Assembly: GCA_016207825.1 (NCBI GenBank)
Contig: JACQZI010000023.1
Location: forward strand, 62,001 to 126,000
Length of the DNA stretch: 64,000 bases
Origin: Planctomycetota bacterium
Lineage (GTDB): Bacteria; Planctomycetota; MHYJ01; JACQXL01; JACQZI01
Direction of reading: 5' to 3'
The notes under the pieces are model-generated. The model made no database searches, was not told where the DNA came from, and saw nothing but the letters and a program-made list of their open reading frames with translations. Positions 1 to 64,000 of the stretch are shown piece by piece. The number at the start of each line of letters is the position of its first letter. Within the stretch, counting starts at the first letter, position 1. The position numbers were made by a program, and so were the translations under genes.

Positions 1-2
1 AA

Positions 3-689
<687 letters not shown>

Positions 690-763
690 AGCTTTACCAC
701 AGAGAACATCTATAGCCCGAGCTTTCTTATGCGTAATTAATTTACCAGTCAATCAATCCGAAA

Positions 764-985
764 TTAGCACTCGAATTCACTGCGGGGGACACCTGATTGC
801 CTGATTATTGATTGAAGCGTGCCTAATTTTATTTCAGGATGGTTTGGAACAGGAACGGTTATCGTAGTATGTTGAAGTTTTTTCTGCATTACGACATGGC
901 TTCCGCGTTGGCGGACACGGACAAAGCCCTGTCTGACAAGAATCGCACAAACTTCCCTGCCGGAAAGGATTCGTAATTTAGCCAA
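764..985 (-). CDS. hicA: HicA-type mRNA interferase toxin
   Basis: Small 73-aa basic protein with the HicA double-stranded-RNA-binding-like fold: the sequence GREVCAILVRQGFVRVRQRGSH carries the conserved Gly-Phe and the catalytic His of the GSH motif near residue 29. The family cleaves mRNA in a translation-independent way when its antitoxin is lost. It overlaps the end of hicB by 8 bases on the same strand, so the pair is translationally coupled with the antitoxin first; the toxin-first order is also common in the family. The pair sits between direct repeats of the ahcY 3' end. Start chosen at the ATG inside the hicB end. Confidence 0.85.
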   Translation of the reverse strand: MAKLRILSGREVCAILVRQGFVRVRQRGSHVVMQKKLQHTTITVPVPNHPEIKLGTLQSIIRQSGVPRSEFEC

Positions 986-1199
986 TCGATACCTCCACCT
1001 GAGTTATATATACTTCGCCATGAAGCCGTTTTTTAATCTCTGATGGAGAAGCCGATTCGAAAAACAGCTCAATTGCCTCGCGGAGGTTATTACGTGCTTT
1101 TTCTATAGTATTTCCCTGGCTGGCGATATCCAGTTCGGGGCACAAAGCTACGTAATCTTTGCCTTCTTTTTCGATAACTGCGGTAAGTTGTTTGAGCAT
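978..1199 (-). CDS. hicB: HicB-type antitoxin (partial HicB fold, no separate DNA-binding tail)
   Basis: 73-aa protein with the RNase-H-like HicB fold: an initial strand (LTAVIEKEGKDYVALCPEL), the CPELDIASQG loop, and the helix TIEKARNNLREAIELFFE. It should neutralise HicA. It is short and lacks the C-terminal helix-turn-helix or ribbon-helix-helix that longer HicB proteins use for autoregulation, so repression may be weak or need the complex. Upstream lies a consensus promoter (1236-1264) and a strong CCTCCTTT (reverse-strand AAAGGAGG) ribosome-binding site at 1209-1216, unlike the near-leaderless neighbours, which fits acquisition by transfer. Confidence 0.85.
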   Translation of the reverse strand: MLKQLTAVIEKEGKDYVALCPELDIASQGNTIEKARNNLREAIELFFESASPSEIKKRLHGEVYITQVEVSIG

Positions 1200-1235
1200 A
1201 AAATTAAACCTCCTTTTTCTATATTAGTCATTTGT

Positions 1236-1264
1236 ATTATATCCCGCTATATGATAAATGTCAA
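1236..1264 (-). promoter_or_regulatory. Sigma-70 promoter of hicBA
   Basis: On the minus strand TTGACA (1264-1259), 17-bp spacer, TATAAT (1241-1236): a perfect consensus. The leader is about 30 bases and contains a strong Shine-Dalgarno sequence at 1216-1209. Confidence 0.75.
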
Positions 1265-1296
1265 AGGATTTTAGCTTAATCGGCTAGTTTAAACAG

Positions 1297-1326
1297 TATC
1301 TTTCTTCCTGGCAGGAAGGGACGTAG
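1297..1326 (+). repeat. 30-bp direct repeat, copy 2
   Basis: Exact copy of the ahcY 3' end (660-689) in non-coding sequence beyond hicBA. Same dyad-symmetric core. Confidence 0.85.
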
Positions 1327-1390
1327 GTTTTTCGGTTATTATTACCTGACTCTTAACCATAAGGCTGGTTTTCTATACATCCATATTAAC

Positions 1391-1419
1391 TTGACAAAAC
1401 CGCTTTTGGATACTAATAT
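1391..1419 (+). promoter_or_regulatory. Promoter of guaB
   Basis: TTGACA at 1391-1396, 17-bp spacer, TAATAT at 1414-1419. The guaB ATG is at 1434, giving a leader of only about 8 bases and no Shine-Dalgarno sequence. Confidence 0.6.
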
Positions 1420-1433
1420 ACTACGGCAAATCT

Positions 1434-2891
1434 ATGAATAAGATAATTCCGGAAAAAGGGATTACCTTTGACGACATCCTTTTAATCCCTGCCAGATCAG
1501 AAGTAGTACCTAGTGAGGTAAATACCTCCACCCTGTTCTCCCGCCATATCAAGATTAATATCCCGATATGCTCGGCGGCAATGGATACGGTTACCGAGGC
1601 AAACCTGGCTATCGCACTTGCCCAGGAAGGCGGAATCGGCATCATCCATAAAAACATGCCCATCGAGCAGCAGGCGCGCGAAGTCCATAAAGTAAAACGC
1701 TCCGCCAGCGGAATAATCATCGACCCGATTACGCTCCCCCCCACCGAAACAATCGGCAAAGCCAAAAGCATTATGCGGGAACATAATATTTCCGGCATCC
1801 CGATTGTAGAAGAGAATAAGCGTGTAGTCGGCATCCTAACCAACCGAGACCTAAGGTTCCAGAAATCCGATGACAAGAAAATAGAAGAGGTCATGACCAA
1901 AGAACATCTGATAACAGCCCAGCCGGGAACGACGCTTGAAAAAGCCCGTGAAATCCTCCATAAAAACAAGGTGGAAAAACTGCTCCTGGTGGATAAGAGC
2001 AACATACTTAAGGGACTCATCACCATCAAAGATATCAATAAGATGCTTCAGTTCCCGCTTGCCTGCCGTGATAAAATGGGCAGATTAATTGTCGGTGCGG
2101 CGGTCGGCGTCCATGATTACGAAAGGGTGGAAAAACTGGTATCAAGCGACGTTGACGTGGTGGTAATTGATACGGCGCATGCCCATTCGGAAAACGTGAT
2201 TAAAACCGTAAAGGAAATTAAGAAGCGGTTTAAGATAGAAGTGGTTGCCGGCAATATTGCCACGGGCGAGGCGGCTTATGATTTAATCAAGGCCGGAGTG
2301 GACGCTTTAAAAATCGGCATCGGCCCCGGCTCTATCTGCACCACCCGCATAATCGCCGGCGTGGGCGTTCCGCAGATTACGGCAATCTTTAACTGTGTCA
2401 AGGTAGCGGAAAAATACAAGGTGCCGGTGATTGCCGACGGCGGCATCAGATTCTCAGGCGATATCACCAAGGCCATCGCCGCCGGTGCGAACAGCGTCAT
2501 GATAGGCGGCCTCTTTTCCGGCACTGCCGAAAGCCCGGGCGAGACATTTATATATGAAGGCAGGGCATATAAATCATACAGAGGGATGGGCTCTTTAGGC
2601 GCCATGGTCCAGGGAAGCAAAGAACGTTACGGGCAGGCAGGCGTAAAAAGCCGCGATAAACTGGTTCCGGAAGGGGTTGAAGGACGAAGCCCCTTTAAAG
2701 GGCCGCTGGCTGATTTCGTTTACCAGCTGGTCGGGGGCTTGAAAGCCGGAATGGGTTATTGCGGATGCAAGAATATCGAGGAACTGCGCACCAAGACCAG
2801 ATTTATTAAAATCAGCCCGGCGGGCCTGAAGGAAAGCCACCCGCACGATGTCTTTATCACCAAAGAACCGCCGAATTATACTGCAGAATAA
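1434..2891 (+). CDS. guaB: IMP dehydrogenase
   Basis: NAD-dependent oxidation of IMP to XMP, the committed step of GTP synthesis. The 485 aa match the usual bacterial length. The TIM barrel starts with [17 protein letters not shown] and is split by a CBS-domain pair at about residues 93-205; the catalytic cysteine lies in [11 protein letters not shown] near residue 300; the mobile flap [17 protein letters not shown] carries the Arg-Tyr pair typical of the family (about 400-420). Monocistronic, with its own short-leader promoter. No unusual features. Confidence 0.97.
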
Positions 2892-2979
2892 ATCAGGGAC
2901 TAAAATTTCCTTTAACACGGCATGTTTATAATAGTAAACTCACGGTGGGCTTAACAATAGGATACGATACAAACAACCT

Positions 2980-4806
2980 ATGAAACGTTCAACCCGGATA
3001 AAAAGGCCGTACAAACAGGCATTAATGCAACGTAATAACAATCAAACTGATAAATTCATCCAGGATAAAGAATATTTCTTCCAAAGCGTTTTTTCCAGCA
3101 TCCGCGATGGTGTAAGCATTCTTGACAATCATTTTAATATTATCCGCGTAAATCCGGCAATGGAACGTTGGTATGCCCATCAAATGCCCCTTGTCGGTAA
3201 AAAGTGCTACCAAGCCTACCACGGGCGTAAAATTCCCTGTAAAGTCTGCCCTTACAAGCAAACAATCAGAACCGGCAAACCAGCTTATGAAATAGTCCCC
3301 AGGACAGGACGAGGCGATCAAATTAATGGATCAATCGGTCTTTATACCTTCCCGTTTATTGATGCAAAAACAGGCGGGCAAAAGGGCGTGATAGAATATG
3401 TCCGGGATATTACCGAGCAAGTACAAGCCGAAGAAAGCTTGAAAGAAAGCGAAGAGAAATTCAGGACACTTGCCGAGCGATCCCCGCATATGATTTTCAT
3501 CAATAACCTGGACAGGATAGTTTACGCCAACCAACAATGTGAAGAGTCCATGGAATATAAAAGAGAACACTTCTATTCCCCCGATTTCAACTTCATGTCA
3601 TTAATTGCTCCCGAAGACAGGAAAACATTAATATCCAACTTCAAGAAACATCAGAAAGGGCAGGAAATCCCGCCTTATGAATATACCCTGATTACAAAAA
3701 ACGGCAAAAGGATAGAGGCAATAATATCGACTAAACTCATAAAATATAACGGCGGCCAGGCAATTCTCGGCGTGGTAACCGATATTACGAAACAAAAGCA
3801 GATGGAAAGAGATCTGGCAAAATCACGCGACTACCTGGACCGCATCCTGAACGGAATGTATGAAGCGGTGATGGTGGTCGACCGAGATCATATCATCCGC
3901 GATGTCAACAACTGCTTCCTTAACTTGTATAAAGTCACCAGGAAGGAAGTTATCGGAAAACACTGTTACGTCATCGGACACAGGCTTCATAAACCATGCG
4001 GGCATACGATCAAATGCCCCCGTAAAGAGGTTTTTGAAGGGAAAAAAGCCGTTCAGGCGGAGCATATCCATTTTGACGGCAATGGAAACGAGGTAATCAT
4101 AGAAATTTACGCTTTCCCTCTTTTAGAGGAAAACGGCAAAGTAAAACTAATGGTTGAAATACATCATGATATCACCAAGCGTAAAAAGGCGGAAGAAGAA
4201 GTCAAGCGAAAGTTAACCCAGTTACACCGCAGCCTGGAACAAACGATTAATTCGCTGGCGCTGGCAGGCGAGGTGCGTGACCCTTATACCGCCGGACATC
4301 AGCGCCGGGTATCCGAACTTTCCTGCGCCATTGCCAGGGAAATGAACCTGTCCGAAATGCAGATTAACGGGATAAAACTTGCCGGTATTATCCATGATAT
4401 CGGTAAGATTGCCATACCTTCGGAAATATTGACCAAACCCTCAACCCTAACCGAGACGGAATACAGCATGATTAAAACACACTCCATGGTCGGTTATGAC
4501 ATATTAAAATCCATCGAGTTTCCATGGCCAATAGCGCAGTTTGTGCTCCAACACCACGAGAAATTTAACGGCACCGGTTATCCCCAAGGACTTGAAGGAA
4601 AAGATATCCTTCTGGAAGCAAAGATTCTCTGCTTGGCTGATTCGGTTGACGTAATGTGCACCTACCGGCCTTATAGGCCTGCCCTCAGTACCAAACGGGC
4701 ATTATCAGAAATACGATCCCAAAGCGGCATACTTTACGACCCGAAAGTAGTCAAAGCCTGCCTGCAAGTATTCCGCAAGAAAAAGTTCAGCTTTGGAAAG
4801 TATTAG
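2980..4806 (+). CDS. Multi-PAS HD-GYP protein (predicted c-di-GMP phosphodiesterase)
   Basis: 608-aa cytosolic signalling protein with no membrane segment. Three PAS domains lie at about residues 30-140, 160-275 and 285-405, joined by short coiled coils, then an HD-GYP domain at about 415-600. The HD pair is in AGIIHDIGKIAIP and the GYP signature reads HHEKFNGTGYPQGLEG, so the metal-binding residues needed for c-di-GMP hydrolysis are kept. PAS1 and PAS3 each carry a cysteine group (GRKIPCKVCP and KPCGHTIKCP) seen in some redox- or metal-sensing PAS domains. No receiver domain, so the input is probably direct. The OPT transporter follows after 15 bases, probably co-transcribed. Confidence 0.9.
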   Translation: MKRSTRIKRPYKQALMQRNNNQTDKFIQDKEYFFQSVFSSIRDGVSILDNHFNIIRVNPAMERWYAHQMPLVGKKCYQAYHGRKIPCKVCPYKQTIRTGKPAYEIVPRTGRGDQINGSIGLYTFPFIDAKTGGQKGVIEYVRDITEQVQAEESLKESEEKFRTLAERSPHMIFINNLDRIVYANQQCEESMEYKREHFYSPDFNFMSLIAPEDRKTLISNFKKHQKGQEIPPYEYTLITKNGKRIEAIISTKLIKYNGGQAILGVVTDITKQKQMERDLAKSRDYLDRILNGMYEAVMVVDRDHIIRDVNNCFLNLYKVTRKEVIGKHCYVIGHRLHKPCGHTIKCPRKEVFEGKKAVQAEHIHFDGNGNEVIIEIYAFPLLEENGKVKLMVEIHHDITKRKKAEEEVKRKLTQLHRSLEQTINSLALAGEVRDPYTAGHQRRVSELSCAIAREMNLSEMQINGIKLAGIIHDIGKIAIPSEILTKPSTLTETEYSMIKTHSMVGYDILKSIEFPWPIAQFVLQHHEKFNGTGYPQGLEGKDILLEAKILCLADSVDVMCTYRPYRPALSTKRALSEIRSQSGILYDPKVVKACLQVFRKKKFSFGKY

Positions 4807-4821
4807 AAATAATCAGTCTCT

Positions 4822-6810
4822 ATGGACGAATTGAAACGAGATAACACATCAAAGCATAATAACAAACATGAATTTACCCCTTACATTACAAGCGAACGTA
4901 ACATTCCGGAATTCAGCGTCCGGGCAATTATCCTGGGAGTTATCCTGGCAATCGTCTTCGGTGCGGCGAACGCATATGTCGGGTTGAAGGTAGGCATGAC
5001 CGTTTCCGCCTCCATCCCAGCGGCGGTTATTTCCATGACAATCCTGCGTGGCGTCCTTAAAAAAGGCACCGTCCTGGAAAATAACATGGTCCAGACCATC
5101 GGCTCTTCCGGTGAATCACTCGCCGCCGGAGTCATCTTCACCATCCCGGCGCTTATCTTTTTAGGCTTCGCCCCGTCTATTTTGGAAATATTCATCATGT
5201 CCGCATTAGGCGGTTGTTTGGGAATACTTTTCATGATTCCGTTAAGGCGCTATCTCATTGTCCGCGAGCATAATACACTGCCCTACCCTGAAGGCACCGC
5301 CTGCGCAAAGATACTGGTCGCCGGTGAACAAGGCGGCACCAAGGCGTTGCTGGTGCTTGGCGGCGCTCTGACAGGCGGCGTATATAAATTCCTGCTGAAA
5401 GGATTGGGATTGTGGAAAGACGAAGTCTTCTGTAATATCAAGCTCAATCAACAGCCTTTGGTACAATCAACTTTATCTGCGGAAGTCTCACCCGTTCTTT
5501 TAGGCGTCGGCTATATCATTGGTCCGCGTATTGCGGCTTTGATGCTTTCCGGAGCGGTTTTGGGATGGTTTGTCCTTATACCGATTATCCAGTATATCGG
5601 AAGCGGATTTGCCGAAGCCCTGGCGCCAGCCACCAAACCCATCAACCAGTTGGAAACAATCGAATTATGGAGCTTTTATATACGCTATATCGGAGCCGGC
5701 GCAGTCCTTTTGGGAGGAATTGTCAGCCTGTTTAAAGCATTGCCGATAATCATCCAATCAATAAAACAAAGCATTAAGAATATAATTCCCTCATCTGCTT
5801 CTGCCGGCGAAATGCGGACGGACCGGGATATGCCGATTAAATACGTCCTTTTAATCTCCATTCTTGTCATCATCGCAACTTTCATCTACCTGGTAGTTTA
5901 CAAAAACAGTATCGGGATAAGCGTATCACTCGGCATGGGATTAATAAGCATCCTCTTGATTATCCTCTTTGGCGGGGTTTTCGTTACGGTAGCGGCGCGG
6001 ATTGTCGGAATTGTCGGCTCATCATCAAGCCCTGTTTCCGGAATGACCATTACCACATTGATTGCTATTTCGCTTATCTTTGTGGCTTTTGGTTGGACGG
6101 ATAAAAGCGGAATGCTTGTCGCAATGAGCATCGGCGCGATTGTCTGCATCGCCGTCTGCATGTCCGGCGATATATCGCAAGACTTAAAGACTTCTTATCT
6201 GGTCGGCGCTACGCCTTATAAAATACAGATAGCCGAATTTATCGGGGTATTAGCGCCGGCAATAGTCATCGCGGGGCTTCTTTTATTCCTCAGCAATACC
6301 GGTAAATTGGGAAGCAGCGAACTGAAAGCACCGCAGGCATCATTGATGAAAATGATTGTAGAAGGCGTATTCGGAGGGCATTTGCCCTGGGTGCTTATCC
6401 TGATTGGCGCCTTTATCGGACTTTGCGTGGAATTGTTGGGGATTTCTTCACTGCCGTTTGCCATCGGGCTTTACCTGCCATTCAGCCTTTCCGCCCCCAT
6501 AATGATAGGAGGAATTATCGCCTGGATAATTTCGTTAAGGACAAAATCATCTGAAAATGACAATGAACGGGGCGTATTATTCAGCTCAGGACTAGTCGCG
6601 GGAGATGCCTTGATGTCTATTATTATCGTATTTCTACCTTATATTGTCATAAACACGAAGCCGATATCCGAATTATTAAACATCCGCGGCGCGATACATG
6701 ATAGCGGATGGGAAAACCTGCTCGGGTTCGGGATATTCATGGCGCTTGCCGTTTTTCTTTTCTTCATAGTAAAAACACATAAGAATACCACTCCGCCCGC
6801 CGCTTTGTAA
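4822..6810 (+). CDS. OPT-family oligopeptide transporter
   Basis: 662-aa integral membrane protein with about 14-16 hydrophobic segments. Conserved OPT features are the first-helix region ILGVILAIVFGAANAYVGLK, the loop EHNTLPYPEGTACAKIL (about 148-165) and a C-terminal region rich in Gly and Ile. The family imports peptides, or metal-chelate complexes in the YSL branch, using the proton gradient; the substrate here cannot be read from sequence. It follows the HD-GYP gene by 15 bases. Length and topology are normal for bacterial members. Confidence 0.9.
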   Translation: MDELKRDNTSKHNNKHEFTPYITSERNIPEFSVRAIILGVILAIVFGAANAYVGLKVGMTVSASIPAAVISMTILRGVLKKGTVLENNMVQTIGSSGESLAAGVIFTIPALIFLGFAPSILEIFIMSALGGCLGILFMIPLRRYLIVREHNTLPYPEGTACAKILVAGEQGGTKALLVLGGALTGGVYKFLLKGLGLWKDEVFCNIKLNQQPLVQSTLSAEVSPVLLGVGYIIGPRIAALMLSGAVLGWFVLIPIIQYIGSGFAEALAPATKPINQLETIELWSFYIRYIGAGAVLLGGIVSLFKALPIIIQSIKQSIKNIIPSSASAGEMRTDRDMPIKYVLLISILVIIATFIYLVVYKNSIGISVSLGMGLISILLIILFGGVFVTVAARIVGIVGSSSSPVSGMTITTLIAISLIFVAFGWTDKSGMLVAMSIGAIVCIAVCMSGDISQDLKTSYLVGATPYKIQIAEFIGVLAPAIVIAGLLLFLSNTGKLGSSELKAPQASLMKMIVEGVFGGHLPWVLILIGAFIGLCVELLGISSLPFAIGLYLPFSLSAPIMIGGIIAWIISLRTKSSENDNERGVLFSSGLVAGDALMSIIIVFLPYIVINTKPISELLNIRGAIHDSGWENLLGFGIFMALAVFLFFIVKTHKNTTPPAAL

Positions 6811-6836
6811 CCGCCTTTTTATGATATAATAATGCC

Positions 6837-6865
6837 TTGACTGAGGCTCTAAAAATATATACCAT
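6837..6865 (+). promoter_or_regulatory. Promoter of nadE
   Basis: TTGACT at 6837-6842, 17-bp spacer, TACCAT at 6860-6865. The ATG at 6874 is 8 bases beyond the -10 box, predicting a leaderless mRNA. Confidence 0.5.
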
Positions 6866-6873
6866 GTGAATAT

Positions 6874-8565
6874 ATGAGATTTAGAATTGCCTTAGCCCAA
6901 ATAAACCCGATTGTGGGCGATTTTAAAGGAAACACCGAAAAGATTATCGCCTCTATCGAAAAAGCACGTGCCCATTCGGCTGATTTAATCGCATTCCCTG
7001 AAATGGCTTTGTGCGGTTACCCTCCTGAAGACCTCGTCTTTAACCGCGCATTCACCGCGGAGAATACCCGTTGCCTTAAAATAATCGCGCGGGCCTCTAA
7101 AAACATATCGGCCGTTATCGGCTTAACACACCGCCTGAAAAACGATATTTACAACGCAGCCGCTTTTATCCATAACAAGAAAATCATTAATATCTACCAC
7201 AAGATTTTCCTGCCTAATTACGGGGTGTTCGATGAAAAACGGTATTTCAAGCCGGGTGAACACATACCCGTATTCCATATAAATGACACCTCAATCGGCA
7301 TAAATATCTGTGAAGATATCTGGCATGTTGGAGGACCCGCACACCAACAGGCAAATAAAGGCAGAGCAGGGCTTATCATAAATATTTCCGCATCGCCCTA
7401 CCACGAGCAGAAATTGACCCAGCGCCAAATGCTGCTTTCATATTTTGCGCGCAATAATAAAACCTACGCGGCTTATATCAATATGACCGGCGGGCAGGAT
7501 GAGCTGGTCTTTGACGGCGGAAGCATGCTCGTTAGCCCGAAAGGGGCATTAATCGCACGCGCCGGCGAGTTTAAGGAGGATTTGATATTTGCCGATATCA
7601 ACCCATTAACACAGAACGCATGCGGAAACGCCGATGAAGGCATCACGGAATTTAACCTTAAGGCAAACAAGATAAAAAGAAGCAAGGCCAACGTAAAATG
7701 CCCTATTAATAAAAAACTGCCTTTGCTTGAGGAAATATATTCCGCATTAGTCCTGGGAACGAAGGATTATCTCCACAAAAACGGCTTCAGCAAAGCGGTA
7801 TTGGGATTGAGCGGCGGAATAGATTCGGCGCTGGTTGCGGCGATTGCCGTGGATGCGCTCGGCAGGGAAAACGTGGCTGCCGTAACCATGCCTTCGATGT
7901 ATTCATCAACCGGCACCAAAAACGACAGCGAACAAATTGCCCATAACATGGAAATCCAATTATTAAAAATCCCTATTGACGATATCTTTAAAAGCTATTT
8001 ATACCAGTTGCGCGACCATTTTATCGGACAGCCGGAAAACATCGCCGAAGAAAACCTGCAGGCAAGGATCCGCGGGACCCTCTTGATGGCGCTTTCCAAT
8101 AAATTCGGATGGATGGTGCTTGGCACTGGCAATAAAAGCGAATTGAGCGTAGGCTACTGCACCCTTTACGGAGATATGGCATCCGGATTCGCCGTGATTA
8201 AAGACATCCCGAAAATAATGGTTTATCAACTGGCAAAATATTTCAACCAAAAATCGGGCAAGGAAATCATTCCAAAAAGCGTCTTTAAACGACCGCCTTC
8301 AGCCGAATTAAGGCCTAACCAGAAAGACGATGATTCCCTGCCACCTTATAACACCCTTGACCCGATTCTCCAAAAATACATTGAAGGCAACCAAAGCATT
8401 CCCGAACTCATAAAATCCGGATTTAAGAGCCAAATGGTAAAAAGAATCACCCGCCTTGTTGATACAAGCGAATATAAGCGCAGGCAAGCACCGGCCGGCA
8501 TCAAAATTACCCGCCGCGCATTTGGCAAAGACCGCAGGATGCCGATTACCAATAAGTTTATCTAG
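6874..8565 (+). CDS. nadE: Glutamine-dependent NAD+ synthetase
   Basis: Makes NAD from nicotinic acid adenine dinucleotide, ATP and glutamine. The 563 aa contain an N-terminal nitrilase-type glutaminase (about 1-255) with the Glu-Lys-Cys triad visible in FPEMALCGYP, YHKIFLPNYG and NICEDIWH, then an ATP-pyrophosphatase synthetase domain starting with the P-loop GLSGGIDSALVAA (about residue 311) and including GTGNKSELSVGY. Both halves are intact, so ammonia channelling is expected. Predicted leaderless from its own promoter. A hairpin repeat follows at 8573. Confidence 0.96.
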   Translation: MRFRIALAQINPIVGDFKGNTEKIIASIEKARAHSADLIAFPEMALCGYPPEDLVFNRAFTAENTRCLKIIARASKNISAVIGLTHRLKNDIYNAAAFIHNKKIINIYHKIFLPNYGVFDEKRYFKPGEHIPVFHINDTSIGINICEDIWHVGGPAHQQANKGRAGLIINISASPYHEQKLTQRQMLLSYFARNNKTYAAYINMTGGQDELVFDGGSMLVSPKGALIARAGEFKEDLIFADINPLTQNACGNADEGITEFNLKANKIKRSKANVKCPINKKLPLLEEIYSALVLGTKDYLHKNGFSKAVLGLSGGIDSALVAAIAVDALGRENVAAVTMPSMYSSTGTKNDSEQIAHNMEIQLLKIPIDDIFKSYLYQLRDHFIGQPENIAEENLQARIRGTLLMALSNKFGWMVLGTGNKSELSVGYCTLYGDMASGFAVIKDIPKIMVYQLAKYFNQKSGKEIIPKSVFKRPPSAELRPNQKDDDSLPPYNTLDPILQKYIEGNQSIPELIKSGFKSQMVKRITRLVDTSEYKRRQAPAGIKITRRAFGKDRRMPITNKFI

Positions 8566-8572
8566 GACTCAC

Positions 8573-8682
8573 CGCCCCATGCCTAACGGCAGGGACTCCC
8601 TATTGATCGGGTGTCCCCGAAGCGCAGCGGAGCGGGGCAAAGACGCAAAGGATTATTTGTGTCTTAGTGTCTTCGTGGCAGG
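8573..8682. repeat. Composite dispersed repeat (hairpin element plus CAC-word element)
   Basis: The left part (8573-8638) includes GTCCCCGAAGCGCAGCGG and AGCGGGGC, pairing CCCCG with CGGGG. The same element in inverse orientation occurs at 54753-54820 and 57768-57890. The right part (8637-8682) has the words AAAGACGCAAAG and CTTAGTGTCTTCGTGGC of a second family found at 27340, 57714 and 58256. Confidence 0.7.
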
Positions 8683-8688
8683 ATTATC

Positions 8689-8717
8689 TTGACACCATAA
8701 TTTTTCAAATATAAAAT
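8689..8717 (+). promoter_or_regulatory. Promoter of the DUF151 gene
   Basis: TTGACA at 8689-8694, 17-bp spacer, TAAAAT at 8712-8717; the ATG at 8727 is 9 bases downstream, predicting a leaderless transcript. Confidence 0.65.
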
Positions 8718-8726
8718 AACGCCGTC

Positions 8727-9125
8727 ATGGTAGAGATGGAATTGTCCAGAATTGTCATCAGTGAAACGAGCGACGAACAGGTCATCGTTTTGCAGGAAGT
8801 AAACGGAACGCGCACGTTTCCCATAGTAATCGGTAATTACGAAGCCATGGCCCTGGACAGAAAGATTAAAAACATCAAATCACCGCGCCCGCTTACGCAC
8901 GACCTGATTGAAAATATCTTCATGACATTACAAATTAAATTACTTAAGGTTACGGTAACCCAGCTAAAAAACAGCACTTTCTATGCCAAGTTGACGTTAC
9001 AACAAAACGGGAAAGAATTGGAAGTGGATGCCCGCCCAAGCGACGCCCTTGTCCTGGCAACGCATTCAAAGATACCGATCTATGTAAGCGAAGAAGTTTT
9101 AGATAAATTAAGCGACGGCGTTTAA
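8727..9125 (+). CDS. Bifunctional nuclease family protein (DUF151)
   Basis: 132-aa protein of the DUF151/BFN family, short cytosolic proteins assigned nuclease activity in plants and found in many bacteria with unknown physiological role. Family marks are LPIVIG-like FPIVIGNYEAMAL (about 31-43), RPLTHDLIENIF (about 53-64) and the C-terminal EVDARPSDALVLA (about 94-106). Length is slightly below the usual 150-190 because the C-terminal tail is short. The start at 8727 fits the promoter; a second ATG lies 9 bases later. The next gene follows after 17 bases with a good Shine-Dalgarno site, so the two form an operon. Confidence 0.88.
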   Translation: MVEMELSRIVISETSDEQVIVLQEVNGTRTFPIVIGNYEAMALDRKIKNIKSPRPLTHDLIENIFMTLQIKLLKVTVTQLKNSTFYAKLTLQQNGKELEVDARPSDALVLATHSKIPIYVSEEVLDKLSDGV

Positions 9126-9142
9126 TAAGGAGGACCAAACTT

Positions 9143-9934
9143 ATGAAAAACAGACTAATACTTGCTGCCCTGCTGGTAACTTTGATTGCCGGAAATGCCT
9201 TGTTCGCGGAGGATATCTTCAAGGTAAAAGTAAAATATTGGAATAGCGGTTTGAGCGGCGAAGTCCAATCCGATTCAGCATTAATAGCCGGAACAGACCT
9301 CGATTTGACAAAGGATTTAAACCTCGATGAAAACGCCTATGTACCGTCGATTGAATTAAAACTAAAACTGGGCTCCAATAAAATCATCGCCTCTTACTGG
9401 AAATCAACTTACGAAGGCAAACAAACGCTCGCCACCGCTATCAATTACGGCGGAACCACTTATAATGTTAATGACACCATAGAAAGCGAACTGAACCTGC
9501 AATCAACCTCGATTATTTACGAAAGGGTCCTTGTGCCGGAATTCATCACCAAGGCGTTTCCTTCCCTGGGCGAAGTGGAACTCGGACTCCTCATCGGGAT
9601 TGAAAACCTGTCGTTTGAATCATCCGTTGCGTCCACATTAGCCTCGGAAAAAGAAGACGGGTCCGCGCCTATCCCGGTAATCGGCGCTTTGTTCCAGGTC
9701 GGAATACTTAATAAAGTAAAGGTGGAACTCGGCGCGCTCGGATTCAGCGCCACTGTCTCAGGAATCAAGGCTGAATATACGGATATCTATGCGGAAGTGG
9801 ACACAACCTTTATCCCTTATGTGCCTCTGGGCGTGGGCTATAAAAAAAATACGCTTTCGCTTAAAGATTCAGACAGCTTTGATACCAACATTGACCTGAG
9901 CGGACTATATTTCTTCACCAGCTGGGAATTTTAA
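9143..9934 (+). CDS. Predicted outer-membrane beta-barrel protein
   Basis: 263 aa with a clear signal peptide (MKNRLILAALLVTLIAGNALFA, cleavage after FA near residue 22). The rest alternates polar and hydrophobic residues in about 8-10 strands and ends in SWEF, a terminal aromatic typical of barrels recognised by the Bam machinery. AAGGAGG lies just upstream of the ATG. No specific family was recognised; pores and small structural barrels of this size are common. It is downstream of the DUF151 gene and convergent with the large lipoprotein gene, leaving only 6 bases between stops. Confidence 0.65.
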   Translation: MKNRLILAALLVTLIAGNALFAEDIFKVKVKYWNSGLSGEVQSDSALIAGTDLDLTKDLNLDENAYVPSIELKLKLGSNKIIASYWKSTYEGKQTLATAINYGGTTYNVNDTIESELNLQSTSIIYERVLVPEFITKAFPSLGEVELGLLIGIENLSFESSVASTLASEKEDGSAPIPVIGALFQVGILNKVKVELGALGFSATVSGIKAEYTDIYAEVDTTFIPYVPLGVGYKKNTLSLKDSDSFDTNIDLSGLYFFTSWEF

Positions 9935-9940
9935 TCTAAA

Positions 9941-12900
9941 CTATTTCCGCAATTCTTTATACCGCGGGTCCTTGCGGATATTTTCCAAATCCGGGTCGTT
10001 ATCCATCCAGGTCCACTCGCTATAGCCGAATTGGATGGCTTTCTTCAACGCACCTAATGCTTCATCGACCTGGTTCACCAGCGAATACGTGCAGGCAAGG
10101 TTATACCAAAGTCCCGGGTCGTTATCGTCCTCCAACGCCTTTAAATAACATTCAATCGCCGCCTGGTATTTTCCCTCTTTGTAGTTTTTATCGCCTTCCT
10201 TGATATAATCCACACCGCTTACCTCGAACGGCACGATTTTCATCTTAGGCATCTCGGCTTCTCCCGCCTCGCCGGCAAGCGGCTTGCCCTCCGGCAATAA
10301 TGTTAGCGCGGATTCGACCACATGGGCAATATCCATATTGTATCCTTCGCGCCACATCACGATTTCGCCTTTCTTACTGATGAGAACGGTTGAAGGCAGC
10401 ATGACGGCGGCCTTATCCTTTGTAAAATCCGGTATGAATTGCTTGAGCACTGCCTGTGTCGAATCCACCAGGACCGGCATCTGCATTCCCTTCAAACGCC
10501 CGTCTTCCAGAAATTTATCCGCGCCTTCCGGGTCGACATAGATTCCCCAGATAACGGTCCCGGCCTTTTGGGCAATTGAGCTTACGCCGTCAATCATCGG
10601 CATCATCCGCAGAGACGGCTCGTTTTTCAGCGAGAAGAAAACCAGCAGGACATTATTCGTCTCCAGCGTTTTCTTAAGATTATAAGGTTGGTTATCCAAG
10701 TCGTTTAATTCGATAGCCGGCAGTTTGGGCAGATTGCGCACCACCCGCTCGGCTCCGCTCAAGAGGTTAATCGGTATATCAAGCGACACTTCCATCTCCA
10801 CTCCCTTTTCGGATTCCAAATCAAGCTGTTTGCAATAAACATAAGGGTCGCCGTTGGAGTCACGGATTCCGGCGGTCAAAAGATATTGCCCGGGCGGAAC
10901 CACCATCCAGCTCCCTTTCCTTTCAACTTCATCTTCCATCGGCAGCCAAAAGCCGGCGTCGAATTTGGAAAGCCGGAACTTTTCCCAGATATTGGCATCA
11001 CGCACCCCTTTGTTTATCAGAACAATCTTGAATCCGGCAGGCTTAATATATTCCTTCTGCGAAGCCTCGTTGCGCTTGGTATTGCCGAAGTTTTTGGGGT
11101 CGTTCGGATAGAGCGGTATCCATTCCGTCCCGTTATGGAATTCCACCCAATCGGATTTCACCTGCACCGGTATGGCAAGCGTCCGCAGGATTGCCGCGGT
11201 CATGACCGCGATTGAATACGCCGGCCCGCCCCGGCTTTTGTATATCTCCATCGGCCTGGCCTGATAGGAGAAACGCTCGGTCCGCTCGTCCCTGACCTTT
11301 ATATTCGCCGCCACCCAGTCGTTTACCGTCCGGGCGGTATCGGTTATCGTCTTCTGCATCATCGGGGAAAATATGTCATAGAGCTCCGCTCTCCAGATGC
11401 CGGGATGTATATATGTAAAAAGCGGGCTTAAGACATAGGATTGGAATAATTCATCGGAAACCGGATAAGGCGCCTTGGCGCGCGCCGTATTGGCGTAACT
11501 CACGTTTTCCAGGAGGAACCCCTTGGTCACCTCGAGCGTTTCAAGGTGGACCAGGTGCGCAATCAGCCAGCAAAGGTCCTCACGCATTTCCGGCTTGGCT
11601 TCTTTAATGGCGGAGGCAATCTCGCCCCAGTTGCCGCCGGCCTTTTTCAGGCGGTCTATCACCACCGCCCGGGTCGCGCTTATCGGAACTAATTTATCCA
11701 GCTCCGGGAATTTAGCCGGGTCGAATTCATCCGCGGTATAAATCTCTGCCGGCGCCTGGTATGCAGGCGTAAACGGGACTTTGTAGGTTATTTCCAGGTT
11801 CGGGTATCTTTCCTCCGGATTAAAGCTGGCGGCTGCCTCGGCTTCCGTGGGATAACGCAGGAAAACGAATCCGTCCGGCGCGCTGTTTTCGGAAAGCTTT
11901 ACAATAAATTCAAGCTTCTTATCAGGTTCGGTTTTTATCACCTGCCACGCCCTAAGTTTATCTTTACCGGCGGAAAGGAAATACTCGCCGATTCCGGTGA
12001 CAAAAGAGACCGTGCCGTCTTTATCCGTTTCCTGGCGCATAAAGGGCTTAAAGGCGCCCCAGTTATATACGGCCAAAGACACTCCGGTGCCGGAGGAGAC
12101 CTTCTCTCCGGTCGGCGAAAGCACGGTGACCTTAAGCTCGCAGGTCTGTGAGTAATTCGGGGTGGAATTAATAATGCTATTGGTTTTGAAGGGCTCATTT
12201 ATCGGGAATGCCCGGTAAATCGGTTCTGATTTAGTCGTGCCGAAGATAGCGGAGAAAATCGCCGGGGCGCGCTTGGTGGTATTCTCAAACCAGGGATGGA
12301 GGCTCGGCTCGCAGCCGCCCACCGGCCGCCAGACGCCGTCGACCCAGACTTCCACCCAAGCGTGGTTATTATCATTCACCGCCCACCAATTCGTCCAGGC
12401 GGAACGGCAGGGAATGCCGACCGACCTTGCCGCGGACATATAGACAATCATCATCTCTTCGCAACGGCCGTAGCCGGCTTTGAGGGTTTCTATCGGGCCC
12501 TGGTCGCGCGCCTCGGTCGGGACGAACCTGACCCTCTGCTTGCCGTCCGCTTTCGGGGCGCCCAGCCAGAGATTCACCTGATGCACCACATCGGACATCT
12601 TGGTAAGCCCGGAGACGACCGGGTCAAGTTGCTCGTAGAAATATCTGCGGTATGCCTCTATCGGCTCCTCGGCACAGCGGTAGGGAAGGACTCCATACAT
12701 AAAAATCTCTTCGGGCATGCTTTTAAGCCAGGGATATTTGCCCTTTGCGAGGTAGGCGTATTTTATATGTTCCAGGAGCACTTCGGATTTGATGGAGGCC
12801 ATATCCGGGAAGGACATGGTGGCGATGATGAAAGAGGCGCCTTTGCGTTCTTCCGGCTTGACGGCTTTGAGGACCTTGATTAATTCGTATTTATTATCAC

Positions 12901-13075
12901 CCGCCATGGTAAAAGTCTTTAGCACGGCACCCTGGTATTCTATGGGAACGTACTCTTTTAACTCATCTTCCAGGGGTAGGGGTGGTATGTTGATAACAAT
13001 TTCCTCATTGGATTTCTTACAGCAAGGAACGAGGAAGAGGCAGGCAACCAGAAGCGAGAGCATTTTCAATTTCAT
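9941..13075 (-). CDS. Large lipoprotein: two transglutaminase-like domains, thioredoxin-like domain, TPR tail
   Basis: 1044 aa. Signal peptide ends in the lipobox LVPCC (about residue 19), so it is probably lipid-anchored outside the cytoplasmic membrane. A first transglutaminase-like domain (about 150-285) keeps Cys in GYGRCEEMM, His in NNHAWVEVW and a following Asp, so a cysteine-protease or transpeptidase activity is possible. A second copy (about 620-700) has SRGGPAYS where the Cys should be, so it looks inactive. At about 830-960 is a redoxin fold without CXXC (FSLKNEPSL). The end (about 975-1044) holds TPR units. An SD sequence AGGAG precedes the ATG. The promoter is at 13220-13248, with a long leader that includes a hairpin repeat. 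Function unknown; peptide or cell-surface remodelling is a guess. Confidence 0.8.
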   Translation of the reverse strand: MKLKMLSLLVACLFLVPCCKKSNEEIVINIPPLPLEDELKEYVPIEYQGAVLKTFTMAGDNKYELIKVLKAVKPEERKGASFIIATMSFPDMASIKSEVLLEHIKYAYLAKGKYPWLKSMPEEIFMYGVLPYRCAEEPIEAYRRYFYEQLDPVVSGLTKMSDVVHQVNLWLGAPKADGKQRVRFVPTEARDQGPIETLKAGYGRCEEMMIVYMSAARSVGIPCRSAWTNWWAVNDNNHAWVEVWVDGVWRPVGGCEPSLHPWFENTTKRAPAIFSAIFGTTKSEPIYRAFPINEPFKTNSIINSTPNYSQTCELKVTVLSPTGEKVSSGTGVSLAVYNWGAFKPFMRQETDKDGTVSFVTGIGEYFLSAGKDKLRAWQVIKTEPDKKLEFIVKLSENSAPDGFVFLRYPTEAEAAASFNPEERYPNLEITYKVPFTPAYQAPAEIYTADEFDPAKFPELDKLVPISATRAVVIDRLKKAGGNWGEIASAIKEAKPEMREDLCWLIAHLVHLETLEVTKGFLLENVSYANTARAKAPYPVSDELFQSYVLSPLFTYIHPGIWRAELYDIFSPMMQKTITDTARTVNDWVAANIKVRDERTERFSYQARPMEIYKSRGGPAYSIAVMTAAILRTLAIPVQVKSDWVEFHNGTEWIPLYPNDPKNFGNTKRNEASQKEYIKPAGFKIVLINKGVRDANIWEKFRLSKFDAGFWLPMEDEVERKGSWMVVPPGQYLLTAGIRDSNGDPYVYCKQLDLESEKGVEMEVSLDIPINLLSGAERVVRNLPKLPAIELNDLDNQPYNLKKTLETNNVLLVFFSLKNEPSLRMMPMIDGVSSIAQKAGTVIWGIYVDPEGADKFLEDGRLKGMQMPVLVDSTQAVLKQFIPDFTKDKAAVMLPSTVLISKKGEIVMWREGYNMDIAHVVESALTLLPEGKPLAGEAGEAEMPKMKIVPFEVSGVDYIKEGDKNYKEGKYQAAIECYLKALEDDNDPGLWYNLACTYSLVNQVDEALGALKKAIQFGYSEWTWMDNDPDLENIRKDPRYKELRK

Positions 13076-13093
13076 ATTATTTTTCTCCTATGT

Positions 13094-13202
13094 TAACACG
13101 AAATCACGAAATGGGAAACAAAGCACGAAAGAACGCCTTGAGTTATGATAAATCGGCGTAAGGTTTCGTGTTTTCGTGCTTGTAATTTAGTGTTTTCGTG
13201 TC
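13094..13202. repeat. Paired-word hairpin repeat (CACGAA type)
   Basis: Left arm AACACGAAATCACGAAA (13094-13111) pairs with right-arm TTTCGTGTTTTCGTG (13164-13178), and a second right copy ends at 13202. It lies in the leader of the large lipoprotein gene. Confidence 0.7.
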
Positions 13203-13219
13203 ATCTCCTTTTACGAGTT

Positions 13220-13248
13220 AATTTACTCCCCCCTACCGGTGGAGTCAA
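13220..13248 (-). promoter_or_regulatory. Promoter of the large lipoprotein gene
   Basis: Minus-strand TTGACT (13248-13243), 17-bp spacer, TAAATT (13225-13220). The transcript would start near 13213 and carry the hairpin repeat in a leader of about 140 bases. Confidence 0.5.
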
Positions 13249-14099
13249 TCAAAATACGTCTCCACCTATTATCATTATTCAGGCGTTCCCGCAACGCGGC
13301 GAAGTGGGATAATTTACTATATTATTACCCCATCCCATATTTCCTGAAAATCAATATATGAGTTTGTATCTCAATACCAGCCCGTCCGATCAGGCGGGTA
13401 AGCGGCTTTCAGCCTGCCCCATACCTCCAAGCTAGCCCTTAAATGCAATGTATCAAGTTTGGCTCGTTGTACTAGCCATTCGGTACATCTAAACAAGCCG
13501 TTCGTTCCTTGGGATAAACTTTTCATCATTCAGAACAAGCCAGTCATCCTTGGACGTCTCTGGTATCCCCCGAATTCACACTCCACGACCAGATTTACAC
13601 CTCTCCACTCTGGGCTTAATCATACACCGAATTACCGTTTAACCCCCTCCTCTTTTCGGCATCATTACCTCCTCTATTCTCGCACAATCACTCCGCGATA
13701 CCCATGTGGGTGGGAGGCCCTACCATACCCTCCCCCGGGTAGTATGGGTGTCGACGGGCCTGCCTGAACAACAAAGTAGGGCTGTATTGTTTTAAATTGG
13801 AGGGTATCAAACAGACTTTTGCTCCCTACCCGATTCACATTCCGCCCCTTGATAGCGCCAGAGGCGTGGGACAACACAAACCACGTAACCGAGGATACCA
13901 TACCCTCCCCCTCAATCACTTTTGCCCTTTGGGTTCAGGGAAAACCTCTGCCTGTGGCAGGCAGGATGAGTTTTAGGGAAGATAGATATCATTTAACAAA
14001 TATAAGGTGGTCAAGGGATGTCTTAGTAATAGGAGAGACGATTAATTCCGCTCCAGTTTAAGGGGCGTTCCGGCCTTTTGGCGAAGCAAAGGATTTTAC
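13249..14099. other. Intergenic stretch without a supportable gene
   Basis: About 850 bp between divergent genes. The plus strand is C/T-rich. Short frames at 13459-13767 and 13819-14061 have low-complexity, Pro/His/Thr-rich translations, no ribosome-binding site and no recognisable motif. A partial palindrome lies at about 13720-13748 (CCATAC and GTATGG around CCCGGG), and its CATACCCTCCCCC half recurs near 13900. It may be the remnant of a decayed element; nothing more can be claimed. Confidence 0.5.
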
Positions 14100-14128
14100 T
14101 TGACCTCCCCTGCCGCAATTTCTATAAT
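14100..14128 (+). promoter_or_regulatory. Promoter of the TPR-DUF1080 pair
   Basis: TTGACC at 14100-14105, 17-bp spacer, TATAAT at 14123-14128. The ATG at 14135 lies 6 bases downstream, so the mRNA should start at or very near the start codon. This places the gene start at 14135, not at the in-frame ATG at 14078. Confidence 0.75.
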
Positions 14129-14134
14129 GCCGGC

Positions 14135-15220
14135 ATGACACCAAAAGCAATTCACACCGCATTACTTGGAATCATCCTTATCGCCCTGGGCTTTATCTGC
14201 CTCTCGGCGGATGATGACCTCGCCAAGGCATTCATCTCCAAAGGCGACGAGGCAATGAAGAAATCCGAACCGGCCCGCGCCCTCGAGTTCTACCAGAAAG
14301 CACTTAGGGAAAGCCCGGAGATGCCGGAAATCCATTTCAAGCTCGGCGAGGCATACTTGAAGTCAGGGGAAAAGATTAAAAGCCGCAAATCCTTCAATAA
14401 ATGCATCTCCTTGATTGACCGGATAGAAAAACCGACCGGTCCCCAGAAAGACCTGAGAAAACGTGCGCAGCAAAGCCTGGATGCCCTGGATGCCTCCCGG
14501 AAAGAAGGCAAACAGATTGAGCAGGAATATATCAAGGAGCTTTTAAACTTCGCCAGGAAAGCCGTAAAGAAAGACAACTTGCTTGCCAAGGACGCCCTGG
14601 AAAGCATTTTACTCCTTGACCCGGAAAACGCCGAAGCAAAGAAGCTTTTGGAGGAGACGCTGAAAAACACGATTATCCCCCGCTGGAAAAGCCTGTTTGC
14701 CAATACATTGGACGGGTGGAGCCCGCAGGATCCGGCAAGCTGGCGGGTGGAAAAAGACCAAAACCTCTTTTGCGAAACCAGAAAAGCGCTTACTAATTTC
14801 AAAATGAAAGAGCAGTTTGAAGGCGATTTTAAGGTGTGCGCCGATTTTAAGATTGTTGAAGGGTTCCCTTCCAATTCCGGCCCGTATACGGCCGGCGTGA
14901 TGCTGGGGCGCGAGGAGGGAAACGACGACGGGATGGAATATTCCATTGCCGTCATGGACGAAAGCGAACTGAAGCTGGTCAAGTTTAACATCGGCAAAAA
15001 CGCGCAAACCGTGGCTTCGTGCAAGCTTCCGGAAAATTATAAAAAGAGCGACTGGAATAAATTATTAATCGAAGTGAAAGACATGAAATTAACGGTTTCT
15101 CTCAATGATAAAATGGCGCTTGAATATACGATGAAAGATAAACACGAATTCAAAGGAGCAGTCGGATTATGGGTGCAGTATTGCCACGCAGGCTTTACCA
15201 ACATAAAGTATATAAAATAA
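14135..15220 (+). CDS. Secreted TPR protein with DUF1080-like (3-keto-disaccharide hydrolase-like) C-terminal domain
   Basis: 361 aa from the promoter-defined start. A signal peptide (MTPKAIHTALLGIILIALG, then FICLSA) is followed by two or three TPR units (about 28-110), a helical linker (about 115-185) and a beta-sandwich C-terminal domain (about 190-361), recognisable by FANTLDGWSPQDPASWRVE and GAVGLWVQYCHAGFTNIKYIK. DUF1080 domains are jelly-roll/laminin-G-like folds, abundant in planctomycetes and often linked to glycan binding or hydrolysis. No catalytic residue can be assigned here, so binding may be the role. It overlaps its paralog downstream by about 50 bases. Confidence 0.75.
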   Translation: MTPKAIHTALLGIILIALGFICLSADDDLAKAFISKGDEAMKKSEPARALEFYQKALRESPEMPEIHFKLGEAYLKSGEKIKSRKSFNKCISLIDRIEKPTGPQKDLRKRAQQSLDALDASRKEGKQIEQEYIKELLNFARKAVKKDNLLAKDALESILLLDPENAEAKKLLEETLKNTIIPRWKSLFANTLDGWSPQDPASWRVEKDQNLFCETRKALTNFKMKEQFEGDFKVCADFKIVEGFPSNSGPYTAGVMLGREEGNDDGMEYSIAVMDESELKLVKFNIGKNAQTVASCKLPENYKKSDWNKLLIEVKDMKLTVSLNDKMALEYTMKDKHEFKGAVGLWVQYCHAGFTNIKYIK

Positions 15221-16290
15221 GCGCGGCCGCTATCATGCTGGTCCTCGGCGTGCTTTTAGCCGCTATGGCCGATGATGAATCCGCCATGGTCTACCTTAAA
15301 AAGGCATCCGCGCAGGTAAAGAAAAAAGAATACACGGCGTCATTGGAAAATTTCAATAAAGCCATTGATGAGTCGCCGGAGATGCCGGAAATATATTTTG
15401 AGCGCGGTTCCATGTATTGGCAGATTAAGGAAATGTCCGAAGCCATGGCCGATTTCGACAAGGTGCTGTGGCTTTTAAACCTGAAAGCATCGCTCTCCAA
15501 GCCGCAGGAAGAAATGCGCAACAAGATAAGCGCTTACCAGGATGAATACAACAGGATGAAAGACGAGCTTTCCGCCATCCATAAAAAATACGCCGACAAG
15601 CTTTTGGAATTTACTGATAAGAACAAAAACAGCGCCGATTCTTATCTTTTCGATCTCCTGAAGCGTTTACAGGCAATTAACCCCGCCAATGACATGCTCA
15701 AGGCGGAAATACAAAAAATCAGGGAAGCGATGTCTTTCCAGGAAAAGAATATTATGACGCCGCTTTTTAACGGAACCGACCTAACCGGCTGGGAAGGCTC
15801 CAAAGCCGTATGGTCTGTCAAAAACGGCATCATCACCGGCGATTTACCGGATGCCGCCAATATGCTCAGCAACAGCACCAGGCTAAAGGGCGGTTTTTCC
15901 CTTTCGGTTGCGCAAAAACTGGAAACGAAACCGGCGGATGAAACAGAATATGTGTGCGGATTGAGTTTCGGGATACGGGATCTCTATAACTATTACAGCT
16001 GCACCTTCTTTAAAAACCGGTTGACGCTTATCCAATGCATAGGCGCCAAAGGGACCGTAAAAAACAATTTTCTGGTGGATAAGGCGCTACCGGACGGTGT
16101 AATTCAGGAGGAATGGAACTGCCTGATGATAAAAGTAGACGGGGATAAAATTTCCGGTTACCTGAACGACGAGCTTCAGTTTGAGATTGCTGTCCCGGCT
16201 GAGGCAAAATCACAATTCGACGGTATTACAGGATTGATGATCCAGAGTTGCCGGGCGTCCTTCAAGGATATCTTATACCTTTCGGAATAA
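15169..16290 (+). CDS. Secreted TPR protein with DUF1080 domain, paralog of the preceding gene
   Basis: Same plan as the gene before it: hydrophobic export segment (AAAIMLVLGVLLAAMA), TPR units, helical linker, DUF1080 domain (about 195-373) with the classic LFNGTDLTGWEG and VWSVKNGIITG motifs. The true start is uncertain: ATG 15169 overlaps the upstream gene by 52 bases, a TTG at 15181 gives a shorter n-region, and ATG 15235 would leave the export segment without positive charges. No Shine-Dalgarno sequence is obvious, so translation is likely coupled. The pair is a tandem duplication that has diverged considerably. Confidence 0.75.
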   Translation: MGAVLPRRLYQHKVYKISAAAIMLVLGVLLAAMADDESAMVYLKKASAQVKKKEYTASLENFNKAIDESPEMPEIYFERGSMYWQIKEMSEAMADFDKVLWLLNLKASLSKPQEEMRNKISAYQDEYNRMKDELSAIHKKYADKLLEFTDKNKNSADSYLFDLLKRLQAINPANDMLKAEIQKIREAMSFQEKNIMTPLFNGTDLTGWEGSKAVWSVKNGIITGDLPDAANMLSNSTRLKGGFSLSVAQKLETKPADETEYVCGLSFGIRDLYNYYSCTFFKNRLTLIQCIGAKGTVKNNFLVDKALPDGVIQEEWNCLMIKVDGDKISGYLNDELQFEIAVPAEAKSQFDGITGLMIQSCRASFKDILYLSE

Positions 16291-16410
16291 TCGTTTCACG
16301 TAAGCCTCAGATTACACGGGTTGTTTTTTGCGTGTCTCGCGGGATATCCGACGCGATTCTTTTATTCATTATGCGATAGAAAACAATTTTCTCTCGCTAA
16401 AACCAGCGCA

Positions 16411-18648
16411 TCATTGGGGCGGATTCTGCGGCTCTGCCTGCATAATACTGCTTTTCCAGTTTTCCAGAAGCTGTTTCATCTGGACAACAAGATGGCTCTT
16501 TGGGAAATTCTTGATAAAGAGTTCCGCATCATTTACCGCGTTATACCAATCCTTCTTTTGCGCATAGGCATTCGCCCGGCTATAATAACCCTGCTCAAAA
16601 TCCTTTTTTATCTTTATTGACTGCGTAAAATCGTTAATGGCGCTGTTTAAATCAGGCATCCTCATAAAAGCCTGTCCGCGCATAAGATAATATTCCGGCA
16701 CCTGGATCTTGGAAAGAACAGCGCTATAATCGTTTATCGCCGAAACGAAATCACCTTTTTGCATATATATGCCGGCGCGGTTTAAATAAATATCATACGC
16801 ATCAGGATTAATCCCTATTATTGTATTCAGACAATCAACTGCCGCATCTAAATCATTTTTTTCCATGTAGGCAAACGATTTATTTTGATACGCTTCTATA
16901 TAGTCCGGTTTTATCTCCAACGCCTTGTTAAAATCAACAATCGCCTGGTCGTAATTATTATTAAAAAGCTCAATCGTCCCCTTGGCGAAATATCCCAAGT
17001 GGCTTGCCGGGTCAAGCTCCAGGACTTTTTCATAATCCTCAATTGCTTTTTTATTATCCTGTTTAAGCATATAATACATATTGGCTCTTTCGTAATATGC
17101 GTAGGCAAGCTTAGGGTTAATCGCAATTGCCTGGTTAAAAGCATCAAGAGAAGAATCTAATTCACCGATTTCCTTATAAATATATCCTATTTCCTGCCAG
17201 GCTTCCCCGAAAGACGGGTCAACATCAAGTGCTTCAAAAGCCGCACGGAGCTTGTCATCCGGAACATTCAGGCTTTTCACCCTGTCCAGGATACCTTTGG
17301 CTTTGGTGCGCAACAATTCCTTTTCATTTTGCTGATTTCTTATGAAATTGACGGCGTTTTCGCAATCTTGCAAAAGTTTATTCGCTCCGGCATTATCCGG
17401 GGAAAGAACCAGGATATTGTTGCAGATAATTTTAACTTCATCGTATTTACCCTGGTTTAAAAGTTCCGTCGCCTGGGCTATTTTATCCTTTATTTGGGCT
17501 ATTCTTTTAAACTCGGAAACGGCCTGGCTCACAACCAGTGCCAGTAAAACTGTCACGGTGCTTAAAACGGCAATGGCGGCGATTTTATTCCTCCGTGATT
17601 TCCGGTATATTTTCTCAAAGAAGCCTATTGAACGCGCCGTAATCGGCTCGCCGGAAATATATCGCTTAAGGTCATCCGACAATTCCTGCGCCGTTTGGTA
17701 CCGTTTGGAAGCTTCTTTTTCCATGCATTTGAAGCAGATCGTTTCAATATCCCGGTCAATATGCTTGCCCCACTTTGTCGGACGGGCCGGTTCCTTGTGG
17801 ACCACTTTTTCTAGGATAAGATAAAGCTCCTTCCCGCTGAAAGGAGTTTGCCCGGTAAGCGCGTAATACATCGTCGCGCCCAGCGAAAAGATATCGCTCC
17901 TGGGGTCTATCTTATCCTTTTCCCCGCGCGCCTGTTCGGGCGACATATAATAAGGCGTCCCCATTATCGCCCCGCTTAAAGTGAGCGAAAACTCCATCGC
18001 GTCCTGCTCCTTGGCTAAGCCAAAATCCGTAAGATACGACTTGCCTTCTTTATCTATCAGGATATTAGAGGGTTTTATATCGCGGTGGATTAAGCCCTGG
18101 GTATGGGCGTAATAAAGCGCCGAGGCGATATCCCTAATAATTTTTGCCACTGTTTTCGGCTCCATCGGAGAAATGCCGTTTGCGATCGTGTGCTCGAGCG
18201 AGTTTCCCTCGATATACTCCATCGTAAAATAATACTGGTTATCAACCTGGTCCACATCGTAAATCTGGACGATATTGGGATGCTTTAATTTGGCGTTGTT
18301 TTGCGCTTCCCGCATAAAACGTGCGACGGCCGCTTCGCCTTTTATGCCTATCACCTTAACCGCCACTTTTCGTTTGAGGACGGAATCATACGCAAGGTAA
18401 ACCACCCCCATCCCTCCGGTGCCCAGTTTTTTTTCTATCAGGTAGTTGCCGAATATTTTCCCGGCTTTTGCCAGCGGGTCATCGCTTGATTCTATTTGCT
18501 CTACCCACGGTCTGACCCACTTGTGCTGCTTAATACGCGGAAGCCTGTTCTGGTGCGTGTAGCGGAATTTAATCACCCTAGAACTGTTCCACCAAAGCAA
18601 AAACTCTCGTAACGATTTGAATTCCTGTAATTTTTTATCCGGTGCCAT
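16411..18648 (-). CDS. Membrane Ser/Thr protein kinase with TPR sensor domain
   Basis: 745 aa. A short basic N-terminal region precedes a Hanks-type kinase domain (about 65-330): GTGGMGVVYLAYD, the VAIK-type lysine in VAVKVIG, HRDIKPSNIL and DFGLAKEQ are all intact, and the activation loop GTPYYMSPEQARG is typical of bacterial kinases. One membrane helix follows (about 357-378). The C-terminal half (about 385-735) is a chain of TPR repeats on the far side of the membrane. This architecture is common in planctomycetes. It is the third gene of a minus-strand run with the WecA-like gene and the flavoprotein; the gap to the latter is 20 bases. Confidence 0.92.
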   Translation of the reverse strand: MAPDKKLQEFKSLREFLLWWNSSRVIKFRYTHQNRLPRIKQHKWVRPWVEQIESSDDPLAKAGKIFGNYLIEKKLGTGGMGVVYLAYDSVLKRKVAVKVIGIKGEAAVARFMREAQNNAKLKHPNIVQIYDVDQVDNQYYFTMEYIEGNSLEHTIANGISPMEPKTVAKIIRDIASALYYAHTQGLIHRDIKPSNILIDKEGKSYLTDFGLAKEQDAMEFSLTLSGAIMGTPYYMSPEQARGEKDKIDPRSDIFSLGATMYYALTGQTPFSGKELYLILEKVVHKEPARPTKWGKHIDRDIETICFKCMEKEASKRYQTAQELSDDLKRYISGEPITARSIGFFEKIYRKSRRNKIAAIAVLSTVTVLLALVVSQAVSEFKRIAQIKDKIAQATELLNQGKYDEVKIICNNILVLSPDNAGANKLLQDCENAVNFIRNQQNEKELLRTKAKGILDRVKSLNVPDDKLRAAFEALDVDPSFGEAWQEIGYIYKEIGELDSSLDAFNQAIAINPKLAYAYYERANMYYMLKQDNKKAIEDYEKVLELDPASHLGYFAKGTIELFNNNYDQAIVDFNKALEIKPDYIEAYQNKSFAYMEKNDLDAAVDCLNTIIGINPDAYDIYLNRAGIYMQKGDFVSAINDYSAVLSKIQVPEYYLMRGQAFMRMPDLNSAINDFTQSIKIKKDFEQGYYSRANAYAQKKDWYNAVNDAELFIKNFPKSHLVVQMKQLLENWKSSIMQAEPQNPPQ

Positions 18649-18668
18649 ATAGAAAAAATATTAACAAA

Positions 18669-19898
18669 TCAGACCTGCGTCCCTGCCAAATAACCGGTGC
18701 TCCAGGCAAACTGGAGATTATAGCCACCTGAAATGCCGTCTATATCCAAGACCTCACCTGCCAAGAAAACGCCTTTTGCCTTCAAAGATTCCATGGTGCG
18801 CGCGTTGACCTCGTCCAGCGCAACTCCTCCGGCTGTTACCATGGATTCGGCAAACGGCCTTGCCTTTTTCACCTTTATCACCCAAGCGGTAAGATTTTCC
18901 GAAAGGAGAATTAAATCTTTTTTGCTTACCTGGCAGACGGTTTTATCACCGTCTATTTTTAGCTCGCCAATCAATACCCGGCAAAGCTTTTTGGGCATCA
19001 CCCCCAACAAGGAATTGAATAAAGTTTTCTGAGGATGCGCACTCCATCGTTCAACCAGAAATCGCCTCAGGCTTTCCGCATTATATCCCGGGAAGAAATT
19101 AACTGCAATAACAACTCCGGGCTTGTGATAATAATCAATTACCAAGCGGCTGATATCCAAGACCGCCGGACCGGAAATTCCATAATGGGTAAAAATAAGC
19201 TCGTCCGTTTTAGATGCAACGGTTTTAGTATTCTCTTTAATAAAAAGCTCGACTTCTGACTTGACGCCCTGGAGTTTGTGGAACCAAATCCCGTCTAACT
19301 CTAAAGGGACTAAAGCAGGGCGCGGCTCAATAATCCTATGCCCCAGTTTTTGCGCCAGAATAAAGCCGTCACCGGTTGAGCCTAACTGCGGATAGCTTTT
19401 ACCGCCTGCGGCAATAACCGAGTATTTTGCCGTATAAACGGATTTAGCCGTCGTCACTTTCCAGTCGCCCCGGCTTGCCTCCAATCCGGTTACGCTTTCT
19501 CCCAAAATCATATTTATTTTCAGCCTATTAAGCTCTTCGGCAAGCAAATCCACAATCGTGCTCGCCTGATTGGTAACCGGAAAAACACGCCCTTTTTCCT
19601 CTGTTTTCAAGCAGACGCCGAGTTCTTCAAAGAAATCCATTGTTTGGGCGGATGAAAAACGGCTGAAGATATTATTCAACCCCTTGGTATTAGCTCCGTA
19701 ATATTTAGCCGGGGAAATATCCGTATTGGTAAGATTGCACCGACCGTTTCCGGTCACCAGTATTTTACGCCCGATATTTTCATTTTTCTCGATAAGAAGT
19801 ATATTCTGCCCGTTTTCCGAATGATTGCGCGCAGAGATTATCGCCGCCATTAAACCGGCTGCGCCGGCTCCGATAATAATCATCTGGAATTGTTTCAT
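18669..19898 (-). CDS. HI0933-family (YhiN-like) FAD-dependent oxidoreductase
   Basis: 409-aa flavoprotein with N-terminal dinucleotide-binding motif IIGAGAAGLMAA (about 7-18), the family signature GRKILVTGNGRCNLTN (about 43-58) and C-terminal GVFLAGEVLDIDGISGGYNLQ, which binds FAD in this family. The cellular substrate of HI0933-type proteins is not established. The start overlaps nothing and lies 2 bases after the WecA-like gene, so they are one operon. Full length and intact. Confidence 0.9.
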   Translation of the reverse strand: MKQFQMIIIGAGAAGLMAAIISARNHSENGQNILLIEKNENIGRKILVTGNGRCNLTNTDISPAKYYGANTKGLNNIFSRFSSAQTMDFFEELGVCLKTEEKGRVFPVTNQASTIVDLLAEELNRLKINMILGESVTGLEASRGDWKVTTAKSVYTAKYSVIAAGGKSYPQLGSTGDGFILAQKLGHRIIEPRPALVPLELDGIWFHKLQGVKSEVELFIKENTKTVASKTDELIFTHYGISGPAVLDISRLVIDYYHKPGVVIAVNFFPGYNAESLRRFLVERWSAHPQKTLFNSLLGVMPKKLCRVLIGELKIDGDKTVCQVSKKDLILLSENLTAWVIKVKKARPFAESMVTAGGVALDEVNARTMESLKAKGVFLAGEVLDIDGISGGYNLQFAWSTGYLAGTQV

Positions 19899-19900
19899 AA

Positions 19901-21031
19901 CTAAGGTTTGCCGTCTGATTGATGTTTGCCGCGCCCGGCCTGTTCGAGGATAGTAATAATAAGGAGCATCAAGATAACCTGGAACAATACAAGCAACCCG
20001 CCCAAAAGTCCTTTGTTTTTATCGATGATATACAGCAATATAGCCGGCAAACCTGTGCCCAAGGTCAAAAGGTAGATAGTAAAAACCGCCGAGCGAACAG
20101 ACAAGCCGAGATTGACCAAACGATGCGCGAGGTGATTCATATCTCCCTTGAAGATGGGCTTGCGATTCTTGAGGCGAATGATAATAACCATAATCGTATC
20201 AAAAACAGGGACTGCCACAACCAAAAGCGGAACAAAAAGGACATAGAACGTATATCCGCCATGCGCCTTATAAAAAGTAAAAATAATCGTAAGGACGGAA
20301 ATCAAATACCCCAAGAGCAAACTGCCTGCATCACCCATGAATATGGATGCGGGGTTTGTATTAAAAACAAGGAATCCGAGTGTGGCGCCGAAGATTGCTG
20401 AAAGAAAACTGGCGATGAAATACTGGCCTGTCTGGAATGCGGCTATCCCGAAAATTAAGGATAAAACCGCGGTGACACCAGCGGATAATCCGTCCATATG
20501 GTCAAGAAGGTTCAATGAATTGGTAATCAGAATTATCCAGAATATGGTTATGGCATATGCAATATACTTGCCATATGGCTCAAATCCGGTGATTACCATA
20601 CTGAAACGTATATCAAAAGCAACCAGGTAGACCGCCACGATCAACTGCCCCAGCAATTTCCATCTGGGCTTTAATCCCCAGATATCGTCAACCAACCCGA
20701 CGAAGAAAATCATCATGGCGCCGACAAATATGATGCTCAGGCGGGAAATCATGCTCGAAACGCCGGGGAGATACTCATAGATAACAGGAGAAATCCAGGA
20801 CGGCTGGTATATTTTTACCAGCGATGCCGAAAGTACGGCTAGAAAGATGGTAAAAAAGACGCCGATGAATATGGCTACTCCGCCGCCCAGCGGTATGGGG
20901 ATCTGGTGGACCTTACGCTCGCCCGGTTCATCTACAAAACGTAAAACTTTAGCCAGGCGCTTTATCAACATCACGCTGAAAAGCGTCAGGACAAAAGCCG
21001 TGACCAAAGTAATAAGGCCGACAATTTCCAT
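19901..21031 (-). CDS. WecA/MraY-type undecaprenyl-phosphate sugar-1-phosphate transferase
   Basis: 376-aa protein with about 10-11 membrane segments. Diagnostic cytoplasmic loops are GLVDDIWGLKPRWKLLGQ (about 113-130), NSLNLLDHMDGLSAG (about 167-181), GDAGSLLLGY (about 235-244) and a His-rich HLAHRLVNLG loop (about 303-312); these carry the Mg2+-binding aspartates. The protein attaches a nucleotide-sugar-derived sugar-1-phosphate to the lipid carrier, starting surface polysaccharide or teichoic-acid-like synthesis. The HLAHRL loop favours WecA/TagO over MraY. First gene of the run with the flavoprotein and kinase genes. Confidence 0.9.
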   Translation of the reverse strand: MEIVGLITLVTAFVLTLFSVMLIKRLAKVLRFVDEPGERKVHQIPIPLGGGVAIFIGVFFTIFLAVLSASLVKIYQPSWISPVIYEYLPGVSSMISRLSIIFVGAMMIFFVGLVDDIWGLKPRWKLLGQLIVAVYLVAFDIRFSMVITGFEPYGKYIAYAITIFWIILITNSLNLLDHMDGLSAGVTAVLSLIFGIAAFQTGQYFIASFLSAIFGATLGFLVFNTNPASIFMGDAGSLLLGYLISVLTIIFTFYKAHGGYTFYVLFVPLLVVAVPVFDTIMVIIIRLKNRKPIFKGDMNHLAHRLVNLGLSVRSAVFTIYLLTLGTGLPAILLYIIDKNKGLLGGLLVLFQVILMLLIITILEQAGRGKHQSDGKP

Positions 21032-21046
21032 ATATTTAAAGTATTG

Positions 21047-21075
21047 ATGTTATCAATTATTTTCCGTGGGGTCAA
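21047..21075 (-). promoter_or_regulatory. Promoter of the WecA-like gene
   Basis: Minus-strand TTGACC (21075-21070), 17-bp spacer, TAACAT (21052-21047). The start codon at 21031 is 15 bases further, so the leader is about 9 bases. Confidence 0.5.
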
Positions 21076-21086
21076 TTATTATGTAT

Positions 21087-22217
21087 CTACAGGCTGATGT
21101 CGTAAAGGCGGTATTTTTTATAGACACGGGCGCCGAATGACTGGAGAGTACGGTTCATCAGGTCATTATCCTCAAGCACCCATGACAATTCGGCTTCCCT
21201 GTACCCCTTTGCCAGTCCGCGTTTAACTGTTTCCATATAAAAAATCACGTCTATACCGCGTTTCTGGTATTCAGGCACTACGCCCATGGTAATCAGGCGC
21301 AGGCGTTTAATCTTTTTGACTTTTGTATACCATACGAGCTTCATAATGCCAAGCGGGGAAAGTTTTCCGTTTAACTTCTTAAGAACCGGGGCGTAATCTG
21401 GTATTGCCATGGAAAAACCGGCCGGTTTCCCGTCAACCGTCGCGATGAATAAAAGTTCCGGATCCAGCAAGGTCTTAAAATCCTTTGCCATATAATCCAT
21501 TTCCTCATCGGTCAATGGAATCGCACCCCAGTTATGCTGCCACGCCTTATTGTAAATCTCTTTAATGATATCTATCTCGCTCTTAAAGTTTTTCATATCC
21601 GGGTTACGGATGACGATTTCCTTACGCGACATGATGCGTTCGGCAATACGGGCGGATTTATCCGGCAGCTTAATGGATTCATCCACGTAATAAGCAAAAA
21701 GGTCCTTGGATTTAGCCAAGCCGTAATTAGCCAACAGTTTTTCGTAATAAGGCGGGTTATAAGGCATCATGACAACCGGCATTGAATCAAATCCTTCGAC
21801 CAAAAGCCCCCATTGCTCGTTGGAGGAAAAGCTTGCCGGACCGCGCATCTTTTCCATCCCACGCGCTTTCAAATAATTCCCAGCCGCATCCAAAAGCGCT
21901 TTGCATATTTCCGATGAATCGACGGTCTCCAGGAACCCGAAAAACCCGGTTTTTTCTTTATGGTAATTAACATGATTATAATTAACGATGGCGGCAATAC
22001 GCCCGACCGGATTATCCGCATTGTTCAGCGCCAGAAATAATTCCACTTCGGCATGCCTATGGAACGGGTGAATATCCCTATCAAACAACTTTTTTGCTTC
22101 GTCAATCAACGGCGGGACCCAGTAAGGATTGTCTTTATATACCGCCCAGGGCAGTTTGATAAAACGCTCCAGAGTTTTTTTATCTTTTACAGGAATAATA
22201 TTGAAACCCGGCGCCAT
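21087..22217 (-). CDS. GNAT-like N-acetyltransferase-fold protein
   Basis: 376 aa, cytosolic. The N-terminal half has the motif KLPWAVYKDNPYWVPPLIDE (about 21-40), which marks a conserved family often annotated as N-acetyltransferase. The C-terminal half contains a GNAT-like acetyl-CoA-binding region, ITMGVVPEYQKRGIDVIFYM (about 318-337), and the tail ELSWVLEDNDLMNRTLQSFG. The substrate is unknown. Transcribed divergently from the HEAT-repeat lipoprotein gene, with back-to-back promoters only 7 bp apart. Predicted near-leaderless start at 22217. Confidence 0.7.
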   Translation of the reverse strand: MAPGFNIIPVKDKKTLERFIKLPWAVYKDNPYWVPPLIDEAKKLFDRDIHPFHRHAEVELFLALNNADNPVGRIAAIVNYNHVNYHKEKTGFFGFLETVDSSEICKALLDAAGNYLKARGMEKMRGPASFSSNEQWGLLVEGFDSMPVVMMPYNPPYYEKLLANYGLAKSKDLFAYYVDESIKLPDKSARIAERIMSRKEIVIRNPDMKNFKSEIDIIKEIYNKAWQHNWGAIPLTDEEMDYMAKDFKTLLDPELLFIATVDGKPAGFSMAIPDYAPVLKKLNGKLSPLGIMKLVWYTKVKKIKRLRLITMGVVPEYQKRGIDVIFYMETVKRGLAKGYREAELSWVLEDNDLMNRTLQSFGARVYKKYRLYDISL

Positions 22218-22226
22218 AATTTAAAA

Positions 22227-22255
22227 GTTATAATACATTGCCCTTATATGGTCAA
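22227..22255 (-). promoter_or_regulatory. Promoter of the GNAT-like gene
   Basis: Minus-strand TTGACC (22255-22250), 17-bp spacer, TATAAC (22232-22227); the start codon is 9 bases downstream. It is divergent from the promoter at 22263, so the two -35 boxes are 7 bp apart. Confidence 0.65.
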
Positions 22256-22262
22256 GTTAATA

Positions 22263-22290
22263 TTGACAGGTTTACAGGTTCTTGTATAAT
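22263..22290 (+). promoter_or_regulatory. Promoter of the HEAT-repeat lipoprotein gene
   Basis: TTGACA at 22263-22268, 16-bp spacer, TATAAT at 22285-22290, a perfect consensus. The ATG at 22300 is 9 bases downstream. The in-frame ATG at 22282 lies inside the promoter and is rejected as start. Confidence 0.8.
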
Positions 22291-22299
22291 TACTCTTAT

Positions 22300-23202
22300 A
22301 TGAAATTCAAATATATTTTAACCGCCCTTTTGGTTTTAATGGCTCTTTCCGCCTGCCAGACAAGAGAACTTAATAAGCCGAGGAACAAAAATAAGGAATT
22401 AGGTTTTAAAGGCGCTTATAGTGAAGCTGAACTATCTCTTATGGTCGAACTGGATACTCTATTAAAACAATGGCAAAGCGCATTCGATTCCGTCCTAGTA
22501 GAGCAACAGCAAAAAACCGCCGAGGAGTTAAAACAAAAGGTAACTAATAACTTTTATTTTATCGCACGCATGATTCAAACAGACGACCTTGAAGTAAAAC
22601 TGATTGCCAGCGGCGTTTTAGGATTCAGCGAGGATAAAAAAGCAGTCCCTTTGCTGATGGGAACTTTAGCAGATCAAAACGAACTAATCCGTACTAATAC
22701 CCTTTTTGGAATCGGTTTTATCGGTGATAAAGAAACACCGGTTAACCCGATATTACAACTGTTGCTTAACGACCAATCAGCCGAAGTCAGAAGCGCCTCG
22801 GCATTTGCCATCGCCAGAATCATAGAAATAGGAAAGCCGCGTGGAACGACAGCATCTCTTATCAAGGCACTTGACGACCCGGATGCCTCTGTCCGCAAAG
22901 AAACTGTTCGTGCACTGGCTGTGGGGCAAAACTCTCAAGCAATAAACCCGCTTATTAATAAAGCCTTAGCCGACAAGGATACATTTGTGGTCGCCCATGC
23001 AATATTGGCATTGGCATCATTAAAAGCAACCGCGGCAATTGAGCCTTTGATTAATCTCTTGAAAAAAGATGATTCTTACATACAGGAAAACACCTTGAAT
23101 TGTTTAGAATACATAACCGGTGCAAAAGCCGGAAAGGATTTTAAAAGCTGGCAGGAATGGTGGGAAAAGAATAAGTCATACTATAAAACGGAGACCCGTT
23201 AA
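22300..23202 (+). CDS. HEAT-repeat lipoprotein
   Basis: 300 aa. Signal peptide MKFKYILTALLVLMALSAC ends in the lipobox LSAC, so Cys19 is probably acylated. The remainder is helical with about five HEAT/PBS-lyase-type repeats (about 80-270), for example VRSASAFAIARI, VRKETVRALAVG and VVAHAILALASL, forming a protein-binding solenoid. No enzymatic motif. Such lipoproteins are frequent in planctomycetes, and their partners are unknown. Promoter and lipobox together fix the start at 22300. It is convergent with the secretin gene, with 1 base between stops. Confidence 0.85.
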   Translation: MKFKYILTALLVLMALSACQTRELNKPRNKNKELGFKGAYSEAELSLMVELDTLLKQWQSAFDSVLVEQQQKTAEELKQKVTNNFYFIARMIQTDDLEVKLIASGVLGFSEDKKAVPLLMGTLADQNELIRTNTLFGIGFIGDKETPVNPILQLLLNDQSAEVRSASAFAIARIIEIGKPRGTTASLIKALDDPDASVRKETVRALAVGQNSQAINPLINKALADKDTFVVAHAILALASLKATAAIEPLINLLKKDDSYIQENTLNCLEYITGAKAGKDFKSWQEWWEKNKSYYKTETR

Positions 23203-23203
23203 C

Positions 23204-24538
23204 CTACTTATTGGAATCTTCTTTATGCTCTTCGGTAATAATCTTTGGTTTAACCGTATCCTGAGGGGTTGAAACGATATACGGCTTGAGGATAAATATT
23301 ATCTCGGTCTTATTTTTATCCTTTTGAATGCGTTTGAATAAATAACCTAAAAGGGGGATGTCCGATACGAAAGGAATTCCTCTTTCATACCAAATGTCCT
23401 CTTCCCTGACCAATCCGCCGATGGTAATTGTCTCGCCGTTTTTAATCTGGACAGCGGTCTGGGCTTTACGGGTGGCAAAATACGGCGTTTCCGAACCGGC
23501 AACGGTTATGTATCCTGAAAGCGTGGTGACTTCCGGGACAATTTGCAAGCTGATAATATTTCCGCTTGATACAAGCGGTGCAACTTCCAACTTGATTTCC
23601 GCGCGTTTATAAACAACCGATGCGGTAGCCGCTCCTCCGCCTGGATAAGTAACCTGCTGATAAGGGACTTCCTGGCCGGACGAGATAACCGCTTTTTCCC
23701 CGTTTGCCACCATGATGCGCGGGGAAGAAAGGATTTCTGCATCGCCTTTTTCTATCATTGACCGGAGCTTTATATCAAGGGTACCCCTGCGGCCGCTCGT
23801 ATTAAAATGAATGGTGCTGCCCTGGAAACCGCCCGGTACACCGCCGCCCACTAACGACTGCAGATACGAACCGGGATGGAAGGTCAGGTCTGCCTCAAGC
23901 CCTGGAGTATGTTTCCATGAAGATTCCCAGCCCAGTTGAAAATCAGATTTTATTATCCGCTCAATCACCAAAGCTTCTATCATTATCTGCTGGGAAGGCA
24001 TGTTGGAAATCTCCATAAGTTTTTCCATTTTGCACAGGCTCTCCCTGGTATCCGAAATAATCAGAAGATTCAATTTATCAGAATATTGAATACGCCCTTT
24101 AGGTGATTTCCACTGGTTCAGAAAATCCATGATTGCTTTGCCCCTGTCTGTCGCCATCTGGTAAAAACCAGAAACGATGTCATTATCTACCATCTCGCCG
24201 ACTTTATTAATATTAGCGCACTCGACTTTTGGTTCTTCTTTTACCGGAGGAGTCTGTTTGGGCGACTCCTGGTTTGGCGGTGGTGTCGGATTAGGTTTAG
24301 GAGGCGGAGTTTGCTGCTTAGGCGGCTCCTGTTTAGGCGGAGTAGGAGCCGGTTCTGTTTTAGGCGGAGGATTTTCCTGCTTGGGTGGCAGCGCAGGGTT
24401 AGTTTTAGGAGGAGCTTCCTGTTTTGGTTGCGGTGTAGGCTTGGGCTCTTCTTTGGGTTTATCCTGTGCGCCGAGCAGTCCCGTAAATGCAAGCGATAAA
24501 ACCAGTAAAACGGCTATTTTTATCCTAAATAGTTTCAT
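23204..24538 (-). CDS. Secretin (GspD/PilQ-like) with Pro-rich periplasmic linker
   Basis: 444 aa with signal peptide (cleavage near GLLGAQ, about residue 24), then an 80-residue low-complexity Pro/Lys/Gln linker (about 26-105), a small N-domain-like segment (about 105-185) and the secretin C-domain (about 190-430) with SSPRIMVANGEKAVISSGQE and the VRTxxxV-like region YFATRKAQTAVQIKNGETITIGG. Secretins form the outer-membrane ring of type II secretion or type IV pilus systems. It is shorter than GspD (about 650) with a single N-domain, and no other secretion gene is beside it, so it probably works with a dispersed apparatus. Confidence 0.88.
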   Translation of the reverse strand: MKLFRIKIAVLLVLSLAFTGLLGAQDKPKEEPKPTPQPKQEAPPKTNPALPPKQENPPPKTEPAPTPPKQEPPKQQTPPPKPNPTPPPNQESPKQTPPVKEEPKVECANINKVGEMVDNDIVSGFYQMATDRGKAIMDFLNQWKSPKGRIQYSDKLNLLIISDTRESLCKMEKLMEISNMPSQQIMIEALVIERIIKSDFQLGWESSWKHTPGLEADLTFHPGSYLQSLVGGGVPGGFQGSTIHFNTSGRRGTLDIKLRSMIEKGDAEILSSPRIMVANGEKAVISSGQEVPYQQVTYPGGGAATASVVYKRAEIKLEVAPLVSSGNIISLQIVPEVTTLSGYITVAGSETPYFATRKAQTAVQIKNGETITIGGLVREEDIWYERGIPFVSDIPLLGYLFKRIQKDKNKTEIIFILKPYIVSTPQDTVKPKIITEEHKEDSNK

Positions 24539-24547
24539 GAAAATCAG

Positions 24548-24576
24548 ACTTTATCATATCACTACCCCATAGTCAA
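24548..24576 (-). promoter_or_regulatory. Promoter of the secretin gene
   Basis: Minus-strand TTGACT (24576-24571), 17-bp spacer, TAAAGT (24553-24548); the ATG is 9 bases downstream, again near-leaderless. Confidence 0.6.
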
Positions 24577-24750
24577 GTAAAATATTATGCCTTATAACGT
24601 TATTCAAACCTTTCTCAAACACCCTTGCAAATTCCGAAAACTTTCGGGATAGTAATATCCTACGGCGGAATCTTTCCCGTCATATAACTCATATTACTTT
24701 CTTAATAGGAACTTTTTTCTTATTTAACTGAACCGGACGATGTCAAAAGG

Positions 24751-25912
24751 CTACTTCGTCTTAGCTGGGCGAAAGCCCACATCGCCGACCCGACCCGTAA
24801 GTGACCGACCGGCGTCGCCACGGATAGACACCCGCAATTCCGTGACGATGTCGTACCAACAGCCTCCGCGAACGGCTTTGAAATTCCCGCTCGCCGGCCC
24901 TTGCGGATTGTCCTTAGGGCTATTTTTGTAATAGGTCTCATCATACCAATCAGCGCAATACTCCCAGACATTACCGGCAGTGTCATATAGCCCGAACCCG
25001 TTCGGATTTTTCTGTCCGACTGGATGGGTGGTATTTTTTGAATTATCCTGATACCAAGCATAATCGCCGGCTTGTTTCACGTCATCACCCCAGTAGAATT
25101 TAGTAGTTGTCTTGCCGCGGGCGGCATATTCCCACTCCGACTCGGTTGGTAATCTTAATCCCGCTTTCTTACAAAATTCCTGGCAGTCATCCCAGGAAAC
25201 CGTTTCTACCGGGTTGTTCTCGCTCCCGACATCCTTCGCCTCTTCGCTCTGCCGCGCCTTCTTGAAAGACGCCGGGTTATTTCCCATAATTTTCTGCCAA
25301 ACGCTTTGCGTCACTTCATACTTAGCGATGAAGAAATCACTGACGGTTACCTCGTGAACCGGCTTTTCGTAATTAAAGCCGTCGTTTATTCCCATCTTAA
25401 AAGTTCCGCCCGGAATCAGGACAAAGACCAGACCGGTGCCTCCGTGCCGGTATTCTTTATAACCTTGCGGATTAATGTTGATAAAGGTCATCAAGTTAAA
25501 ACTGATTGTTTTGATAATCCATTCCACCCGCATCCGGACCTCCGGTTCTTGGGTTTCCTTGAGGGTTTGCTTCAAGAGCTCCAGAGCCGGTTCGCCGATT
25601 TTAGTTAATTCTTCTTTTGCCTTTTCCCTGGTTTCCCAGTCGTCCGATTTTAGTTAATTCTTCTTTTGCCTTTTCCCTGGTTTCCCAGTCGTCTGAACCT
25701 AAAAGAATGATTAGCTCTCCCTGATGAGCTGCAGTATACTCTCGGATGTCGGGCAGTTGGTTTTCAGTTTCCAGCTTATCGACTCTAACTTCCGGCTTCA
25801 CCGTTCCTCCACACCCGATTAATATCACCATAGAGATACTAAGCACACATAGAAGCCCGAAGGTTATTAGTACACGTAAAACCACACTCCCTTCTAAAGG
25901 TGACCCTTCCAT
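24751..25912 (-). pseudogene. SUMF1-fold (formylglycine-generating-like) lipoprotein broken by a 49-bp tandem duplication
   Basis: Two frames belong to one gene. The 5' piece (25912-25601) encodes a membrane/lipobox segment (SISMVILIGCGG) and a helical HEAT-like start, SDDWETREKAKEELTKI. A perfect 49-bp tandem duplication (25596-25693) then shifts the frame and leads to a stop. The 3' piece (25575-24751) continues the helical region (LKQTLKETQEPEVRMRVEWI) and carries a complete SUMF1 domain (about the last 220 aa): PGGTFKMGI, GLRLPTESEWEYAARG, GNVWEYCADWY, RGGCWYD. The cysteine pair that makes true formylglycine-generating enzymes active is not seen near the C-terminus, so binding rather than catalysis is likely. 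The first ATG overlaps the stop of the SpoVG gene by one base (TAATG). Confidence 0.8.
25596..25693. repeat. Perfect 49-bp tandem duplication
   Basis: Copy 1 is 25596-25644 and copy 2 is 25645-25693, identical and adjacent. The unit length is not a multiple of three, so it disrupts the reading frame of the SUMF1-fold gene. Removing one copy restores a continuous frame. Confidence 0.92.
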
Positions 25913-26283
25913 TATTTAACGTCTTTCAGCTTGAGTTGATATGCCTCAAGAACTTTTTTCTGAATCAGTTCACGGCATTGGTCATTAATCGGATAAGCAA
26001 TATCCTCATAGGTTTTCATATGGATGGAATTATCTAATTTATACATCATTCTGGCACCGCAGGTAGCGCAAAAAAATGCTTTTACGAAGTTCTTTGCATG
26101 GCATTTATGGCACCTGGCGCTTACCGGTAAGCTGGGCATGCCGACAAACATTCCATTTGCGTCTTCAATTACCTGGAAATCGTGGACGACAAAGGCATTA
26201 TCAATAACGATACCACACAAAGCGCGCACCTTACCAGCTTTCCCGCCGACCAGCTTGACATTAACATCAGAAATTTCTATCAT
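25912..26283 (-). CDS. SpoVG-family protein with an inserted zinc ribbon
   Basis: 123 aa. The start (MIEISDVNVKLV), the core FVVHDFQVIEDANGMFVGMPS (about 34-54) and the end DIAYPINDQCRELIQKKVLEAY (about 93-114) match SpoVG, a small nucleic-acid-binding regulator. Between MPS and DIAYPIN, where SpoVG has only a few residues, lie about 40 extra residues with CHKC and CATC pairs 12 residues apart, a likely zinc-ribbon knuckle. SpoVG binds DNA and RNA in several bacteria; the insertion could change its target. The ATG has a promoter at 26316-26344 with a leader of about 25 bases. The stop overlaps the next start (TAATG), implying coupling to the SUMF1-fold gene. Confidence 0.85.
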   Translation of the reverse strand: MIEISDVNVKLVGGKAGKVRALCGIVIDNAFVVHDFQVIEDANGMFVGMPSLPVSARCHKCHAKNFVKAFFCATCGARMMYKLDNSIHMKTYEDIAYPINDQCRELIQKKVLEAYQLKLKDVK

Positions 26284-26315
26284 CGTACTTTAGGCAGCCA
26301 CTCTGGTATTTAACC

Positions 26316-26344
26316 AGATTACTCTATTCAAACGGGATTGTCAA
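26316..26344 (-). promoter_or_regulatory. Promoter of the SpoVG-family gene
   Basis: Minus-strand TTGACA (26344-26339), 17-bp spacer, TAATCT (26321-26316). Confidence 0.55.
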
Positions 26345-26518
26345 TGTTTTTTGCCTGGGCGGATACCAAGCCGGATGCCCTATAAGTAGTAAGTAGCAGG
26401 TAGATGAGGAATCTTGTTTTTCCCTCGCTACTCGTTACTATCCTACACCTGCCTCTACCGCCTATAATTATTCAGTCATCCCGGCGTAAGCCGGGACCAC
26501 CGACAGTGTCGGGATAGT

Positions 26519-27322
26519 TCATACCTGTGATACCTTCACCGACACCATTTCACCTAATACAGAGTCGTTAATGATATCCAGATGCGAGCCGCCGCCCGGA
26601 CTAAAAGAGACCAAGCCCAAGCCGGGGTCAATAAACATCTGGGCAACCATATTAAGCCTGGCATTAAGGACTGCCAGGATTGCCGGGTCAAGTTCTGCCT
26701 GCTGGGCAACGATTAGCGCAAAGGTCAGGTTTTGGGTCAGCGCCGAGACGAGCGTATTGGCTAAGCCTGGCTGGCAGATATTAAAGGGAGAGCCGGAGAC
26801 GACTATATCCGTCCCAGACCTGATAGAGCCGACCGCTTTCTTATGCTTGGTCAGCCAGTAAGCGGCGATGACGGACGCGCCGATGCCTTCCAGGCGGGTG
26901 CCGGTGGCGCGCAAGGCGCTTTTGGATGCGCCTGCACCCCAGAGATTCTTTGCCGCGGCAACGGCTTCTTTAAAACGTTTCGCCTCGACGCCGTCCACGG
27001 TCGCGAACATGAAATCAAGTTTCTGGCTCCAGTTGGTAAAGGCGGTTCGTAGTTTTTGGCGCTGGGCATTATAAACCATGGTCTGGGTCTTGCCTTTGCG
27101 CGTGGTCGTGATGCCGGTGATGATTTCCTGGTAACCGACGGATGACGGGTCGGCGATTTTATCCGCGAAGGACTGCTCGGTCGGGACGGCGAGTTTGCGC
27201 TTGGCGTTTACCTGGGGAGCGACCAGCCCGAGCACTTGCGCCCATTGGTCGGACGACCTCAAAGGCGCCGAGAAATACGGAAATCCCAGTTTGACATGGA
27301 ACTTTATTATGTCCGGTGTCAT
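26519..27322 (-). CDS. Unknown family A protein, copy 1
   Basis: 267-aa protein of no family I recognise; a full-length paralog lies at 56582-57379. Shared features are the central LDFMFATVDGVEAKRFKEAV (copy 2: LNFMFETIDGVVAKRFKDKV), an AAYWLTKHKKA segment, SGSPFNI/SEPFNVT, and the closing MFIDPGLGLVSFSPGGGSHLD with the terminal KVSQV. No signal peptide or membrane helix, mostly helical with a small-residue-rich middle. GAGAGGAG precedes the ATG. It follows the glycine-rich secreted protein gene, with a hairpin repeat between, and is probably transcribed from the same sigma-54 promoter. Both copies are followed by the same TAGTTCATACCTGTGA sequence over their stop codons. Confidence 0.75.
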   Translation of the reverse strand: MTPDIIKFHVKLGFPYFSAPLRSSDQWAQVLGLVAPQVNAKRKLAVPTEQSFADKIADPSSVGYQEIITGITTTRKGKTQTMVYNAQRQKLRTAFTNWSQKLDFMFATVDGVEAKRFKEAVAAAKNLWGAGASKSALRATGTRLEGIGASVIAAYWLTKHKKAVGSIRSGTDIVVSGSPFNICQPGLANTLVSALTQNLTFALIVAQQAELDPAILAVLNARLNMVAQMFIDPGLGLVSFSPGGGSHLDIINDSVLGEMVSVKVSQV

Positions 27323-27339
27323 ATCTCAAACTCCTCTCT

Positions 27340-27453
27340 GCCACTAAGGCACTAACCCGCCCGAACGACTGTTCAGTCGGGCGGGGACACAAAGAATTAA
27401 ATCCTTGGTTTTTCCTCTTCGTGTCCCGCCTAGGCGAGATATCTTAGTGGCTA
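27340..27453. repeat. Paired-word hairpin repeat (CACTAA type)
   Basis: GCCACTAAGGCACTAA (27340-27355) and CTTAGTGGC (27444-27452) form the outer arms; CGCCCGAACGACTGTTCAGTC and GGGCGGG form a second internal hairpin. It separates the glycine-rich gene from the family A gene. Confidence 0.7.
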
Positions 27454-27460
27454 ATTATCT

Positions 27461-29767
27461 TTATGGCGGAACACCGATAGCAGTAGCGTTTTCGAATTCA
27501 AGATAACTGCTATCCACTATCTTCACTCCGGCACGCTGACCACCTCCGATATCATTGGCCAGTTTATACACGATGTAATAGGTCTTAGAGGTGGTCGTCA
27601 CTTGCCAGCGTTTCATGTTGAGGTAACACGTGCCGTTGGCGAAATTGCCTTTAGAGATAAGGATATCACCGACATCCCAGAAACCGTTGTTATTATTTTC
27701 GCACCAGACCTGGACTTCGATTTTAGAATCCGGGCAGGCGCTGTTAGAAGAATATGCCTTTAAGCCTTTATCAATACGAAAGCGCTTCCAGCGGGCAGTG
27801 CCATCAAAGGTTTTCATTTCAAACTTGACATGCGCTATTGATTGGCCCATTTGAATAGAATTCCCATTGATAATATCAGACCAGTTGGTGGTGGAGACAG
27901 CCATCCCTGTCGCATATTCCAAGCCCCAATTAGATAGAGTCGGTGTTTTAGTAGAATCGGATGTGGAAAAATTTGCTCTAATCTTTATACCGCTAATGTT
28001 TGTAAATATTTCCGGATAAGTTGCTTTAAGATCAGTTCCTGCCGGAACATTAGCTACTAAAAGAGAACCATTGGATGAACTTAGAACATCCACGGTTAAT
28101 ATGGTATTCGTCGGTGTAGTCTTAGTAAAGGTTAAGACCCCCCAGTAAATAATACCAGTTGGTGTAATTGCAGGTGAGATATAAGCGCCCGGAGTAAGAT
28201 ATGGAATTACCCCGCCGAAATAATTCGGGGTAGGAGCTGTTCCTGAAAAAGAATAATACTTTGTATAAATTCTTCCCCCTCCGCCAGCGCCGCCTTCATT
28301 GTCAAACCCACCACTTCCTCCATTCCCACCATTCGCCGTAATACTACCAGAATTATTTGCGATGTTGGCAAAAAGAATAATTGAACCACCAGCGCCACCA
28401 CCACCTCCTCCACTTCTTGCATTGTTTATAGTTGTTCCATTACTTCCGTTACTACCACCTGCTGTAATAGAAGCTCCAGAAGACATATTGATTGTCGTAG
28501 CAGAAATAAAAACTATTCCGCCTCCATTACCACCTGAAGCACCTGTAGGCTGATCATTAGAAGTTCGTGCACCACCACCTGCTCCTCCTCCCCCGCCTAA
28601 ATATGCTCGTTGATTAAGAGTGCCTGACCCGGCACCATCTGCGGTGCGTCCATCATTTCCACCACCACCACCTCCTCCAGCACAAGTAGAACCGACGATC
28701 GAAAAACCACCTGTTCCACCCGTAGATACTGAGCCTCCGCCTCCATCACCACGTCCCCCTCCTCCTGTTCCGGGAGAGCCATTGCCCCCACCCCCGCCGC
28801 CTCCTCCGGCAGTGCCAACTGTTGCATGATAAGAACCACCACCACCACCGCCACCTAAACCAATATTACCGGCACCACCGGTTCGAGCAGTAATTCCATC
28901 TCCACCAGCACCTCCCCCGCCGCCTTGACCTGAATTACCATTAGTATCATATCTCCCACCGGTAGCACCAATTCCATTATAGGTTACACCACCCGGAGCG
29001 TTTTGACTATAAGTCGTTCCCCCGGCACCACCAGTAAACCCTTTCCCGGAAACAGTAACACCATTAGCAACATTTACCGTAACGGTTCCGCTTACCCGGA
29101 ATGCCACAACGCCACCTTTACCGTTTATCCCCTCATAAGCAGAACAGGTAAATGAACCACCGGAATTAATTGTAACATTAGTATAGTTAGGAACTCTTTG
29201 AACCATAATTTTCTGAGCTGCGCCATTATAGGCGTTAGTAAAATTAACATCCACGGTGATTGAGTTTGAGGCAACTACTGAAACTTTCTTGAATTCATAT
29301 AAGCCGACATTAGCATAATCACCCGAAGCTCCTTTAAGGTTAATAATAATAATTTCATCTCCGACGGCAAACCCATCTGGAACGTCCACCTCTGACGATA
29401 TAACTTTCTGTCCTGACGCAACATTTTGATCGACCTGCCAGTTAACTCCATCAGGTTCTCCCGGGGTCCGGCCAGTAGCAATAGTATCTGAATTAATATT
29501 TTTGGCCGTAGAAATCGTTATTGCGCCATCAGCACCAGTGCCGGTATTAATAGATTCGCTTCGCTTGAGAGTTACATCTGCCGCGCCTGTGGTGGTGACG
29601 GTATCAGTAAAAATCCCATCGGTAAAGGTTGTTTGGGACCAGGAATCAGCATGGACAAAATCCCAATGGCCAATGAGCAATGACCAAACAATGACCCCGC
29701 CAATGGCGAGGCTCGCCCGAATGGGCAGCAATAACCAAATCCCAATGACCGATTTCCTGATTTTCAT
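27461..29767 (-). CDS. Large secreted glycine-rich protein
   Basis: 768 aa. The N-terminus has basic residues followed by a long hydrophobic segment ending near HADSW (about residue 41), a plausible export signal. Residues about 60-215 are beta-rich; about 215-500 are extremely Gly-rich, with repeated GGGGGGG runs alternating with Ser/Asn/Thr; the remainder (about 500-768) is a beta-rich domain with FWDVGDILISKG and YYIVYKLANDIGGGQRAG. The composition suggests a surface or matrix adhesin-like protein. AAAGGAGGATG lies just before the ATG, and a consensus sigma-54 promoter is 80 bases upstream. The hydrophobic signal segment is encoded by CAATGACCAA-type repeat words. No homologous family can be named. 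Confidence 0.75.
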   Translation of the reverse strand: MKIRKSVIGIWLLLPIRASLAIGGVIVWSLLIGHWDFVHADSWSQTTFTDGIFTDTVTTTGAADVTLKRSESINTGTGADGAITISTAKNINSDTIATGRTPGEPDGVNWQVDQNVASGQKVISSEVDVPDGFAVGDEIIIINLKGASGDYANVGLYEFKKVSVVASNSITVDVNFTNAYNGAAQKIMVQRVPNYTNVTINSGGSFTCSAYEGINGKGGVVAFRVSGTVTVNVANGVTVSGKGFTGGAGGTTYSQNAPGGVTYNGIGATGGRYDTNGNSGQGGGGGAGGDGITARTGGAGNIGLGGGGGGGSYHATVGTAGGGGGGGGNGSPGTGGGGRGDGGGGSVSTGGTGGFSIVGSTCAGGGGGGGNDGRTADGAGSGTLNQRAYLGGGGGAGGGARTSNDQPTGASGGNGGGIVFISATTINMSSGASITAGGSNGSNGTTINNARSGGGGGGAGGSIILFANIANNSGSITANGGNGGSGGFDNEGGAGGGGRIYTKYYSFSGTAPTPNYFGGVIPYLTPGAYISPAITPTGIIYWGVLTFTKTTPTNTILTVDVLSSSNGSLLVANVPAGTDLKATYPEIFTNISGIKIRANFSTSDSTKTPTLSNWGLEYATGMAVSTTNWSDIINGNSIQMGQSIAHVKFEMKTFDGTARWKRFRIDKGLKAYSSNSACPDSKIEVQVWCENNNNGFWDVGDILISKGNFANGTCYLNMKRWQVTTTSKTYYIVYKLANDIGGGQRAGVKIVDSSYLEFENATAIGVPP

Positions 29768-29848
29768 ATAATTTTCATCCTCCTTTGCGCCCCGCCTTTG
29801 GCGAGGCTCGCCTTCGGCGGCTTAGCGGTTAATAGCTGTATTTAATGT

Positions 29849-29867
29849 ATAGCAAATATCGTGCCAA
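29849..29867 (-). promoter_or_regulatory. Sigma-54 promoter 1
   Basis: The minus strand reads TTGGCACGATATTTGCTAT, matching the -24/-12 consensus TGGCACG-N4-TTGCW exactly. It drives the glycine-rich gene at 29767. The identical 19 bases occur upstream of the paralogous locus at 59987-60005. Confidence 0.85.
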
Positions 29868-30003
29868 CGAAACGGGAAGTTTTTGAGAATTTTAATAATT
29901 TCTTACTGGTTAAAAATCAAGTAGATATAATGTTCGCCTATATAAATCAGTTCGTGATTTTATTTGAGGTGACAACTCAGTTGCCACTTAAGATGATTTC
30001 GTG

Positions 30004-31783
30004 TTACCGTTTGGTAACATCGGCTGGTTTAATGCTGTCGTGTTTTAGTTTCTTACGCAGGCCAAAGCGGGTTAATCCCAATTGCCGGGCGGTTTGAGTG
30101 ATATTGCCCTGATATTTTTGAAGGGCGGTAATAATGGCGTTTCGTTCTATTTCTTTCAGACTTAAACCGTCTTGCCCCATAGTGGTGCTTGGGGTGGAAG
30201 ACAAATAATTACGAATGATTTCCGAGAGCATTATTTCTGTAATGGTTTTAGCATCAGGATACAAAGCACAGATGCGTTTTATCTCGTTTTCTAGTTCGCG
30301 GATATTGCCGGGCCAGGGGTAGGCGGTGAAAAGCGCTAACGCGCTGGGGGATATGTCAGCCCCGACGTTCGTCGGGACTTCGCTTCGCTCCGGAATTTCC
30401 TTACGGGAAGAGAAGCTTTTCTTCCATAACCCGCAGGAGCTTCTGTTGCATAGACGGGGACATATTGGCAACCTCATCTATAAAAAGCGTTCCATCTGAT
30501 GCAAGTTCAATATAACCTTTTTTATCTTCTACGGCACCGGTAAACGAGCCTTTGGTATGGCCGAATAAACTACTTTCAATAAGCGTTTCCGGAAGAACTC
30601 CGCAATTGAACGGGAAATAGATTTTGTCTGCGCGCAGGCTGTTAGTATGTATGGCATTGGCAATAAGTTCCTTGCCTGTTCCGGTTTCACCCTGGATCAG
30701 AATCGGTAAATCAGTCGGGGCAACCTTTTCTATGAGTTGATAAACCTCTTGCATCGGAACGGATTTGCCAACAATATGTTTATAATTAGAAGTTTTAATA
30801 TGCTGATTAAGTGTATCAGCAAGAATAGCTGGAGAAAGGGTTGATTCCTTCGTTGCAGATTGTATTTGCCGGAAGAGCTTTTCAAATTCACGTGTTTTTT
30901 CATAGAGCCAAACGCTGTCGAGTTTGTTTATAATCAGCTTTATTCGTTTTTCAATCATCTCTGCTTTATGGGACATATTTTTAAGAGAATAACATTTGCT
31001 CAAAAGCAAACCGGATTCGCAAATCAGTTCATTAAGTTTTAAACGGCGGGCATCATCAAAAATATTATTTAATGCTGGGATAGCTAAATCTAACCGTTTT
31101 TCCAAGAGGTTAATAATGGCAAGATTGATTCTTCCCGTAATTAGCCCTTGTTGAAAATTTAATTCCTTGCTAAGTTTGACGCATTCTTGAAAAGATTGGG
31201 TCGCCATGTTATACTCTTTTAATACAACTTGATACTCTCCCTTAAGATGATAATAATCTATGCGGGCAAGCTTGTTAGATTGGAAAAGGTTAGGTAAAGA
31301 AAGTTTTGCATCTATGATTTCACGAACTTTTTCTAAGTCATTCTTCTGCAAATAGCACCAAGCTAATCCAATATATGTTGCCGGATACATTTTATCAGAT
31401 AAAAGAGACTTGTTGCCAGGTTTTTGATAGTATTGTTCTACTTTTTGTAATTGATTTAAAGCCTGAGAGATATTTCTCATTTCCAGGAAGTTATTGCCTA
31501 TTAGTAAAGAAGTAAAAGCAATGTCTATTGGCTCAAAATGATGTTTTAAGGCTATCAAATAAGCTTTGTAAAAAACATCAATAGAACGAGAATATTCTGC
31601 CAGATGGTAATAAACGAGACCTGATAAACGGTACAACATATATTCTTCAAAGGGAGTGTAATGAAAAGACGAGAGTTTTTTAGCACTAATTTTGCTGAGT
31701 CGTTTTGCATGGGCCCAATCTTGTTTATTCAAAGCAGACTTGATTTGTTCCAGATAACCGGATAGCGATTGGCGTTTTGTCAT
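30004..31783 (-). pseudogene. Sigma-54-dependent Fis-family activator with internal deletion and frameshift
   Basis: The 5' part (31783-30401) encodes a TPR-like helical sensor region (about 1-300) and the start of the AAA+ domain: GETGTGKELIANAIH (Walker A), FGHTKGSFTGAVED (the sigma-54-contacting loop) and GTLFIDEVANMS (Walker B). It then stops after LLRVMEEKLLFP. The other frame resumes at ISPSALALFTAYPWPGNIRELENEI and runs through the Fis-type helix-turn-helix (NITQTARQLGLTRFGLRKKL) to 30004. Some 80-90 residues holding sensor 1 and the arginine-finger region are missing, replaced by a short hairpin element at 30361-30400. The ATG at 31783 fits the promoter; the TTG at 31819 is its -35 box. 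As it stands it cannot be a working activator. Confidence 0.82.
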
Positions 31784-31790
31784 GGTTCCA

Positions 31791-31819
31791 TTTATACAAA
31801 AAGAAGGAGCGGTTGTCAA
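31791..31819 (-). promoter_or_regulatory. Sigma-70 promoter of the activator gene
   Basis: Minus-strand TTGACA (31819-31814), 17-bp spacer, TATAAA (31796-31791); the ATG at 31783 follows 7 bases later, a leaderless arrangement. Confidence 0.75.
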
Positions 31820-31827
31820 GACCTTTA

Positions 31828-31907
31828 CCCCGTTAGAGGTGATGCTTTCTCGCTAAATAAAACAGGGGGTAGCTTTATGTCAAGCATTATTTATACCTCT
31901 AACGGGG
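31828..31907. promoter_or_regulatory. 13-bp inverted repeat upstream of the activator
   Basis: CCCCGTTAGAGGT (31828-31840) and ACCTCTAACGGGG (31895-31907) are perfect inverted copies 54 bp apart. A second TTGACA-like box lies between them. The pair could bind a regulator or form a long-range hairpin. Confidence 0.45.
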
Positions 31908-32048
31908 CGAGCAGATTTTATCTAACTATTGTTTACCATCAAAACAACTTTTAATAATAATGCTTCATTTTTCTCCTAAACCAAAACTCCAGCAAATTTC
32001 TAACGGGTCAAGTTCAACCCCGCATTTAATTCACTAAATCCTTTTGTC

Positions 32049-32077
32049 TTGACCCAATTACGCTCCTCTGATAAAAT
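32049..32077 (+). promoter_or_regulatory. Promoter of the folP operon
   Basis: TTGACC at 32049-32054, 17-bp spacer, TAAAAT at 32072-32077; ATG 32085 is 7 bases downstream. The in-frame TTG at 32049 is the -35 box. Confidence 0.7.
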
Positions 32078-32084
32078 AATTTCT

Positions 32085-32969
32085 ATGCTACATGCCAAGA
32101 TGAATACTTTAAACAATCCTGCGGAAATCGTTTATCCGGGCGGGAAGCTTTCCTTAAAACGCACCCTTATTATGGGCATCTTGAATATCACCCCGGATTC
32201 TTTTTCCGACGGAGGCAGGTTCCTCGATTGCCACCAGGCCGTTAAGCAGGCACTCCGCATGCTTGATGACGGAGCGGATATCATTGATATCGGCGGCGAA
32301 TCCACCCGGCCCGGCGCAGACCCCGTCCCCTTAGAGACCGAACTTGAACGGGTGCTCCCGGTGATAGAATCAATCTTGAAGAAACGCCCGGAGGCGGTCA
32401 TCTCCATAGATACCTATAAATCCGCCGTGGCCAGAAAGGCAATCGAATCCGGCGCCCGGATGGTGAATGATATCTCGGGACTCGGCTTTGACCCGGAAAT
32501 GAAAAACGTCGTGCGGGATAAGCATGTGCCGGTCATCATCATGCATATCAAAGGGACTCCGCGCGATATGCAGAAAAATCCGCATTACGACAACCTGATA
32601 ACGGAACTAATCGCTTATTTCAGGAAGAGGATAACCGAGGCCTTGAAAAGAGGCATAGAGAAAAGTCAGATTATTATTGACCCGGGCATAGGATTTGGTA
32701 AAAGATTAGAGGATAATTACGAGATACTAAACCGGCTGGATGAGTTCACGGCGCTGGGTTTTCCGGTGCTGGTGGGCCCTTCCAGGAAATCGTTTATCGG
32801 CCGGGAACTGAATCTCCCGCCGGAGGAAAGGATATTCGGGACCGCCGCGGCGGTATCAATCGCCGTCTGGAAGGGAGCCAATATCCTCCGCGTTCATGAT
32901 GTTAAGGAAATGGTTGAGGTGATAAGGATTGTTGAAAGAATAAAATCCCGCTCCATCCCGCCCTTATAG
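32085..32969 (+). CDS. folP: Dihydropteroate synthase
   Basis: Condenses p-aminobenzoate with dihydropterin pyrophosphate in folate synthesis; the sulfonamide target. The TIM barrel shows MGILNITPDSFSDGGRF, DIIDIGGESTRPGADP, MVNDISGLG, IIIDPGIGFGK and LVGPSRKSFIG, all conserved. 294 aa from ATG 32085, chosen because the promoter leaves no room for an earlier start; a further ATG at 32100 is possible. First gene of a probable operon with cdaA, cdaR, glmM and pdxJ, though 60 bases holding a short repeat separate it from cdaA. Confidence 0.95.
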   Translation: MLHAKMNTLNNPAEIVYPGGKLSLKRTLIMGILNITPDSFSDGGRFLDCHQAVKQALRMLDDGADIIDIGGESTRPGADPVPLETELERVLPVIESILKKRPEAVISIDTYKSAVARKAIESGARMVNDISGLGFDPEMKNVVRDKHVPVIIMHIKGTPRDMQKNPHYDNLITELIAYFRKRITEALKRGIEKSQIIIDPGIGFGKRLEDNYEILNRLDEFTALGFPVLVGPSRKSFIGRELNLPPEERIFGTAAAVSIAVWKGANILRVHDVKEMVEVIRIVERIKSRSIPPL

Positions 32970-33029
32970 GACTTCCGTTGGTCGCAAGGCGGGATTTCGA
33001 GCATGCTCCCTTAAAGGGGGACGTAAACT

Positions 33030-33848
33030 ATGTCTTATATAAAACCGGCGATTGAAATAGGCATCCTGTTTTTCATGTTCTACATGGTGCTTTTGAGCAT
33101 GCGCGGGACGCGCGGCGCAGGAATGCTTAAGGGACTCTTCTTTATTTTCATGATAACCTTTTTGGTCGCCGTGACGGTCAGTAAAATATTCGAACTGGAA
33201 GTGGTGTTATATATCCTTCAGAACTGGCTGCCCACCATCGCGATATTTACTCTCATCGTCATTTTCCACCCGGAATTGCGTAACGCCCTTTTAAAGCTTG
33301 GCCAGACCAAGCTTTTTTATTCTTTCTTCAAGCATAAATCCATGGTTTTGGAGGAAGTGATTGACGCGGCGATAAAGCTTTCCCGCTCCAAGACCGGGAT
33401 GCTCGTGGCGATAGAGCGCGATATCGGCTTAAAGAACTATATCGAAGGCGGGGTCAAGATAGATTCGGAAGTGACGAGCGAGCTTTTGCAGACGATATTT
33501 TTCCCCAAGACCGCCCTCCACGACGGCGCGGTCATCATAAAAGAGGAACGCATTGCCGCGGCCGGATGTCTCTTTCCCCTGACCGATAACATGGAGCTTT
33601 CCAAGACGGTCGGCACGCGCCACCGAGCCGGTATCGGCATTACCGAAGAAAGCGACGCCATCGTCGTCATCGTCTCCGAAGAAACCGGCACGATTTCCGT
33701 GGCATTGAACGGAAAACTCACTTCAGACCTGGACAAGGACTCGCTGAGAAAGCTTTTAGAAAGCCTTTACCTTAAACCGGCGCAGGCGCAAATCCAGGCA
33801 AAACCAACAGAGATAAAAGAAGCGACGAAAACAGAAGGCACGAAATGA
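33030..33848 (+). CDS. cdaA: Diadenylate cyclase CdaA
   Basis: Makes the second messenger c-di-AMP from two ATP. Three N-terminal membrane helices (about 8-28, 33-55 and 59-78) anchor a cytoplasmic DisA_N domain (about 85-245) whose catalytic marks, HDGAVIIKEERIAAAGC and GTRHRAGIGITEESDA, are intact. 272 aa, with an extra Lys/Ala/Thr-rich tail. The neighbours cdaR (4-base overlap) and glmM reproduce the cda-glm cluster known from Firmicutes and other phyla, in which CdaR and GlmM modulate the cyclase. Confidence 0.96.
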   Translation: MSYIKPAIEIGILFFMFYMVLLSMRGTRGAGMLKGLFFIFMITFLVAVTVSKIFELEVVLYILQNWLPTIAIFTLIVIFHPELRNALLKLGQTKLFYSFFKHKSMVLEEVIDAAIKLSRSKTGMLVAIERDIGLKNYIEGGVKIDSEVTSELLQTIFFPKTALHDGAVIIKEERIAAAGCLFPLTDNMELSKTVGTRHRAGIGITEESDAIVVIVSEETGTISVALNGKLTSDLDKDSLRKLLESLYLKPAQAQIQAKPTEIKEATKTEGTK

Positions 33849-34855
33849 AAGAACAACTGCCTAAATTGATAAAATGGATTGCCAACTTGTTTACCGATAA
33901 TTTCGGGACCAAGATGATGGCGTTATTACTTGCCATCGGCATCTGGGTATATGTCAACCGGTTATACACCGAACCGCCCAAGCCCGTCATGGCACAGCTT
34001 AAGCTGATTGTCCCCAGCGGGATGGTCGGCTACGCGGAGGATGCGGATGACGGCAAGCCGGTCAGTTCTATCGAAATCACCCTGGAAGGCCCGAGGGGAA
34101 TCCTTTCCGAAATCACGGACGATATCACCTGCCGCCACCGGGTGGCGCCGACCATGGATGACAATATTCCACAGGTGGAAGATATCAAGGAATCCGATTT
34201 TAACCTGCCTTCCGGAGTCATGGTGAAGAAGATGAAACCGGCAAAAATCCGGGTGTGGCTGATGAAAGAAATGGAAAAATATATAATAATAGATACGGAC
34301 AACTGCTGGTCAGGGAAACCTTCATCCGGCTACCGCGTCTCTGAAGTGTGGGCGGAACCCGCGGAAATAATGGTGCGCGGACCCAAGAGCGTCCTGGAAA
34401 CGAAGTCATCCATTGGGTGCATCCCGGTGGATGTTTCCGGCGCCACGGCTTCTTTCGAGCGCGAAGGCAGGATACAGCCGACCATAGAAAACAAGCCCGT
34501 CGTTGCCAGCCAGAATTTCAAGCTTGTCATAACCATCGCCGAAGAGTTGAAAGAAACCGTGCTGAAAACGGATATCAATATCGTCCTGCCGCAGGATTTC
34601 GCTTACAAGGTCAAGGTCAAGCCTAAGCAAGCGGAAGTACGCCTTAAAGGGCCTCCGGAAAGCATTAGGCTTTTAAAGCCGACTCATTTTAACGTGTTCG
34701 TAAATATTAACACTATCTACGAGAACATCGCTGATTTGGTCCCGGGCAGGAGCTATCCGGGAGTCAGCCTCGAATTCCAGCTTACCGATAAGGCGCCCAA
34801 AGGCATCATCTTAGCCGAGCCTTTGAAATCGGTCACGGTTGATATAACGGAATAA
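33845..34855 (+). CDS. cdaR: YbbR-domain protein CdaR
   Basis: 336 aa: one N-terminal membrane helix (about 24-41, MMALLLAIGIWVYVN) followed by three or so YbbR beta-domains outside the membrane, seen in ITLEGPRGILSEI, IMVRGPKSVLE and VRLKGPPESIRLL, spaced by about 90 residues. CdaR regulates the neighbouring CdaA cyclase in organisms where it has been studied. It overlaps cdaA by ATGA and lies 2 bases before glmM, so the three are translationally linked. Confidence 0.92.
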   Translation: MKEQLPKLIKWIANLFTDNFGTKMMALLLAIGIWVYVNRLYTEPPKPVMAQLKLIVPSGMVGYAEDADDGKPVSSIEITLEGPRGILSEITDDITCRHRVAPTMDDNIPQVEDIKESDFNLPSGVMVKKMKPAKIRVWLMKEMEKYIIIDTDNCWSGKPSSGYRVSEVWAEPAEIMVRGPKSVLETKSSIGCIPVDVSGATASFEREGRIQPTIENKPVVASQNFKLVITIAEELKETVLKTDINIVLPQDFAYKVKVKPKQAEVRLKGPPESIRLLKPTHFNVFVNINTIYENIADLVPGRSYPGVSLEFQLTDKAPKGIILAEPLKSVTVDITE

Positions 34856-34857
34856 TT

Positions 34858-36267
34858 ATGCATCAGCGAATCTTCGGGACGGACGGCATCAGGGATGTCG
34901 CCAATACAAACTTCCTCACCGCGGAAAACGTCCTTAAGCTCGGTAAAATTCTCGGGTACCTGCTTAAAAACAAGGCATCTATATTCCATACCCACCGGGT
35001 GCCCGCAATGGCCGGGCATGTCAAGCACGGCAAAGCGAATGGCCGGCATTCCGTATTAATCGGGCGCGACACGCGTATCTCCGGCCCGATGATAGAAAAC
35101 GCGCTTGCCTCAGGGTTATGCTCCCAGGGAATTGACGTCATACAGGCGGGCGTCATTTCTACTCCGGCACTCGCTTACCTTACCCGGAAAAAGGAATCTG
35201 TCTTGGGAATAATCATTTCCGCCTCGCACAACCAGTGCGAAAGCAACGGGATAAAAATATTTTCATCCGAAGGCATTAAGATACCTGATAAAGCTGAAAT
35301 CCTGATAGAAAAATATCTACTTGATAAACTGCGCGCAAAGTTTACATCTAAACAAACCGGGCGGCTCATAAACGCGCCGGAAAGCGCCATGGAATATGTC
35401 GGCGATATCGTAAACGGCGGCATCGGCCTTAAGGGCTTACGGATTGCGGTGGATTGCGCCAACGGGGCAACCTCGCTCATCGCGCCGGAGATTTTCGGGA
35501 AGCTGGGCGCCAAAGTCATCCCGGTAAACAACTGCCCAAACGGGACTAATATCAACCGTTGCTGCGGTTCTCTTTATCCGGAGGCAATCAGCCGCGCGGT
35601 AAAGCGCTACAAAGCCGATATCGGCTTTTCCTTCGATGGGGACGGCGACCGCCTTATCGTTTCCGATGAAAAAGGCGCCATCATTGACGGCGATTATATG
35701 CTGGTAATGCTCGCGAAATACCTGAAAAAGAAACGGATGCTCCGCAAGAACATGGTTGTGACCACGGTTATGGCAAATACCGGATTGGAAGTGGCTTTGA
35801 AAAAGGAAGGAATCAATATCATCCGCACCCCGGTAGGCGACCGGAACGTGGCGGACGTAATGTTCAAGAACGGTTATATCATAGGCGGGGAACAATCCGG
35901 GCACATCATACTCTTGCACCGTTCGGTCACCGGAGACGGCATTATCACGGCGCTGGAATTATTGCGCGTAATGAAAACGGAAGGAAAGTCGCTTTCGCGG
36001 CTGTCAAAATGCATGGCAAAATATCCGCAGGTCCTGATTAACCTCAAGGTAAAAACCAAGCCGGAATTGACATCGCTCAAAGGATATGATAGAATATTAA
36101 GCCAAACCAGGGGGCTTTTGGACGGGATGCACCAGATAGTGATAAGGTATTCCGGAACCGAACCGCTCCTGAGGATTATGATAGAAGCCCAAGATAAAAA
36201 GGCAATTGAATCAGCGGGAAAAAAGCTTGTTGGATTTTTTAGAGAACATCTTAAAATAATGGAGTAA
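34858..36267 (+). CDS. glmM: Phosphoglucosamine mutase-family protein GlmM
   Basis: Converts glucosamine-6-P to glucosamine-1-P for UDP-GlcNAc, the precursor of peptidoglycan and lipid A. All four alpha-D-phosphohexomutase motifs are present: the phosphoserine loop ISASHNQCESNGIKIF (about 120-135), the Mg2+ loop FDGDGDRL (about 259-266), the sugar loop GGEQSGHII (about 343-351) and the phosphate loop RYSGTEPLLRIM (about 428-439). 469 aa is slightly long: there is an N-terminal insertion around residues 38-60. The cda context supports GlmM over a general phosphomannomutase. Confidence 0.92.
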   Translation: MHQRIFGTDGIRDVANTNFLTAENVLKLGKILGYLLKNKASIFHTHRVPAMAGHVKHGKANGRHSVLIGRDTRISGPMIENALASGLCSQGIDVIQAGVISTPALAYLTRKKESVLGIIISASHNQCESNGIKIFSSEGIKIPDKAEILIEKYLLDKLRAKFTSKQTGRLINAPESAMEYVGDIVNGGIGLKGLRIAVDCANGATSLIAPEIFGKLGAKVIPVNNCPNGTNINRCCGSLYPEAISRAVKRYKADIGFSFDGDGDRLIVSDEKGAIIDGDYMLVMLAKYLKKKRMLRKNMVVTTVMANTGLEVALKKEGINIIRTPVGDRNVADVMFKNGYIIGGEQSGHIILLHRSVTGDGIITALELLRVMKTEGKSLSRLSKCMAKYPQVLINLKVKTKPELTSLKGYDRILSQTRGLLDGMHQIVIRYSGTEPLLRIMIEAQDKKAIESAGKKLVGFFREHLKIME

Positions 36268-36271
36268 TTAT

Positions 36272-37000
36272 ATGAAATTAGGAGTAAATATTGACCACGT
36301 TGCGACAGTCAGGCAGGCACGGCGCGGAAAAGAACCCGAACCGGTAACTGCAGCCGGAATAGCGGAGCTGGGCGGTGCGGATAGCATTGTCTGTCATTTG
36401 CGGGAAGACCGGCGCCATATCCAAGACCGCGATTTAAGACTATTAAAAGAAGTTATCGCAACCAGGTTAAACCTGGAGATGGCACTTTCCGACGAGATAG
36501 CAGATATAGCACTCCAGATAAAACCCCACCAGGTAACTTTTGTCCCGGAACGACGGCAGGAAATAACCACCGAAGGGGGGCTGGATATCATCAAGGAAAA
36601 AAAGCGCGTGCAGGAATTCACCAAGAAATTCCAGAAAGCCGGAACTACAGTATCGGTTTTCATAGACCCAAGCCGGGAACAACTTCAGATAGCAAAGATT
36701 ATCGGGGTAAATACGGTGGAGCTCCATACCGGCGAATACGCCAATACATATTCCCTGGACAATGAAACTGAACAGCAACGGGTGGCTTATCATAAATTAG
36801 CCGAAGCGGCTGTAATGGCGCGCAACATGCGCTTGAATGTGGCGGCCGGACACGGGCTTAATTATCAGAACGTCAAACCGATTGCCCGCATCATGGAAAT
36901 AGAAGAGCTGAATATCGGGCATAGCATCATCAGCCGGGCGGTTTTCTGCGGCATAGAACAGGCGGTCAGGGAAATGAAGGAATTAATCCAGAAGAAATAA
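36272..37000 (+). CDS. pdxJ: Pyridoxine 5'-phosphate synthase
   Basis: Last ring-forming step of DXP-dependent vitamin B6 synthesis. 242 aa, usual length. It starts KLGVNIDHVATVRQARRG, and the family residues HLREDRRHIQDRDL, LEMAL and LNVAAGHGLNYQN are in place. GGAG lies 8 bases before the ATG and overlaps the end of glmM by context (gap 4 bases), so it is in the folP-glmM operon. It is followed by a 257-bp region with hairpin repeats. Confidence 0.96.
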   Translation: MKLGVNIDHVATVRQARRGKEPEPVTAAGIAELGGADSIVCHLREDRRHIQDRDLRLLKEVIATRLNLEMALSDEIADIALQIKPHQVTFVPERRQEITTEGGLDIIKEKKRVQEFTKKFQKAGTTVSVFIDPSREQLQIAKIIGVNTVELHTGEYANTYSLDNETEQQRVAYHKLAEAAVMARNMRLNVAAGHGLNYQNVKPIARIMEIEELNIGHSIISRAVFCGIEQAVREMKELIQKK

Positions 37001-37070
37001 ACCCGCGGTTCGGTTGCCCTCTTTTATCATTTCTAATTTTCTTGTGGTTAGGACTATAGCCCTATACCAC

Positions 37071-37131
37071 TGCCCCGCTCCGTTTCACTTCGGGGATTAA
37101 CAGGAAATCCCTCCCCGCAAAGCGGGGAGGG
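37071..37131. repeat. Hairpin repeats between pdxJ and pheT
   Basis: A GCCCCGCTCC / CGGGG element (37073-37096) is followed by a perfect 10-bp inverted repeat CCCTCCCCGC-AAA-GCGGGGAGGG (37109-37131). There is no T-run on the plus strand, so it is not a canonical terminator, though it may still block polymerase after pdxJ. The rest of 37001-37257 shows no gene. Confidence 0.6.
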
Positions 37132-37257
37132 AAAAATCACATCACCCTCGTCGGGTATACGTTGCTACTATAAAATTAACAGGTAATGATTTTCTTGTTT
37201 TATCCCGTCCTATATTATATGATAGGCAAAAATACCTATTAGAAACAAGATGCTATT

Positions 37258-39315
37258 ATGAAATTCACATATAACTGGCTCAAAGAATTCTGCGATTTTA
37301 AGCTGAATCCGGACGAGCTGGCGGATTTATTGACCAACCATGGCTTAAAGATTGAAAGCTACGCCACATTCCAAGATTCCCAATTATCGGGCGTCCCCGC
37401 AGCGCAGCGGAGCGGGATGAATGCGGACATGATCTATGAGCTGGAAATAACGGCCAACCGTGCGGATTGCCTTTCCATCGTGGGGATTGCCAGGGAAGTG
37501 GCGCTTCTTACCGGGACGCACCTGAAACCCTTAAGGATAAAGGAGGAAAAGAAAAACGGCAAAGGAAACTTTATCCGGACCGATGACCCGGCGCTCTGCC
37601 CGCTTTATATCGGGCGAATCATCAAGGGTATCAGGGTCGGCTCTTCTCCTGAATGGATGAGAAAACGGCTGGAAGCTATCGGTATAAGACCGGTCAATAA
37701 TATCGTAGATATCACCAATTACGTCCTATACGAAACTGGACAGCCCCTGCACGCCTTCGATTTAAACAAACTCGCCGGCAAAGAGATTATCGTGCGCAAG
37801 GCCAAAGCAGGCGAGAAAATCAAGGCTATAGATGACAAAGAATACTCCCTTTCCCCGGAGATGCTGGTCATTGCCGATAGTTCCGTGCCGGTCGCCATTG
37901 CCGGGGTGATGGGCGGGAAAGCAACGGAAATATCTTACGGCACAACAGACCTATTGCTGGAAAGCGCGGCTTTCAACCCGGCAAACGTGAGAAAAACCAG
38001 CCGGCAGTTAAAGCTTGCCTCGGATTCTTCCTACCGTTTTGAACGGGGAATAAACCCCTTTGGAACCGAAGAGGCGTCTTTGAGGGCGACGGCGCTTATA
38101 AAGGAATTCGTCGGCGGAAGCGTCACTGGATGCCAGGAAGTTAATCATCTTAACCAATCTCCGAAAAAGATTTCACTCAGACTTTCACGGGCGGAAGATA
38201 TCCTGGGCGTAATCATAGACAAGGAAGAAATCAAACGAATCCTCAAAGGCCTTGGATTTATCATAAAAAAAGAATTTAAGGGCGCGATAGAAATGATTTC
38301 ACCGGCATACCGCCTGGATATAGAAAAAGAGGTAGATATCATCGAGGAACTTGTCCGGGTAATCGGCTATGACAAAATTCCGGTCGAACTCCCGCAAAGC
38401 ACCGGCGAATTAAAGGCCGTCAATAAATCAGACATAATAAGCGCGCAACTTAAGCCTCTTCTTGCCGGGGGCGGATTTAATGAAATACTGACCAACAGCT
38501 TTCTGGAAGAAAAATACCAGGAAGACTTCCCTCTCTGGACGGATAAGAAACCGCTGGGTCTTTTGAACCCGGACGGCGTGGAAGACCGCTTTTTAAGGAA
38601 AAGCCTCCTGCCCAGCTTATTGATGGCGCAAAAGACAAGCCAAGGCTACAACGATGAAGGAGACAGTTTTAGTTCATTTGAAATAGCATCATGTTATTAT
38701 CCGGAAAACGATAAGCCGGGCGAAAAGCACGTCCTTTCCCTGCTTGATACAAGGAGCTTTTATTCGCTGAAAGGAATGATTGCCAAGATATGCGCCGAGT
38801 TTAAGCTGGACAGTAAGATAAAGATAGTCCCTGCCCAAGCCGACTGTTTCGGAGAGGGAAAAAGCTTTAAGATATTATTGAATGACCAGTCTTTGGGATG
38901 GGCCGGCGAATTAAGCGATAAGTTAATGGATAAATACGAGCTCAGAAAAAAACCGGTGCTGGCCGAATTGGATTTCGACCTCTTTGTTAAAAACGCCGCC
39001 CTAGCAAAGGTGTTTTCCGAATTCTCCCGTTTTCCGGCAATCAAACGGGACCTAGCAATGATTTTTGACCGTACGGCATTATGGGAAAAGATTGAAGAGG
39101 CAGTCAGGCAAGTTGCTCCGGAATTTCTGGAGAAGATAAAATTCTTCGATTTATACGAAGGAAAAAATATTCCTCCCGGGAAGAAAAGCCTAGCTTTTTC
39201 CCTGGTTTTCCGGTCTGATAAAAGGACTCTGACTAATAGCGAAGTCGACGAGGCGGTGAATAAAATAGTTAAACATATCGGAACTAAATTCGGCGCCTCT
39301 TTAAGAGAAGCATAG
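37258..39315 (+). CDS. pheT: Phenylalanine--tRNA ligase beta subunit
   Basis: 685 aa; forms an alpha2beta2 enzyme with PheS, whose gene is not in the window. The short type without the N-terminal OB-fold tRNA-binding domain. Seen are MKFTYNWLKEFCDF, the B3/B4 editing region ITANRADCLSIVGIAREV (about 63-80), the B5 domain with YRLDIEKEVDIIEELVRVIGYD (about 350-371) and the C-terminal anticodon-binding domain starting FSRFPAIKRDLAMIFDR. A hairpin repeat at 37389-37417 is translated in frame as GVPAAQRSG (about 45-53), in a loop where homologues need only a short linker. Confidence 0.94.
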   Translation: MKFTYNWLKEFCDFKLNPDELADLLTNHGLKIESYATFQDSQLSGVPAAQRSGMNADMIYELEITANRADCLSIVGIAREVALLTGTHLKPLRIKEEKKNGKGNFIRTDDPALCPLYIGRIIKGIRVGSSPEWMRKRLEAIGIRPVNNIVDITNYVLYETGQPLHAFDLNKLAGKEIIVRKAKAGEKIKAIDDKEYSLSPEMLVIADSSVPVAIAGVMGGKATEISYGTTDLLLESAAFNPANVRKTSRQLKLASDSSYRFERGINPFGTEEASLRATALIKEFVGGSVTGCQEVNHLNQSPKKISLRLSRAEDILGVIIDKEEIKRILKGLGFIIKKEFKGAIEMISPAYRLDIEKEVDIIEELVRVIGYDKIPVELPQSTGELKAVNKSDIISAQLKPLLAGGGFNEILTNSFLEEKYQEDFPLWTDKKPLGLLNPDGVEDRFLRKSLLPSLLMAQKTSQGYNDEGDSFSSFEIASCYYPENDKPGEKHVLSLLDTRSFYSLKGMIAKICAEFKLDSKIKIVPAQADCFGEGKSFKILLNDQSLGWAGELSDKLMDKYELRKKPVLAELDFDLFVKNAALAKVFSEFSRFPAIKRDLAMIFDRTALWEKIEEAVRQVAPEFLEKIKFFDLYEGKNIPPGKKSLAFSLVFRSDKRTLTNSEVDEAVNKIVKHIGTKFGASLREA
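37389..37417 (+). repeat. Dispersed hairpin repeat inside pheT
   Basis: GCGTCCCCGCAGCGCAGCGG plus AGCGGG is nearly identical to the intergenic element at 8609-8638 and is read in frame as part of PheT. Confidence 0.7.
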
Positions 39316-39323
39316 AGATTATT

Positions 39324-40337
39324 ATGATTACTTTGGGTATCATCGGGGCCGGAGACTGGGGAAAGAATCTCGTCCGTAATTTCCATTCGCTGCCCGAATG
39401 CCGGATCAAATGGTGCGCGGATTTGGATAAAAAAAGGCTTGACTATATAAAAAGCACCTATAAAGATATCCAGGTAACAAACGACCCGGAAAACATTTTC
39501 AAGGACAAAGAAATCCAGGCCGTGGTTATTTCATCATCCGCCGTAACGCATTATCCGCTGGCGATAGCAAGCCTGACGGCCGGCAAGCATACTTACGTGG
39601 AAAAGCCGCTGGCCCTAAAAGCCCGTGAAGCGGAAGAGATGACCAAATTAAGCCATAACACCAAGCGAATTCTTATGGTCGGGCATCTCCTGAAATACCA
39701 CCCGGCAGTAACTAAGATGAAAGAAATAATAGATGCGGGAGAACTGGGCACGCTTTATTATATATATTCCCAACGAGTTAACCTGGGCAAAGTTCGTGCT
39801 GATGAAAACGCGATGTGGTCATTCGCACCGCATGATATTTCCGTTATTTTATACCTGCTGGGTGCCAACCCGGTCAGCGTGACGGCGCGGGGTGAATCTT
39901 ATCTGCAGAAGAATATCGATGACGTAGTTTTTGTCAATATGGAATTCCCGGGAACGCAGATGGCGCATATTCATATTTCGTGGCTTGACCCGCACAAGAT
40001 ACGCCGCATCACGGTAGTCGGCTCCAAAAAGATGGCGGTATTTGACGATATGGAACCCAAGGACAAGCTGAAACTATACGACCGGGGAATCGACAAGGGC
40101 TTTGATTATGAAACTTACGCAGAATATCTTTCGCTAAGGTTCGGAGAGGTTTCCTCTGTTCCACTGCCCCAAACCGAGCCTTTGCAGAAGGAGTGCAAAC
40201 ATTTCCTGGAATGCGTCAAAAACGACCAGACGCCTTTGACCGACGGGGAAGATGGCTTAAGGGTTGTCCGTGTCCTGGAAGCCGCCCAGGAATCTCTGAA
40301 CCAAAAAGGCATGCCCGTATCAATCCAGCTTTTATGA
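39324..40337 (+). CDS. Gfo/Idh/MocA-family NAD(P)-dependent oxidoreductase
   Basis: 337 aa. N-terminal Rossmann fold with GIIGAGDWGKNLVRNF (about 4-19); EKPLALKAREAEEM (about 94-107) carries the EKP motif and lysine of the family; C-terminal alpha/beta domain with MWSFAPHDISVILYLLG (about 164-180), containing the catalytic-type Asp and His. Acts on a sugar or sugar nucleotide; substrate unknown. It starts 8 bases after pheT and overlaps the next start by ATGA, so it is part of a pheT operon. Confidence 0.9.
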   Translation: MITLGIIGAGDWGKNLVRNFHSLPECRIKWCADLDKKRLDYIKSTYKDIQVTNDPENIFKDKEIQAVVISSSAVTHYPLAIASLTAGKHTYVEKPLALKAREAEEMTKLSHNTKRILMVGHLLKYHPAVTKMKEIIDAGELGTLYYIYSQRVNLGKVRADENAMWSFAPHDISVILYLLGANPVSVTARGESYLQKNIDDVVFVNMEFPGTQMAHIHISWLDPHKIRRITVVGSKKMAVFDDMEPKDKLKLYDRGIDKGFDYETYAEYLSLRFGEVSSVPLPQTEPLQKECKHFLECVKNDQTPLTDGEDGLRVVRVLEAAQESLNQKGMPVSIQLL

Positions 40338-41224
40338 AGAGTTTTATTAAATATTGTGTTGTCGTTGCTGTGCTGTTTTTAATCGGCATTGATAGAATCC
40401 AAACCGTTTATCCAGAAGAAAAGAAAGAAACCCCCAAGAACCAAAACGGCATAAAGATAGACGAGATATCTAAGCTGGATGAAGAAATCATAAAAAAGGA
40501 AAGGGAATATTCCGCCTTGCAGGAGGAAGCTTACAAAGCCGAAATGGAAAAACTTTTTCCAAAAGCGCATGAATTGAAAGAAAAAGCAAACAAGCTGAAA
40601 ATAGAAATCAACGAGCTGAAAAACAGGCTGGAAGCCGTTTTAGCGCATTATAAAAAGAGCTGGTCCGAGCAATCATGGTTGAAACAAATCGGGATAGAAG
40701 TCGGCCCGCTTTATACTATATTTGATAACGATTTAAATATCAATGATGCCTGGGGAACTTCGCTAAGAGTTTACTGGATAAAAAGAGATTTCAGGCGATT
40801 CCATATCGGCTCATACGTTTATTACCCGATGGTGGTTGGCGAGAGCTATCCTTTGCACCAAGTGGAAGCATCCCCGGTTATCATAGAATACCGTAAGACT
40901 TACACAAAAACGGAAACAGATGGGCTCAAGCATGATGTCCGAACGGATTCCTGCCGCATCGGATTCGGCGTATTAAGCCAGACATGGAACAATACTTATA
41001 TAAAACTTAATTTATACGGGGGGCTTGAACGCTATAAAGGAACCGATCCTGAAGATATCGGACCAACAGCGGCTTACAACATTGGAATGTTCCAGCGTTT
41101 TTCCGACCATTTCGCGCTCGGCTTTGAGATGGCCGAATCGGCCGTATGGACCAGCGCAAACCAAGGCAACACAAACGTTCTTTTTAATTTCTCGGCCACG
41201 GCATTGTTAAGAATCGCTTTTTAA
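40334..41224 (+). CDS. Predicted periplasmic coiled-coil / outer-membrane barrel protein
   Basis: 296 aa. Start taken at ATG 40334, which overlaps the preceding stop (ATGA) and gives a signal-like N-terminus (KYCVVVAVLFLIGIDRI). A Glu/Lys-rich coiled coil follows (about 40-105), then a beta-rich part (about 120-296) with alternating hydrophobic strands ending ATALLRIAF, whose final Phe suits a Bam-assembled barrel. An earlier in-frame start at 40193 would lie within the oxidoreductase gene and is rejected. No named family recognised; the coiled coil could tether the barrel to peptidoglycan. Confidence 0.65.
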   Translation: MKSFIKYCVVVAVLFLIGIDRIQTVYPEEKKETPKNQNGIKIDEISKLDEEIIKKEREYSALQEEAYKAEMEKLFPKAHELKEKANKLKIEINELKNRLEAVLAHYKKSWSEQSWLKQIGIEVGPLYTIFDNDLNINDAWGTSLRVYWIKRDFRRFHIGSYVYYPMVVGESYPLHQVEASPVIIEYRKTYTKTETDGLKHDVRTDSCRIGFGVLSQTWNNTYIKLNLYGGLERYKGTDPEDIGPTAAYNIGMFQRFSDHFALGFEMAESAVWTSANQGNTNVLFNFSATALLRIAF

Positions 41225-41239
41225 AGGCAAATAGATTTC

Positions 41240-42211
41240 ATGCCGAATTATTTAATCGGGATAGACGAGGCCGGCTACGGGCCGGTTTTGGGACCGTTGG
41301 TGGTAACTGCAACGGTTTTTGAGGTGCCCTCTTTCAACATGAATCTCCGGAAGGTATTCTGCCGGACAGTCTCGGCTTCTCCCGGAAAAACGGCTTCCAT
41401 CTCGGTTTGCGACAGTAAACGCCTGTATCAATCAAACAAAGGAATCAAGCCACTGGAAACGTCTGTTTTGTCTTTTGTAAATCTATTTACAAGAAATGAT
41501 GGGAACTATCAGAATATAAAACGCTTCATTGAAACGGTTACCGGCTGCAAACAGTATCCTGATTTGCCCTGGGACACGAACCATTCAAACATCTCACTTC
41601 CGCTTGAAGCGAATAAAGAAAAGATATCCAACACCGCGAAATCACTGGAGAAGGAATGCGAAACAAATTCCGTTAAATTTAAAGGTGCAATGGTCAGAAT
41701 TATTAACGCGGCGGAATTCAATTCCAGGATAGACAAAAAACATAACAAAGCCGATTTGCTTTTTGACATCACCGCAGAATTACTGAACGGATTAACGGAG
41801 CGCTATTTTCCCAGAAACAGCAAATCACGTATTTTCATCGGCAAGCAAGGCGGCCGAACTTATTACCGAGAACCGCTTCAGAATGTTTTCAAGAAACATA
41901 CAATACGCCCTATCCGGGAAAGAAACGATTGTTCGGAATATGCGGCTTTCTCAGGCCATGAAAAAGCCTGCATTATCAAATTCCTACGTGACGGGGAAGA
42001 CGCGGAATTCACCATCGCGCTTTCGTCTTTATTCTGCAAATACACGCGTGAACTCCATATGAAAAGCCTCAATGCTTTCTGGAAGGAACATATTCCGGAC
42101 TTGCACCCCACCGCCGGATATCCGCAAGATGGAAAGAGATTTATTAATGAAGTGATGCCTTTAATGAACAGGCTAAATATCAAACGGGAAAGCTTAATAA
42201 GACTCCGCTAA
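41240..42211 (+). CDS. Divergent ribonuclease HII-like protein
   Basis: 323 aa, longer than normal RNase HII (about 200). The N-terminus LIGIDEAGYGPVLGPLVV matches the RNase HII Asp-Glu motif, but the GRG that senses the ribonucleotide's 2'-OH reads GYG here. CDSKRL, IALSSLFCKYTRELHM and HPTAGYPQDG correspond to the later motifs, with extra insertions at about 80-150. It may act on RNA-DNA hybrids with changed specificity. Operon position is last after the barrel gene, 15 bases downstream. Convergent with the membrane-module cluster. Confidence 0.75.
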   Translation: MPNYLIGIDEAGYGPVLGPLVVTATVFEVPSFNMNLRKVFCRTVSASPGKTASISVCDSKRLYQSNKGIKPLETSVLSFVNLFTRNDGNYQNIKRFIETVTGCKQYPDLPWDTNHSNISLPLEANKEKISNTAKSLEKECETNSVKFKGAMVRIINAAEFNSRIDKKHNKADLLFDITAELLNGLTERYFPRNSKSRIFIGKQGGRTYYREPLQNVFKKHTIRPIRERNDCSEYAAFSGHEKACIIKFLRDGEDAEFTIALSSLFCKYTRELHMKSLNAFWKEHIPDLHPTAGYPQDGKRFINEVMPLMNRLNIKRESLIRLR

Positions 42212-42219
42212 GAAAGCGA

Positions 42220-43014
42220 CTATTCGGCCGGCGGGGTTTGCTGCTTTTTCAGGCGATTGATTATTTCATACAAAACGATAAAGATAACAACAACCAGGAA
42301 AAGGATAATGGTAGCGTAATAATATTCTTTTCCCGCCCAGTTAACCAGCTTTGTTATCCTTCCGATGGCCAGCGATTCTCGGGCCATTACCGTATAACCG
42401 AAAGAGGCACCGAAAGCAACCATCATATAAAATATACCAATCTTCGAAACGACCTTAACCACCCCTTTATGCTCGAGCGAAAAGAAGAAATAAATGAGGA
42501 CACTTATAACCCCGATGAGAATTAAAAATGAATTCATAATCGCCAAAAAGGAAGCATCGGCAGAAGTCCACAACGGATTTAAGGTCGGCACCATTTGTTT
42601 AAAGATATCAGCGGATACGACCAGAGGGATGGCCATTCCGGAAACAGCCCCCATAATAAAAGCAAACGTATAACGGGAGAGCCATCCTATCTTTTGAGAA
42701 AACCTGGTAAGCATAAACACGCCCAGTATCAAAGGGATAAAAAGCCAAAGGGTTTCATGCGGCTCCAGCGGCTTTTCAAGTTGCTTGCCGAAATAGGACC
42801 CGATTACCCTTGAAAGAGGGCTGACTAAATCCGGCCAAACCACCATGTACCAAGCAACGCACAAGCCCCATCCAGCAGTCAAACCAACATACATGTACTC
42901 GCCCAGTTTAAAGACAGGGTTATCTTTATACAAAAAGCTGTAAATCATCAGGGTAAATCCGACAGCCAACCAGGCTTCTATAATCTGCCCTGATGTTAAT
43001 TCATTTATCGGCAT
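42220..43014 (-). CDS. Membrane module B, gene 4: polytopic membrane protein
   Basis: 264 aa with about 7 membrane segments and no recognised domain. Marks shared with its module-A paralog (45783-46499) are MIYSFLYKDNPVFKLGEYMYVGL (A: FMYSSLYKDNPFFRFGEHLYLGL), YFFFSLEHKG and VAFGASFGYTVMAR near the last helices. A short charged C-terminus, KKQQTPP. Last gene of the eight-gene double module; 3 bases after gene 3. Function unknown; the fixed gene order in both modules implies that the products form one complex. Confidence 0.8.
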   Translation of the reverse strand: MPINELTSGQIIEAWLAVGFTLMIYSFLYKDNPVFKLGEYMYVGLTAGWGLCVAWYMVVWPDLVSPLSRVIGSYFGKQLEKPLEPHETLWLFIPLILGVFMLTRFSQKIGWLSRYTFAFIMGAVSGMAIPLVVSADIFKQMVPTLNPLWTSADASFLAIMNSFLILIGVISVLIYFFFSLEHKGVVKVVSKIGIFYMMVAFGASFGYTVMARESLAIGRITKLVNWAGKEYYYATIILFLVVVIFIVLYEIINRLKKQQTPPAE

Positions 43015-43017
43015 AAA

Positions 43018-43845
43018 TTAAGCTTTCTTTCTCTTTCCCGTAAAATACATTATATTACCGATTATTATCAATATTATAATCAATGCATGAACCACTGTCT
43101 GCGGCTTCATGCTTTCTGTTGCGGTATCCTTGTGCTTAATCAAGGATTCATACTGGGCAGCGGCGCTTAAACCGCCCATCAATCCGACCAGCTGCTTTGA
43201 TTGAAGGAATGGATAATAATCTGTTGCCATAACGGCAGTGCATCCTGCACCTAAAGGCATTTTACCTTTTTCTTTCCCGTAAATAATCCAGGTGTCTACC
43301 GCCTGACCGGCTGAAACACACATGGCATATTTCATATCCTTAAGGGTTTTAATCCCTTTGAATACGGGTAAATCTTTATTAAGGTTGTTCTTATAGTCTT
43401 TCGGATAGGCATCATAAACATTCTGGCTTAAAAGCAGGATAATCGAACTTCCCCCCGGCTTGAAAGGCATAATTGCATAATCAACCCCGTCTTCTTTTTT
43501 GGCTTCTTTTCCCATCTCATTAAAGATATTAATCAAAGTTCCGCCGGCTGCCGCATCCCAAATGGTCATGCCGATAACGCGCAGGTTTTTCCTGAAGGCA
43601 TGGCGCAGGAGAGCCTTTATCATCGGCCTTAACTCTTCATCCGATGACGGGTCAAAATCAACCGATATGATTATGGGAGACTTTTCCGGAAGCTTTTCGA
43701 TAAAATCGTATATATTTTTCACCACGCTTGAAGAACTTTCAGGAAGCGTGATTCTTTCTTTTATCATCACCGGAATAATAATCGCAATGGCAACCAGAGC
43801 GAAAATAATCCAGCGCGTAACGTTAAATTTCATTTCCTTATCCAT
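43018..43845 (-). CDS. Membrane module B, gene 3: bitopic protein with extracytoplasmic alpha/beta domain
   Basis: 275 aa. One membrane helix at each end (about 12-29 and 248-268) flanks a soluble alpha/beta domain. The domain contains IIISVDFDPSSDEELRPMI, LLRHAFRKNLRVIGMT and GGGCTAVMA-like GAGCTAVMATDYYP, all shared with the module-A paralog (46492-47343: LGMDFDPASKAELYPM, ILRHAFRKNLRVIGMT, GGGCTGVMA). The invariant Cys and the RHAFRKN helix are good candidates for function. Family not recognised. Confidence 0.8.
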   Translation of the reverse strand: MDKEMKFNVTRWIIFALVAIAIIIPVMIKERITLPESSSSVVKNIYDFIEKLPEKSPIIISVDFDPSSDEELRPMIKALLRHAFRKNLRVIGMTIWDAAAGGTLINIFNEMGKEAKKEDGVDYAIMPFKPGGSSIILLLSQNVYDAYPKDYKNNLNKDLPVFKGIKTLKDMKYAMCVSAGQAVDTWIIYGKEKGKMPLGAGCTAVMATDYYPFLQSKQLVGLMGGLSAAAQYESLIKHKDTATESMKPQTVVHALIIILIIIGNIMYFTGKRKKA

Positions 43846-43846
43846 A

Positions 43847-44557
43847 TCAATCTTTCCCGCCCAAATAAGCCCTTTCTATGCCTAAAATAATCCTTATGGA
43901 AAAAGCTATCGAACCCATGGCAATGCCGAAGAGTATCGCGCGCTTTGCGGCGGTGTTGGGCACGTTAAAAATCCAGACCATTATATCGGGGATTTTCTCC
44001 CAAATCATGGCGCCCAGCGGAGTCTGCCCGAGCATTATAATAACCGCGGCTATCAACAACAAGGTGGCCTCCAAACTGCGGGCGCGGAAAGCCCTGAACG
44101 CTGCCGAAGCGATGAAGAACCCTATCAAAGAAAACATAGTCGCCATAAAAGGAGATATCCCGTTCAAGAATATCCAGAAAAGCGGAGATCCTTCCTCAAG
44201 TCCGGGATATAAAGGAAGAAAACCAAGCCATTTACCGGGATCAGCATCGGGCGCTATTGGTGGTAAAAACCATCTTATGATTGAAGGTAAAAAACCGGCT
44301 GTAATCGCGATGATAAATGCGCCAAACATTACCAAGCTGTAGCCCCACCCGGGAACCGAACGCTTTACCTGGACATAGTGAAAATGAATCAAGCTGCTTA
44401 TCCCAAGGAGCAATGATATTCCGCCGATGATTACTATCCATTTATTGCCCCAGGTTAACATTTCCTGCGACCATTGATGGGGAACAAAAAACTGGATGAT
44501 AAACAATATGCCCATCACAAAGGCAATTAACAAAGGAAGATTTCTTTTAATAAACAT
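43847..44557 (-). CDS. Membrane module B, gene 2: polytopic membrane protein
   Basis: 236 aa with about 6 membrane segments. Shares with the module-A paralog (47343-48038) the segments PGWGYSLVMF/PGWGFSILVF, FIASAAFRAFRARSLEATLLLIAA and the C-terminal IILGIERAYLGG. The Arg-rich FRAFRAR loop is predicted to be cytoplasmic. Function unknown. Overlaps or abuts both neighbours (1-2 bases). Confidence 0.8.
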   Translation of the reverse strand: MFIKRNLPLLIAFVMGILFIIQFFVPHQWSQEMLTWGNKWIVIIGGISLLLGISSLIHFHYVQVKRSVPGWGYSLVMFGAFIIAITAGFLPSIIRWFLPPIAPDADPGKWLGFLPLYPGLEEGSPLFWIFLNGISPFMATMFSLIGFFIASAAFRAFRARSLEATLLLIAAVIIMLGQTPLGAMIWEKIPDIMVWIFNVPNTAAKRAILFGIAMGSIAFSIRIILGIERAYLGGKD

Positions 44558-44559
44558 AT

Positions 44560-45783
44560 TTAAAACGTTTTGAACAAATTAACGACGAAAGTATATCCGG
44601 CGGTGCTCAATACAGCGCCCACAACCAAAACGATTATGATAAACGCCTTGCTGTAATCCTGCCCTTTAAGCGAACCGAGCTGCAAGGGCTCCCTGGAAAG
44701 GTAAGCCGACGCGGCATATAATTCTTCTCCCATCAGGGTATAATCGCAGGTAGTGATAAAAAACGGCAGCTGGGTAATCGAATCTGTTCCGGCAATCTGC
44801 ATGGCTCCGGTTGCCGCGCCTGTTTCGGCAATAAGCAAAGACTCGGCATAGTAATAGCCCATATAAAGATTGGCCGCCGGTTTATGCCTGACAATAAGTC
44901 CGTCAACCGCGGCCGCATAGGCAAACTGGTCATTCGTGATAAAGAAAATATTATCCTGCTTAAAGGCGTCCGGCCGGCCGGCTTCAAGATAAGCTTCCCG
45001 GACAACTTCCTGGCAAACAGACATGACTATCGGGTCGTAACAGGGAACTTTTATCTGGGAATCATAATTAGCGACCTTCTTAGCGACTTTACCGAGAATG
45101 CTCGTGGCCGCGATTGTGGAAAGAGAAGACATGTCAAGCAAACCGTTCAAGTAAAGTATCGGGCGGCCCATTTCCGTGGCGCGGCCGATGGTTTCTTCAA
45201 TCGCATCTAATCCCGGAATATGCCTGACGAATAAATTTGGGTTTTTCCTGGCTAGGCTTATAAAAAACATTATAAGAAAAGAAAATATAAGCACAAAGAT
45301 AAGGACATTGGTTTTGGAGGTATCAAAAAAGTTTCCTTCAGGCGCTGCCGAAACGACTGAAGGGAATTCAACTGTATTATCACCGTCGGTTATGGCCAGC
45401 TTGAAATAAACGGTTGAGGTTATGCTTTCAACAACGCCGGGAATGCCTGTAACTTCGTAAAAATGGTACTGATTGTTTGATTCCTTAAGCCCGAAGTATT
45501 GTGGAGCTTCCGATTTATAGGCAGTGGTCGATAGGATTTTATCTACCTGGGTCCAGGGACCGCTCGAACCCTGAGAAGCATAAATAATATAGTATACGCC
45601 TTCCTGGTCATTATTCTTTGAAACAAGCCATGTTAGCGAAATGCTTTTCCCCGCATCGTTCGGTGTATCAAAAGCGGTGAAATTCTCTGGGGTAACTAAA
45701 GCTTTTACTTCCTGCGCAAAAGCAGGGAATGAACTTATAGAAATAAATAATGCTATTATTAAGAAACCGATTTTCGTTCGCAT
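44560..45783 (-). CDS. Membrane module B, gene 1: DUF6754-like protein with Fn3-like domain
   Basis: 407 aa. Signal peptide (about 1-23), an Fn3-like beta domain (about 30-140: FTAFDTPNDAGKSISLTW), a membrane helix (about 158-176) and a cytoplasmic domain (about 180-375) marked by GRATEMGRPILY, DPIVMSVCQEVVREAY, GQ/NDQFAYAAAVDG and LPFFITTCDYTLMGEE, then a C-terminal helix (about 380-400). I recognise the cytoplasmic domain as DUF6754 from memory. It is about 60% identical by eye to the module-A copy but lacks that copy's coiled coil. The start overlaps the end of the module-A gene 4 by 1 base. Confidence 0.8.
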   Translation of the reverse strand: MRTKIGFLIIALFISISSFPAFAQEVKALVTPENFTAFDTPNDAGKSISLTWLVSKNNDQEGVYYIIYASQGSSGPWTQVDKILSTTAYKSEAPQYFGLKESNNQYHFYEVTGIPGVVESITSTVYFKLAITDGDNTVEFPSVVSAAPEGNFFDTSKTNVLIFVLIFSFLIMFFISLARKNPNLFVRHIPGLDAIEETIGRATEMGRPILYLNGLLDMSSLSTIAATSILGKVAKKVANYDSQIKVPCYDPIVMSVCQEVVREAYLEAGRPDAFKQDNIFFITNDQFAYAAAVDGLIVRHKPAANLYMGYYYAESLLIAETGAATGAMQIAGTDSITQLPFFITTCDYTLMGEELYAASAYLSREPLQLGSLKGQDYSKAFIIIVLVVGAVLSTAGYTFVVNLFKTF

Positions 45784-46499
45784 TATGTCTTAGGCTGCTC
45801 TTTTTTCTTTAATACCAATTCGTAGACTGCCAAAACAGCTATTATCACTACCAATAAAACTATTGTTGCATAATAATATTTCGACGAAGAATAATCTATT
45901 AAATCATAACAACGGCCGATAAGCAACGACATCCTGCCCATCACGGTATATCCGAACGAGGCGCCGAAGGCTATCATCACGAAATATATGCCCACTTTAG
46001 AAACCCCTCCGACCAGCCCTTTATGTTCCCATGAAAAGAAGAAATAAATCAGCACGCTGAAAACCCCGATGACAATTAATATGCCGCTGAAGTATTCAAA
46101 AGGAGTGAGTTGCGTACCTAGCGGGGTTATTATTTTTTCTATCTGCTGGAAAACACCTCCGGCGATTATACGGGGAATGCCTAATCCGGAGCCGAATCCA
46201 ATAAGAAACGCAAAGGTAATACGGCTGATCCATGCCAGTTTGGAGAAGAATCTGGTATAAAGCGATATTCCAAGTATAGAAGGGATAATTAACCAATAAT
46301 CCCGTTCCTCAAACAACGGCACGTAAAGAGTGGCAATAAAGTTGGAATAAATCACGCGGATAAGAATATATCCTACGGACAAACCCAGGTAAAGGTGTTC
46401 GCCAAACCTGAAAAACGGGTTATCCTTATAAAGCGAGCTATACATAAACAATGTCAGCCCGGCGGCAATCCAAATACCAATCAACGCTGAACTATCCAT
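45783..46499 (-). CDS. Membrane module A, gene 4: polytopic membrane protein
   Basis: 238 aa from ATG 46499 (MDSSALIGIWIAAGL); an upstream in-frame start at 46538 would extend into the gene before, and AGGGGGG sits at the right distance from 46499. About 6-7 membrane segments with the same YKDNPFFRFGEHLYLGL and YFFFSWEHKGLVGGVSKVGIY blocks as the module-B copy. It overlaps gene 3 by 8 bases and module B's first gene by 1 base, so both modules are one transcript. Confidence 0.8.
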   Translation of the reverse strand: MDSSALIGIWIAAGLTLFMYSSLYKDNPFFRFGEHLYLGLSVGYILIRVIYSNFIATLYVPLFEERDYWLIIPSILGISLYTRFFSKLAWISRITFAFLIGFGSGLGIPRIIAGGVFQQIEKIITPLGTQLTPFEYFSGILIVIGVFSVLIYFFFSWEHKGLVGGVSKVGIYFVMIAFGASFGYTVMGRMSLLIGRCYDLIDYSSSKYYYATIVLLVVIIAVLAVYELVLKKKEQPKT

Positions 46500-47343
46500 T
46501 ATTGCCCCCCTTAGTTTGGTTAGCCTTAGCTCGCCCAATAAAATATGCGATATTACATAATATAATCATCATAATAATAAGCATATGGGTAACGGACTGG
46601 GCATCCATACCCTTCGTCGCTTTATCAGACATCTTAATCAGTTTTTCATATTCAGCAGCGCCGCGCAAACCGCCCAAGAATCCGTTTATCCAGTCTATCT
46701 TCATCAGGTTATACCAACTAGCCGCCATGACTCCGGTGCAACCACCGCCCATTTTGAATTTATATTTTAATTTGCCGTAATAATAATATGAACCAAGCGT
46801 AGACCCGGCTGCCAATTCCACCAGGTAATCAATATTCTTAAGATATTTAGCGTTTTCCAATACCGGCATAGAAGCTGTATCTTTCCCGTAATGGTCTACC
46901 GGGAATGCCGAAGGAATACCTTCTTCCCCCATCAAAATAAGTAAAGATGTGCCACCGGCTTTCCAGCCCAGATAAACGTAATCCTCCCCGTATTCCCGGC
47001 TTGTTTCTTTCGCGATATCAGCAAAAGCCTTTTCTCCTAAGCCGGTACCGGTAACCCAGAAAGTCATTCCGATAACCCGCAGGTTTTTCCTGAAAGCATG
47101 CCGTAATATCGCTTCGGCCATCGGGTAAAGCTCCGCCTTGGAAGCAGGGTCAAAATCCATGCCTAAAAATATGACCGAACGAGGCGGCAGGCTTTCAATT
47201 GTATCATATACGTTTTGAACAGCCGGAGAAATATTTATCTCTATATAAAGCGGGTATAACAAAGGAATAATCACTGCCAAAGACACCAAGATATAAATAT
47301 ACCGGCGGTCCAGATTAACTAATTTTTGGAATAGATTATTCAT
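46492..47343 (-). CDS. Membrane module A, gene 3: bitopic protein with extracytoplasmic alpha/beta domain
   Basis: 283 aa, membrane helices at about 15-35 and 250-270, a soluble domain between. Conserved blocks: VIFLGMDFDPASKAELYPM, ILRHAFRKNLRVIGMTFW and KMGGGCTGVMAASWYN. The C-terminus KANQTKGGNNG is short and polar. Paralogous to 43018-43845. Starts within one base of the gene 2 stop. No known family; an alpha/beta domain held between two helices suggests a sensor or scaffold. Confidence 0.8.
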   Translation of the reverse strand: MNNLFQKLVNLDRRYIYILVSLAVIIPLLYPLYIEINISPAVQNVYDTIESLPPRSVIFLGMDFDPASKAELYPMAEAILRHAFRKNLRVIGMTFWVTGTGLGEKAFADIAKETSREYGEDYVYLGWKAGGTSLLILMGEEGIPSAFPVDHYGKDTASMPVLENAKYLKNIDYLVELAAGSTLGSYYYYGKLKYKFKMGGGCTGVMAASWYNLMKIDWINGFLGGLRGAAEYEKLIKMSDKATKGMDAQSVTHMLIIMMIILCNIAYFIGRAKANQTKGGNNG

Positions 47344-48038
47344 TATTTAGCTCCGCCCATATAAGCGCGTTCGATACCGAATATAATTTTTAACGACATC
47401 GCAATGCTTCCCAGGCATATCCCCAGTGAAATTCCGCCTTGGGCAGCCGTATTAAGGACTTTTAACAACCATTCGGACACCTGCCCGATAGCCGGTGGAA
47501 ATGTAATTCCCCAAAGCTCGAAAGTCGGTATCTGTTTATAGAGATATTCACCCATCGGAACCCGGGCAAACATAACGATAATTGCGGCAATCAAAAGCAA
47601 GGTCGCTTCGCGTGTTTTCGCCCTGAAGGCCCTAAATGCGGCGGAAGCAATATAAAAAGCTAATACCGAAAACATCGTGCTTTGCAAGGGCACCATCAGA
47701 TTCTGGTAAAGCCATCCGTAAATGGTCAGCTTGCCGGTTTCCGTAACTACTTCTGCGCTAGCACAATAAATACCGGCTCCCAGCATAGTAAATAAAGATA
47801 CAAAAACAAGTATGCTGAACCCCCAACCCGGCACTTGGCGTTTTATCTTGGAAATATGGAGATGGAACAAACTAACGATTCCCAATCCCATAGCAAAACC
47901 GCTTATGACAATACCCCAGTTAGACATACCCGTAAGCAGGCTATCCGTAAAAGGATGAGGAATGTAATACTGGAGGGCGAAAAACACGCCCATTATGAAA
48001 GCGACGATTACCGGCAATAACTTTTTAATTGATTGCAT
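47343..48038 (-). CDS. Membrane module A, gene 2: polytopic membrane protein
   Basis: 231 aa with about 6 membrane segments. Shares with 43847-44557 the FYIASAAFRAFRAKTREATLLLIAA block (about 127-151) and the C-terminal KIIFGIERAYMGG. Its stop shares a base with the next start. Function unknown. Confidence 0.8.
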   Translation of the reverse strand: MQSIKKLLPVIVAFIMGVFFALQYYIPHPFTDSLLTGMSNWGIVISGFAMGLGIVSLFHLHISKIKRQVPGWGFSILVFVSLFTMLGAGIYCASAEVVTETGKLTIYGWLYQNLMVPLQSTMFSVLAFYIASAAFRAFRAKTREATLLLIAAIIVMFARVPMGEYLYKQIPTFELWGITFPPAIGQVSEWLLKVLNTAAQGGISLGICLGSIAMSLKIIFGIERAYMGGAK

Positions 48039-49487
48039 TTATGAAAAATCCTTTATTAAGTCAATCAGCCAGGAAGAATGAGTCAGCGCAAAAATGGTAA
48101 AAAATATCAAGGCAACCAGCATAACCCCTTTGCCGACATCCTGCGCTTTCAGAGTCCCTACCAATACGGGATCTCTTGAAAGATATGCCGATGCCGCATA
48201 GTATTCTTCCCCAATCAAGGTATAATCACACGTGGTGATAAAAAACGGCAACTGGTCCGTCGCATCCGTCCCGGCAATCTGGATAGCACCGGTGGACGAA
48301 CCGCACTCGGTCAAAAGCAAGGCCTCGGCCATATAATAACCCATAAAGAAATTAGCAGCTGGTTTTTCCCTGAGCATCATCCCGTTCACCGCCGCGGTAT
48401 AGGCAAATTGGTCGCCAGTCACATAAAAATTACTGTCTTCCTTATATGCATCGGGACGTCCCGATTTTATATAGGCCTCCTTGACTATTTCCTGGCAGAC
48501 CGACATAACAATCGGGTCGCGGTGCGGCACTTTAAGCTGGGTATCATACTGGGCAATTTTCTCGGAGATTTTACCCAGAATGACTGTGGCGCAGATAGTC
48601 GAAATATCGCTTAAATCGCTTATGCCTGTCTGGTAAAATATGGGGCGTCCCATTTCCGTGGCTCGCCCGACCGCCTCTTCAATGGCATCTAATCCATTTA
48701 TTCTCCTTAAGAACAACTCCTTATTCTTCTTGGCGTGGCTGATAAACCATAACACTATCCCGCAGAACAAAATCATTACGATAAAATTATTTATGAGCGA
48801 AAAATTAAACCAGTTGTTTTTCGCCTGCGCTTTAAGAATCGGGCTGGTAAATAGGATGTTATTGTCTTTATCCGTTTTGACTACTTTAAAATAATATTCC
48901 TTAAGTTTAGCTTCTTTCTCTTCTTGATCTACCTTATCTTTAAGGGCATTCACTTCATTCATCAATATAAGTTTCTTTGATTTTAATTCTGAAACATCTT
49001 TCTTGTCTTTCTTCGCCTGTTCAAGATCCTTCCTCACAACCTGCAATTCTTCCTGTTTTTTGCATAATTCTTCCATGGAAGAAACTGGATATTGCTCCAG
49101 AATATTGATTTTTAAATAGTGATAAAGATCTTTGGTTCCGCTTACCCAGAAAGGCCAATGCTCATTTGTTTTCCATCGTCCGGTAGCCGGAAACTTAGCA
49201 GCCACTTGTTCAAATTTACCATCTGCGCTTTTATCGATATATACTACATAGAATGTCGCATTGTCTTCAGGAGAAATACCTTTCCAACTGAGTGAAATAT
49301 CACCAAGGCAGTTATTGGGTGTATCAAAAGCCGTGAATTCACTCGGTTGGGCTGTATTTAAAGGAGCGGAGTCAGTCGGGGTTACGGTTGTTACTTCAAC
49401 TTCAAAAGCGTATAAGGAAGGAAGTGCCGACTGGATGGCCAAGAAAACTAATATTAATGTAATAATCAGCCAGGGTGTTTTTCTCAT
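48039..49487 (-). CDS. Membrane module A, gene 1: DUF6754-like protein with Fn3-like domain and coiled coil
   Basis: 482 aa from ATG 49487 (MRKTPWLIITLILVFLAIQS), which gives a proper signal peptide and has AGGAG just upstream; an earlier frame start at 49526 is rejected. Order: signal peptide (1-27), Fn3-like domain (about 45-145: FTAFDTPNNCLGDISLSW), a Lys/Glu-rich coiled coil (about 145-200) absent from module B, a membrane helix (about 233-252) and the DUF6754-like domain (about 258-450: GRATEMGRPIFY, DPIVMSVCQEIVKEAY, LPFFITTCDYTLIGEEYY), C-terminal helix. Promoter at 49525-49552. Confidence 0.8.
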   Translation of the reverse strand: MRKTPWLIITLILVFLAIQSALPSLYAFEVEVTTVTPTDSAPLNTAQPSEFTAFDTPNNCLGDISLSWKGISPEDNATFYVVYIDKSADGKFEQVAAKFPATGRWKTNEHWPFWVSGTKDLYHYLKINILEQYPVSSMEELCKKQEELQVVRKDLEQAKKDKKDVSELKSKKLILMNEVNALKDKVDQEEKEAKLKEYYFKVVKTDKDNNILFTSPILKAQAKNNWFNFSLINNFIVMILFCGIVLWFISHAKKNKELFLRRINGLDAIEEAVGRATEMGRPIFYQTGISDLSDISTICATVILGKISEKIAQYDTQLKVPHRDPIVMSVCQEIVKEAYIKSGRPDAYKEDSNFYVTGDQFAYTAAVNGMMLREKPAANFFMGYYMAEALLLTECGSSTGAIQIAGTDATDQLPFFITTCDYTLIGEEYYAASAYLSRDPVLVGTLKAQDVGKGVMLVALIFFTIFALTHSSWLIDLIKDFS

Positions 49488-49524
49488 ATACTCCTGATAT
49501 ATTGGCCCCTTTGGTAATACGAGC

Positions 49525-49552
49525 ATATTAGTAAAATCCCAAACGCGGTCAA
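49525..49552 (-). promoter_or_regulatory. Promoter of the double membrane module
   Basis: Minus-strand TTGACC (49552-49547), 16-bp spacer, TAATAT (49530-49525), followed by a leader of about 30 bases with AGGAG. Confidence 0.5.
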
Positions 49553-49594
49553 GAAAATAAACGAACTTTATCGGAAAAATTTATCTATCGGCGC

Positions 49595-50725
49595 TTATTC
49601 CTCAATTAGTTCCACATTAGCGCGGGGAATAACAGCCACTTTGCCTCCGGCAAACTCGGCTTCCAGAACGCGCGCCGGGCTCTCTGTATCTATTTTCTGG
49701 AGGTCGTTGGGAAGCGCTTTAACGCGCCCGATTTTTCCGAAGAACGGGTCGCGGATAATCCTGATCGGGTCGCCTTCCTTAAGCGCGCCGCGTTCCCAGC
49801 CTTCCTTGATTGAAGCGAGTTTCTCCTTTAAAGCCGGGTCAGGGATAATTATTTCCGGGCGGATAACTCCGGCGCGGATTTGCGTGGCGCCGGAAATGCA
49901 CGCCTTCTTGCCTTCCTTGGAAACCAGAAGGTCAAAGGTCTTCTTAGCCATGGTAATGGTGCCGAACCCTTCGGTGATAATCAGGGTCAGCCCTATCTTT
50001 TCCGTCCCGGTAATGGCCACGCCCAAATCGTATCCCAATAATTGCTTTAAGTCTTTATCGTTAAACGCGCCGACCACGATTCCGCGCACGCCCATCTGGA
50101 CGGCCTTCTTCAGAGTGCTTCCGGAAACGTGCGAACCGCCGATGATGATTTTATCCTTGTATTCGGGCAGTATTTTATCCTCGGAAAGGACTTCATCCGG
50201 GCTCTTGACGGCCATTTTAAGGATGCCGTGTATCTCACCGCCCACCCCGAAAATCCCCTGGATGAACGAGGCGGTCGTTTCCACGATAACGCCTTCCCTC
50301 GGAATCACCTCGACCACTTCGCCGTCGATATAGGCGTTCAGCTCCAAGGGCTTGGGCGGCTCGCGCAAGAGCACCTGTCCGGTGATGGCAGAAACGCTTT
50401 CCACTTTACCTTTAATCGGTGATTTAATCGATGTCTTAAACCATTTTATAAAAGGCTTGTTTTCGGCAAGCGTTTCATTCAATTCAATCGGATCGCCCTC
50501 CTTTTTAAGCATGTAATCGCGGATTTCATCCGGGGTAATGCCCAAAAGGTTCACGATATTAACCGTCTTGACGCTGCCGGGCAGCTCCGTCCGCGCAACG
50601 ATGGCGTTGGATTCCACCTTGTCGCCCTTTTTAACTACCAAGTCGCCTGGGATGGGCAGAATTCTCTTCTTTCGGATAGTCGTACATTCAGTCACCCTTA
50701 AACCGGGCGTATATGCATGTCCCAT
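49595..50725 (-). CDS. Conserved barrel-sandwich / KOW protein next to the GlmL-like gene
   Basis: 376 aa, cytosolic, no signal peptide. The N-terminal ~120 residues look like a barrel-sandwich hybrid fold (LPIPGDLVVKKGDKVESNAIVARTELPG), as in RnfC or RNA polymerase beta' barrels. A middle alpha/beta region has GGSHVSGSTLKKAVQMGVRGIVVGAF and ITEGFGTITMAKKTFDLL. The C-terminus has a KOW-like motif, GDPIRIIRDPFFGKIGRVKALP (about 318-339). I know of no experimental function. The gene is 33 bases behind the GlmL-like ATPase gene and ahead of the membrane modules, so a link between them is inferred. Confidence 0.7.
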   Translation of the reverse strand: MGHAYTPGLRVTECTTIRKKRILPIPGDLVVKKGDKVESNAIVARTELPGSVKTVNIVNLLGITPDEIRDYMLKKEGDPIELNETLAENKPFIKWFKTSIKSPIKGKVESVSAITGQVLLREPPKPLELNAYIDGEVVEVIPREGVIVETTASFIQGIFGVGGEIHGILKMAVKSPDEVLSEDKILPEYKDKIIIGGSHVSGSTLKKAVQMGVRGIVVGAFNDKDLKQLLGYDLGVAITGTEKIGLTLIITEGFGTITMAKKTFDLLVSKEGKKACISGATQIRAGVIRPEIIIPDPALKEKLASIKEGWERGALKEGDPIRIIRDPFFGKIGRVKALPNDLQKIDTESPARVLEAEFAGGKVAVIPRANVELIEE

Positions 50726-50758
50726 AATTTTTTATTTGGCCTCCTCCATCCCGACAGT

Positions 50759-52561
50759 TTATGTCGGGGCCGGATATAAATTTAAAACTTTAGTCCACTT
50801 ATTAATAAAAGACACTCTTTCTTTCTTGTCTTCGGGTAATTCGAGCGGCCTGCCGCGCCCATCAAATATAATACCAACCACTCCGCCGTTTATTTCCTGC
50901 TTAAGTGTCTTTACCTTGCCTCCGTCCAGGGTAAATCCGCGGACAGCGGTCACTTCCACCGTCGCCTTTTTGCCCACTTCCAATGGATACATTTTAATAT
51001 CCCCAAAGGTTATGCTATCTGTAATTGTTTTCCCGTCAGGGAAATCAATCTTATATTCCATGCATTTATCACCCGGCTTTCCCTTGCCGACCGCGGAAAT
51101 GCACGCGCCCAGGTAAATCATGCAGTCGCGCACAAAGACATCCGTAGCCGCCTGTTCATGAACCGTGGAAAGAACTCCCAAATGCGGCATCATAAAAATA
51201 CTGTCCACCGCCATGTGCGTTATCCCGTAAGGCTGGTAGGCATCCATCATCATTAGCATGGATTGCACGCGCCGCGGGGCGTGGGAAAGAATGCCGCCGC
51301 TCCCGACAATCAAATGGAGCCTGGCCATATTAATCAATGTCTGCCCGGAAGCCGACTGGTCAAAGGCGTCCGATATGGAACGCTCCTGCTGGACGCCCTT
51401 TAATCCGACGGCCAGCTGTTTATGGTGCTCAAAGGCAAGGCGCAATGCCTCGCGGGCAATCGCCTGCTCAATCTTAAGTTCATCCAGGCTTTGCGGGATA
51501 GTCGTCGGTCGGATCATTTTATTCTTGATGCGGTTCCTGATATCCTCTTCATCTATTTCAAAGGGCACCCAGCGCATGATATTGGGCAATCCTGTTTCCG
51601 CCAGGACGTTGGAAACGCTGTAGCTCATCCCCAGGTTCGCGCTGACTGTCCGGTTAAAGATGGTGTCAAACACTGAAAAGGTATCGGTCGTCGCCCCGCC
51701 GATATCAACCCCGACCAGGTTAATCCCCTGTTTTTTGGAAATAGTCTGCATGATGATGCCGACCGCCGAAGGCGTGGGCAGAATCGGCGCGCCCACCCAT
51801 GAGATAAGCTTTTTATATCCGGGCGCCTGCGCCATGACGTGTTCCAAAAAGAGGTCGTGTATTTTATCGCGCGCGGGTTTGAGGTTTTCCTGTTCCAGGG
51901 TCGGACGGATATTATCGGTCAAGGTAAGCGCGGTCTTTTTACCGAGCGTTTCCTGGATGTTCGGGCGCGCTTCTTTGTTTCCGGCAAAAATAACAGGGAG
52001 CTGGTATCCGATTCCGAACCTCGGCTTGGGGTCTGCCGCGGCAAGGTATTCGGCCAGTTCCACCACGTGGCTGATGGTCCCGCCGTCTGTCCCGCCGGAA
52101 AGAAGCACCATGTCGGGCCTTAACTGGCGGATACGCTCAATCTTTTCGTAAGGCAGCCTTCCGTCGTTGGAAGCCAGAACGTCCATCACGATTGCGCCGG
52201 CGCCTAAGGCGGCCCGCTGGGCGCTTTCCGCGGTCATCGTCTTGACCGCTCCGGCGACCATCATCTGGAGTCCCCCGCCCGCGCTGCTGGTTGATACATA
52301 TATATCCACCCCTTCCTTGCCTTTGTTGGGGTAAATTATCTTTTCGCCGTCCAGGATTTTCCTGCCGGAAAGCTCTTCCACCTCGGCAATGGCGTTAAGG
52401 ACGCCTTTGGTCACGTCTTCAAAAGGCGCTTCGACCGTGGTCGGCGCCTCTCCGCGGAAAGTCTGGCGGTATTCGCCGCTTTCGGTCTTTTCGATAAGAA
52501 TCGCCTTGGTCGTGGTCGACCCGCAATCCGTGGCAATAATAACTTTTAAATCTTTATCCAT
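50759..52561 (-). CDS. GlmL/MutL-like (glutamate-mutase accessory family) ASKHA ATPase
   Basis: 600 aa with actin/Hsp70-type nucleotide-binding motifs: phosphate-1 ATDCGSTTTKAILIE (about 10-24) and phosphate-2 VGVDIGGATTDTFSVF (about 285-300), plus VDVYVSTSSAGGGLQMM early on and an RVIVGSGGILSHAP-like LIVGSGGILSHAPRR near residue 420. The family is named for GlmL/MutL of glutamate mutase, thought to reactivate the B12 enzyme (unrelated to DNA-repair MutL). No mutase subunit genes are in the window, so here it may supply ATP-driven assembly for the membrane modules instead. Full length. Confidence 0.85.
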   Translation of the reverse strand: MDKDLKVIIATDCGSTTTKAILIEKTESGEYRQTFRGEAPTTVEAPFEDVTKGVLNAIAEVEELSGRKILDGEKIIYPNKGKEGVDIYVSTSSAGGGLQMMVAGAVKTMTAESAQRAALGAGAIVMDVLASNDGRLPYEKIERIRQLRPDMVLLSGGTDGGTISHVVELAEYLAAADPKPRFGIGYQLPVIFAGNKEARPNIQETLGKKTALTLTDNIRPTLEQENLKPARDKIHDLFLEHVMAQAPGYKKLISWVGAPILPTPSAVGIIMQTISKKQGINLVGVDIGGATTDTFSVFDTIFNRTVSANLGMSYSVSNVLAETGLPNIMRWVPFEIDEEDIRNRIKNKMIRPTTIPQSLDELKIEQAIAREALRLAFEHHKQLAVGLKGVQQERSISDAFDQSASGQTLINMARLHLIVGSGGILSHAPRRVQSMLMMMDAYQPYGITHMAVDSIFMMPHLGVLSTVHEQAATDVFVRDCMIYLGACISAVGKGKPGDKCMEYKIDFPDGKTITDSITFGDIKMYPLEVGKKATVEVTAVRGFTLDGGKVKTLKQEINGGVVGIIFDGRGRPLELPEDKKERVSFINKWTKVLNLYPAPT

Positions 52562-52579
52562 ATTTGCGTATTCAAAATA

Positions 52580-53029
52580 TTAATAATCACGCACATTCAA
52601 ATCATTATCGTGCGTCCCGACATGGTCGGGGCTTTTCCTTAATTCCCTCTCTTTGGCTATCCGGGCATCTTCCGCTTTCTCGATTATCTCTATCAGCATC
52701 GGAATGCTCTGCCGTCGCTCAAGAATCCGGCTGAAGCGCTCGTATTCCTCCGTGGAAAAAACCATGCTGATAATCGGCTGGAAAAACACCATTGCCTGGC
52801 TCCCCAGGAAATTTAAGGGACGGACGGTTTCCAGGGTCATTATAGCCATGGTCGCCAGCTGCCGTTTTATCACGGCCTGCGCCAGCTTTTCCATAAGCGC
52901 GATATCTTCCGGCTGAAACGGCCCTTCCGCAGGCTCCACCGCAAAAGCATGCCTTAAGGTATCCATAAACCTTTTCTTAGGCTTGTTTTGTGTTTCGGTC
53001 ATCAGGATTGCTTCTTTCATCAACGCCAT
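52580..53029 (-). CDS. Small helical protein of unknown function
   Basis: 149 aa from ATG 53029, or 140 aa from ATG 53002 (MTETQNKPKKR). Entirely helical and charged, with a Met-rich middle (KRQLATMAIMTLETVRPLNF and QAMVFFQPIISMVF, about 54-90) and a Lys/Glu/Arg-rich end. No signal peptide or clear membrane helix; the hydrophobic QAMVFF segment could be a buried interface. It overlaps the PH-like gene (26-53 bases, depending on start) and precedes the GlmL-like gene by 18 bases. No family recognised. Confidence 0.65.
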   Translation of the reverse strand: MALMKEAILMTETQNKPKKRFMDTLRHAFAVEPAEGPFQPEDIALMEKLAQAVIKRQLATMAIMTLETVRPLNFLGSQAMVFFQPIISMVFSTEEYERFSRILERRQSIPMLIEIIEKAEDARIAKERELRKSPDHVGTHDNDLNVRDY

Positions 53030-53450
53030 TTTTAATCTTTTGTCTGATATAATCTAAAACTTCTTCTCTCCGGACGCCTTCGGCGGGTAACAGCAAATAC
53101 AGCCCGCGGAAATTCTCCAGCCTGGAAGGCTTTTCAAACGGGCTCAATAAAACGCCGTTTTTATCCGGGTAATAGCTGCGGAAACCGGACCAATCCTTTT
53201 TCACGCGGCTGAACGGGGTTATGATTTCCAGTTTATCCGGATAAAAAACATAGCGCGTCCTGGTGTAAAAAGACCGCAGGGCTAATAAAAACAACGCCCC
53301 GATAATTACCGTCGGCAACAGTGACTGAAACCAGCTATAGATGAGAAAGATCAGGCAAACGAGCATTATTACGAAAAAAACCGCTTTTGCCGTGTTTTCC
53401 TTAAAAGGATAAACGCTCCATTCCAAAACTTTATCTTTATCGTCACCCAC
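52977..53450 (-). CDS. Membrane protein with bacterial PH-like domain
   Basis: 157 aa if translation starts at GTG 53450, which lies 10 bases after a -10 box; a TTG at 53471 would add 7 residues but overlaps the promoter. Two membrane helices (about 22-41 and 45-63) are followed by a PH-like region (about 68-130: RYVFYPDKLEIITPFSRVKKDW), like YdbS/bPH2 proteins, and a polar tail. First gene of the run leading to the GlmL-like ATPase. Role unknown. Confidence 0.65.
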   Translation of the reverse strand: MGDDKDKVLEWSVYPFKENTAKAVFFVIMLVCLIFLIYSWFQSLLPTVIIGALFLLALRSFYTRTRYVFYPDKLEIITPFSRVKKDWSGFRSYYPDKNGVLLSPFEKPSRLENFRGLYLLLPAEGVRREEVLDYIRQKIKNGVDERSNPDDRNTKQA

Positions 53451-53460
53451 GAAGGAGGCA

Positions 53461-53488
53461 ATATAAAACAAGGCGTTCTAGCAGTCAA
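53461..53488 (-). promoter_or_regulatory. Promoter of the PH-like / GlmL-like operon
   Basis: Minus-strand TTGACT (53488-53483), 16-bp spacer, TTATAT (53466-53461); a GTG start codon follows 10 bases later. Confidence 0.5.
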
Positions 53489-53494
53489 GAAAAT

Positions 53495-53600
53495 TAACAC
53501 GAATCTAACGAATCAAATGGAATATCACGAATGATATCGCCCAAGGCAAAGAAAAACAATTATTCGTATAATTCGTCTTTATTCGTGTTATTCGTGTTCT
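53495..53600. repeat. Paired-word hairpin repeat (CGAAT type)
   Basis: AACACGAATCTAACGAAT (53495-53512) pairs with ATTCGTGTTATTCGTGTT (53581-53598). It sits between the divergent PH-like gene and accA. Confidence 0.75.
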
Positions 53601-53630
53601 ATCCCCACCCTATCAAGGAAAAACATATTA

Positions 53631-53658
53631 TTGACACGCGCTCGATTATTAGTATAAT
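53631..53658 (+). promoter_or_regulatory. Promoter of accA
   Basis: TTGACA at 53631-53636, 16-bp spacer, TATAAT at 53653-53658, a perfect consensus; ATG 53668 is 9 bases downstream (leaderless). Confidence 0.8.
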
Positions 53659-53667
53659 ATCCCCTTT

Positions 53668-54687
53668 ATGGATAATGTAAGAATAAAGACCGAGGTGTTG
53701 GAGTTTGAAGCGCCGATATTGGAGCTGGAAAACAAGATTATAGAGCTCGAGAAATTCTCGGCACTCGCGGAGGTGGATCTGTCTGATGAGATAAAAAAAC
53801 TCCATGAGCGGGCTAACCGCCTGAAAACCGAGATATACAAAAATCTCTCCCCCTGGCAGAGGGTCCAGCTTGCCCGCCACCCGGGCAGGCCGGATTTCCA
53901 CGATTTCGTCCAGCTCTTGTTTACCGACTTTATAGAACTACACGGCGACCGCTCTTTCCGCGATGACCCGGCTCTGGTCTGCGGCTTAGCCCGCCTGGAC
54001 GACCAAAAAGTGATGCTGGTCGGCATGAAGCGCGGCAAAACCGTGCGGGAACGAATCGCCTCCAATTTCGGCTGTCCCCATCCGGAAGGCTACCGCAAGG
54101 CAATGCTTAAGATGCAGCTTGCGGAAAAATTGCGTATACCCATCATTACATTTATAAACACGCCCGGCGCATATCCGGGCATCGGCGCCGAGGAACGCGG
54201 GCAGGCGCTGGTCATTGCCAAAAATATCTTTGAGATGTCCAAGCTTCGAACCCCGATAATCTGCCTGGTCACCGGAGAAGGCGGGAGCGGCGGCGCTTTG
54301 GCTATCGGCGTGGGCGATAAATTCGCCATTATGGAAAACGCCTATTTCTCCGTCATCTCCCCTGAAGGCTGCGCGGCTATCCTCTGGAAAAGCTCGACCA
54401 AGGCCCCTGAAGCGGCTAAGGTCCTGAAACTTATCCCGAAAGCACTGCTCGAACTGGGAATCGTGGATGAAATTGTCCCCGAGCCTATCGGCGGAGCACA
54501 CCGCGACCATCAGACAACCGCTTTTAATATCAAATCGGTCTTTCTGCGCTACCTGACTGAACTGAAAAGCTTGCCGATGGACCAGCTGCTCCAGAAAAGG
54601 TATGAAAAATACCGCAAAATCGGCAGGTTTATAGATGATGAACTGAAAACCGCTACCAAGCCGTTATCACCCAATACCACCCGTTAG
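53668..54687 (+). CDS. accA: Acetyl-CoA carboxylase carboxyltransferase, alpha subunit
   Basis: Carries out, with AccD, the transfer of carboxyl from carboxybiotin to acetyl-CoA, the first step of fatty-acid synthesis. 339 aa, usual length. N-terminal coiled coil (LELENKIIELEKFSAL), PWQRVQLARHPGRPDF, TFINTPGAYPGIGAEERGQ and GEGGSGGALAIGVGD (oxyanion-hole glycines) are all conserved, as is SPEGCAAILWKS. Alone on its transcript; accD is not in the window. Confidence 0.97.
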   Translation: MDNVRIKTEVLEFEAPILELENKIIELEKFSALAEVDLSDEIKKLHERANRLKTEIYKNLSPWQRVQLARHPGRPDFHDFVQLLFTDFIELHGDRSFRDDPALVCGLARLDDQKVMLVGMKRGKTVRERIASNFGCPHPEGYRKAMLKMQLAEKLRIPIITFINTPGAYPGIGAEERGQALVIAKNIFEMSKLRTPIICLVTGEGGSGGALAIGVGDKFAIMENAYFSVISPEGCAAILWKSSTKAPEAAKVLKLIPKALLELGIVDEIVPEPIGGAHRDHQTTAFNIKSVFLRYLTELKSLPMDQLLQKRYEKYRKIGRFIDDELKTATKPLSPNTTR

Positions 54688-54696
54688 AAAATGCAA

Positions 54697-54820
54697 CCAC
54701 AGAGTCCACGGAGATAAAGATTAATTTATTTAAATACTACTCTGTGTTCTCTGCCCCGCTCCACTCCGTTTCGGGGACACCCGATTGATAGGGAGTCCCT
54801 TACCAAAGGTATGGGGTGGT
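54697..54820. repeat. Composite dispersed repeat downstream of accA
   Basis: CCACAGAGTCCACGGAG (54697-54713) and CTCTGTGTTCTCTG (54739-54752) are paired-word arms; from 54753 a GCCCCGCTCC / TTTCGGGGAC hairpin element follows, as at 57768 and, inverted, at 8573. No gene in 54688-54835. Confidence 0.7.
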
Positions 54821-54835
54821 AAAGTTTTATCCGGA

Positions 54836-55615
54836 TTAAAAACCCTCTGAATTAAGGAATTCCTCGTTCCAGAAATCCCTTTCCATCGGTGTTTCCGGGG
54901 CCGGCCGTTTCTGGAGGCGCTTGTTTTGCCTCTGCGGAGGCATATTTTGCCTGCTGCCCCGTTTCGGAGGAGCTATCTGCGGATTGTTATCCGGCTTATT
55001 TTGGCTCTGGAGCATCCGCTTTACTTTTCTTGCCATTTCAGGATTATTCTGTGCAAATTTCCTGAAAGCCTCGCGCCTTTTATCCGGTGGGATATTCATC
55101 AAGCGGTTCTTTATCTGATTAAGCTTGGCCTGCGCCTGAGCGTTATTTCCTTTCATGCCTTGCCTCTGCTGTCCTTTCATCTGACGTCCCTGCGTTTGGC
55201 GGTTTTTCATCATCTGCGGCCCCTCTTGGCCATGCATTGGACAACCGTGCCTCATTCCCTGTCCGGGCATCATACGTCCCATTCCAGCATTAGGGCCGAT
55301 TCCATCGGGACTATTCATCGGGCGTCCCCGAAAACCGCCTTGGCGGTTTGAGCGGGATTGCATCTTTCCATGCCCTCCGGGTATCAGGTTGGCTATCAGG
55401 TGTTTCTTTGCATCAGGCGGCATCTTGTTAAAATGTTCCACAAATCTGGCTTGGGCTTCGGGCGGCATTGTTTTTATCTCGTCGGCTATCAGTTTCCCGA
55501 TTTCTTTGGACATCTTATCCACCTTCTGTTCATTGGACTTGTCGCATCCGGCAAACCAGATGCCGGTGGCCAGAACCAGCGCCAAAACCAGCGCCAAAAT
55601 CCCCATCTTTTTCAT
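54836..55615 (-). CDS. Met/Gln/His-rich lipoprotein
   Basis: 259 aa from ATG 55615 (KKMGILALVLALVLATG), preceded by GGAGGGAG; the longer frame's ATG at 55633 lies upstream of this site. Lipobox FAGC (about residue 23). A helical N-part with two MPPxAxxxF-type helices is followed by a Met/Gly/His-rich stretch (GMGRMMPGQGMRHGCPMHG, about 110-128), another helical PPDKRREAFRKFAQNNPEMA block and a Gln/Asn/Pro-rich tail. This recalls Spy/CpxP/ZraP-like periplasmic stress proteins and Met-rich copper binders, without proof. It follows the anti-sigma factor gene on the same strand. Confidence 0.65.
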   Translation of the reverse strand: MKKMGILALVLALVLATGIWFAGCDKSNEQKVDKMSKEIGKLIADEIKTMPPEAQARFVEHFNKMPPDAKKHLIANLIPGGHGKMQSRSNRQGGFRGRPMNSPDGIGPNAGMGRMMPGQGMRHGCPMHGQEGPQMMKNRQTQGRQMKGQQRQGMKGNNAQAQAKLNQIKNRLMNIPPDKRREAFRKFAQNNPEMARKVKRMLQSQNKPDNNPQIAPPKRGSRQNMPPQRQNKRLQKRPAPETPMERDFWNEEFLNSEGF

Positions 55616-55732
55616 CTTTTCTCCCTCCTTCATTAAAATTATCGGTTATCCGAAAACAATCCTGCCACCCTGCAATAATCCCCTTGGGAAAATCGCAGAA
55701 TGGCATCTGTCTATCAGTTCAACCGAAGAAAA

Positions 55733-56251
55733 CTATTCTTCGGAAAACAATTCGTCAAAAGATTCTTCCGATAGTGCCAGTTCATCCAAGGCCGATTCTG
55801 ATTCTGTTTCGTCAATTATGTTCTCTGAAATATCCAGCGTTTCATCCTGTTCCATATCCTCGATAGCGGCCAGCTCATCTATAAAACTGTCGCTCACTGC
55901 ATTGCTTTCATTCATCTGCGGAATTGATGGAGAATAAAATATCCCTATGGTAATGGTCAGGAGCAATACCGCGGCAGAAGCCAGGTACGGCACCCACGCC
56001 GGGATAAGATGCCTTGGCGTAACCCGTATTTCGCCTGATTGGACGCGTTCCATTATCCGGTCGGCAAAGCCTTCAGGAACCGGGACGGGCTTGAATTCAT
56101 CCAGCATTTTCCAGGTTGCCTTAAGGAGATTGAATTCCTTCCGGCAAGCCGGGCAGGAAGCCAGGTGTTCGGAGACGGATTTGGTCGTGGCTTCATCCAA
56201 AGCCTTATCCAGGTGAGCCGAAAGATTTTCCGATACTTTTGAGCATTTCAT
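55733..56251 (-). CDS. Zinc-finger (zf-HC2) anti-sigma factor
   Basis: 172 aa. N-terminal anti-sigma zinc-binding motif H-x3-C-x2-C in SEHLASCPACRKEF (about 27-40), a conserved linker VPVPEGFADRIMERV (about 55-69), one membrane helix (about 91-111) and an acidic Glu/Ser-rich extracytoplasmic tail (about 120-172). It should hold an ECF sigma factor at the membrane; no sigma gene is adjacent, so the partner must be elsewhere or lost. The Met-rich lipoprotein downstream could feed a metal or envelope signal to it. Confidence 0.85.
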   Translation of the reverse strand: MKCSKVSENLSAHLDKALDEATTKSVSEHLASCPACRKEFNLLKATWKMLDEFKPVPVPEGFADRIMERVQSGEIRVTPRHLIPAWVPYLASAAVLLLTITIGIFYSPSIPQMNESNAVSDSFIDELAAIEDMEQDETLDISENIIDETESESALDELALSEESFDELFSEE

Positions 56252-56581
56252 ATTTATGCCTCTGCCCCATTTTATGTTTTATTCATTATCGGGTTTGGGG
56301 CATCCCGATTTCCCTTATAAACATTATGTTTATCGGGACAGTTCAATTCATTCCTTTTTCTTCTTAATATATAAACCCCCCAGGGCTGCGAAAGTTTCGG
56401 TATTTTTATAACCGATTAGAAAAAAGCGAAAGGGGCGACCATAAATGACCGCCCCCTCACTACTGACTACTCGAGCCTCCACTTGTTTTATCAATCAGCC
56501 GTCACGCCCCTACCAACTATAATTGATAGGGCGTCCCTCGCAGCAAAGCGTAGAGGGACAAAGCAACGAAAGTGGTATAGT
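56252..56581. other. Intergenic stretch with hairpins, no gene seen
   Basis: 330 bp between the anti-sigma gene and the end of the family A locus. It holds GATAGGGCGTCCCTCGCAG-type repeat words (56525-56560) and a CATCCCGAT / ATCGGGA pair (56309-56338). No open frame with a start signal. Confidence 0.5.
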
Positions 56582-57379
56582 TCATACCTGTGACACCTTC
56601 ACCTCTAAAAACAACTGTCCGTTCTCCTTGACGAAGTCCAAGTGAGAAGCACCGCCCGGAGCAAAGGACTCCAGCCCTAATGCCGGATCAATCATCCCCT
56701 GGACAAGCGAGTTATCCAGAAGGTTTAATTCGTCGATTAAAGGCTTTGAAAGGCTCGAATGCATAATCGCCATTCCGCTTTGTATCAGGCGAGACATGAC
56801 AAGCGCTCTCAGGGAATTCCTTTTCTCCACCGTGGTGACGTTGAAGGGTTCGCTCGGAACGACATATTCGTCCGATGCCCTCATCAGCCCCTTGGCTTTT
56901 GAATCACCGGTCAGCCAGTAGACCGCAATCCTTGCCGGACCGCTTTCCAGCGATTTAATACCGGTTAAGGAGAGCGTGGTTTCGCTTAAGCGTTCGGCAT
57001 AAGCTTCCTTGGAAGAATCAACCTTATCCTTGAACCGCTTGGCGACAACGCCGTCAATGGTCTCAAACATAAAATTAAGATTCTTCAGGTATTTCGTCCA
57101 TGCCTTCTTGATTTTATAAGCCTGGGTGGTATTGATTTTGGCCTTGTTCTTACCCTTACGGCTGATAAAAGAAGGATCAAGAACCTTCTGATATTCCTGT
57201 TGCGCAGGCTCGGCAAGCCGTGAAAGATAGGAAACCTCGTCGGGAATTACCGCTTGAAGGCGGTCAATCAGTTTTCCCGCGTTATTGGACAAGCCATTTG
57301 CCCAAAGTTCCGCCATCTGAGGCACGGCGGTTGTTAACGGGTTTATCGCTAACTTTATCCATATTCTTGTGGTACTCAT
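56582..57379 (-). CDS. Unknown family A protein, copy 2
   Basis: 265 aa starting at ATG 57379, which has GGGAGG 8 bases upstream; the same frame is also open further upstream into the protease. Start and length (265 against 267) match copy 1 at 26519-27322. Shared blocks: LNFMFETIDGVVAKRFKDKV, VYWLTGDSKAKG, MIDPALGLESFAPGGASHLDF and the terminal VKVSQV. Rich in helices, no signal peptide or membrane segment. The fact that copy 1 begins at the same place argues that this is a separate gene rather than a protease domain. Function unknown. Confidence 0.75.
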   Translation of the reverse strand: MSTTRIWIKLAINPLTTAVPQMAELWANGLSNNAGKLIDRLQAVIPDEVSYLSRLAEPAQQEYQKVLDPSFISRKGKNKAKINTTQAYKIKKAWTKYLKNLNFMFETIDGVVAKRFKDKVDSSKEAYAERLSETTLSLTGIKSLESGPARIAVYWLTGDSKAKGLMRASDEYVVPSEPFNVTTVEKRNSLRALVMSRLIQSGMAIMHSSLSKPLIDELNLLDNSLVQGMIDPALGLESFAPGGASHLDFVKENGQLFLEVKVSQV

Positions 57380-58639
57380 CGTAGTATCCTCCCGCCCTGA
57401 TACCAATAATGGTTCAGGGCTTTCTGCTAAACCGACACTATTGTCGGATAATTGCATTAATATATATAAACCGTTGGGAGAGCCGGCTGCGTCTTGCCTC
57501 CCGCTCACAGTGCGGGATGACGCTAAAAGCCGACCCAATCCCAACGTTTGACTTTTCCCCTTCACTTCGTTCCGGGGACGTTCGTCCCGATTTATCGGGA
57601 CTCCGTCTTCCGTTTTAATATAGCCAAAACGATTTTGATAACCGTCCTGGCCACACCCAGCCAGAAACTCGACATTACTTTCAGCATAGTCTAACTCCTT
57701 CCTGTGGTTTATTTGCCACGAAGGCACAAAGTCACTAAGTTTTTCTTGGTGTCTTAGAGTCTTGGTGGCCCCGCTCCACTTCGTTTCGGGGACACCCGAT
57801 TGACCCCACTCCACTTTGTTTCGGGGATACCCCGAATAATTGGGAGTCCTCGTATGGGGATAGGGAGTCCCTGCCGTTAGGCATGGGGCTGAATCCAGGA
57901 AATCGTATATTTCCGAGATGGGAACAATTCCCGCCATGGTCGTAACAAGTTGATTACCGCATAGCCGAACCCATACGGCTATCCCAATCAGTTCGTGCGT
58001 ATCTGCCGTGTAAACGGGTCCACCGGAATTACCCGGAAGTATCGGAGCTGTGATTTCTACTGAATCAAAGCTGATAGCCGAGACGATTCCTGAAGACGGC
58101 CTTGGGTTAAGCCCCAATGAACACCCGACAACATACACCGGGGCAAACAGATAATACTTATAATCCCTATTTGCTAACGCAGCAGTTTTTAGATTATAGT
58201 TGTCAGTTTTCAGACTAAGCAATGCCAAATCTTTAACCGTATCCGTAATAACTACAGAAGCGCTTAGTGACTTTGTGCCTTCGTGGCTATAATCGTAGAA
58301 TGTCACCTCGACCTTGGCGTAATTCCCCACCACGTGAGCAGCAGTCAAAACGTAAAGTTCAACCGTTGAATTGTTCAACTGTTCATTAGCTAATGAGCCG
58401 GTGGACTGATGAACCAATGAACCTGGAATGATTACGCCAGTTCCTCTGCCTGATAATGTCGTAATCATGACAGCAGGTTTGAGCATTTCATCATATTCCC
58501 GTTGATATGGGTTGTCCTTAGTAGATAAGGGGCGGATGATAATCACATCCGGCGGCAGTTCCGCCGGCTTGGTCGCCCAAACCGTCAGCCCGATACCCAG
58601 AATTCCTAATATTATTATAAGCAATATTCTCTTCAGCAT
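56582..58639 (-). CDS. Trypsin-like serine protease, frame running through into the family A gene
   Basis: An open frame of 685 codons. Residues 1-250 are an exported trypsin/Deg-type protease: signal anchor (MLKRILLIIILGILGIGLTV), catalytic His102 in LTAAHVVG, Asp137 in VKDLALL and Ser205 in PGNSGGPVY. Three stretches inside it (about 74-95, 116-128, 145-155) look like translated repeat words. Beyond about residue 250 the frame passes through intergenic-type repeats (57714-57890) and over a 31-codon gene, then joins the family A gene at codon 421. The natural protease probably ended near residue 250-280 and lost its stop through repeat insertion. It overlaps the preceding gene by 7 bases. 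Confidence 0.65.
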   Translation of the reverse strand: MLKRILLIIILGILGIGLTVWATKPAELPPDVIIIRPLSTKDNPYQREYDEMLKPAVMITTLSGRGTGVIIPGSLVHQSTGSLANEQLNNSTVELYVLTAAHVVGNYAKVEVTFYDYSHEGTKSLSASVVITDTVKDLALLSLKTDNYNLKTAALANRDYKYYLFAPVYVVGCSLGLNPRPSSGIVSAISFDSVEITAPILPGNSGGPVYTADTHELIGIAVWVRLCGNQLVTTMAGIVPISEIYDFLDSAPCLTAGTPYPHTRTPNYSGYPRNKVEWGQSGVPETKWSGATKTLRHQEKLSDFVPSWQINHRKELDYAESNVEFLAGCGQDGYQNRFGYIKTEDGVPINRDERPRNEVKGKSQTLGLGRLLASSRTVSGRQDAAGSPNGLYILMQLSDNSVGLAESPEPLLVSGREDTTMSTTRIWIKLAINPLTTAVPQMAELWANGLSNNAGKLIDRLQAVIPDEVSYLSRLAEPAQQEYQKVLDPSFISRKGKNKAKINTTQAYKIKKAWTKYLKNLNFMFETIDGVVAKRFKDKVDSSKEAYAERLSETTLSLTGIKSLESGPARIAVYWLTGDSKAKGLMRASDEYVVPSEPFNVTTVEKRNSLRALVMSRLIQSGMAIMHSSLSKPLIDELNLLDNSLVQGMIDPALGLESFAPGGASHLDFVKENGQLFLEVKVSQV
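57592..57687 (-). CDS. 31-aa membrane peptide with strong ribosome-binding site
   Basis: ATG at 57687 with AGGAAGGAG 6 bases upstream, stop at 57592. The peptide has one hydrophobic helix (SSFWLGVARTVIKIVLAIL) and a basic tail, KRKTESR. It lies in a frame different from the long protease frame, directly upstream of the family A gene. Too short to identify; the signal and composition make it likely to be translated. Confidence 0.5.
   Translation of the reverse strand: MLKVMSSFWLGVARTVIKIVLAILKRKTESR
57714..57890. repeat. Cluster of dispersed repeats within the protease/family A frame
   Basis: GCCACGAAGGCACAAAGTCA (57714-57733) with CTTAGAGTCTTGGTGGC (57753-57769) is a paired-word hairpin; then two nested copies of the CCCCGCTCCACTT / TTTCGGGGA element and GGGAGTCCCTGCC follow to 57890. 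Confidence 0.75.
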
Positions 58640-58983
58640 TTTCTTACCCTCGCTTTCCCGGCATCATCTGCCTCTTCCAGCCAGCCGGTAAAGAACCGTT
58701 TGCCGAAACGCTTAACCGCCTCTTCCTTATGCATCATGTAATACTGGAGTTCCTCATGGTTAATCCGATACTTGCCCAGTATATAGCGCGAATTGCTGTT
58801 ATGGGGGAACTCGCCCAGGTAGCAATACCTGCACAGATCCTGCGCCCGCGCCGCCTGCGAAGTGATACCGTTGTCTTCCGGCAATGGATTGGGGCATTTC
58901 TTGCAATTGGGTTTTGGCTCATTTGCCATTGGCTCATTTTCCCTCCCCGATGCCTTCGGTCGGGACTTTGTTTCTCTACGCAT
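58633..58983 (-). CDS. Small protein with cysteine pairs, first part of the protease locus
   Basis: 116 aa. Strong Shine-Dalgarno site (AAAGGAGGG) 8 bases before the ATG. Two CXXC pairs (NCKKC about 27-30, LCRYC about 51-54) about 21 residues apart may bind zinc; the rest is helical and ends VRKC. No known family. It overlaps the protease start by 7 bases, so the two are translationally coupled. A perfect 10-bp inverted repeat lies about 80 bases upstream. Confidence 0.6.
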   Translation of the reverse strand: MRRETKSRPKASGRENEPMANEPKPNCKKCPNPLPEDNGITSQAARAQDLCRYCYLGEFPHNSNSRYILGKYRINHEELQYYMMHKEEAVKRFGKRFFTGWLEEADDAGKARVRKC

Positions 58984-59064
58984 ATCTTTACCCTCCTTTG
59001 GAAGGCTCTCTTGTCCCCCTTCATTCTTCAGGGACTTCCTTCGGTCGCCTCCTACTATAAGGGT

Positions 59065-59089
59065 AAAAGTTACACGGTTTGTAACTTTT
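59065..59089. promoter_or_regulatory. Perfect 10-bp inverted repeat, possible operator
   Basis: AAAAGTTACA-CGGTT-TGTAACTTTT. It lies upstream of the cysteine-pair gene. The following 59150-59270 contain imperfect repeats of GTAACNCCTACC and GATATGNGTATCC; no gene was seen in 58984-59284. Confidence 0.5.
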
Positions 59090-59284
59090 GGAGAGGGGTC
59101 GTTTGCTCTAACCTAAGGCGTGATAAGGGAATGGAGCTATGAAGAAAATTCCCTATGGTGCAAAAGTGTAACTCCTACCTGTATAAACCGATATGAGTAT
59201 CCCGACTTGTCGGGGTAACACCTACCACTGTTAAATGATATGTGTATCCTGCACCGAACAGGTGCATGGGTAACTCCGGAAAGG

Positions 59285-59704
59285 CTAATTCAGCCCTCTA
59301 AAGAACTGGATTATGGGCTTTTTGATGTATCGGGTAAGGAAGTAATAGAGGCATCGCCTGGTCTTTCCGTGCTTTTCGTAAATCTCGTCCAGATTCCAAT
59401 CCAGGTCATAAAGCGCCATTATGATATCCCAGTGTTCGCGCTCGAAACTGCGCATGAGGTAGGTAATGAGAGAGATGGTTTCCTTGAGGGAGAAGCTTTT
59501 AAAGGCAAGCTCATCATCCCGGCGCTGGAGCCAGCGGTAATCATCCCGGACCGTGCGCAGGATTTGCCTTAACTCCCTGCCCTTGATGCCGCATTTATTG
59601 AGGGTCTGCCGCCATTGGAATTTATTATCGTCTAAGGATTGGAGCCGCTTCAAGGCTGCGTCTTTGGGGAGATGGATATAGATGCGTGCCAGGAGATAGA
59701 CCAT
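59285..59704 (-). CDS. Small helical protein of unknown function
   Basis: 139 aa from ATG 59704; the frame is open upstream to 59830 with an Asp/Tyr-rich extension (YDGKDSDDHDYSYQDG) but no usual start codon there. Helical and basic, rich in Arg and Leu, with REMVYLLARIYIHL before and WRQTLNKCGIKGRELRQILR around residues 33-52. It lies about 280 bases downstream of sigma-54 promoter 2 and is the first clear gene of that locus. No family recognised. Confidence 0.55.
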   Translation of the reverse strand: MVYLLARIYIHLPKDAALKRLQSLDDNKFQWRQTLNKCGIKGRELRQILRTVRDDYRWLQRRDDELAFKSFSLKETISLITYLMRSFEREHWDIIMALYDLDWNLDEIYEKHGKTRRCLYYFLTRYIKKPIIQFFRGLN

Positions 59705-59847
59705 TTCCCTTACGGAGAAGGTTTGTTTTTGGTGTGCGGGTTCCCCGCGGAAGTACAGGTTGTCCTGTCCATCCTGATAGGAATAGTCATGGTCATCGGA
59801 ATCTTTACCGTCATAAAAGCGGCACGTAAATCATATACGCCTCGCAA

Positions 59848-59952
59848 GCCACAGAAAAGCACAGAAAAACAGGGCATCAGCCCCATTTTTTTAGGGGCAG
59901 AAATCTATATTCCCGTGCCCCTGCAAAGCAGGGTTCCGTGTAATTCCGTGGC
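59848..59952. repeat. Paired-word hairpin repeat (CACAGA type)
   Basis: GCCACAGAAAAGCACAGAA (59848-59866) pairs with TTCCGTGTAATTCCGTGGC (59934-59952). Inner GGGGC/GCCCC segments form a second stem. Confidence 0.7.
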
Positions 59953-59986
59953 TAAAATCCTTAAGGCGTATCATCCATCTTACTAC

Positions 59987-60005
59987 ATAGCAAATATCGT
60001 GCCAA
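59987..60005 (-). promoter_or_regulatory. Sigma-54 promoter 2
   Basis: The minus strand again reads TTGGCACGATATTTGCTAT, identical to promoter 1 at 29849-29867. It points into the protease / family A locus. Confidence 0.82.
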
Positions 60006-60146
60006 GCACCTTAAAAGCCCGTTTAAAACGTTTTTATCCGCTTGTTCGTCTTTATAGCTTTTTTTAGCCAAATTAGTGTAAAAACAGTTTACAAAACTGC
60101 TCTGGAATTTTACATTTTGACACAACTATGGCAGAGGGGCTATAGT

Positions 60147-60214
60147 CCCCCGAAGTCCCTCAAGGGACGGGGGGGTACCCCCGGGGGGTAGATACCCCCC
60201 ATCTACCCCCTTTT
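60147..60214 (+). terminator. Two GC-rich hairpins, the second with a T-run
   Basis: CCCCCG-AA-GTCCCT-CA-AGGGAC-GGGGG (60147-60173) and GGGGGTAGAT-ACCCCCC-ATCTACCCCC-TTTT (60184-60214). The second has a perfect 10-bp stem followed by four T on the plus strand. No convincing plus-strand gene ends here, so it may instead insulate the region from readthrough. Confidence 0.4.
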
Positions 60215-60252
60215 AAACAGACCTCTTACCGGATTGAATCACTGTCTTAGGC

Positions 60253-60472
60253 CCTTTTGCGTGGTAATATACTCGATTTTAAAGCAGAATATGCCTTATG
60301 TATAAACAGGAAACACTCTATGTAAATGGACATTATGACCCATGTAAAAGGAGAAAATACCCTATAAAAAAGCACTCTATGACCCATATAAAAGAAGAAT
60401 ATACCCTATGAAGAAATATAATATAACCCATATATAAACAGGATATACTCTATGCAAGAATATAAAACCCCC
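60253..60472. repeat. Tandem array of ten 22-bp degenerate repeats
   Basis: Contiguous 22-bp units with consensus near TATRTAAANAGGANAATAYMCC. Units starting at 60297, 60319, 60341, 60363, 60385, 60407, 60429 and 60451 are clearest; those at 60253 and 60275 are weaker. Alternate units resemble each other more, giving a 44-bp super-period. AT-rich and full of stops, hence non-coding. Confidence 0.8.
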
Positions 60473-60631
60473 TATGACGGGAATTCATCCACCCCCTGCG
60501 GGAAAATTTATAGTGAGCTTGTCGAATCTAACGGACTTGATTGAAATTGAAATGTCAAGGGGAATCTTGAAGGAGAGTGAAAAATCAATTAGGCAAGGGG
60601 TCGCCGGAATTACGGTAAATATTTATTTTTA

Positions 60632-61663
60632 CTAAATAGGTTGGTCAAGGTATTTATCCAAGTGCTTTTTAATATTCTTTGATTGAATATAACTAAATTT
60701 CGGCGGTAAGGCGTTACCGATTAATAAAGCTAACGATGCTTTGGGAATATCGGTTGGGAATTTGTATGATTTCGGAAACGACTGCAATAATGCCGCTTCT
60801 CTTGGAGTAATAACCCGATTCTCGGTAGGGTGTAAAAATCTCCCTTTTGAAGGATTTAAACACCCGCCGGTTATTGTCGCCGAGTTATCATCCCATTTTA
60901 ATCGACCGTAAATATCATTAAATCCTACATTTTCCTTAGTATGGCATAATAATTTGTATTCTTCGGGTAAATCGGATCTGCTCCCACCATTTTTGGGAAT
61001 TAGTTTTATCATATCTTTTATTCTCTGGGTATGCTTTACCGTTATTTTATGTAAAGGATCGGATGTTTTTTTAATCGACCCTAAATTACCAATAGCGTCT
61101 CTTACGGTAACCTTTTCCCCGTTACCGGTTGCAATATCGATTTTCCCTAACAAAGAACCGATTAATACCAATCTTTTTCTGCGCTGCGGGATACCATAAT
61201 TCTTTATATTAATGGTATCATGTTTAAGCTTATAGCCTAAGCTGTTAAGCTTCTTGACCATAGTTTTAAATAGATTATAATTTGTCAATCCAGGAACATT
61301 CTCCAACATTATAGTTAAAGGTTTTAATTTTTTAACAAACCTTAGATATTCCAATATAAGCTTGTTTCTTTTGTCTTTAACGTTTCGCCCATTACGGCGA
61401 CGAACCGAAGAAAACCCTTGGCAAGGCGGACATCCGGCAAGAAGATGAAGACGTTGTCCCTTCAATAATTTCTTAACGGATAAGGGGGTAACCTTACGGA
61501 TATCAGATTTAATAACCTTGCAATCAGGATGATTTAGTCTATATGTTTTAACAGAATCGGCATCATTATCTACGGCGGCTTTTACATCAAAACCCGCTTT
61601 AACCATTCCTGTAGACAATCCACCACAACCACAGAATAAATCTAACGATATATACTTTTTCAT
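60632..61663 (-). CDS. DNA cytosine-5 methyltransferase
   Basis: 343 aa. Motif I LDLFCGCGGLSTGM (about 6-19), motif IV GCPPCQGFS with the catalytic Cys (about 77-85), motif VI LENVPG, motif VIII GIPQRRKRLVLIGS (about 155-168), the variable target region to about 265, and motifs IX-X (TPREAALLQSFP, LIGNALPP) are all intact. The recognition sequence cannot be read from this. Last gene of a three-gene operon with Vsr and the GHKL ATPase; the gap to the ATPase stop is 11 bases. The region is noticeably more AT-rich than the rest, consistent with horizontal transfer. Confidence 0.94.
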   Translation of the reverse strand: MKKYISLDLFCGCGGLSTGMVKAGFDVKAAVDNDADSVKTYRLNHPDCKVIKSDIRKVTPLSVKKLLKGQRLHLLAGCPPCQGFSSVRRRNGRNVKDKRNKLILEYLRFVKKLKPLTIMLENVPGLTNYNLFKTMVKKLNSLGYKLKHDTINIKNYGIPQRRKRLVLIGSLLGKIDIATGNGEKVTVRDAIGNLGSIKKTSDPLHKITVKHTQRIKDMIKLIPKNGGSRSDLPEEYKLLCHTKENVGFNDIYGRLKWDDNSATITGGCLNPSKGRFLHPTENRVITPREAALLQSFPKSYKFPTDIPKASLALLIGNALPPKFSYIQSKNIKKHLDKYLDQPI

Positions 61664-61674
61664 TTAGAACTATC

Positions 61675-63618
61675 TTATTGGGGATTGATATACCCTTTCA
61701 TTCTTGGGTCTTCGGGGGCTTGCATCTTTAATAATTCCAAAAATTCCCTATAACGAGCCTCTACTAACTCTAAAAGTCCTTTCCATGTAATAACATCTAA
61801 TAAATGCCTAAGAGCAGTTATTGTCTCGCCTAACGAAGTATCTGCTTGTGGTTTATCAGCAATTAAAAATCCATATACTGTTTTATTTTGAAATTCCGGA
61901 AGTGTACCTTTACTTTTAATGGCATCTTGTATCCTAGTTATATATCTATTTAACCTCATAATATGATCATAATCAATAGGTAATCCGGGTTTCATTAATT
62001 CCAAAATAACTATTAACCAATCGTTTTTAATACATAATAAATCAAACCTGCGATTTTCTCTTTCCTCCTTTTTAAAAGGCAATTCCTTTTTATCAATCTC
62101 TTCAGTAATTTCTTCAATCCACTTATCTATCCCATGTTCATGATAAAAATCCGCGGGTTTTAACTGTTCGTATTGTGGACCTAATAACCAAGGGTGGGTT
62201 TTAATAAAGGTTTGCATATCAAGGGTTCCGGTCGGTGCTTTTTCTGGTAATCTTTCTTCTATATGATTTCTAAATTGTTTTATAATTTCGATTTTCCCTG
62301 CCACTACTTCTGCGGTAGAAACCGCGCTAATAATATCCCATTCTTTAATAGCATCAAACAAATCCGGCAAGGCATTTTCATCAGTTGCATTAATCCTACG
62401 TATTATTTTTTTTACGCTTTCCCTTTCCACTCCCGCAATCATTGACCGGGCAATAATTCTGAAATCATCTTCATTAATTCGTTCTATCCCAGCAATCTTT
62501 TCAAGAGCTGTGGTTAAATCGCTTTGTTCTTGACGGGGAAGGCCACTAATAATAGGAGCAAACTCCGAATAATCATGTTTGAATTTATCAAGTTTTCTTT
62601 GGTCGCTACGTTTTTTCCAATCCCGGCATAATTCTTTTATTTTATCTTGCCCCCATTTTTCAAGAATGGGTGCGTTCCCAAATTGCCAGTTTACAGTTTG
62701 CCGAGGGGTAGCAATATAATCTATATCTTCATCTAATATTTCAGCTTTAACTTGTCCGGTAAGATATTCTAATCCAACTTGACCATTTATTCCTCCACTT
62801 AGATTAAAATGAAATGGAGTAAATTGAGCTACTCTATCTCGTGCGAAAACAGATATTCCCCTTAATTCTTTATCCTTAATGGTTTCTTTTAGGAACCCAA
62901 ACCAATATTTAACTTTTCCGAAACCGGCAACTTCCTCTTCCGTCCATTGTTCACCATTAGTGGACGTTAAGTATTCAAAATCTAGAGTTTCTTTTGTTAA
63001 CGATTGTCCGTTTATATGTACTTGCATTTCGATAGTATTTAATGCAAATCTTCTACTCATGCTCTTTCTAAAACTCTCAACATTTATTCTATTATTAAAT
63101 TTAAGATTTTTTAATATTACCGTGACACCATTTGGTTCGTTTGATTTCTCGTCTTTATCTGGCAAAAACTCAAAACCGCTTATCTCGGCTTTAGATTTTA
63201 GTGTGGTATAATTTAAATTAAATTCAATCAAATGCCCGTTCTTAACGCTGGTCAAAACCATATCTTCGGCAATTCCAAATCCCGCCAATTTACCTATACC
63301 TTTTCTTCCCATAACTAATCTATTACCTGTTGTTCGTTCTCCGCGATTTTTTCTTCTTTCATACCCAATATGCAAATAAAAGTCATTTATTTCATCAAAG
63401 GTCATTCCCTCTCCGTAATCTTTTATTATTATTTGCGCATCGGGGTTTTCTTGTGGTGAGGCTTCGGGTATAGTTATCTCCACTTTTTTAGAATCAGCAT
63501 CCCATGAATTTGCAATAAGTTCCGCAACTGACGGAACTGGCCCACCATACATTTGATGTCCAAGCAAATCAATAAATCTTCCGGCAAATGTCATTTTGAG
63601 TTTTCTTTGGGGAATCAT
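61675..63618 (-). CDS. GHKL ATPase with nuclease-like C-terminus (MORC/MutL-like, restriction-associated)
   Basis: 647 aa. N-terminal GHKL fold with SVAELIANSWDAD (N box, about 29-41), KDYGEGMT (G1) and GRKGIGKLAGFGI (G2, about 105-117), followed by an S5-like transducer and helical middle. The C-terminal ~150 residues have RRFDLLCIKNDWLIVILELMKPG, resembling PD-(D/E)xK or Shedu/DUF4263 nucleases but with E-x-x-K spacing. Such ATPases beside C5 methyltransferase and Vsr genes were described as the bacterial relatives of MORC. Probably the ATP-driven effector of a restriction system. TAGGAG precedes the ATG. Confidence 0.82.
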   Translation of the reverse strand: MIPQRKLKMTFAGRFIDLLGHQMYGGPVPSVAELIANSWDADSKKVEITIPEASPQENPDAQIIIKDYGEGMTFDEINDFYLHIGYERRKNRGERTTGNRLVMGRKGIGKLAGFGIAEDMVLTSVKNGHLIEFNLNYTTLKSKAEISGFEFLPDKDEKSNEPNGVTVILKNLKFNNRINVESFRKSMSRRFALNTIEMQVHINGQSLTKETLDFEYLTSTNGEQWTEEEVAGFGKVKYWFGFLKETIKDKELRGISVFARDRVAQFTPFHFNLSGGINGQVGLEYLTGQVKAEILDEDIDYIATPRQTVNWQFGNAPILEKWGQDKIKELCRDWKKRSDQRKLDKFKHDYSEFAPIISGLPRQEQSDLTTALEKIAGIERINEDDFRIIARSMIAGVERESVKKIIRRINATDENALPDLFDAIKEWDIISAVSTAEVVAGKIEIIKQFRNHIEERLPEKAPTGTLDMQTFIKTHPWLLGPQYEQLKPADFYHEHGIDKWIEEITEEIDKKELPFKKEERENRRFDLLCIKNDWLIVILELMKPGLPIDYDHIMRLNRYITRIQDAIKSKGTLPEFQNKTVYGFLIADKPQADTSLGETITALRHLLDVITWKGLLELVEARYREFLELLKMQAPEDPRMKGYINPQ

Positions 63619-63664
63619 AGCTTTCTCCTAATAAATTTTTACCATTGAACCTTTTACTCACCTT

Positions 63665-64000
63665 TTAATTGTTTAACAAAGCGGCTAATCGTAATACTCC
63701 TTTTTTAATAGCGCATTCCCAAATACGCAGGACTTTCCAGCCTAATGATTTCAGCGTTTTTGTGACTTTCCTATCGCGTTCTTTATTACGCTTTATTTTA
63801 TTTTTCCAAAATGCCGCGTTACTTTTTGGAATTAGCTCCCTACAGTTATGCCCGTGCCAAAAACAGCCGTCTGCGAAAACTACTATTCTCTTAGACGGAA
63901 AAACGAAATCCGGATTCCCAACAAGCATAAATCTCCTGCGCCACCCTTTTATTCTGGCTCGCCTAAAGATTTCTATCAGTTTCAACTCGGTTGATTTGTT
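63665..64000 (-). CDS. vsr: Vsr-type very-short-patch repair endonuclease (5' end outside window)
   Basis: The frame is open to the window edge and reads STELKLIEIFRRARIKGWRR, then GNPDFVFPSKRIVVFADGCFWHGHNC, the zinc- and catalysis-bearing core of Vsr, and finally TLKSLGWKVLRIWECAI. A TTG at 63985 is only an internal codon; the real start lies beyond 64000. Vsr nicks next to T:G mismatches arising when 5-methylcytosine deaminates, protecting the genome of a methylating host. First visible gene of the operon. Confidence 0.92.
   Translation of the reverse strand, partial: NKSTELKLIEIFRRARIKGWRRRFMLVGNPDFVFPSKRIVVFADGCFWHGHNCRELIPKSNAAFWKNKIKRNKERDRKVTKTLKSLGWKVLRIWECAIKKGVLRLAALLNN

Follow-up and report, generated by a model that had tools for sequence, protein, structure and literature searches.

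The window analysed here is a stretch of 64,000 nucleotides from the genome of a groundwater Planctomycetota bacterium (G000; 2.89 Mb, 97.6% complete). It contains two full-length genes of a protein family that we term family A: copy 1 (P0001, 267 amino acids, positions 26519..27322) and copy 2 (P0002, 265 amino acids, positions 56582..57379). A sequence-only reading of this DNA had located both open reading frames correctly and had described in them an FMF-TxDGVxAKRFK core, a DPxLGLxSFxPGGxSHLD segment and a KVSQV end, all of which we find in P0001 and P0002. It had given no strand; both genes lie on the minus strand, as does every other window feature located below.

At locus 1, copy 1 is preceded by a gene for a 768-residue protein with a hydrophobic N terminus, which is probably secretory (27461..29767). 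Compared with the sister locus L031, the ends of this protein are conserved and its middle is variable, and only a weak similarity to AgmC_N could be found. A perfect sigma-54 (−24/−12) motif, TGGCACGATATTTGC, is located upstream of the locus (29852..29866). The adjoining gene for a TPR-containing sigma-54 activator (30004..31819) is split into two open reading frames (30401-31819 and 30004-30477), while its homologue in L031 is intact and encoded by one frame of 664 residues. The split, at about position 30400, coincides with a short palindrome-like sequence, gtcccgacgaacgtcggggc, within the AAA domain. Directly downstream of copy 1 we note a SpoVG-domain protein with a zinc-ribbon-like insertion (25912-26283).

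Locus 2 contains, upstream of copy 2, a small gene with a ribosome-binding site that encodes a 31-residue cationic amphipathic peptide, MLKVMSSFWLGVARTVIKIVLAILKRKTESR (57592..57687), and a gene for a protein with an HtrA/trypsin-like protease domain, an N-terminal membrane anchor and conserved H, D and S residues (57887..58639). The frame of copy 2 is continuous with that of the protease, the two forming one open reading frame of 685 codons. Further upstream are a small zinc-ribbon protein of 116 residues, which recurs in family A loci (58633..58983), and a 139-residue protein, which looks HTH-like by eye (the Pfam match to HTH_23 has an E-value of only 0.16) and recurs upstream of loci with both protease and family A (59285..59704). 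A second perfect copy of TGGCACGATATTTGC precedes the locus (59990..60004). No Rfam family was detected within the window.

The motifs support the earlier view that both loci are sigma-54-driven. The extended motif has 26 sites in the genome and none for a reversed control. Such a site precedes just a few of the G000 family A loci, and most copies lack it. Other family A loci adjoin ECF sigma factors, some of them with an anti-sigma-like or TPR partner.

Sequence, fold and range of family A

P0001 and P0002 are related far beyond chance (E = 6.6e-42 in a whole-genome search) and share ∼33% sequence identity over their whole length. They had been taken as a pair of paralogs; they are indeed related, but they belong to a much larger set in G000 of 44-45 matches, of which about 30 span the full length. 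The two window genes had also been proposed to stem from a recent duplication or to carry a selected 3′ sequence, as a string over the stop codon appeared conserved. This string, the 16-mer TAGTTCATACCTGTGA, is indeed found exactly at the stop codons of both copies, but among the fetched G000 loci it occurs with at most one mismatch in only four family A members (both window copies, C11:38025 and C14:52297) and thus is not a family-wide feature. Across 30 paralogues, identity at fourfold-degenerate sites is 0.33-0.43 along the entire gene, the 3′ end included, and is saturated, whereas amino-acid identity rises from 0.23-0.43 to 0.55 in alignment columns 226-250, in the region of the last 40 residues. 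The C terminus is thus conserved at the level of the protein and not of the DNA, which gives no support to a selected 3′ DNA element, and it is conserved in this way only in G000. The identity of only ∼33% and the saturated synonymous sites rule out a recent duplication of the window pair, and the latter also speak against gene conversion of the 3′ end. The family A paralogues are old and anciently diverged, and only P0001 has recent sisters, which are located elsewhere in G000 (C11:38025 and C40:25059) and are 94 and 96% identical to it.

Two further observations concern sequences that resemble parts of family A. G000 contains a dispersed repeat of ∼400 bp in ∼17 full or partial copies, which are 75-97% identical and end in a relic of the family A C terminus (L068:7890-8447; C10:172556, C14:18217, C31, C16, C23:154992, C39 and others); three of them retain the tail through VSQV and a terminator. 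Directly downstream of the family A copy in L031, a 225-residue protein (L031:9269-9946, plus strand) shows a remote likeness to the N terminus and middle of family A (E = 8e-4) and is possibly a divergent subfamily.

Family A had been described as having no recognizable domain, and our searches agree. The best Pfam match is DUF6202 with a non-significant E-value of 0.096, the best NCBIfam match (E = 0.0052) scores far under its cut-off, and neither PHROGs nor PADLOC returned a match. A sequence search of the PDB yielded no hits, and the best hit of a profile search has an E-value of 0.13. We calculated an AlphaFold2 model from a 29-row alignment (pLDDT 88.9, pTM 0.70), which predicts a helical body preceded by an N-terminal strand, with a β-hairpin at the C terminus. 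Foldseek searches with this model found no match (best E-values are 1.4 in the PDB and 0.56 among viral models in BFVD). The alignment contains no invariant residues of catalytic appearance, and we found no paper on the family. Profile search and structure prediction, which the sequence-only reading had proposed as checks, thus return no strong match to a characterized family, and family A is a protein family not described before.

Its range is confined to its own order. Family A is present in six of nine sampled genomes of one Planctomycetota order of Brocadiia-like groundwater bacteria, with 8 matches in G001, 21 in G003, 6 in G005, 2 in G006 and 31 in G007 besides those in G000; none were found in G002, G004 and G008. 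These copy numbers are approximate, as the genomes are metagenome assemblies whose contigs break at family A and fibre repeats. Among 59 relatives the family was not found outside the six carriers, and a search of 392 genomes of the phylum gave no convincing match outside the order; one weak match (G339, E = 1e-4) was discounted because the local sequence looks repetitive. When we scanned the genomes of 84,980 species with the motif DG[VE]xAKR[FY]K, which very divergent members would escape, matches occurred only in groundwater Planctomycetota/Ca. Brocadiia assemblies. No match was found in viral contigs (IMG/VR pattern scan), INPHARED phages, PHROGs or plasmids; the scans of genome contigs and viral contigs drew on an alignment narrower than the 29-member set. 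The family A tree shows large expansions specific to G000, and the members from G001, which belongs to the same genus, are closest to those of G003 and G007. In G000 the family accounts for roughly 1% of the coding length of a small genome. A confidently predicted fold with no known match, a range of one order and the dedicated partners described below point to an unnamed, lineage-specific biological system.

Protease, peptide and fibre partners

A survey of what precedes the family A genes, which the sequence-only reading had also suggested, revealed a dedicated protease and a small peptide gene, both of which it had missed. The neighborhoods described here are based on ORF calls and not on curated genes. 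The upstream protease contains a Trypsin_2 domain (Pfam, E = 1.2e-18), and its residues His-102, Asp-137 and Ser-205 are invariant in 12 sequences. Pfam scans reported only trypsin-type domains and one spurious match, and no PDZ domain. A profile search of the nine genomes of the order returned 20 strong matches (9 in G000, 4 in G003 and 7 in G007), and each of the 20 has a family A gene downstream of it in the same orientation; the next-best match is a generic HtrA (E = 7e-26). Only about a third of the full-length G000 copies have the protease. Judged by its sequence, it is a separate HtrA-like subfamily tied to family A.

In four G000 loci, window copy 2 included, the frame from protease to family A stays open over 64-171 codons (P = 0, 0.017, 0.0075 and 0.018 compared with shuffled sequence). 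The linkers have sequence common to several loci, and the window linker overlaps the small peptide gene. We considered the translated linker as proof of a fusion between protease and family A and rejected it, since, in addition, the differences between L033 and L034, assessed by eye, do not look constrained as protein; the open frame is a hint only. The protease of G003 ends directly past its domain.

By comparing short open reading frames upstream of family A, we found a family of small peptides (26-31 residues) with the consensus MxxxMSxFWKRVIRTVIEIVLxxIRxKxKK. There are 13 genome-wide matches in the order at E < 1e-12, 12 of which are directly upstream of a family A gene; the exception, L214, lies on a short contig and precedes another ORF. 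None were found in G002, G004 and G008. The window gene is located inside a stretch of 148 bp that matches another locus at 98.6% identity, compared with 77-85% in the flanks. Differences among the peptide genes fall mostly on the third and least on the second codon position (0.39/0.19/0.51 for positions one to three). With a net charge of +2 to +9 and a hydrophobic moment (μH) of 0.51-0.80, the peptide is predicted to form a membrane-active helix. Two proteases (L044:9901 and L045:9773) carry an amphipathic N-terminal stretch, MFKKIFKGILKVAVEVLLTIIKRKVEKKLEDM, which could represent the small peptide fused to the protease. Many family A copies lack both partners in their vicinity.

A third partner, likewise missed by the sequence-only reading, is found in the relatives. 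In G003 a fibre gene is located directly downstream of family A, on the same strand, in at least 11 of 20 examined cases, and G007 and G001 repeatedly show the same gene order. The product resembles trimeric fibres; its shaft consists of phage tail-fibre repeats (PHROG 892, E = 2.4e-37 to 1.2e-28; 94 phage records matched by tblastn) and leads to a tip of ∼110 residues. Structure prediction gave a reasonably confident tip and an unresolved shaft. With the monomer model of the tip, Foldseek returned TNF-like domains, among them Pgp3, BC2L-C, PLTL and the lambda tail tip (E = 3e-5 to 1e-3). We rejected an origin from a phage or contractile particle (an R-type tailocin or a contractile injection system), as family A has no relatives in the phages and viral contigs searched and the contractile sheath PF04984 is found in none of the nine genomes of the order; control genomes gave sheath matches.

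Fibres that have no family A upstream mostly have other base proteins of ∼207-230 residues there, Fn3-type ones included, and hhalign detected no homology between these and family A. We noted at least three further base families of ∼210-230 residues upstream of the same fibres, one with a terminal Fn3 domain (L161:6450, L182:5804, L166:5320, L184:7605 and L185:6974). The fibre gene is missing in G005, which has six family A matches, and in G002, G004 and G008, which lack family A and the peptide as well. G000 has about 30 full-length family A genes and only three fibre genes, none of which adjoins family A; the fibre is thus not obligatory.

Genes that adjoin some family A cassettes (L115, L116, L118 and L057) encode AbiEi/AbiEii, a type III restriction enzyme, an FRG-domain (PDC-S15) protein and SIR2. 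Taken together, family A genes occur in recurrent, regulated cassettes, under sigma-54 or an ECF sigma factor, with an HtrA-like protease and/or a small peptide, and in the relatives with a fibre.

Evolution of the fibre tip and its proposed base

Comparison of 19 family A-fibre pairs revealed opposite patterns of evolution in the putative base and the tip. Within a genome, tips of the main type are 81-95% identical while the family A proteins share ∼30-35% identity. Between genomes, tips are only ∼28% identical, even where family A reaches 81% (G001/G003), 72% (G001/G007) or 53% (G003/G007). In the G001/G003 pair identity falls along the cassette, from 81% in family A to 60% in the shaft and 28% in the tip. 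One such pair (L123/L164) is syntenic, with an upstream ECF sigma factor and a TPR protein in common. Fourfold-site identity in the tips is raised to about 0.5-0.6, and up to 0.8, compared with about 0.35, and recent spread or conversion thus contributes to the likeness of tips within a genome.

The uniform tip suggests one common, genome-specific contact, and common docking or recognition of self or kin appears to fit it better than a diversifying arms race. A base that is conserved between species and diverse within a genome, combined with a tip that is uniform within a genome and different between species, is a clear and testable signature, which could separate self-recognition or common docking from targeting of prey or host.

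Possible roles of the family A cassettes

Our preferred, though tentative, reading is that family A acts as an exchangeable base or adaptor subunit of an envelope-associated fibre system in one Planctomycetota order. That the cassette products form a complex, where it is located and what it does, we infer. In this system family A, with its helical body, N-terminal strand and C-terminal β-hairpin, would grip the fibre at its N terminus. Positioning or processing of the complex at the cytoplasmic membrane would fall to the peptide and the protease, and the uniform tip would dock on one genome-specific partner common to all cassettes, perhaps kin cells or the surface of the cell itself. Most G000 copies have no fibre, and in this genome the conserved C-terminal hairpin (DPxLGLxSFxPGGASHLDF...VSQV) may be that common contact and would take over from the tip. 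The envelope location is suggested by the membrane anchor of the protease and by the apparent in-frame fusions of protease and family A at the four G000 loci, although translation of these linkers is uncertain. No obvious export signal was found in family A or in the fibre.

A further reading, slightly less probable, is an undescribed system for fibre display or self-recognition in Planctomycetota. It would combine many interchangeable bases, drawn from family A and from three or more unrelated families, with a tip that is uniform per genome and exchanged from one species to the next. Every cassette of a cell would thereby address one genome-specific partner, and the system would have a built-in membrane protease and micro-peptide. 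These two components provide concrete handles for experiments.

Two other explanations appear unlikely to us. The cassettes could release a bacteriocin-like agent directed at kin or competitors, in which the peptide permeabilizes the membrane of producer or target, the tip binds the same or closely related cells, and the variable component, active itself or serving as carrier, is family A. A small cationic amphipathic peptide within the cassette, a TNF-like tip, possibly of the receptor-binding type, that is uniform within species, the absence of signal peptides and the stress-type regulation (ECF, sigma-54) are consistent with such a role. However, we recognized no immunity gene, and family A has no known lethal domain and no catalytic-looking invariant residues; 20-45 loci per genome are far above the usual number, and most G000 copies lack both peptide and fibre.

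The second of these, to which we also assign a low probability, is an intracellular or periplasmic stress module. Here the HtrA-like protease would act on family A or be regulated by it, and the fibre, with no role in this species, would be a lineage-specific addition. The invariable position of the protease upstream of family A (20/20), the stop-free in-frame linkers of the four G000 loci, the control by sigma-54 or ECF factors and the lack of a fibre at most G000 loci argue for it, whereas the recurrence of the fibre downstream of family A in G003, G007 and G001, and the fact that the protease accompanies only about a third of the full-length G000 copies, argue against it.

It seems quite improbable that the cassettes are components of defence islands that protect against phages or plasmids: some do adjoin AbiE, restriction, FRG-domain and SIR2 genes, but these neighbors were picked by eye, PADLOC has no match for family A, and many loci lie among housekeeping genes. 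Least probable of all is that an undescribed mobile element encodes family A. Its copies are dispersed, three of them being near-identical, contigs break at the 3′ ends of its genes, and a ∼400-bp dispersed repeat carries a relic of its C terminus. Against this, G001 and G003, which belong to different families, share one syntenic locus with upstream regulator genes in common, the paralogues are anciently diverged, the operon partners are dedicated and the family is absent from the phages, viral contigs and plasmids searched.

Components of the putative fibre system can be compared with several known systems. Small amphipathic membrane peptides include type I toxins such as TisB and the phenol-soluble modulins; by description, the family A-linked peptide resembles them in its length of 26-31 residues, its charge and its amphipathic helix. 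The protease shares the Trypsin_2 domain, the conserved H, D and S residues and the N-terminal hydrophobic anchor with the serine proteases HtrA, DegP and DegS, but has no PDZ match and scores far under the DegP/DegS cut-offs. In Foldseek searches the fibre tip is closest to chlamydial Pgp3 and the bacterial TNF-like lectins BC2L-C and PLTL (E = 3e-5 to 6e-4); sequence identity is ∼10% and TM-scores are low for this moderate-confidence monomer model, and no shaft or base is held in common. Phage tail fibres (PHROG 892 and similar, and fibres of cyanophages and of Vibrio and Gordonia phages) share the ∼10-residue AVTxxKIxDG shaft repeats, and the tip of the family A-linked fibre may be a jelly roll like those of phage fibres. 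In contrast to these, the fibres described here are encoded in chromosomal cassettes of one to few genes with no sheath gene, have as a putative base family A, which is absent from the phages searched, and carry a tip that is genome-specific and common to many loci.
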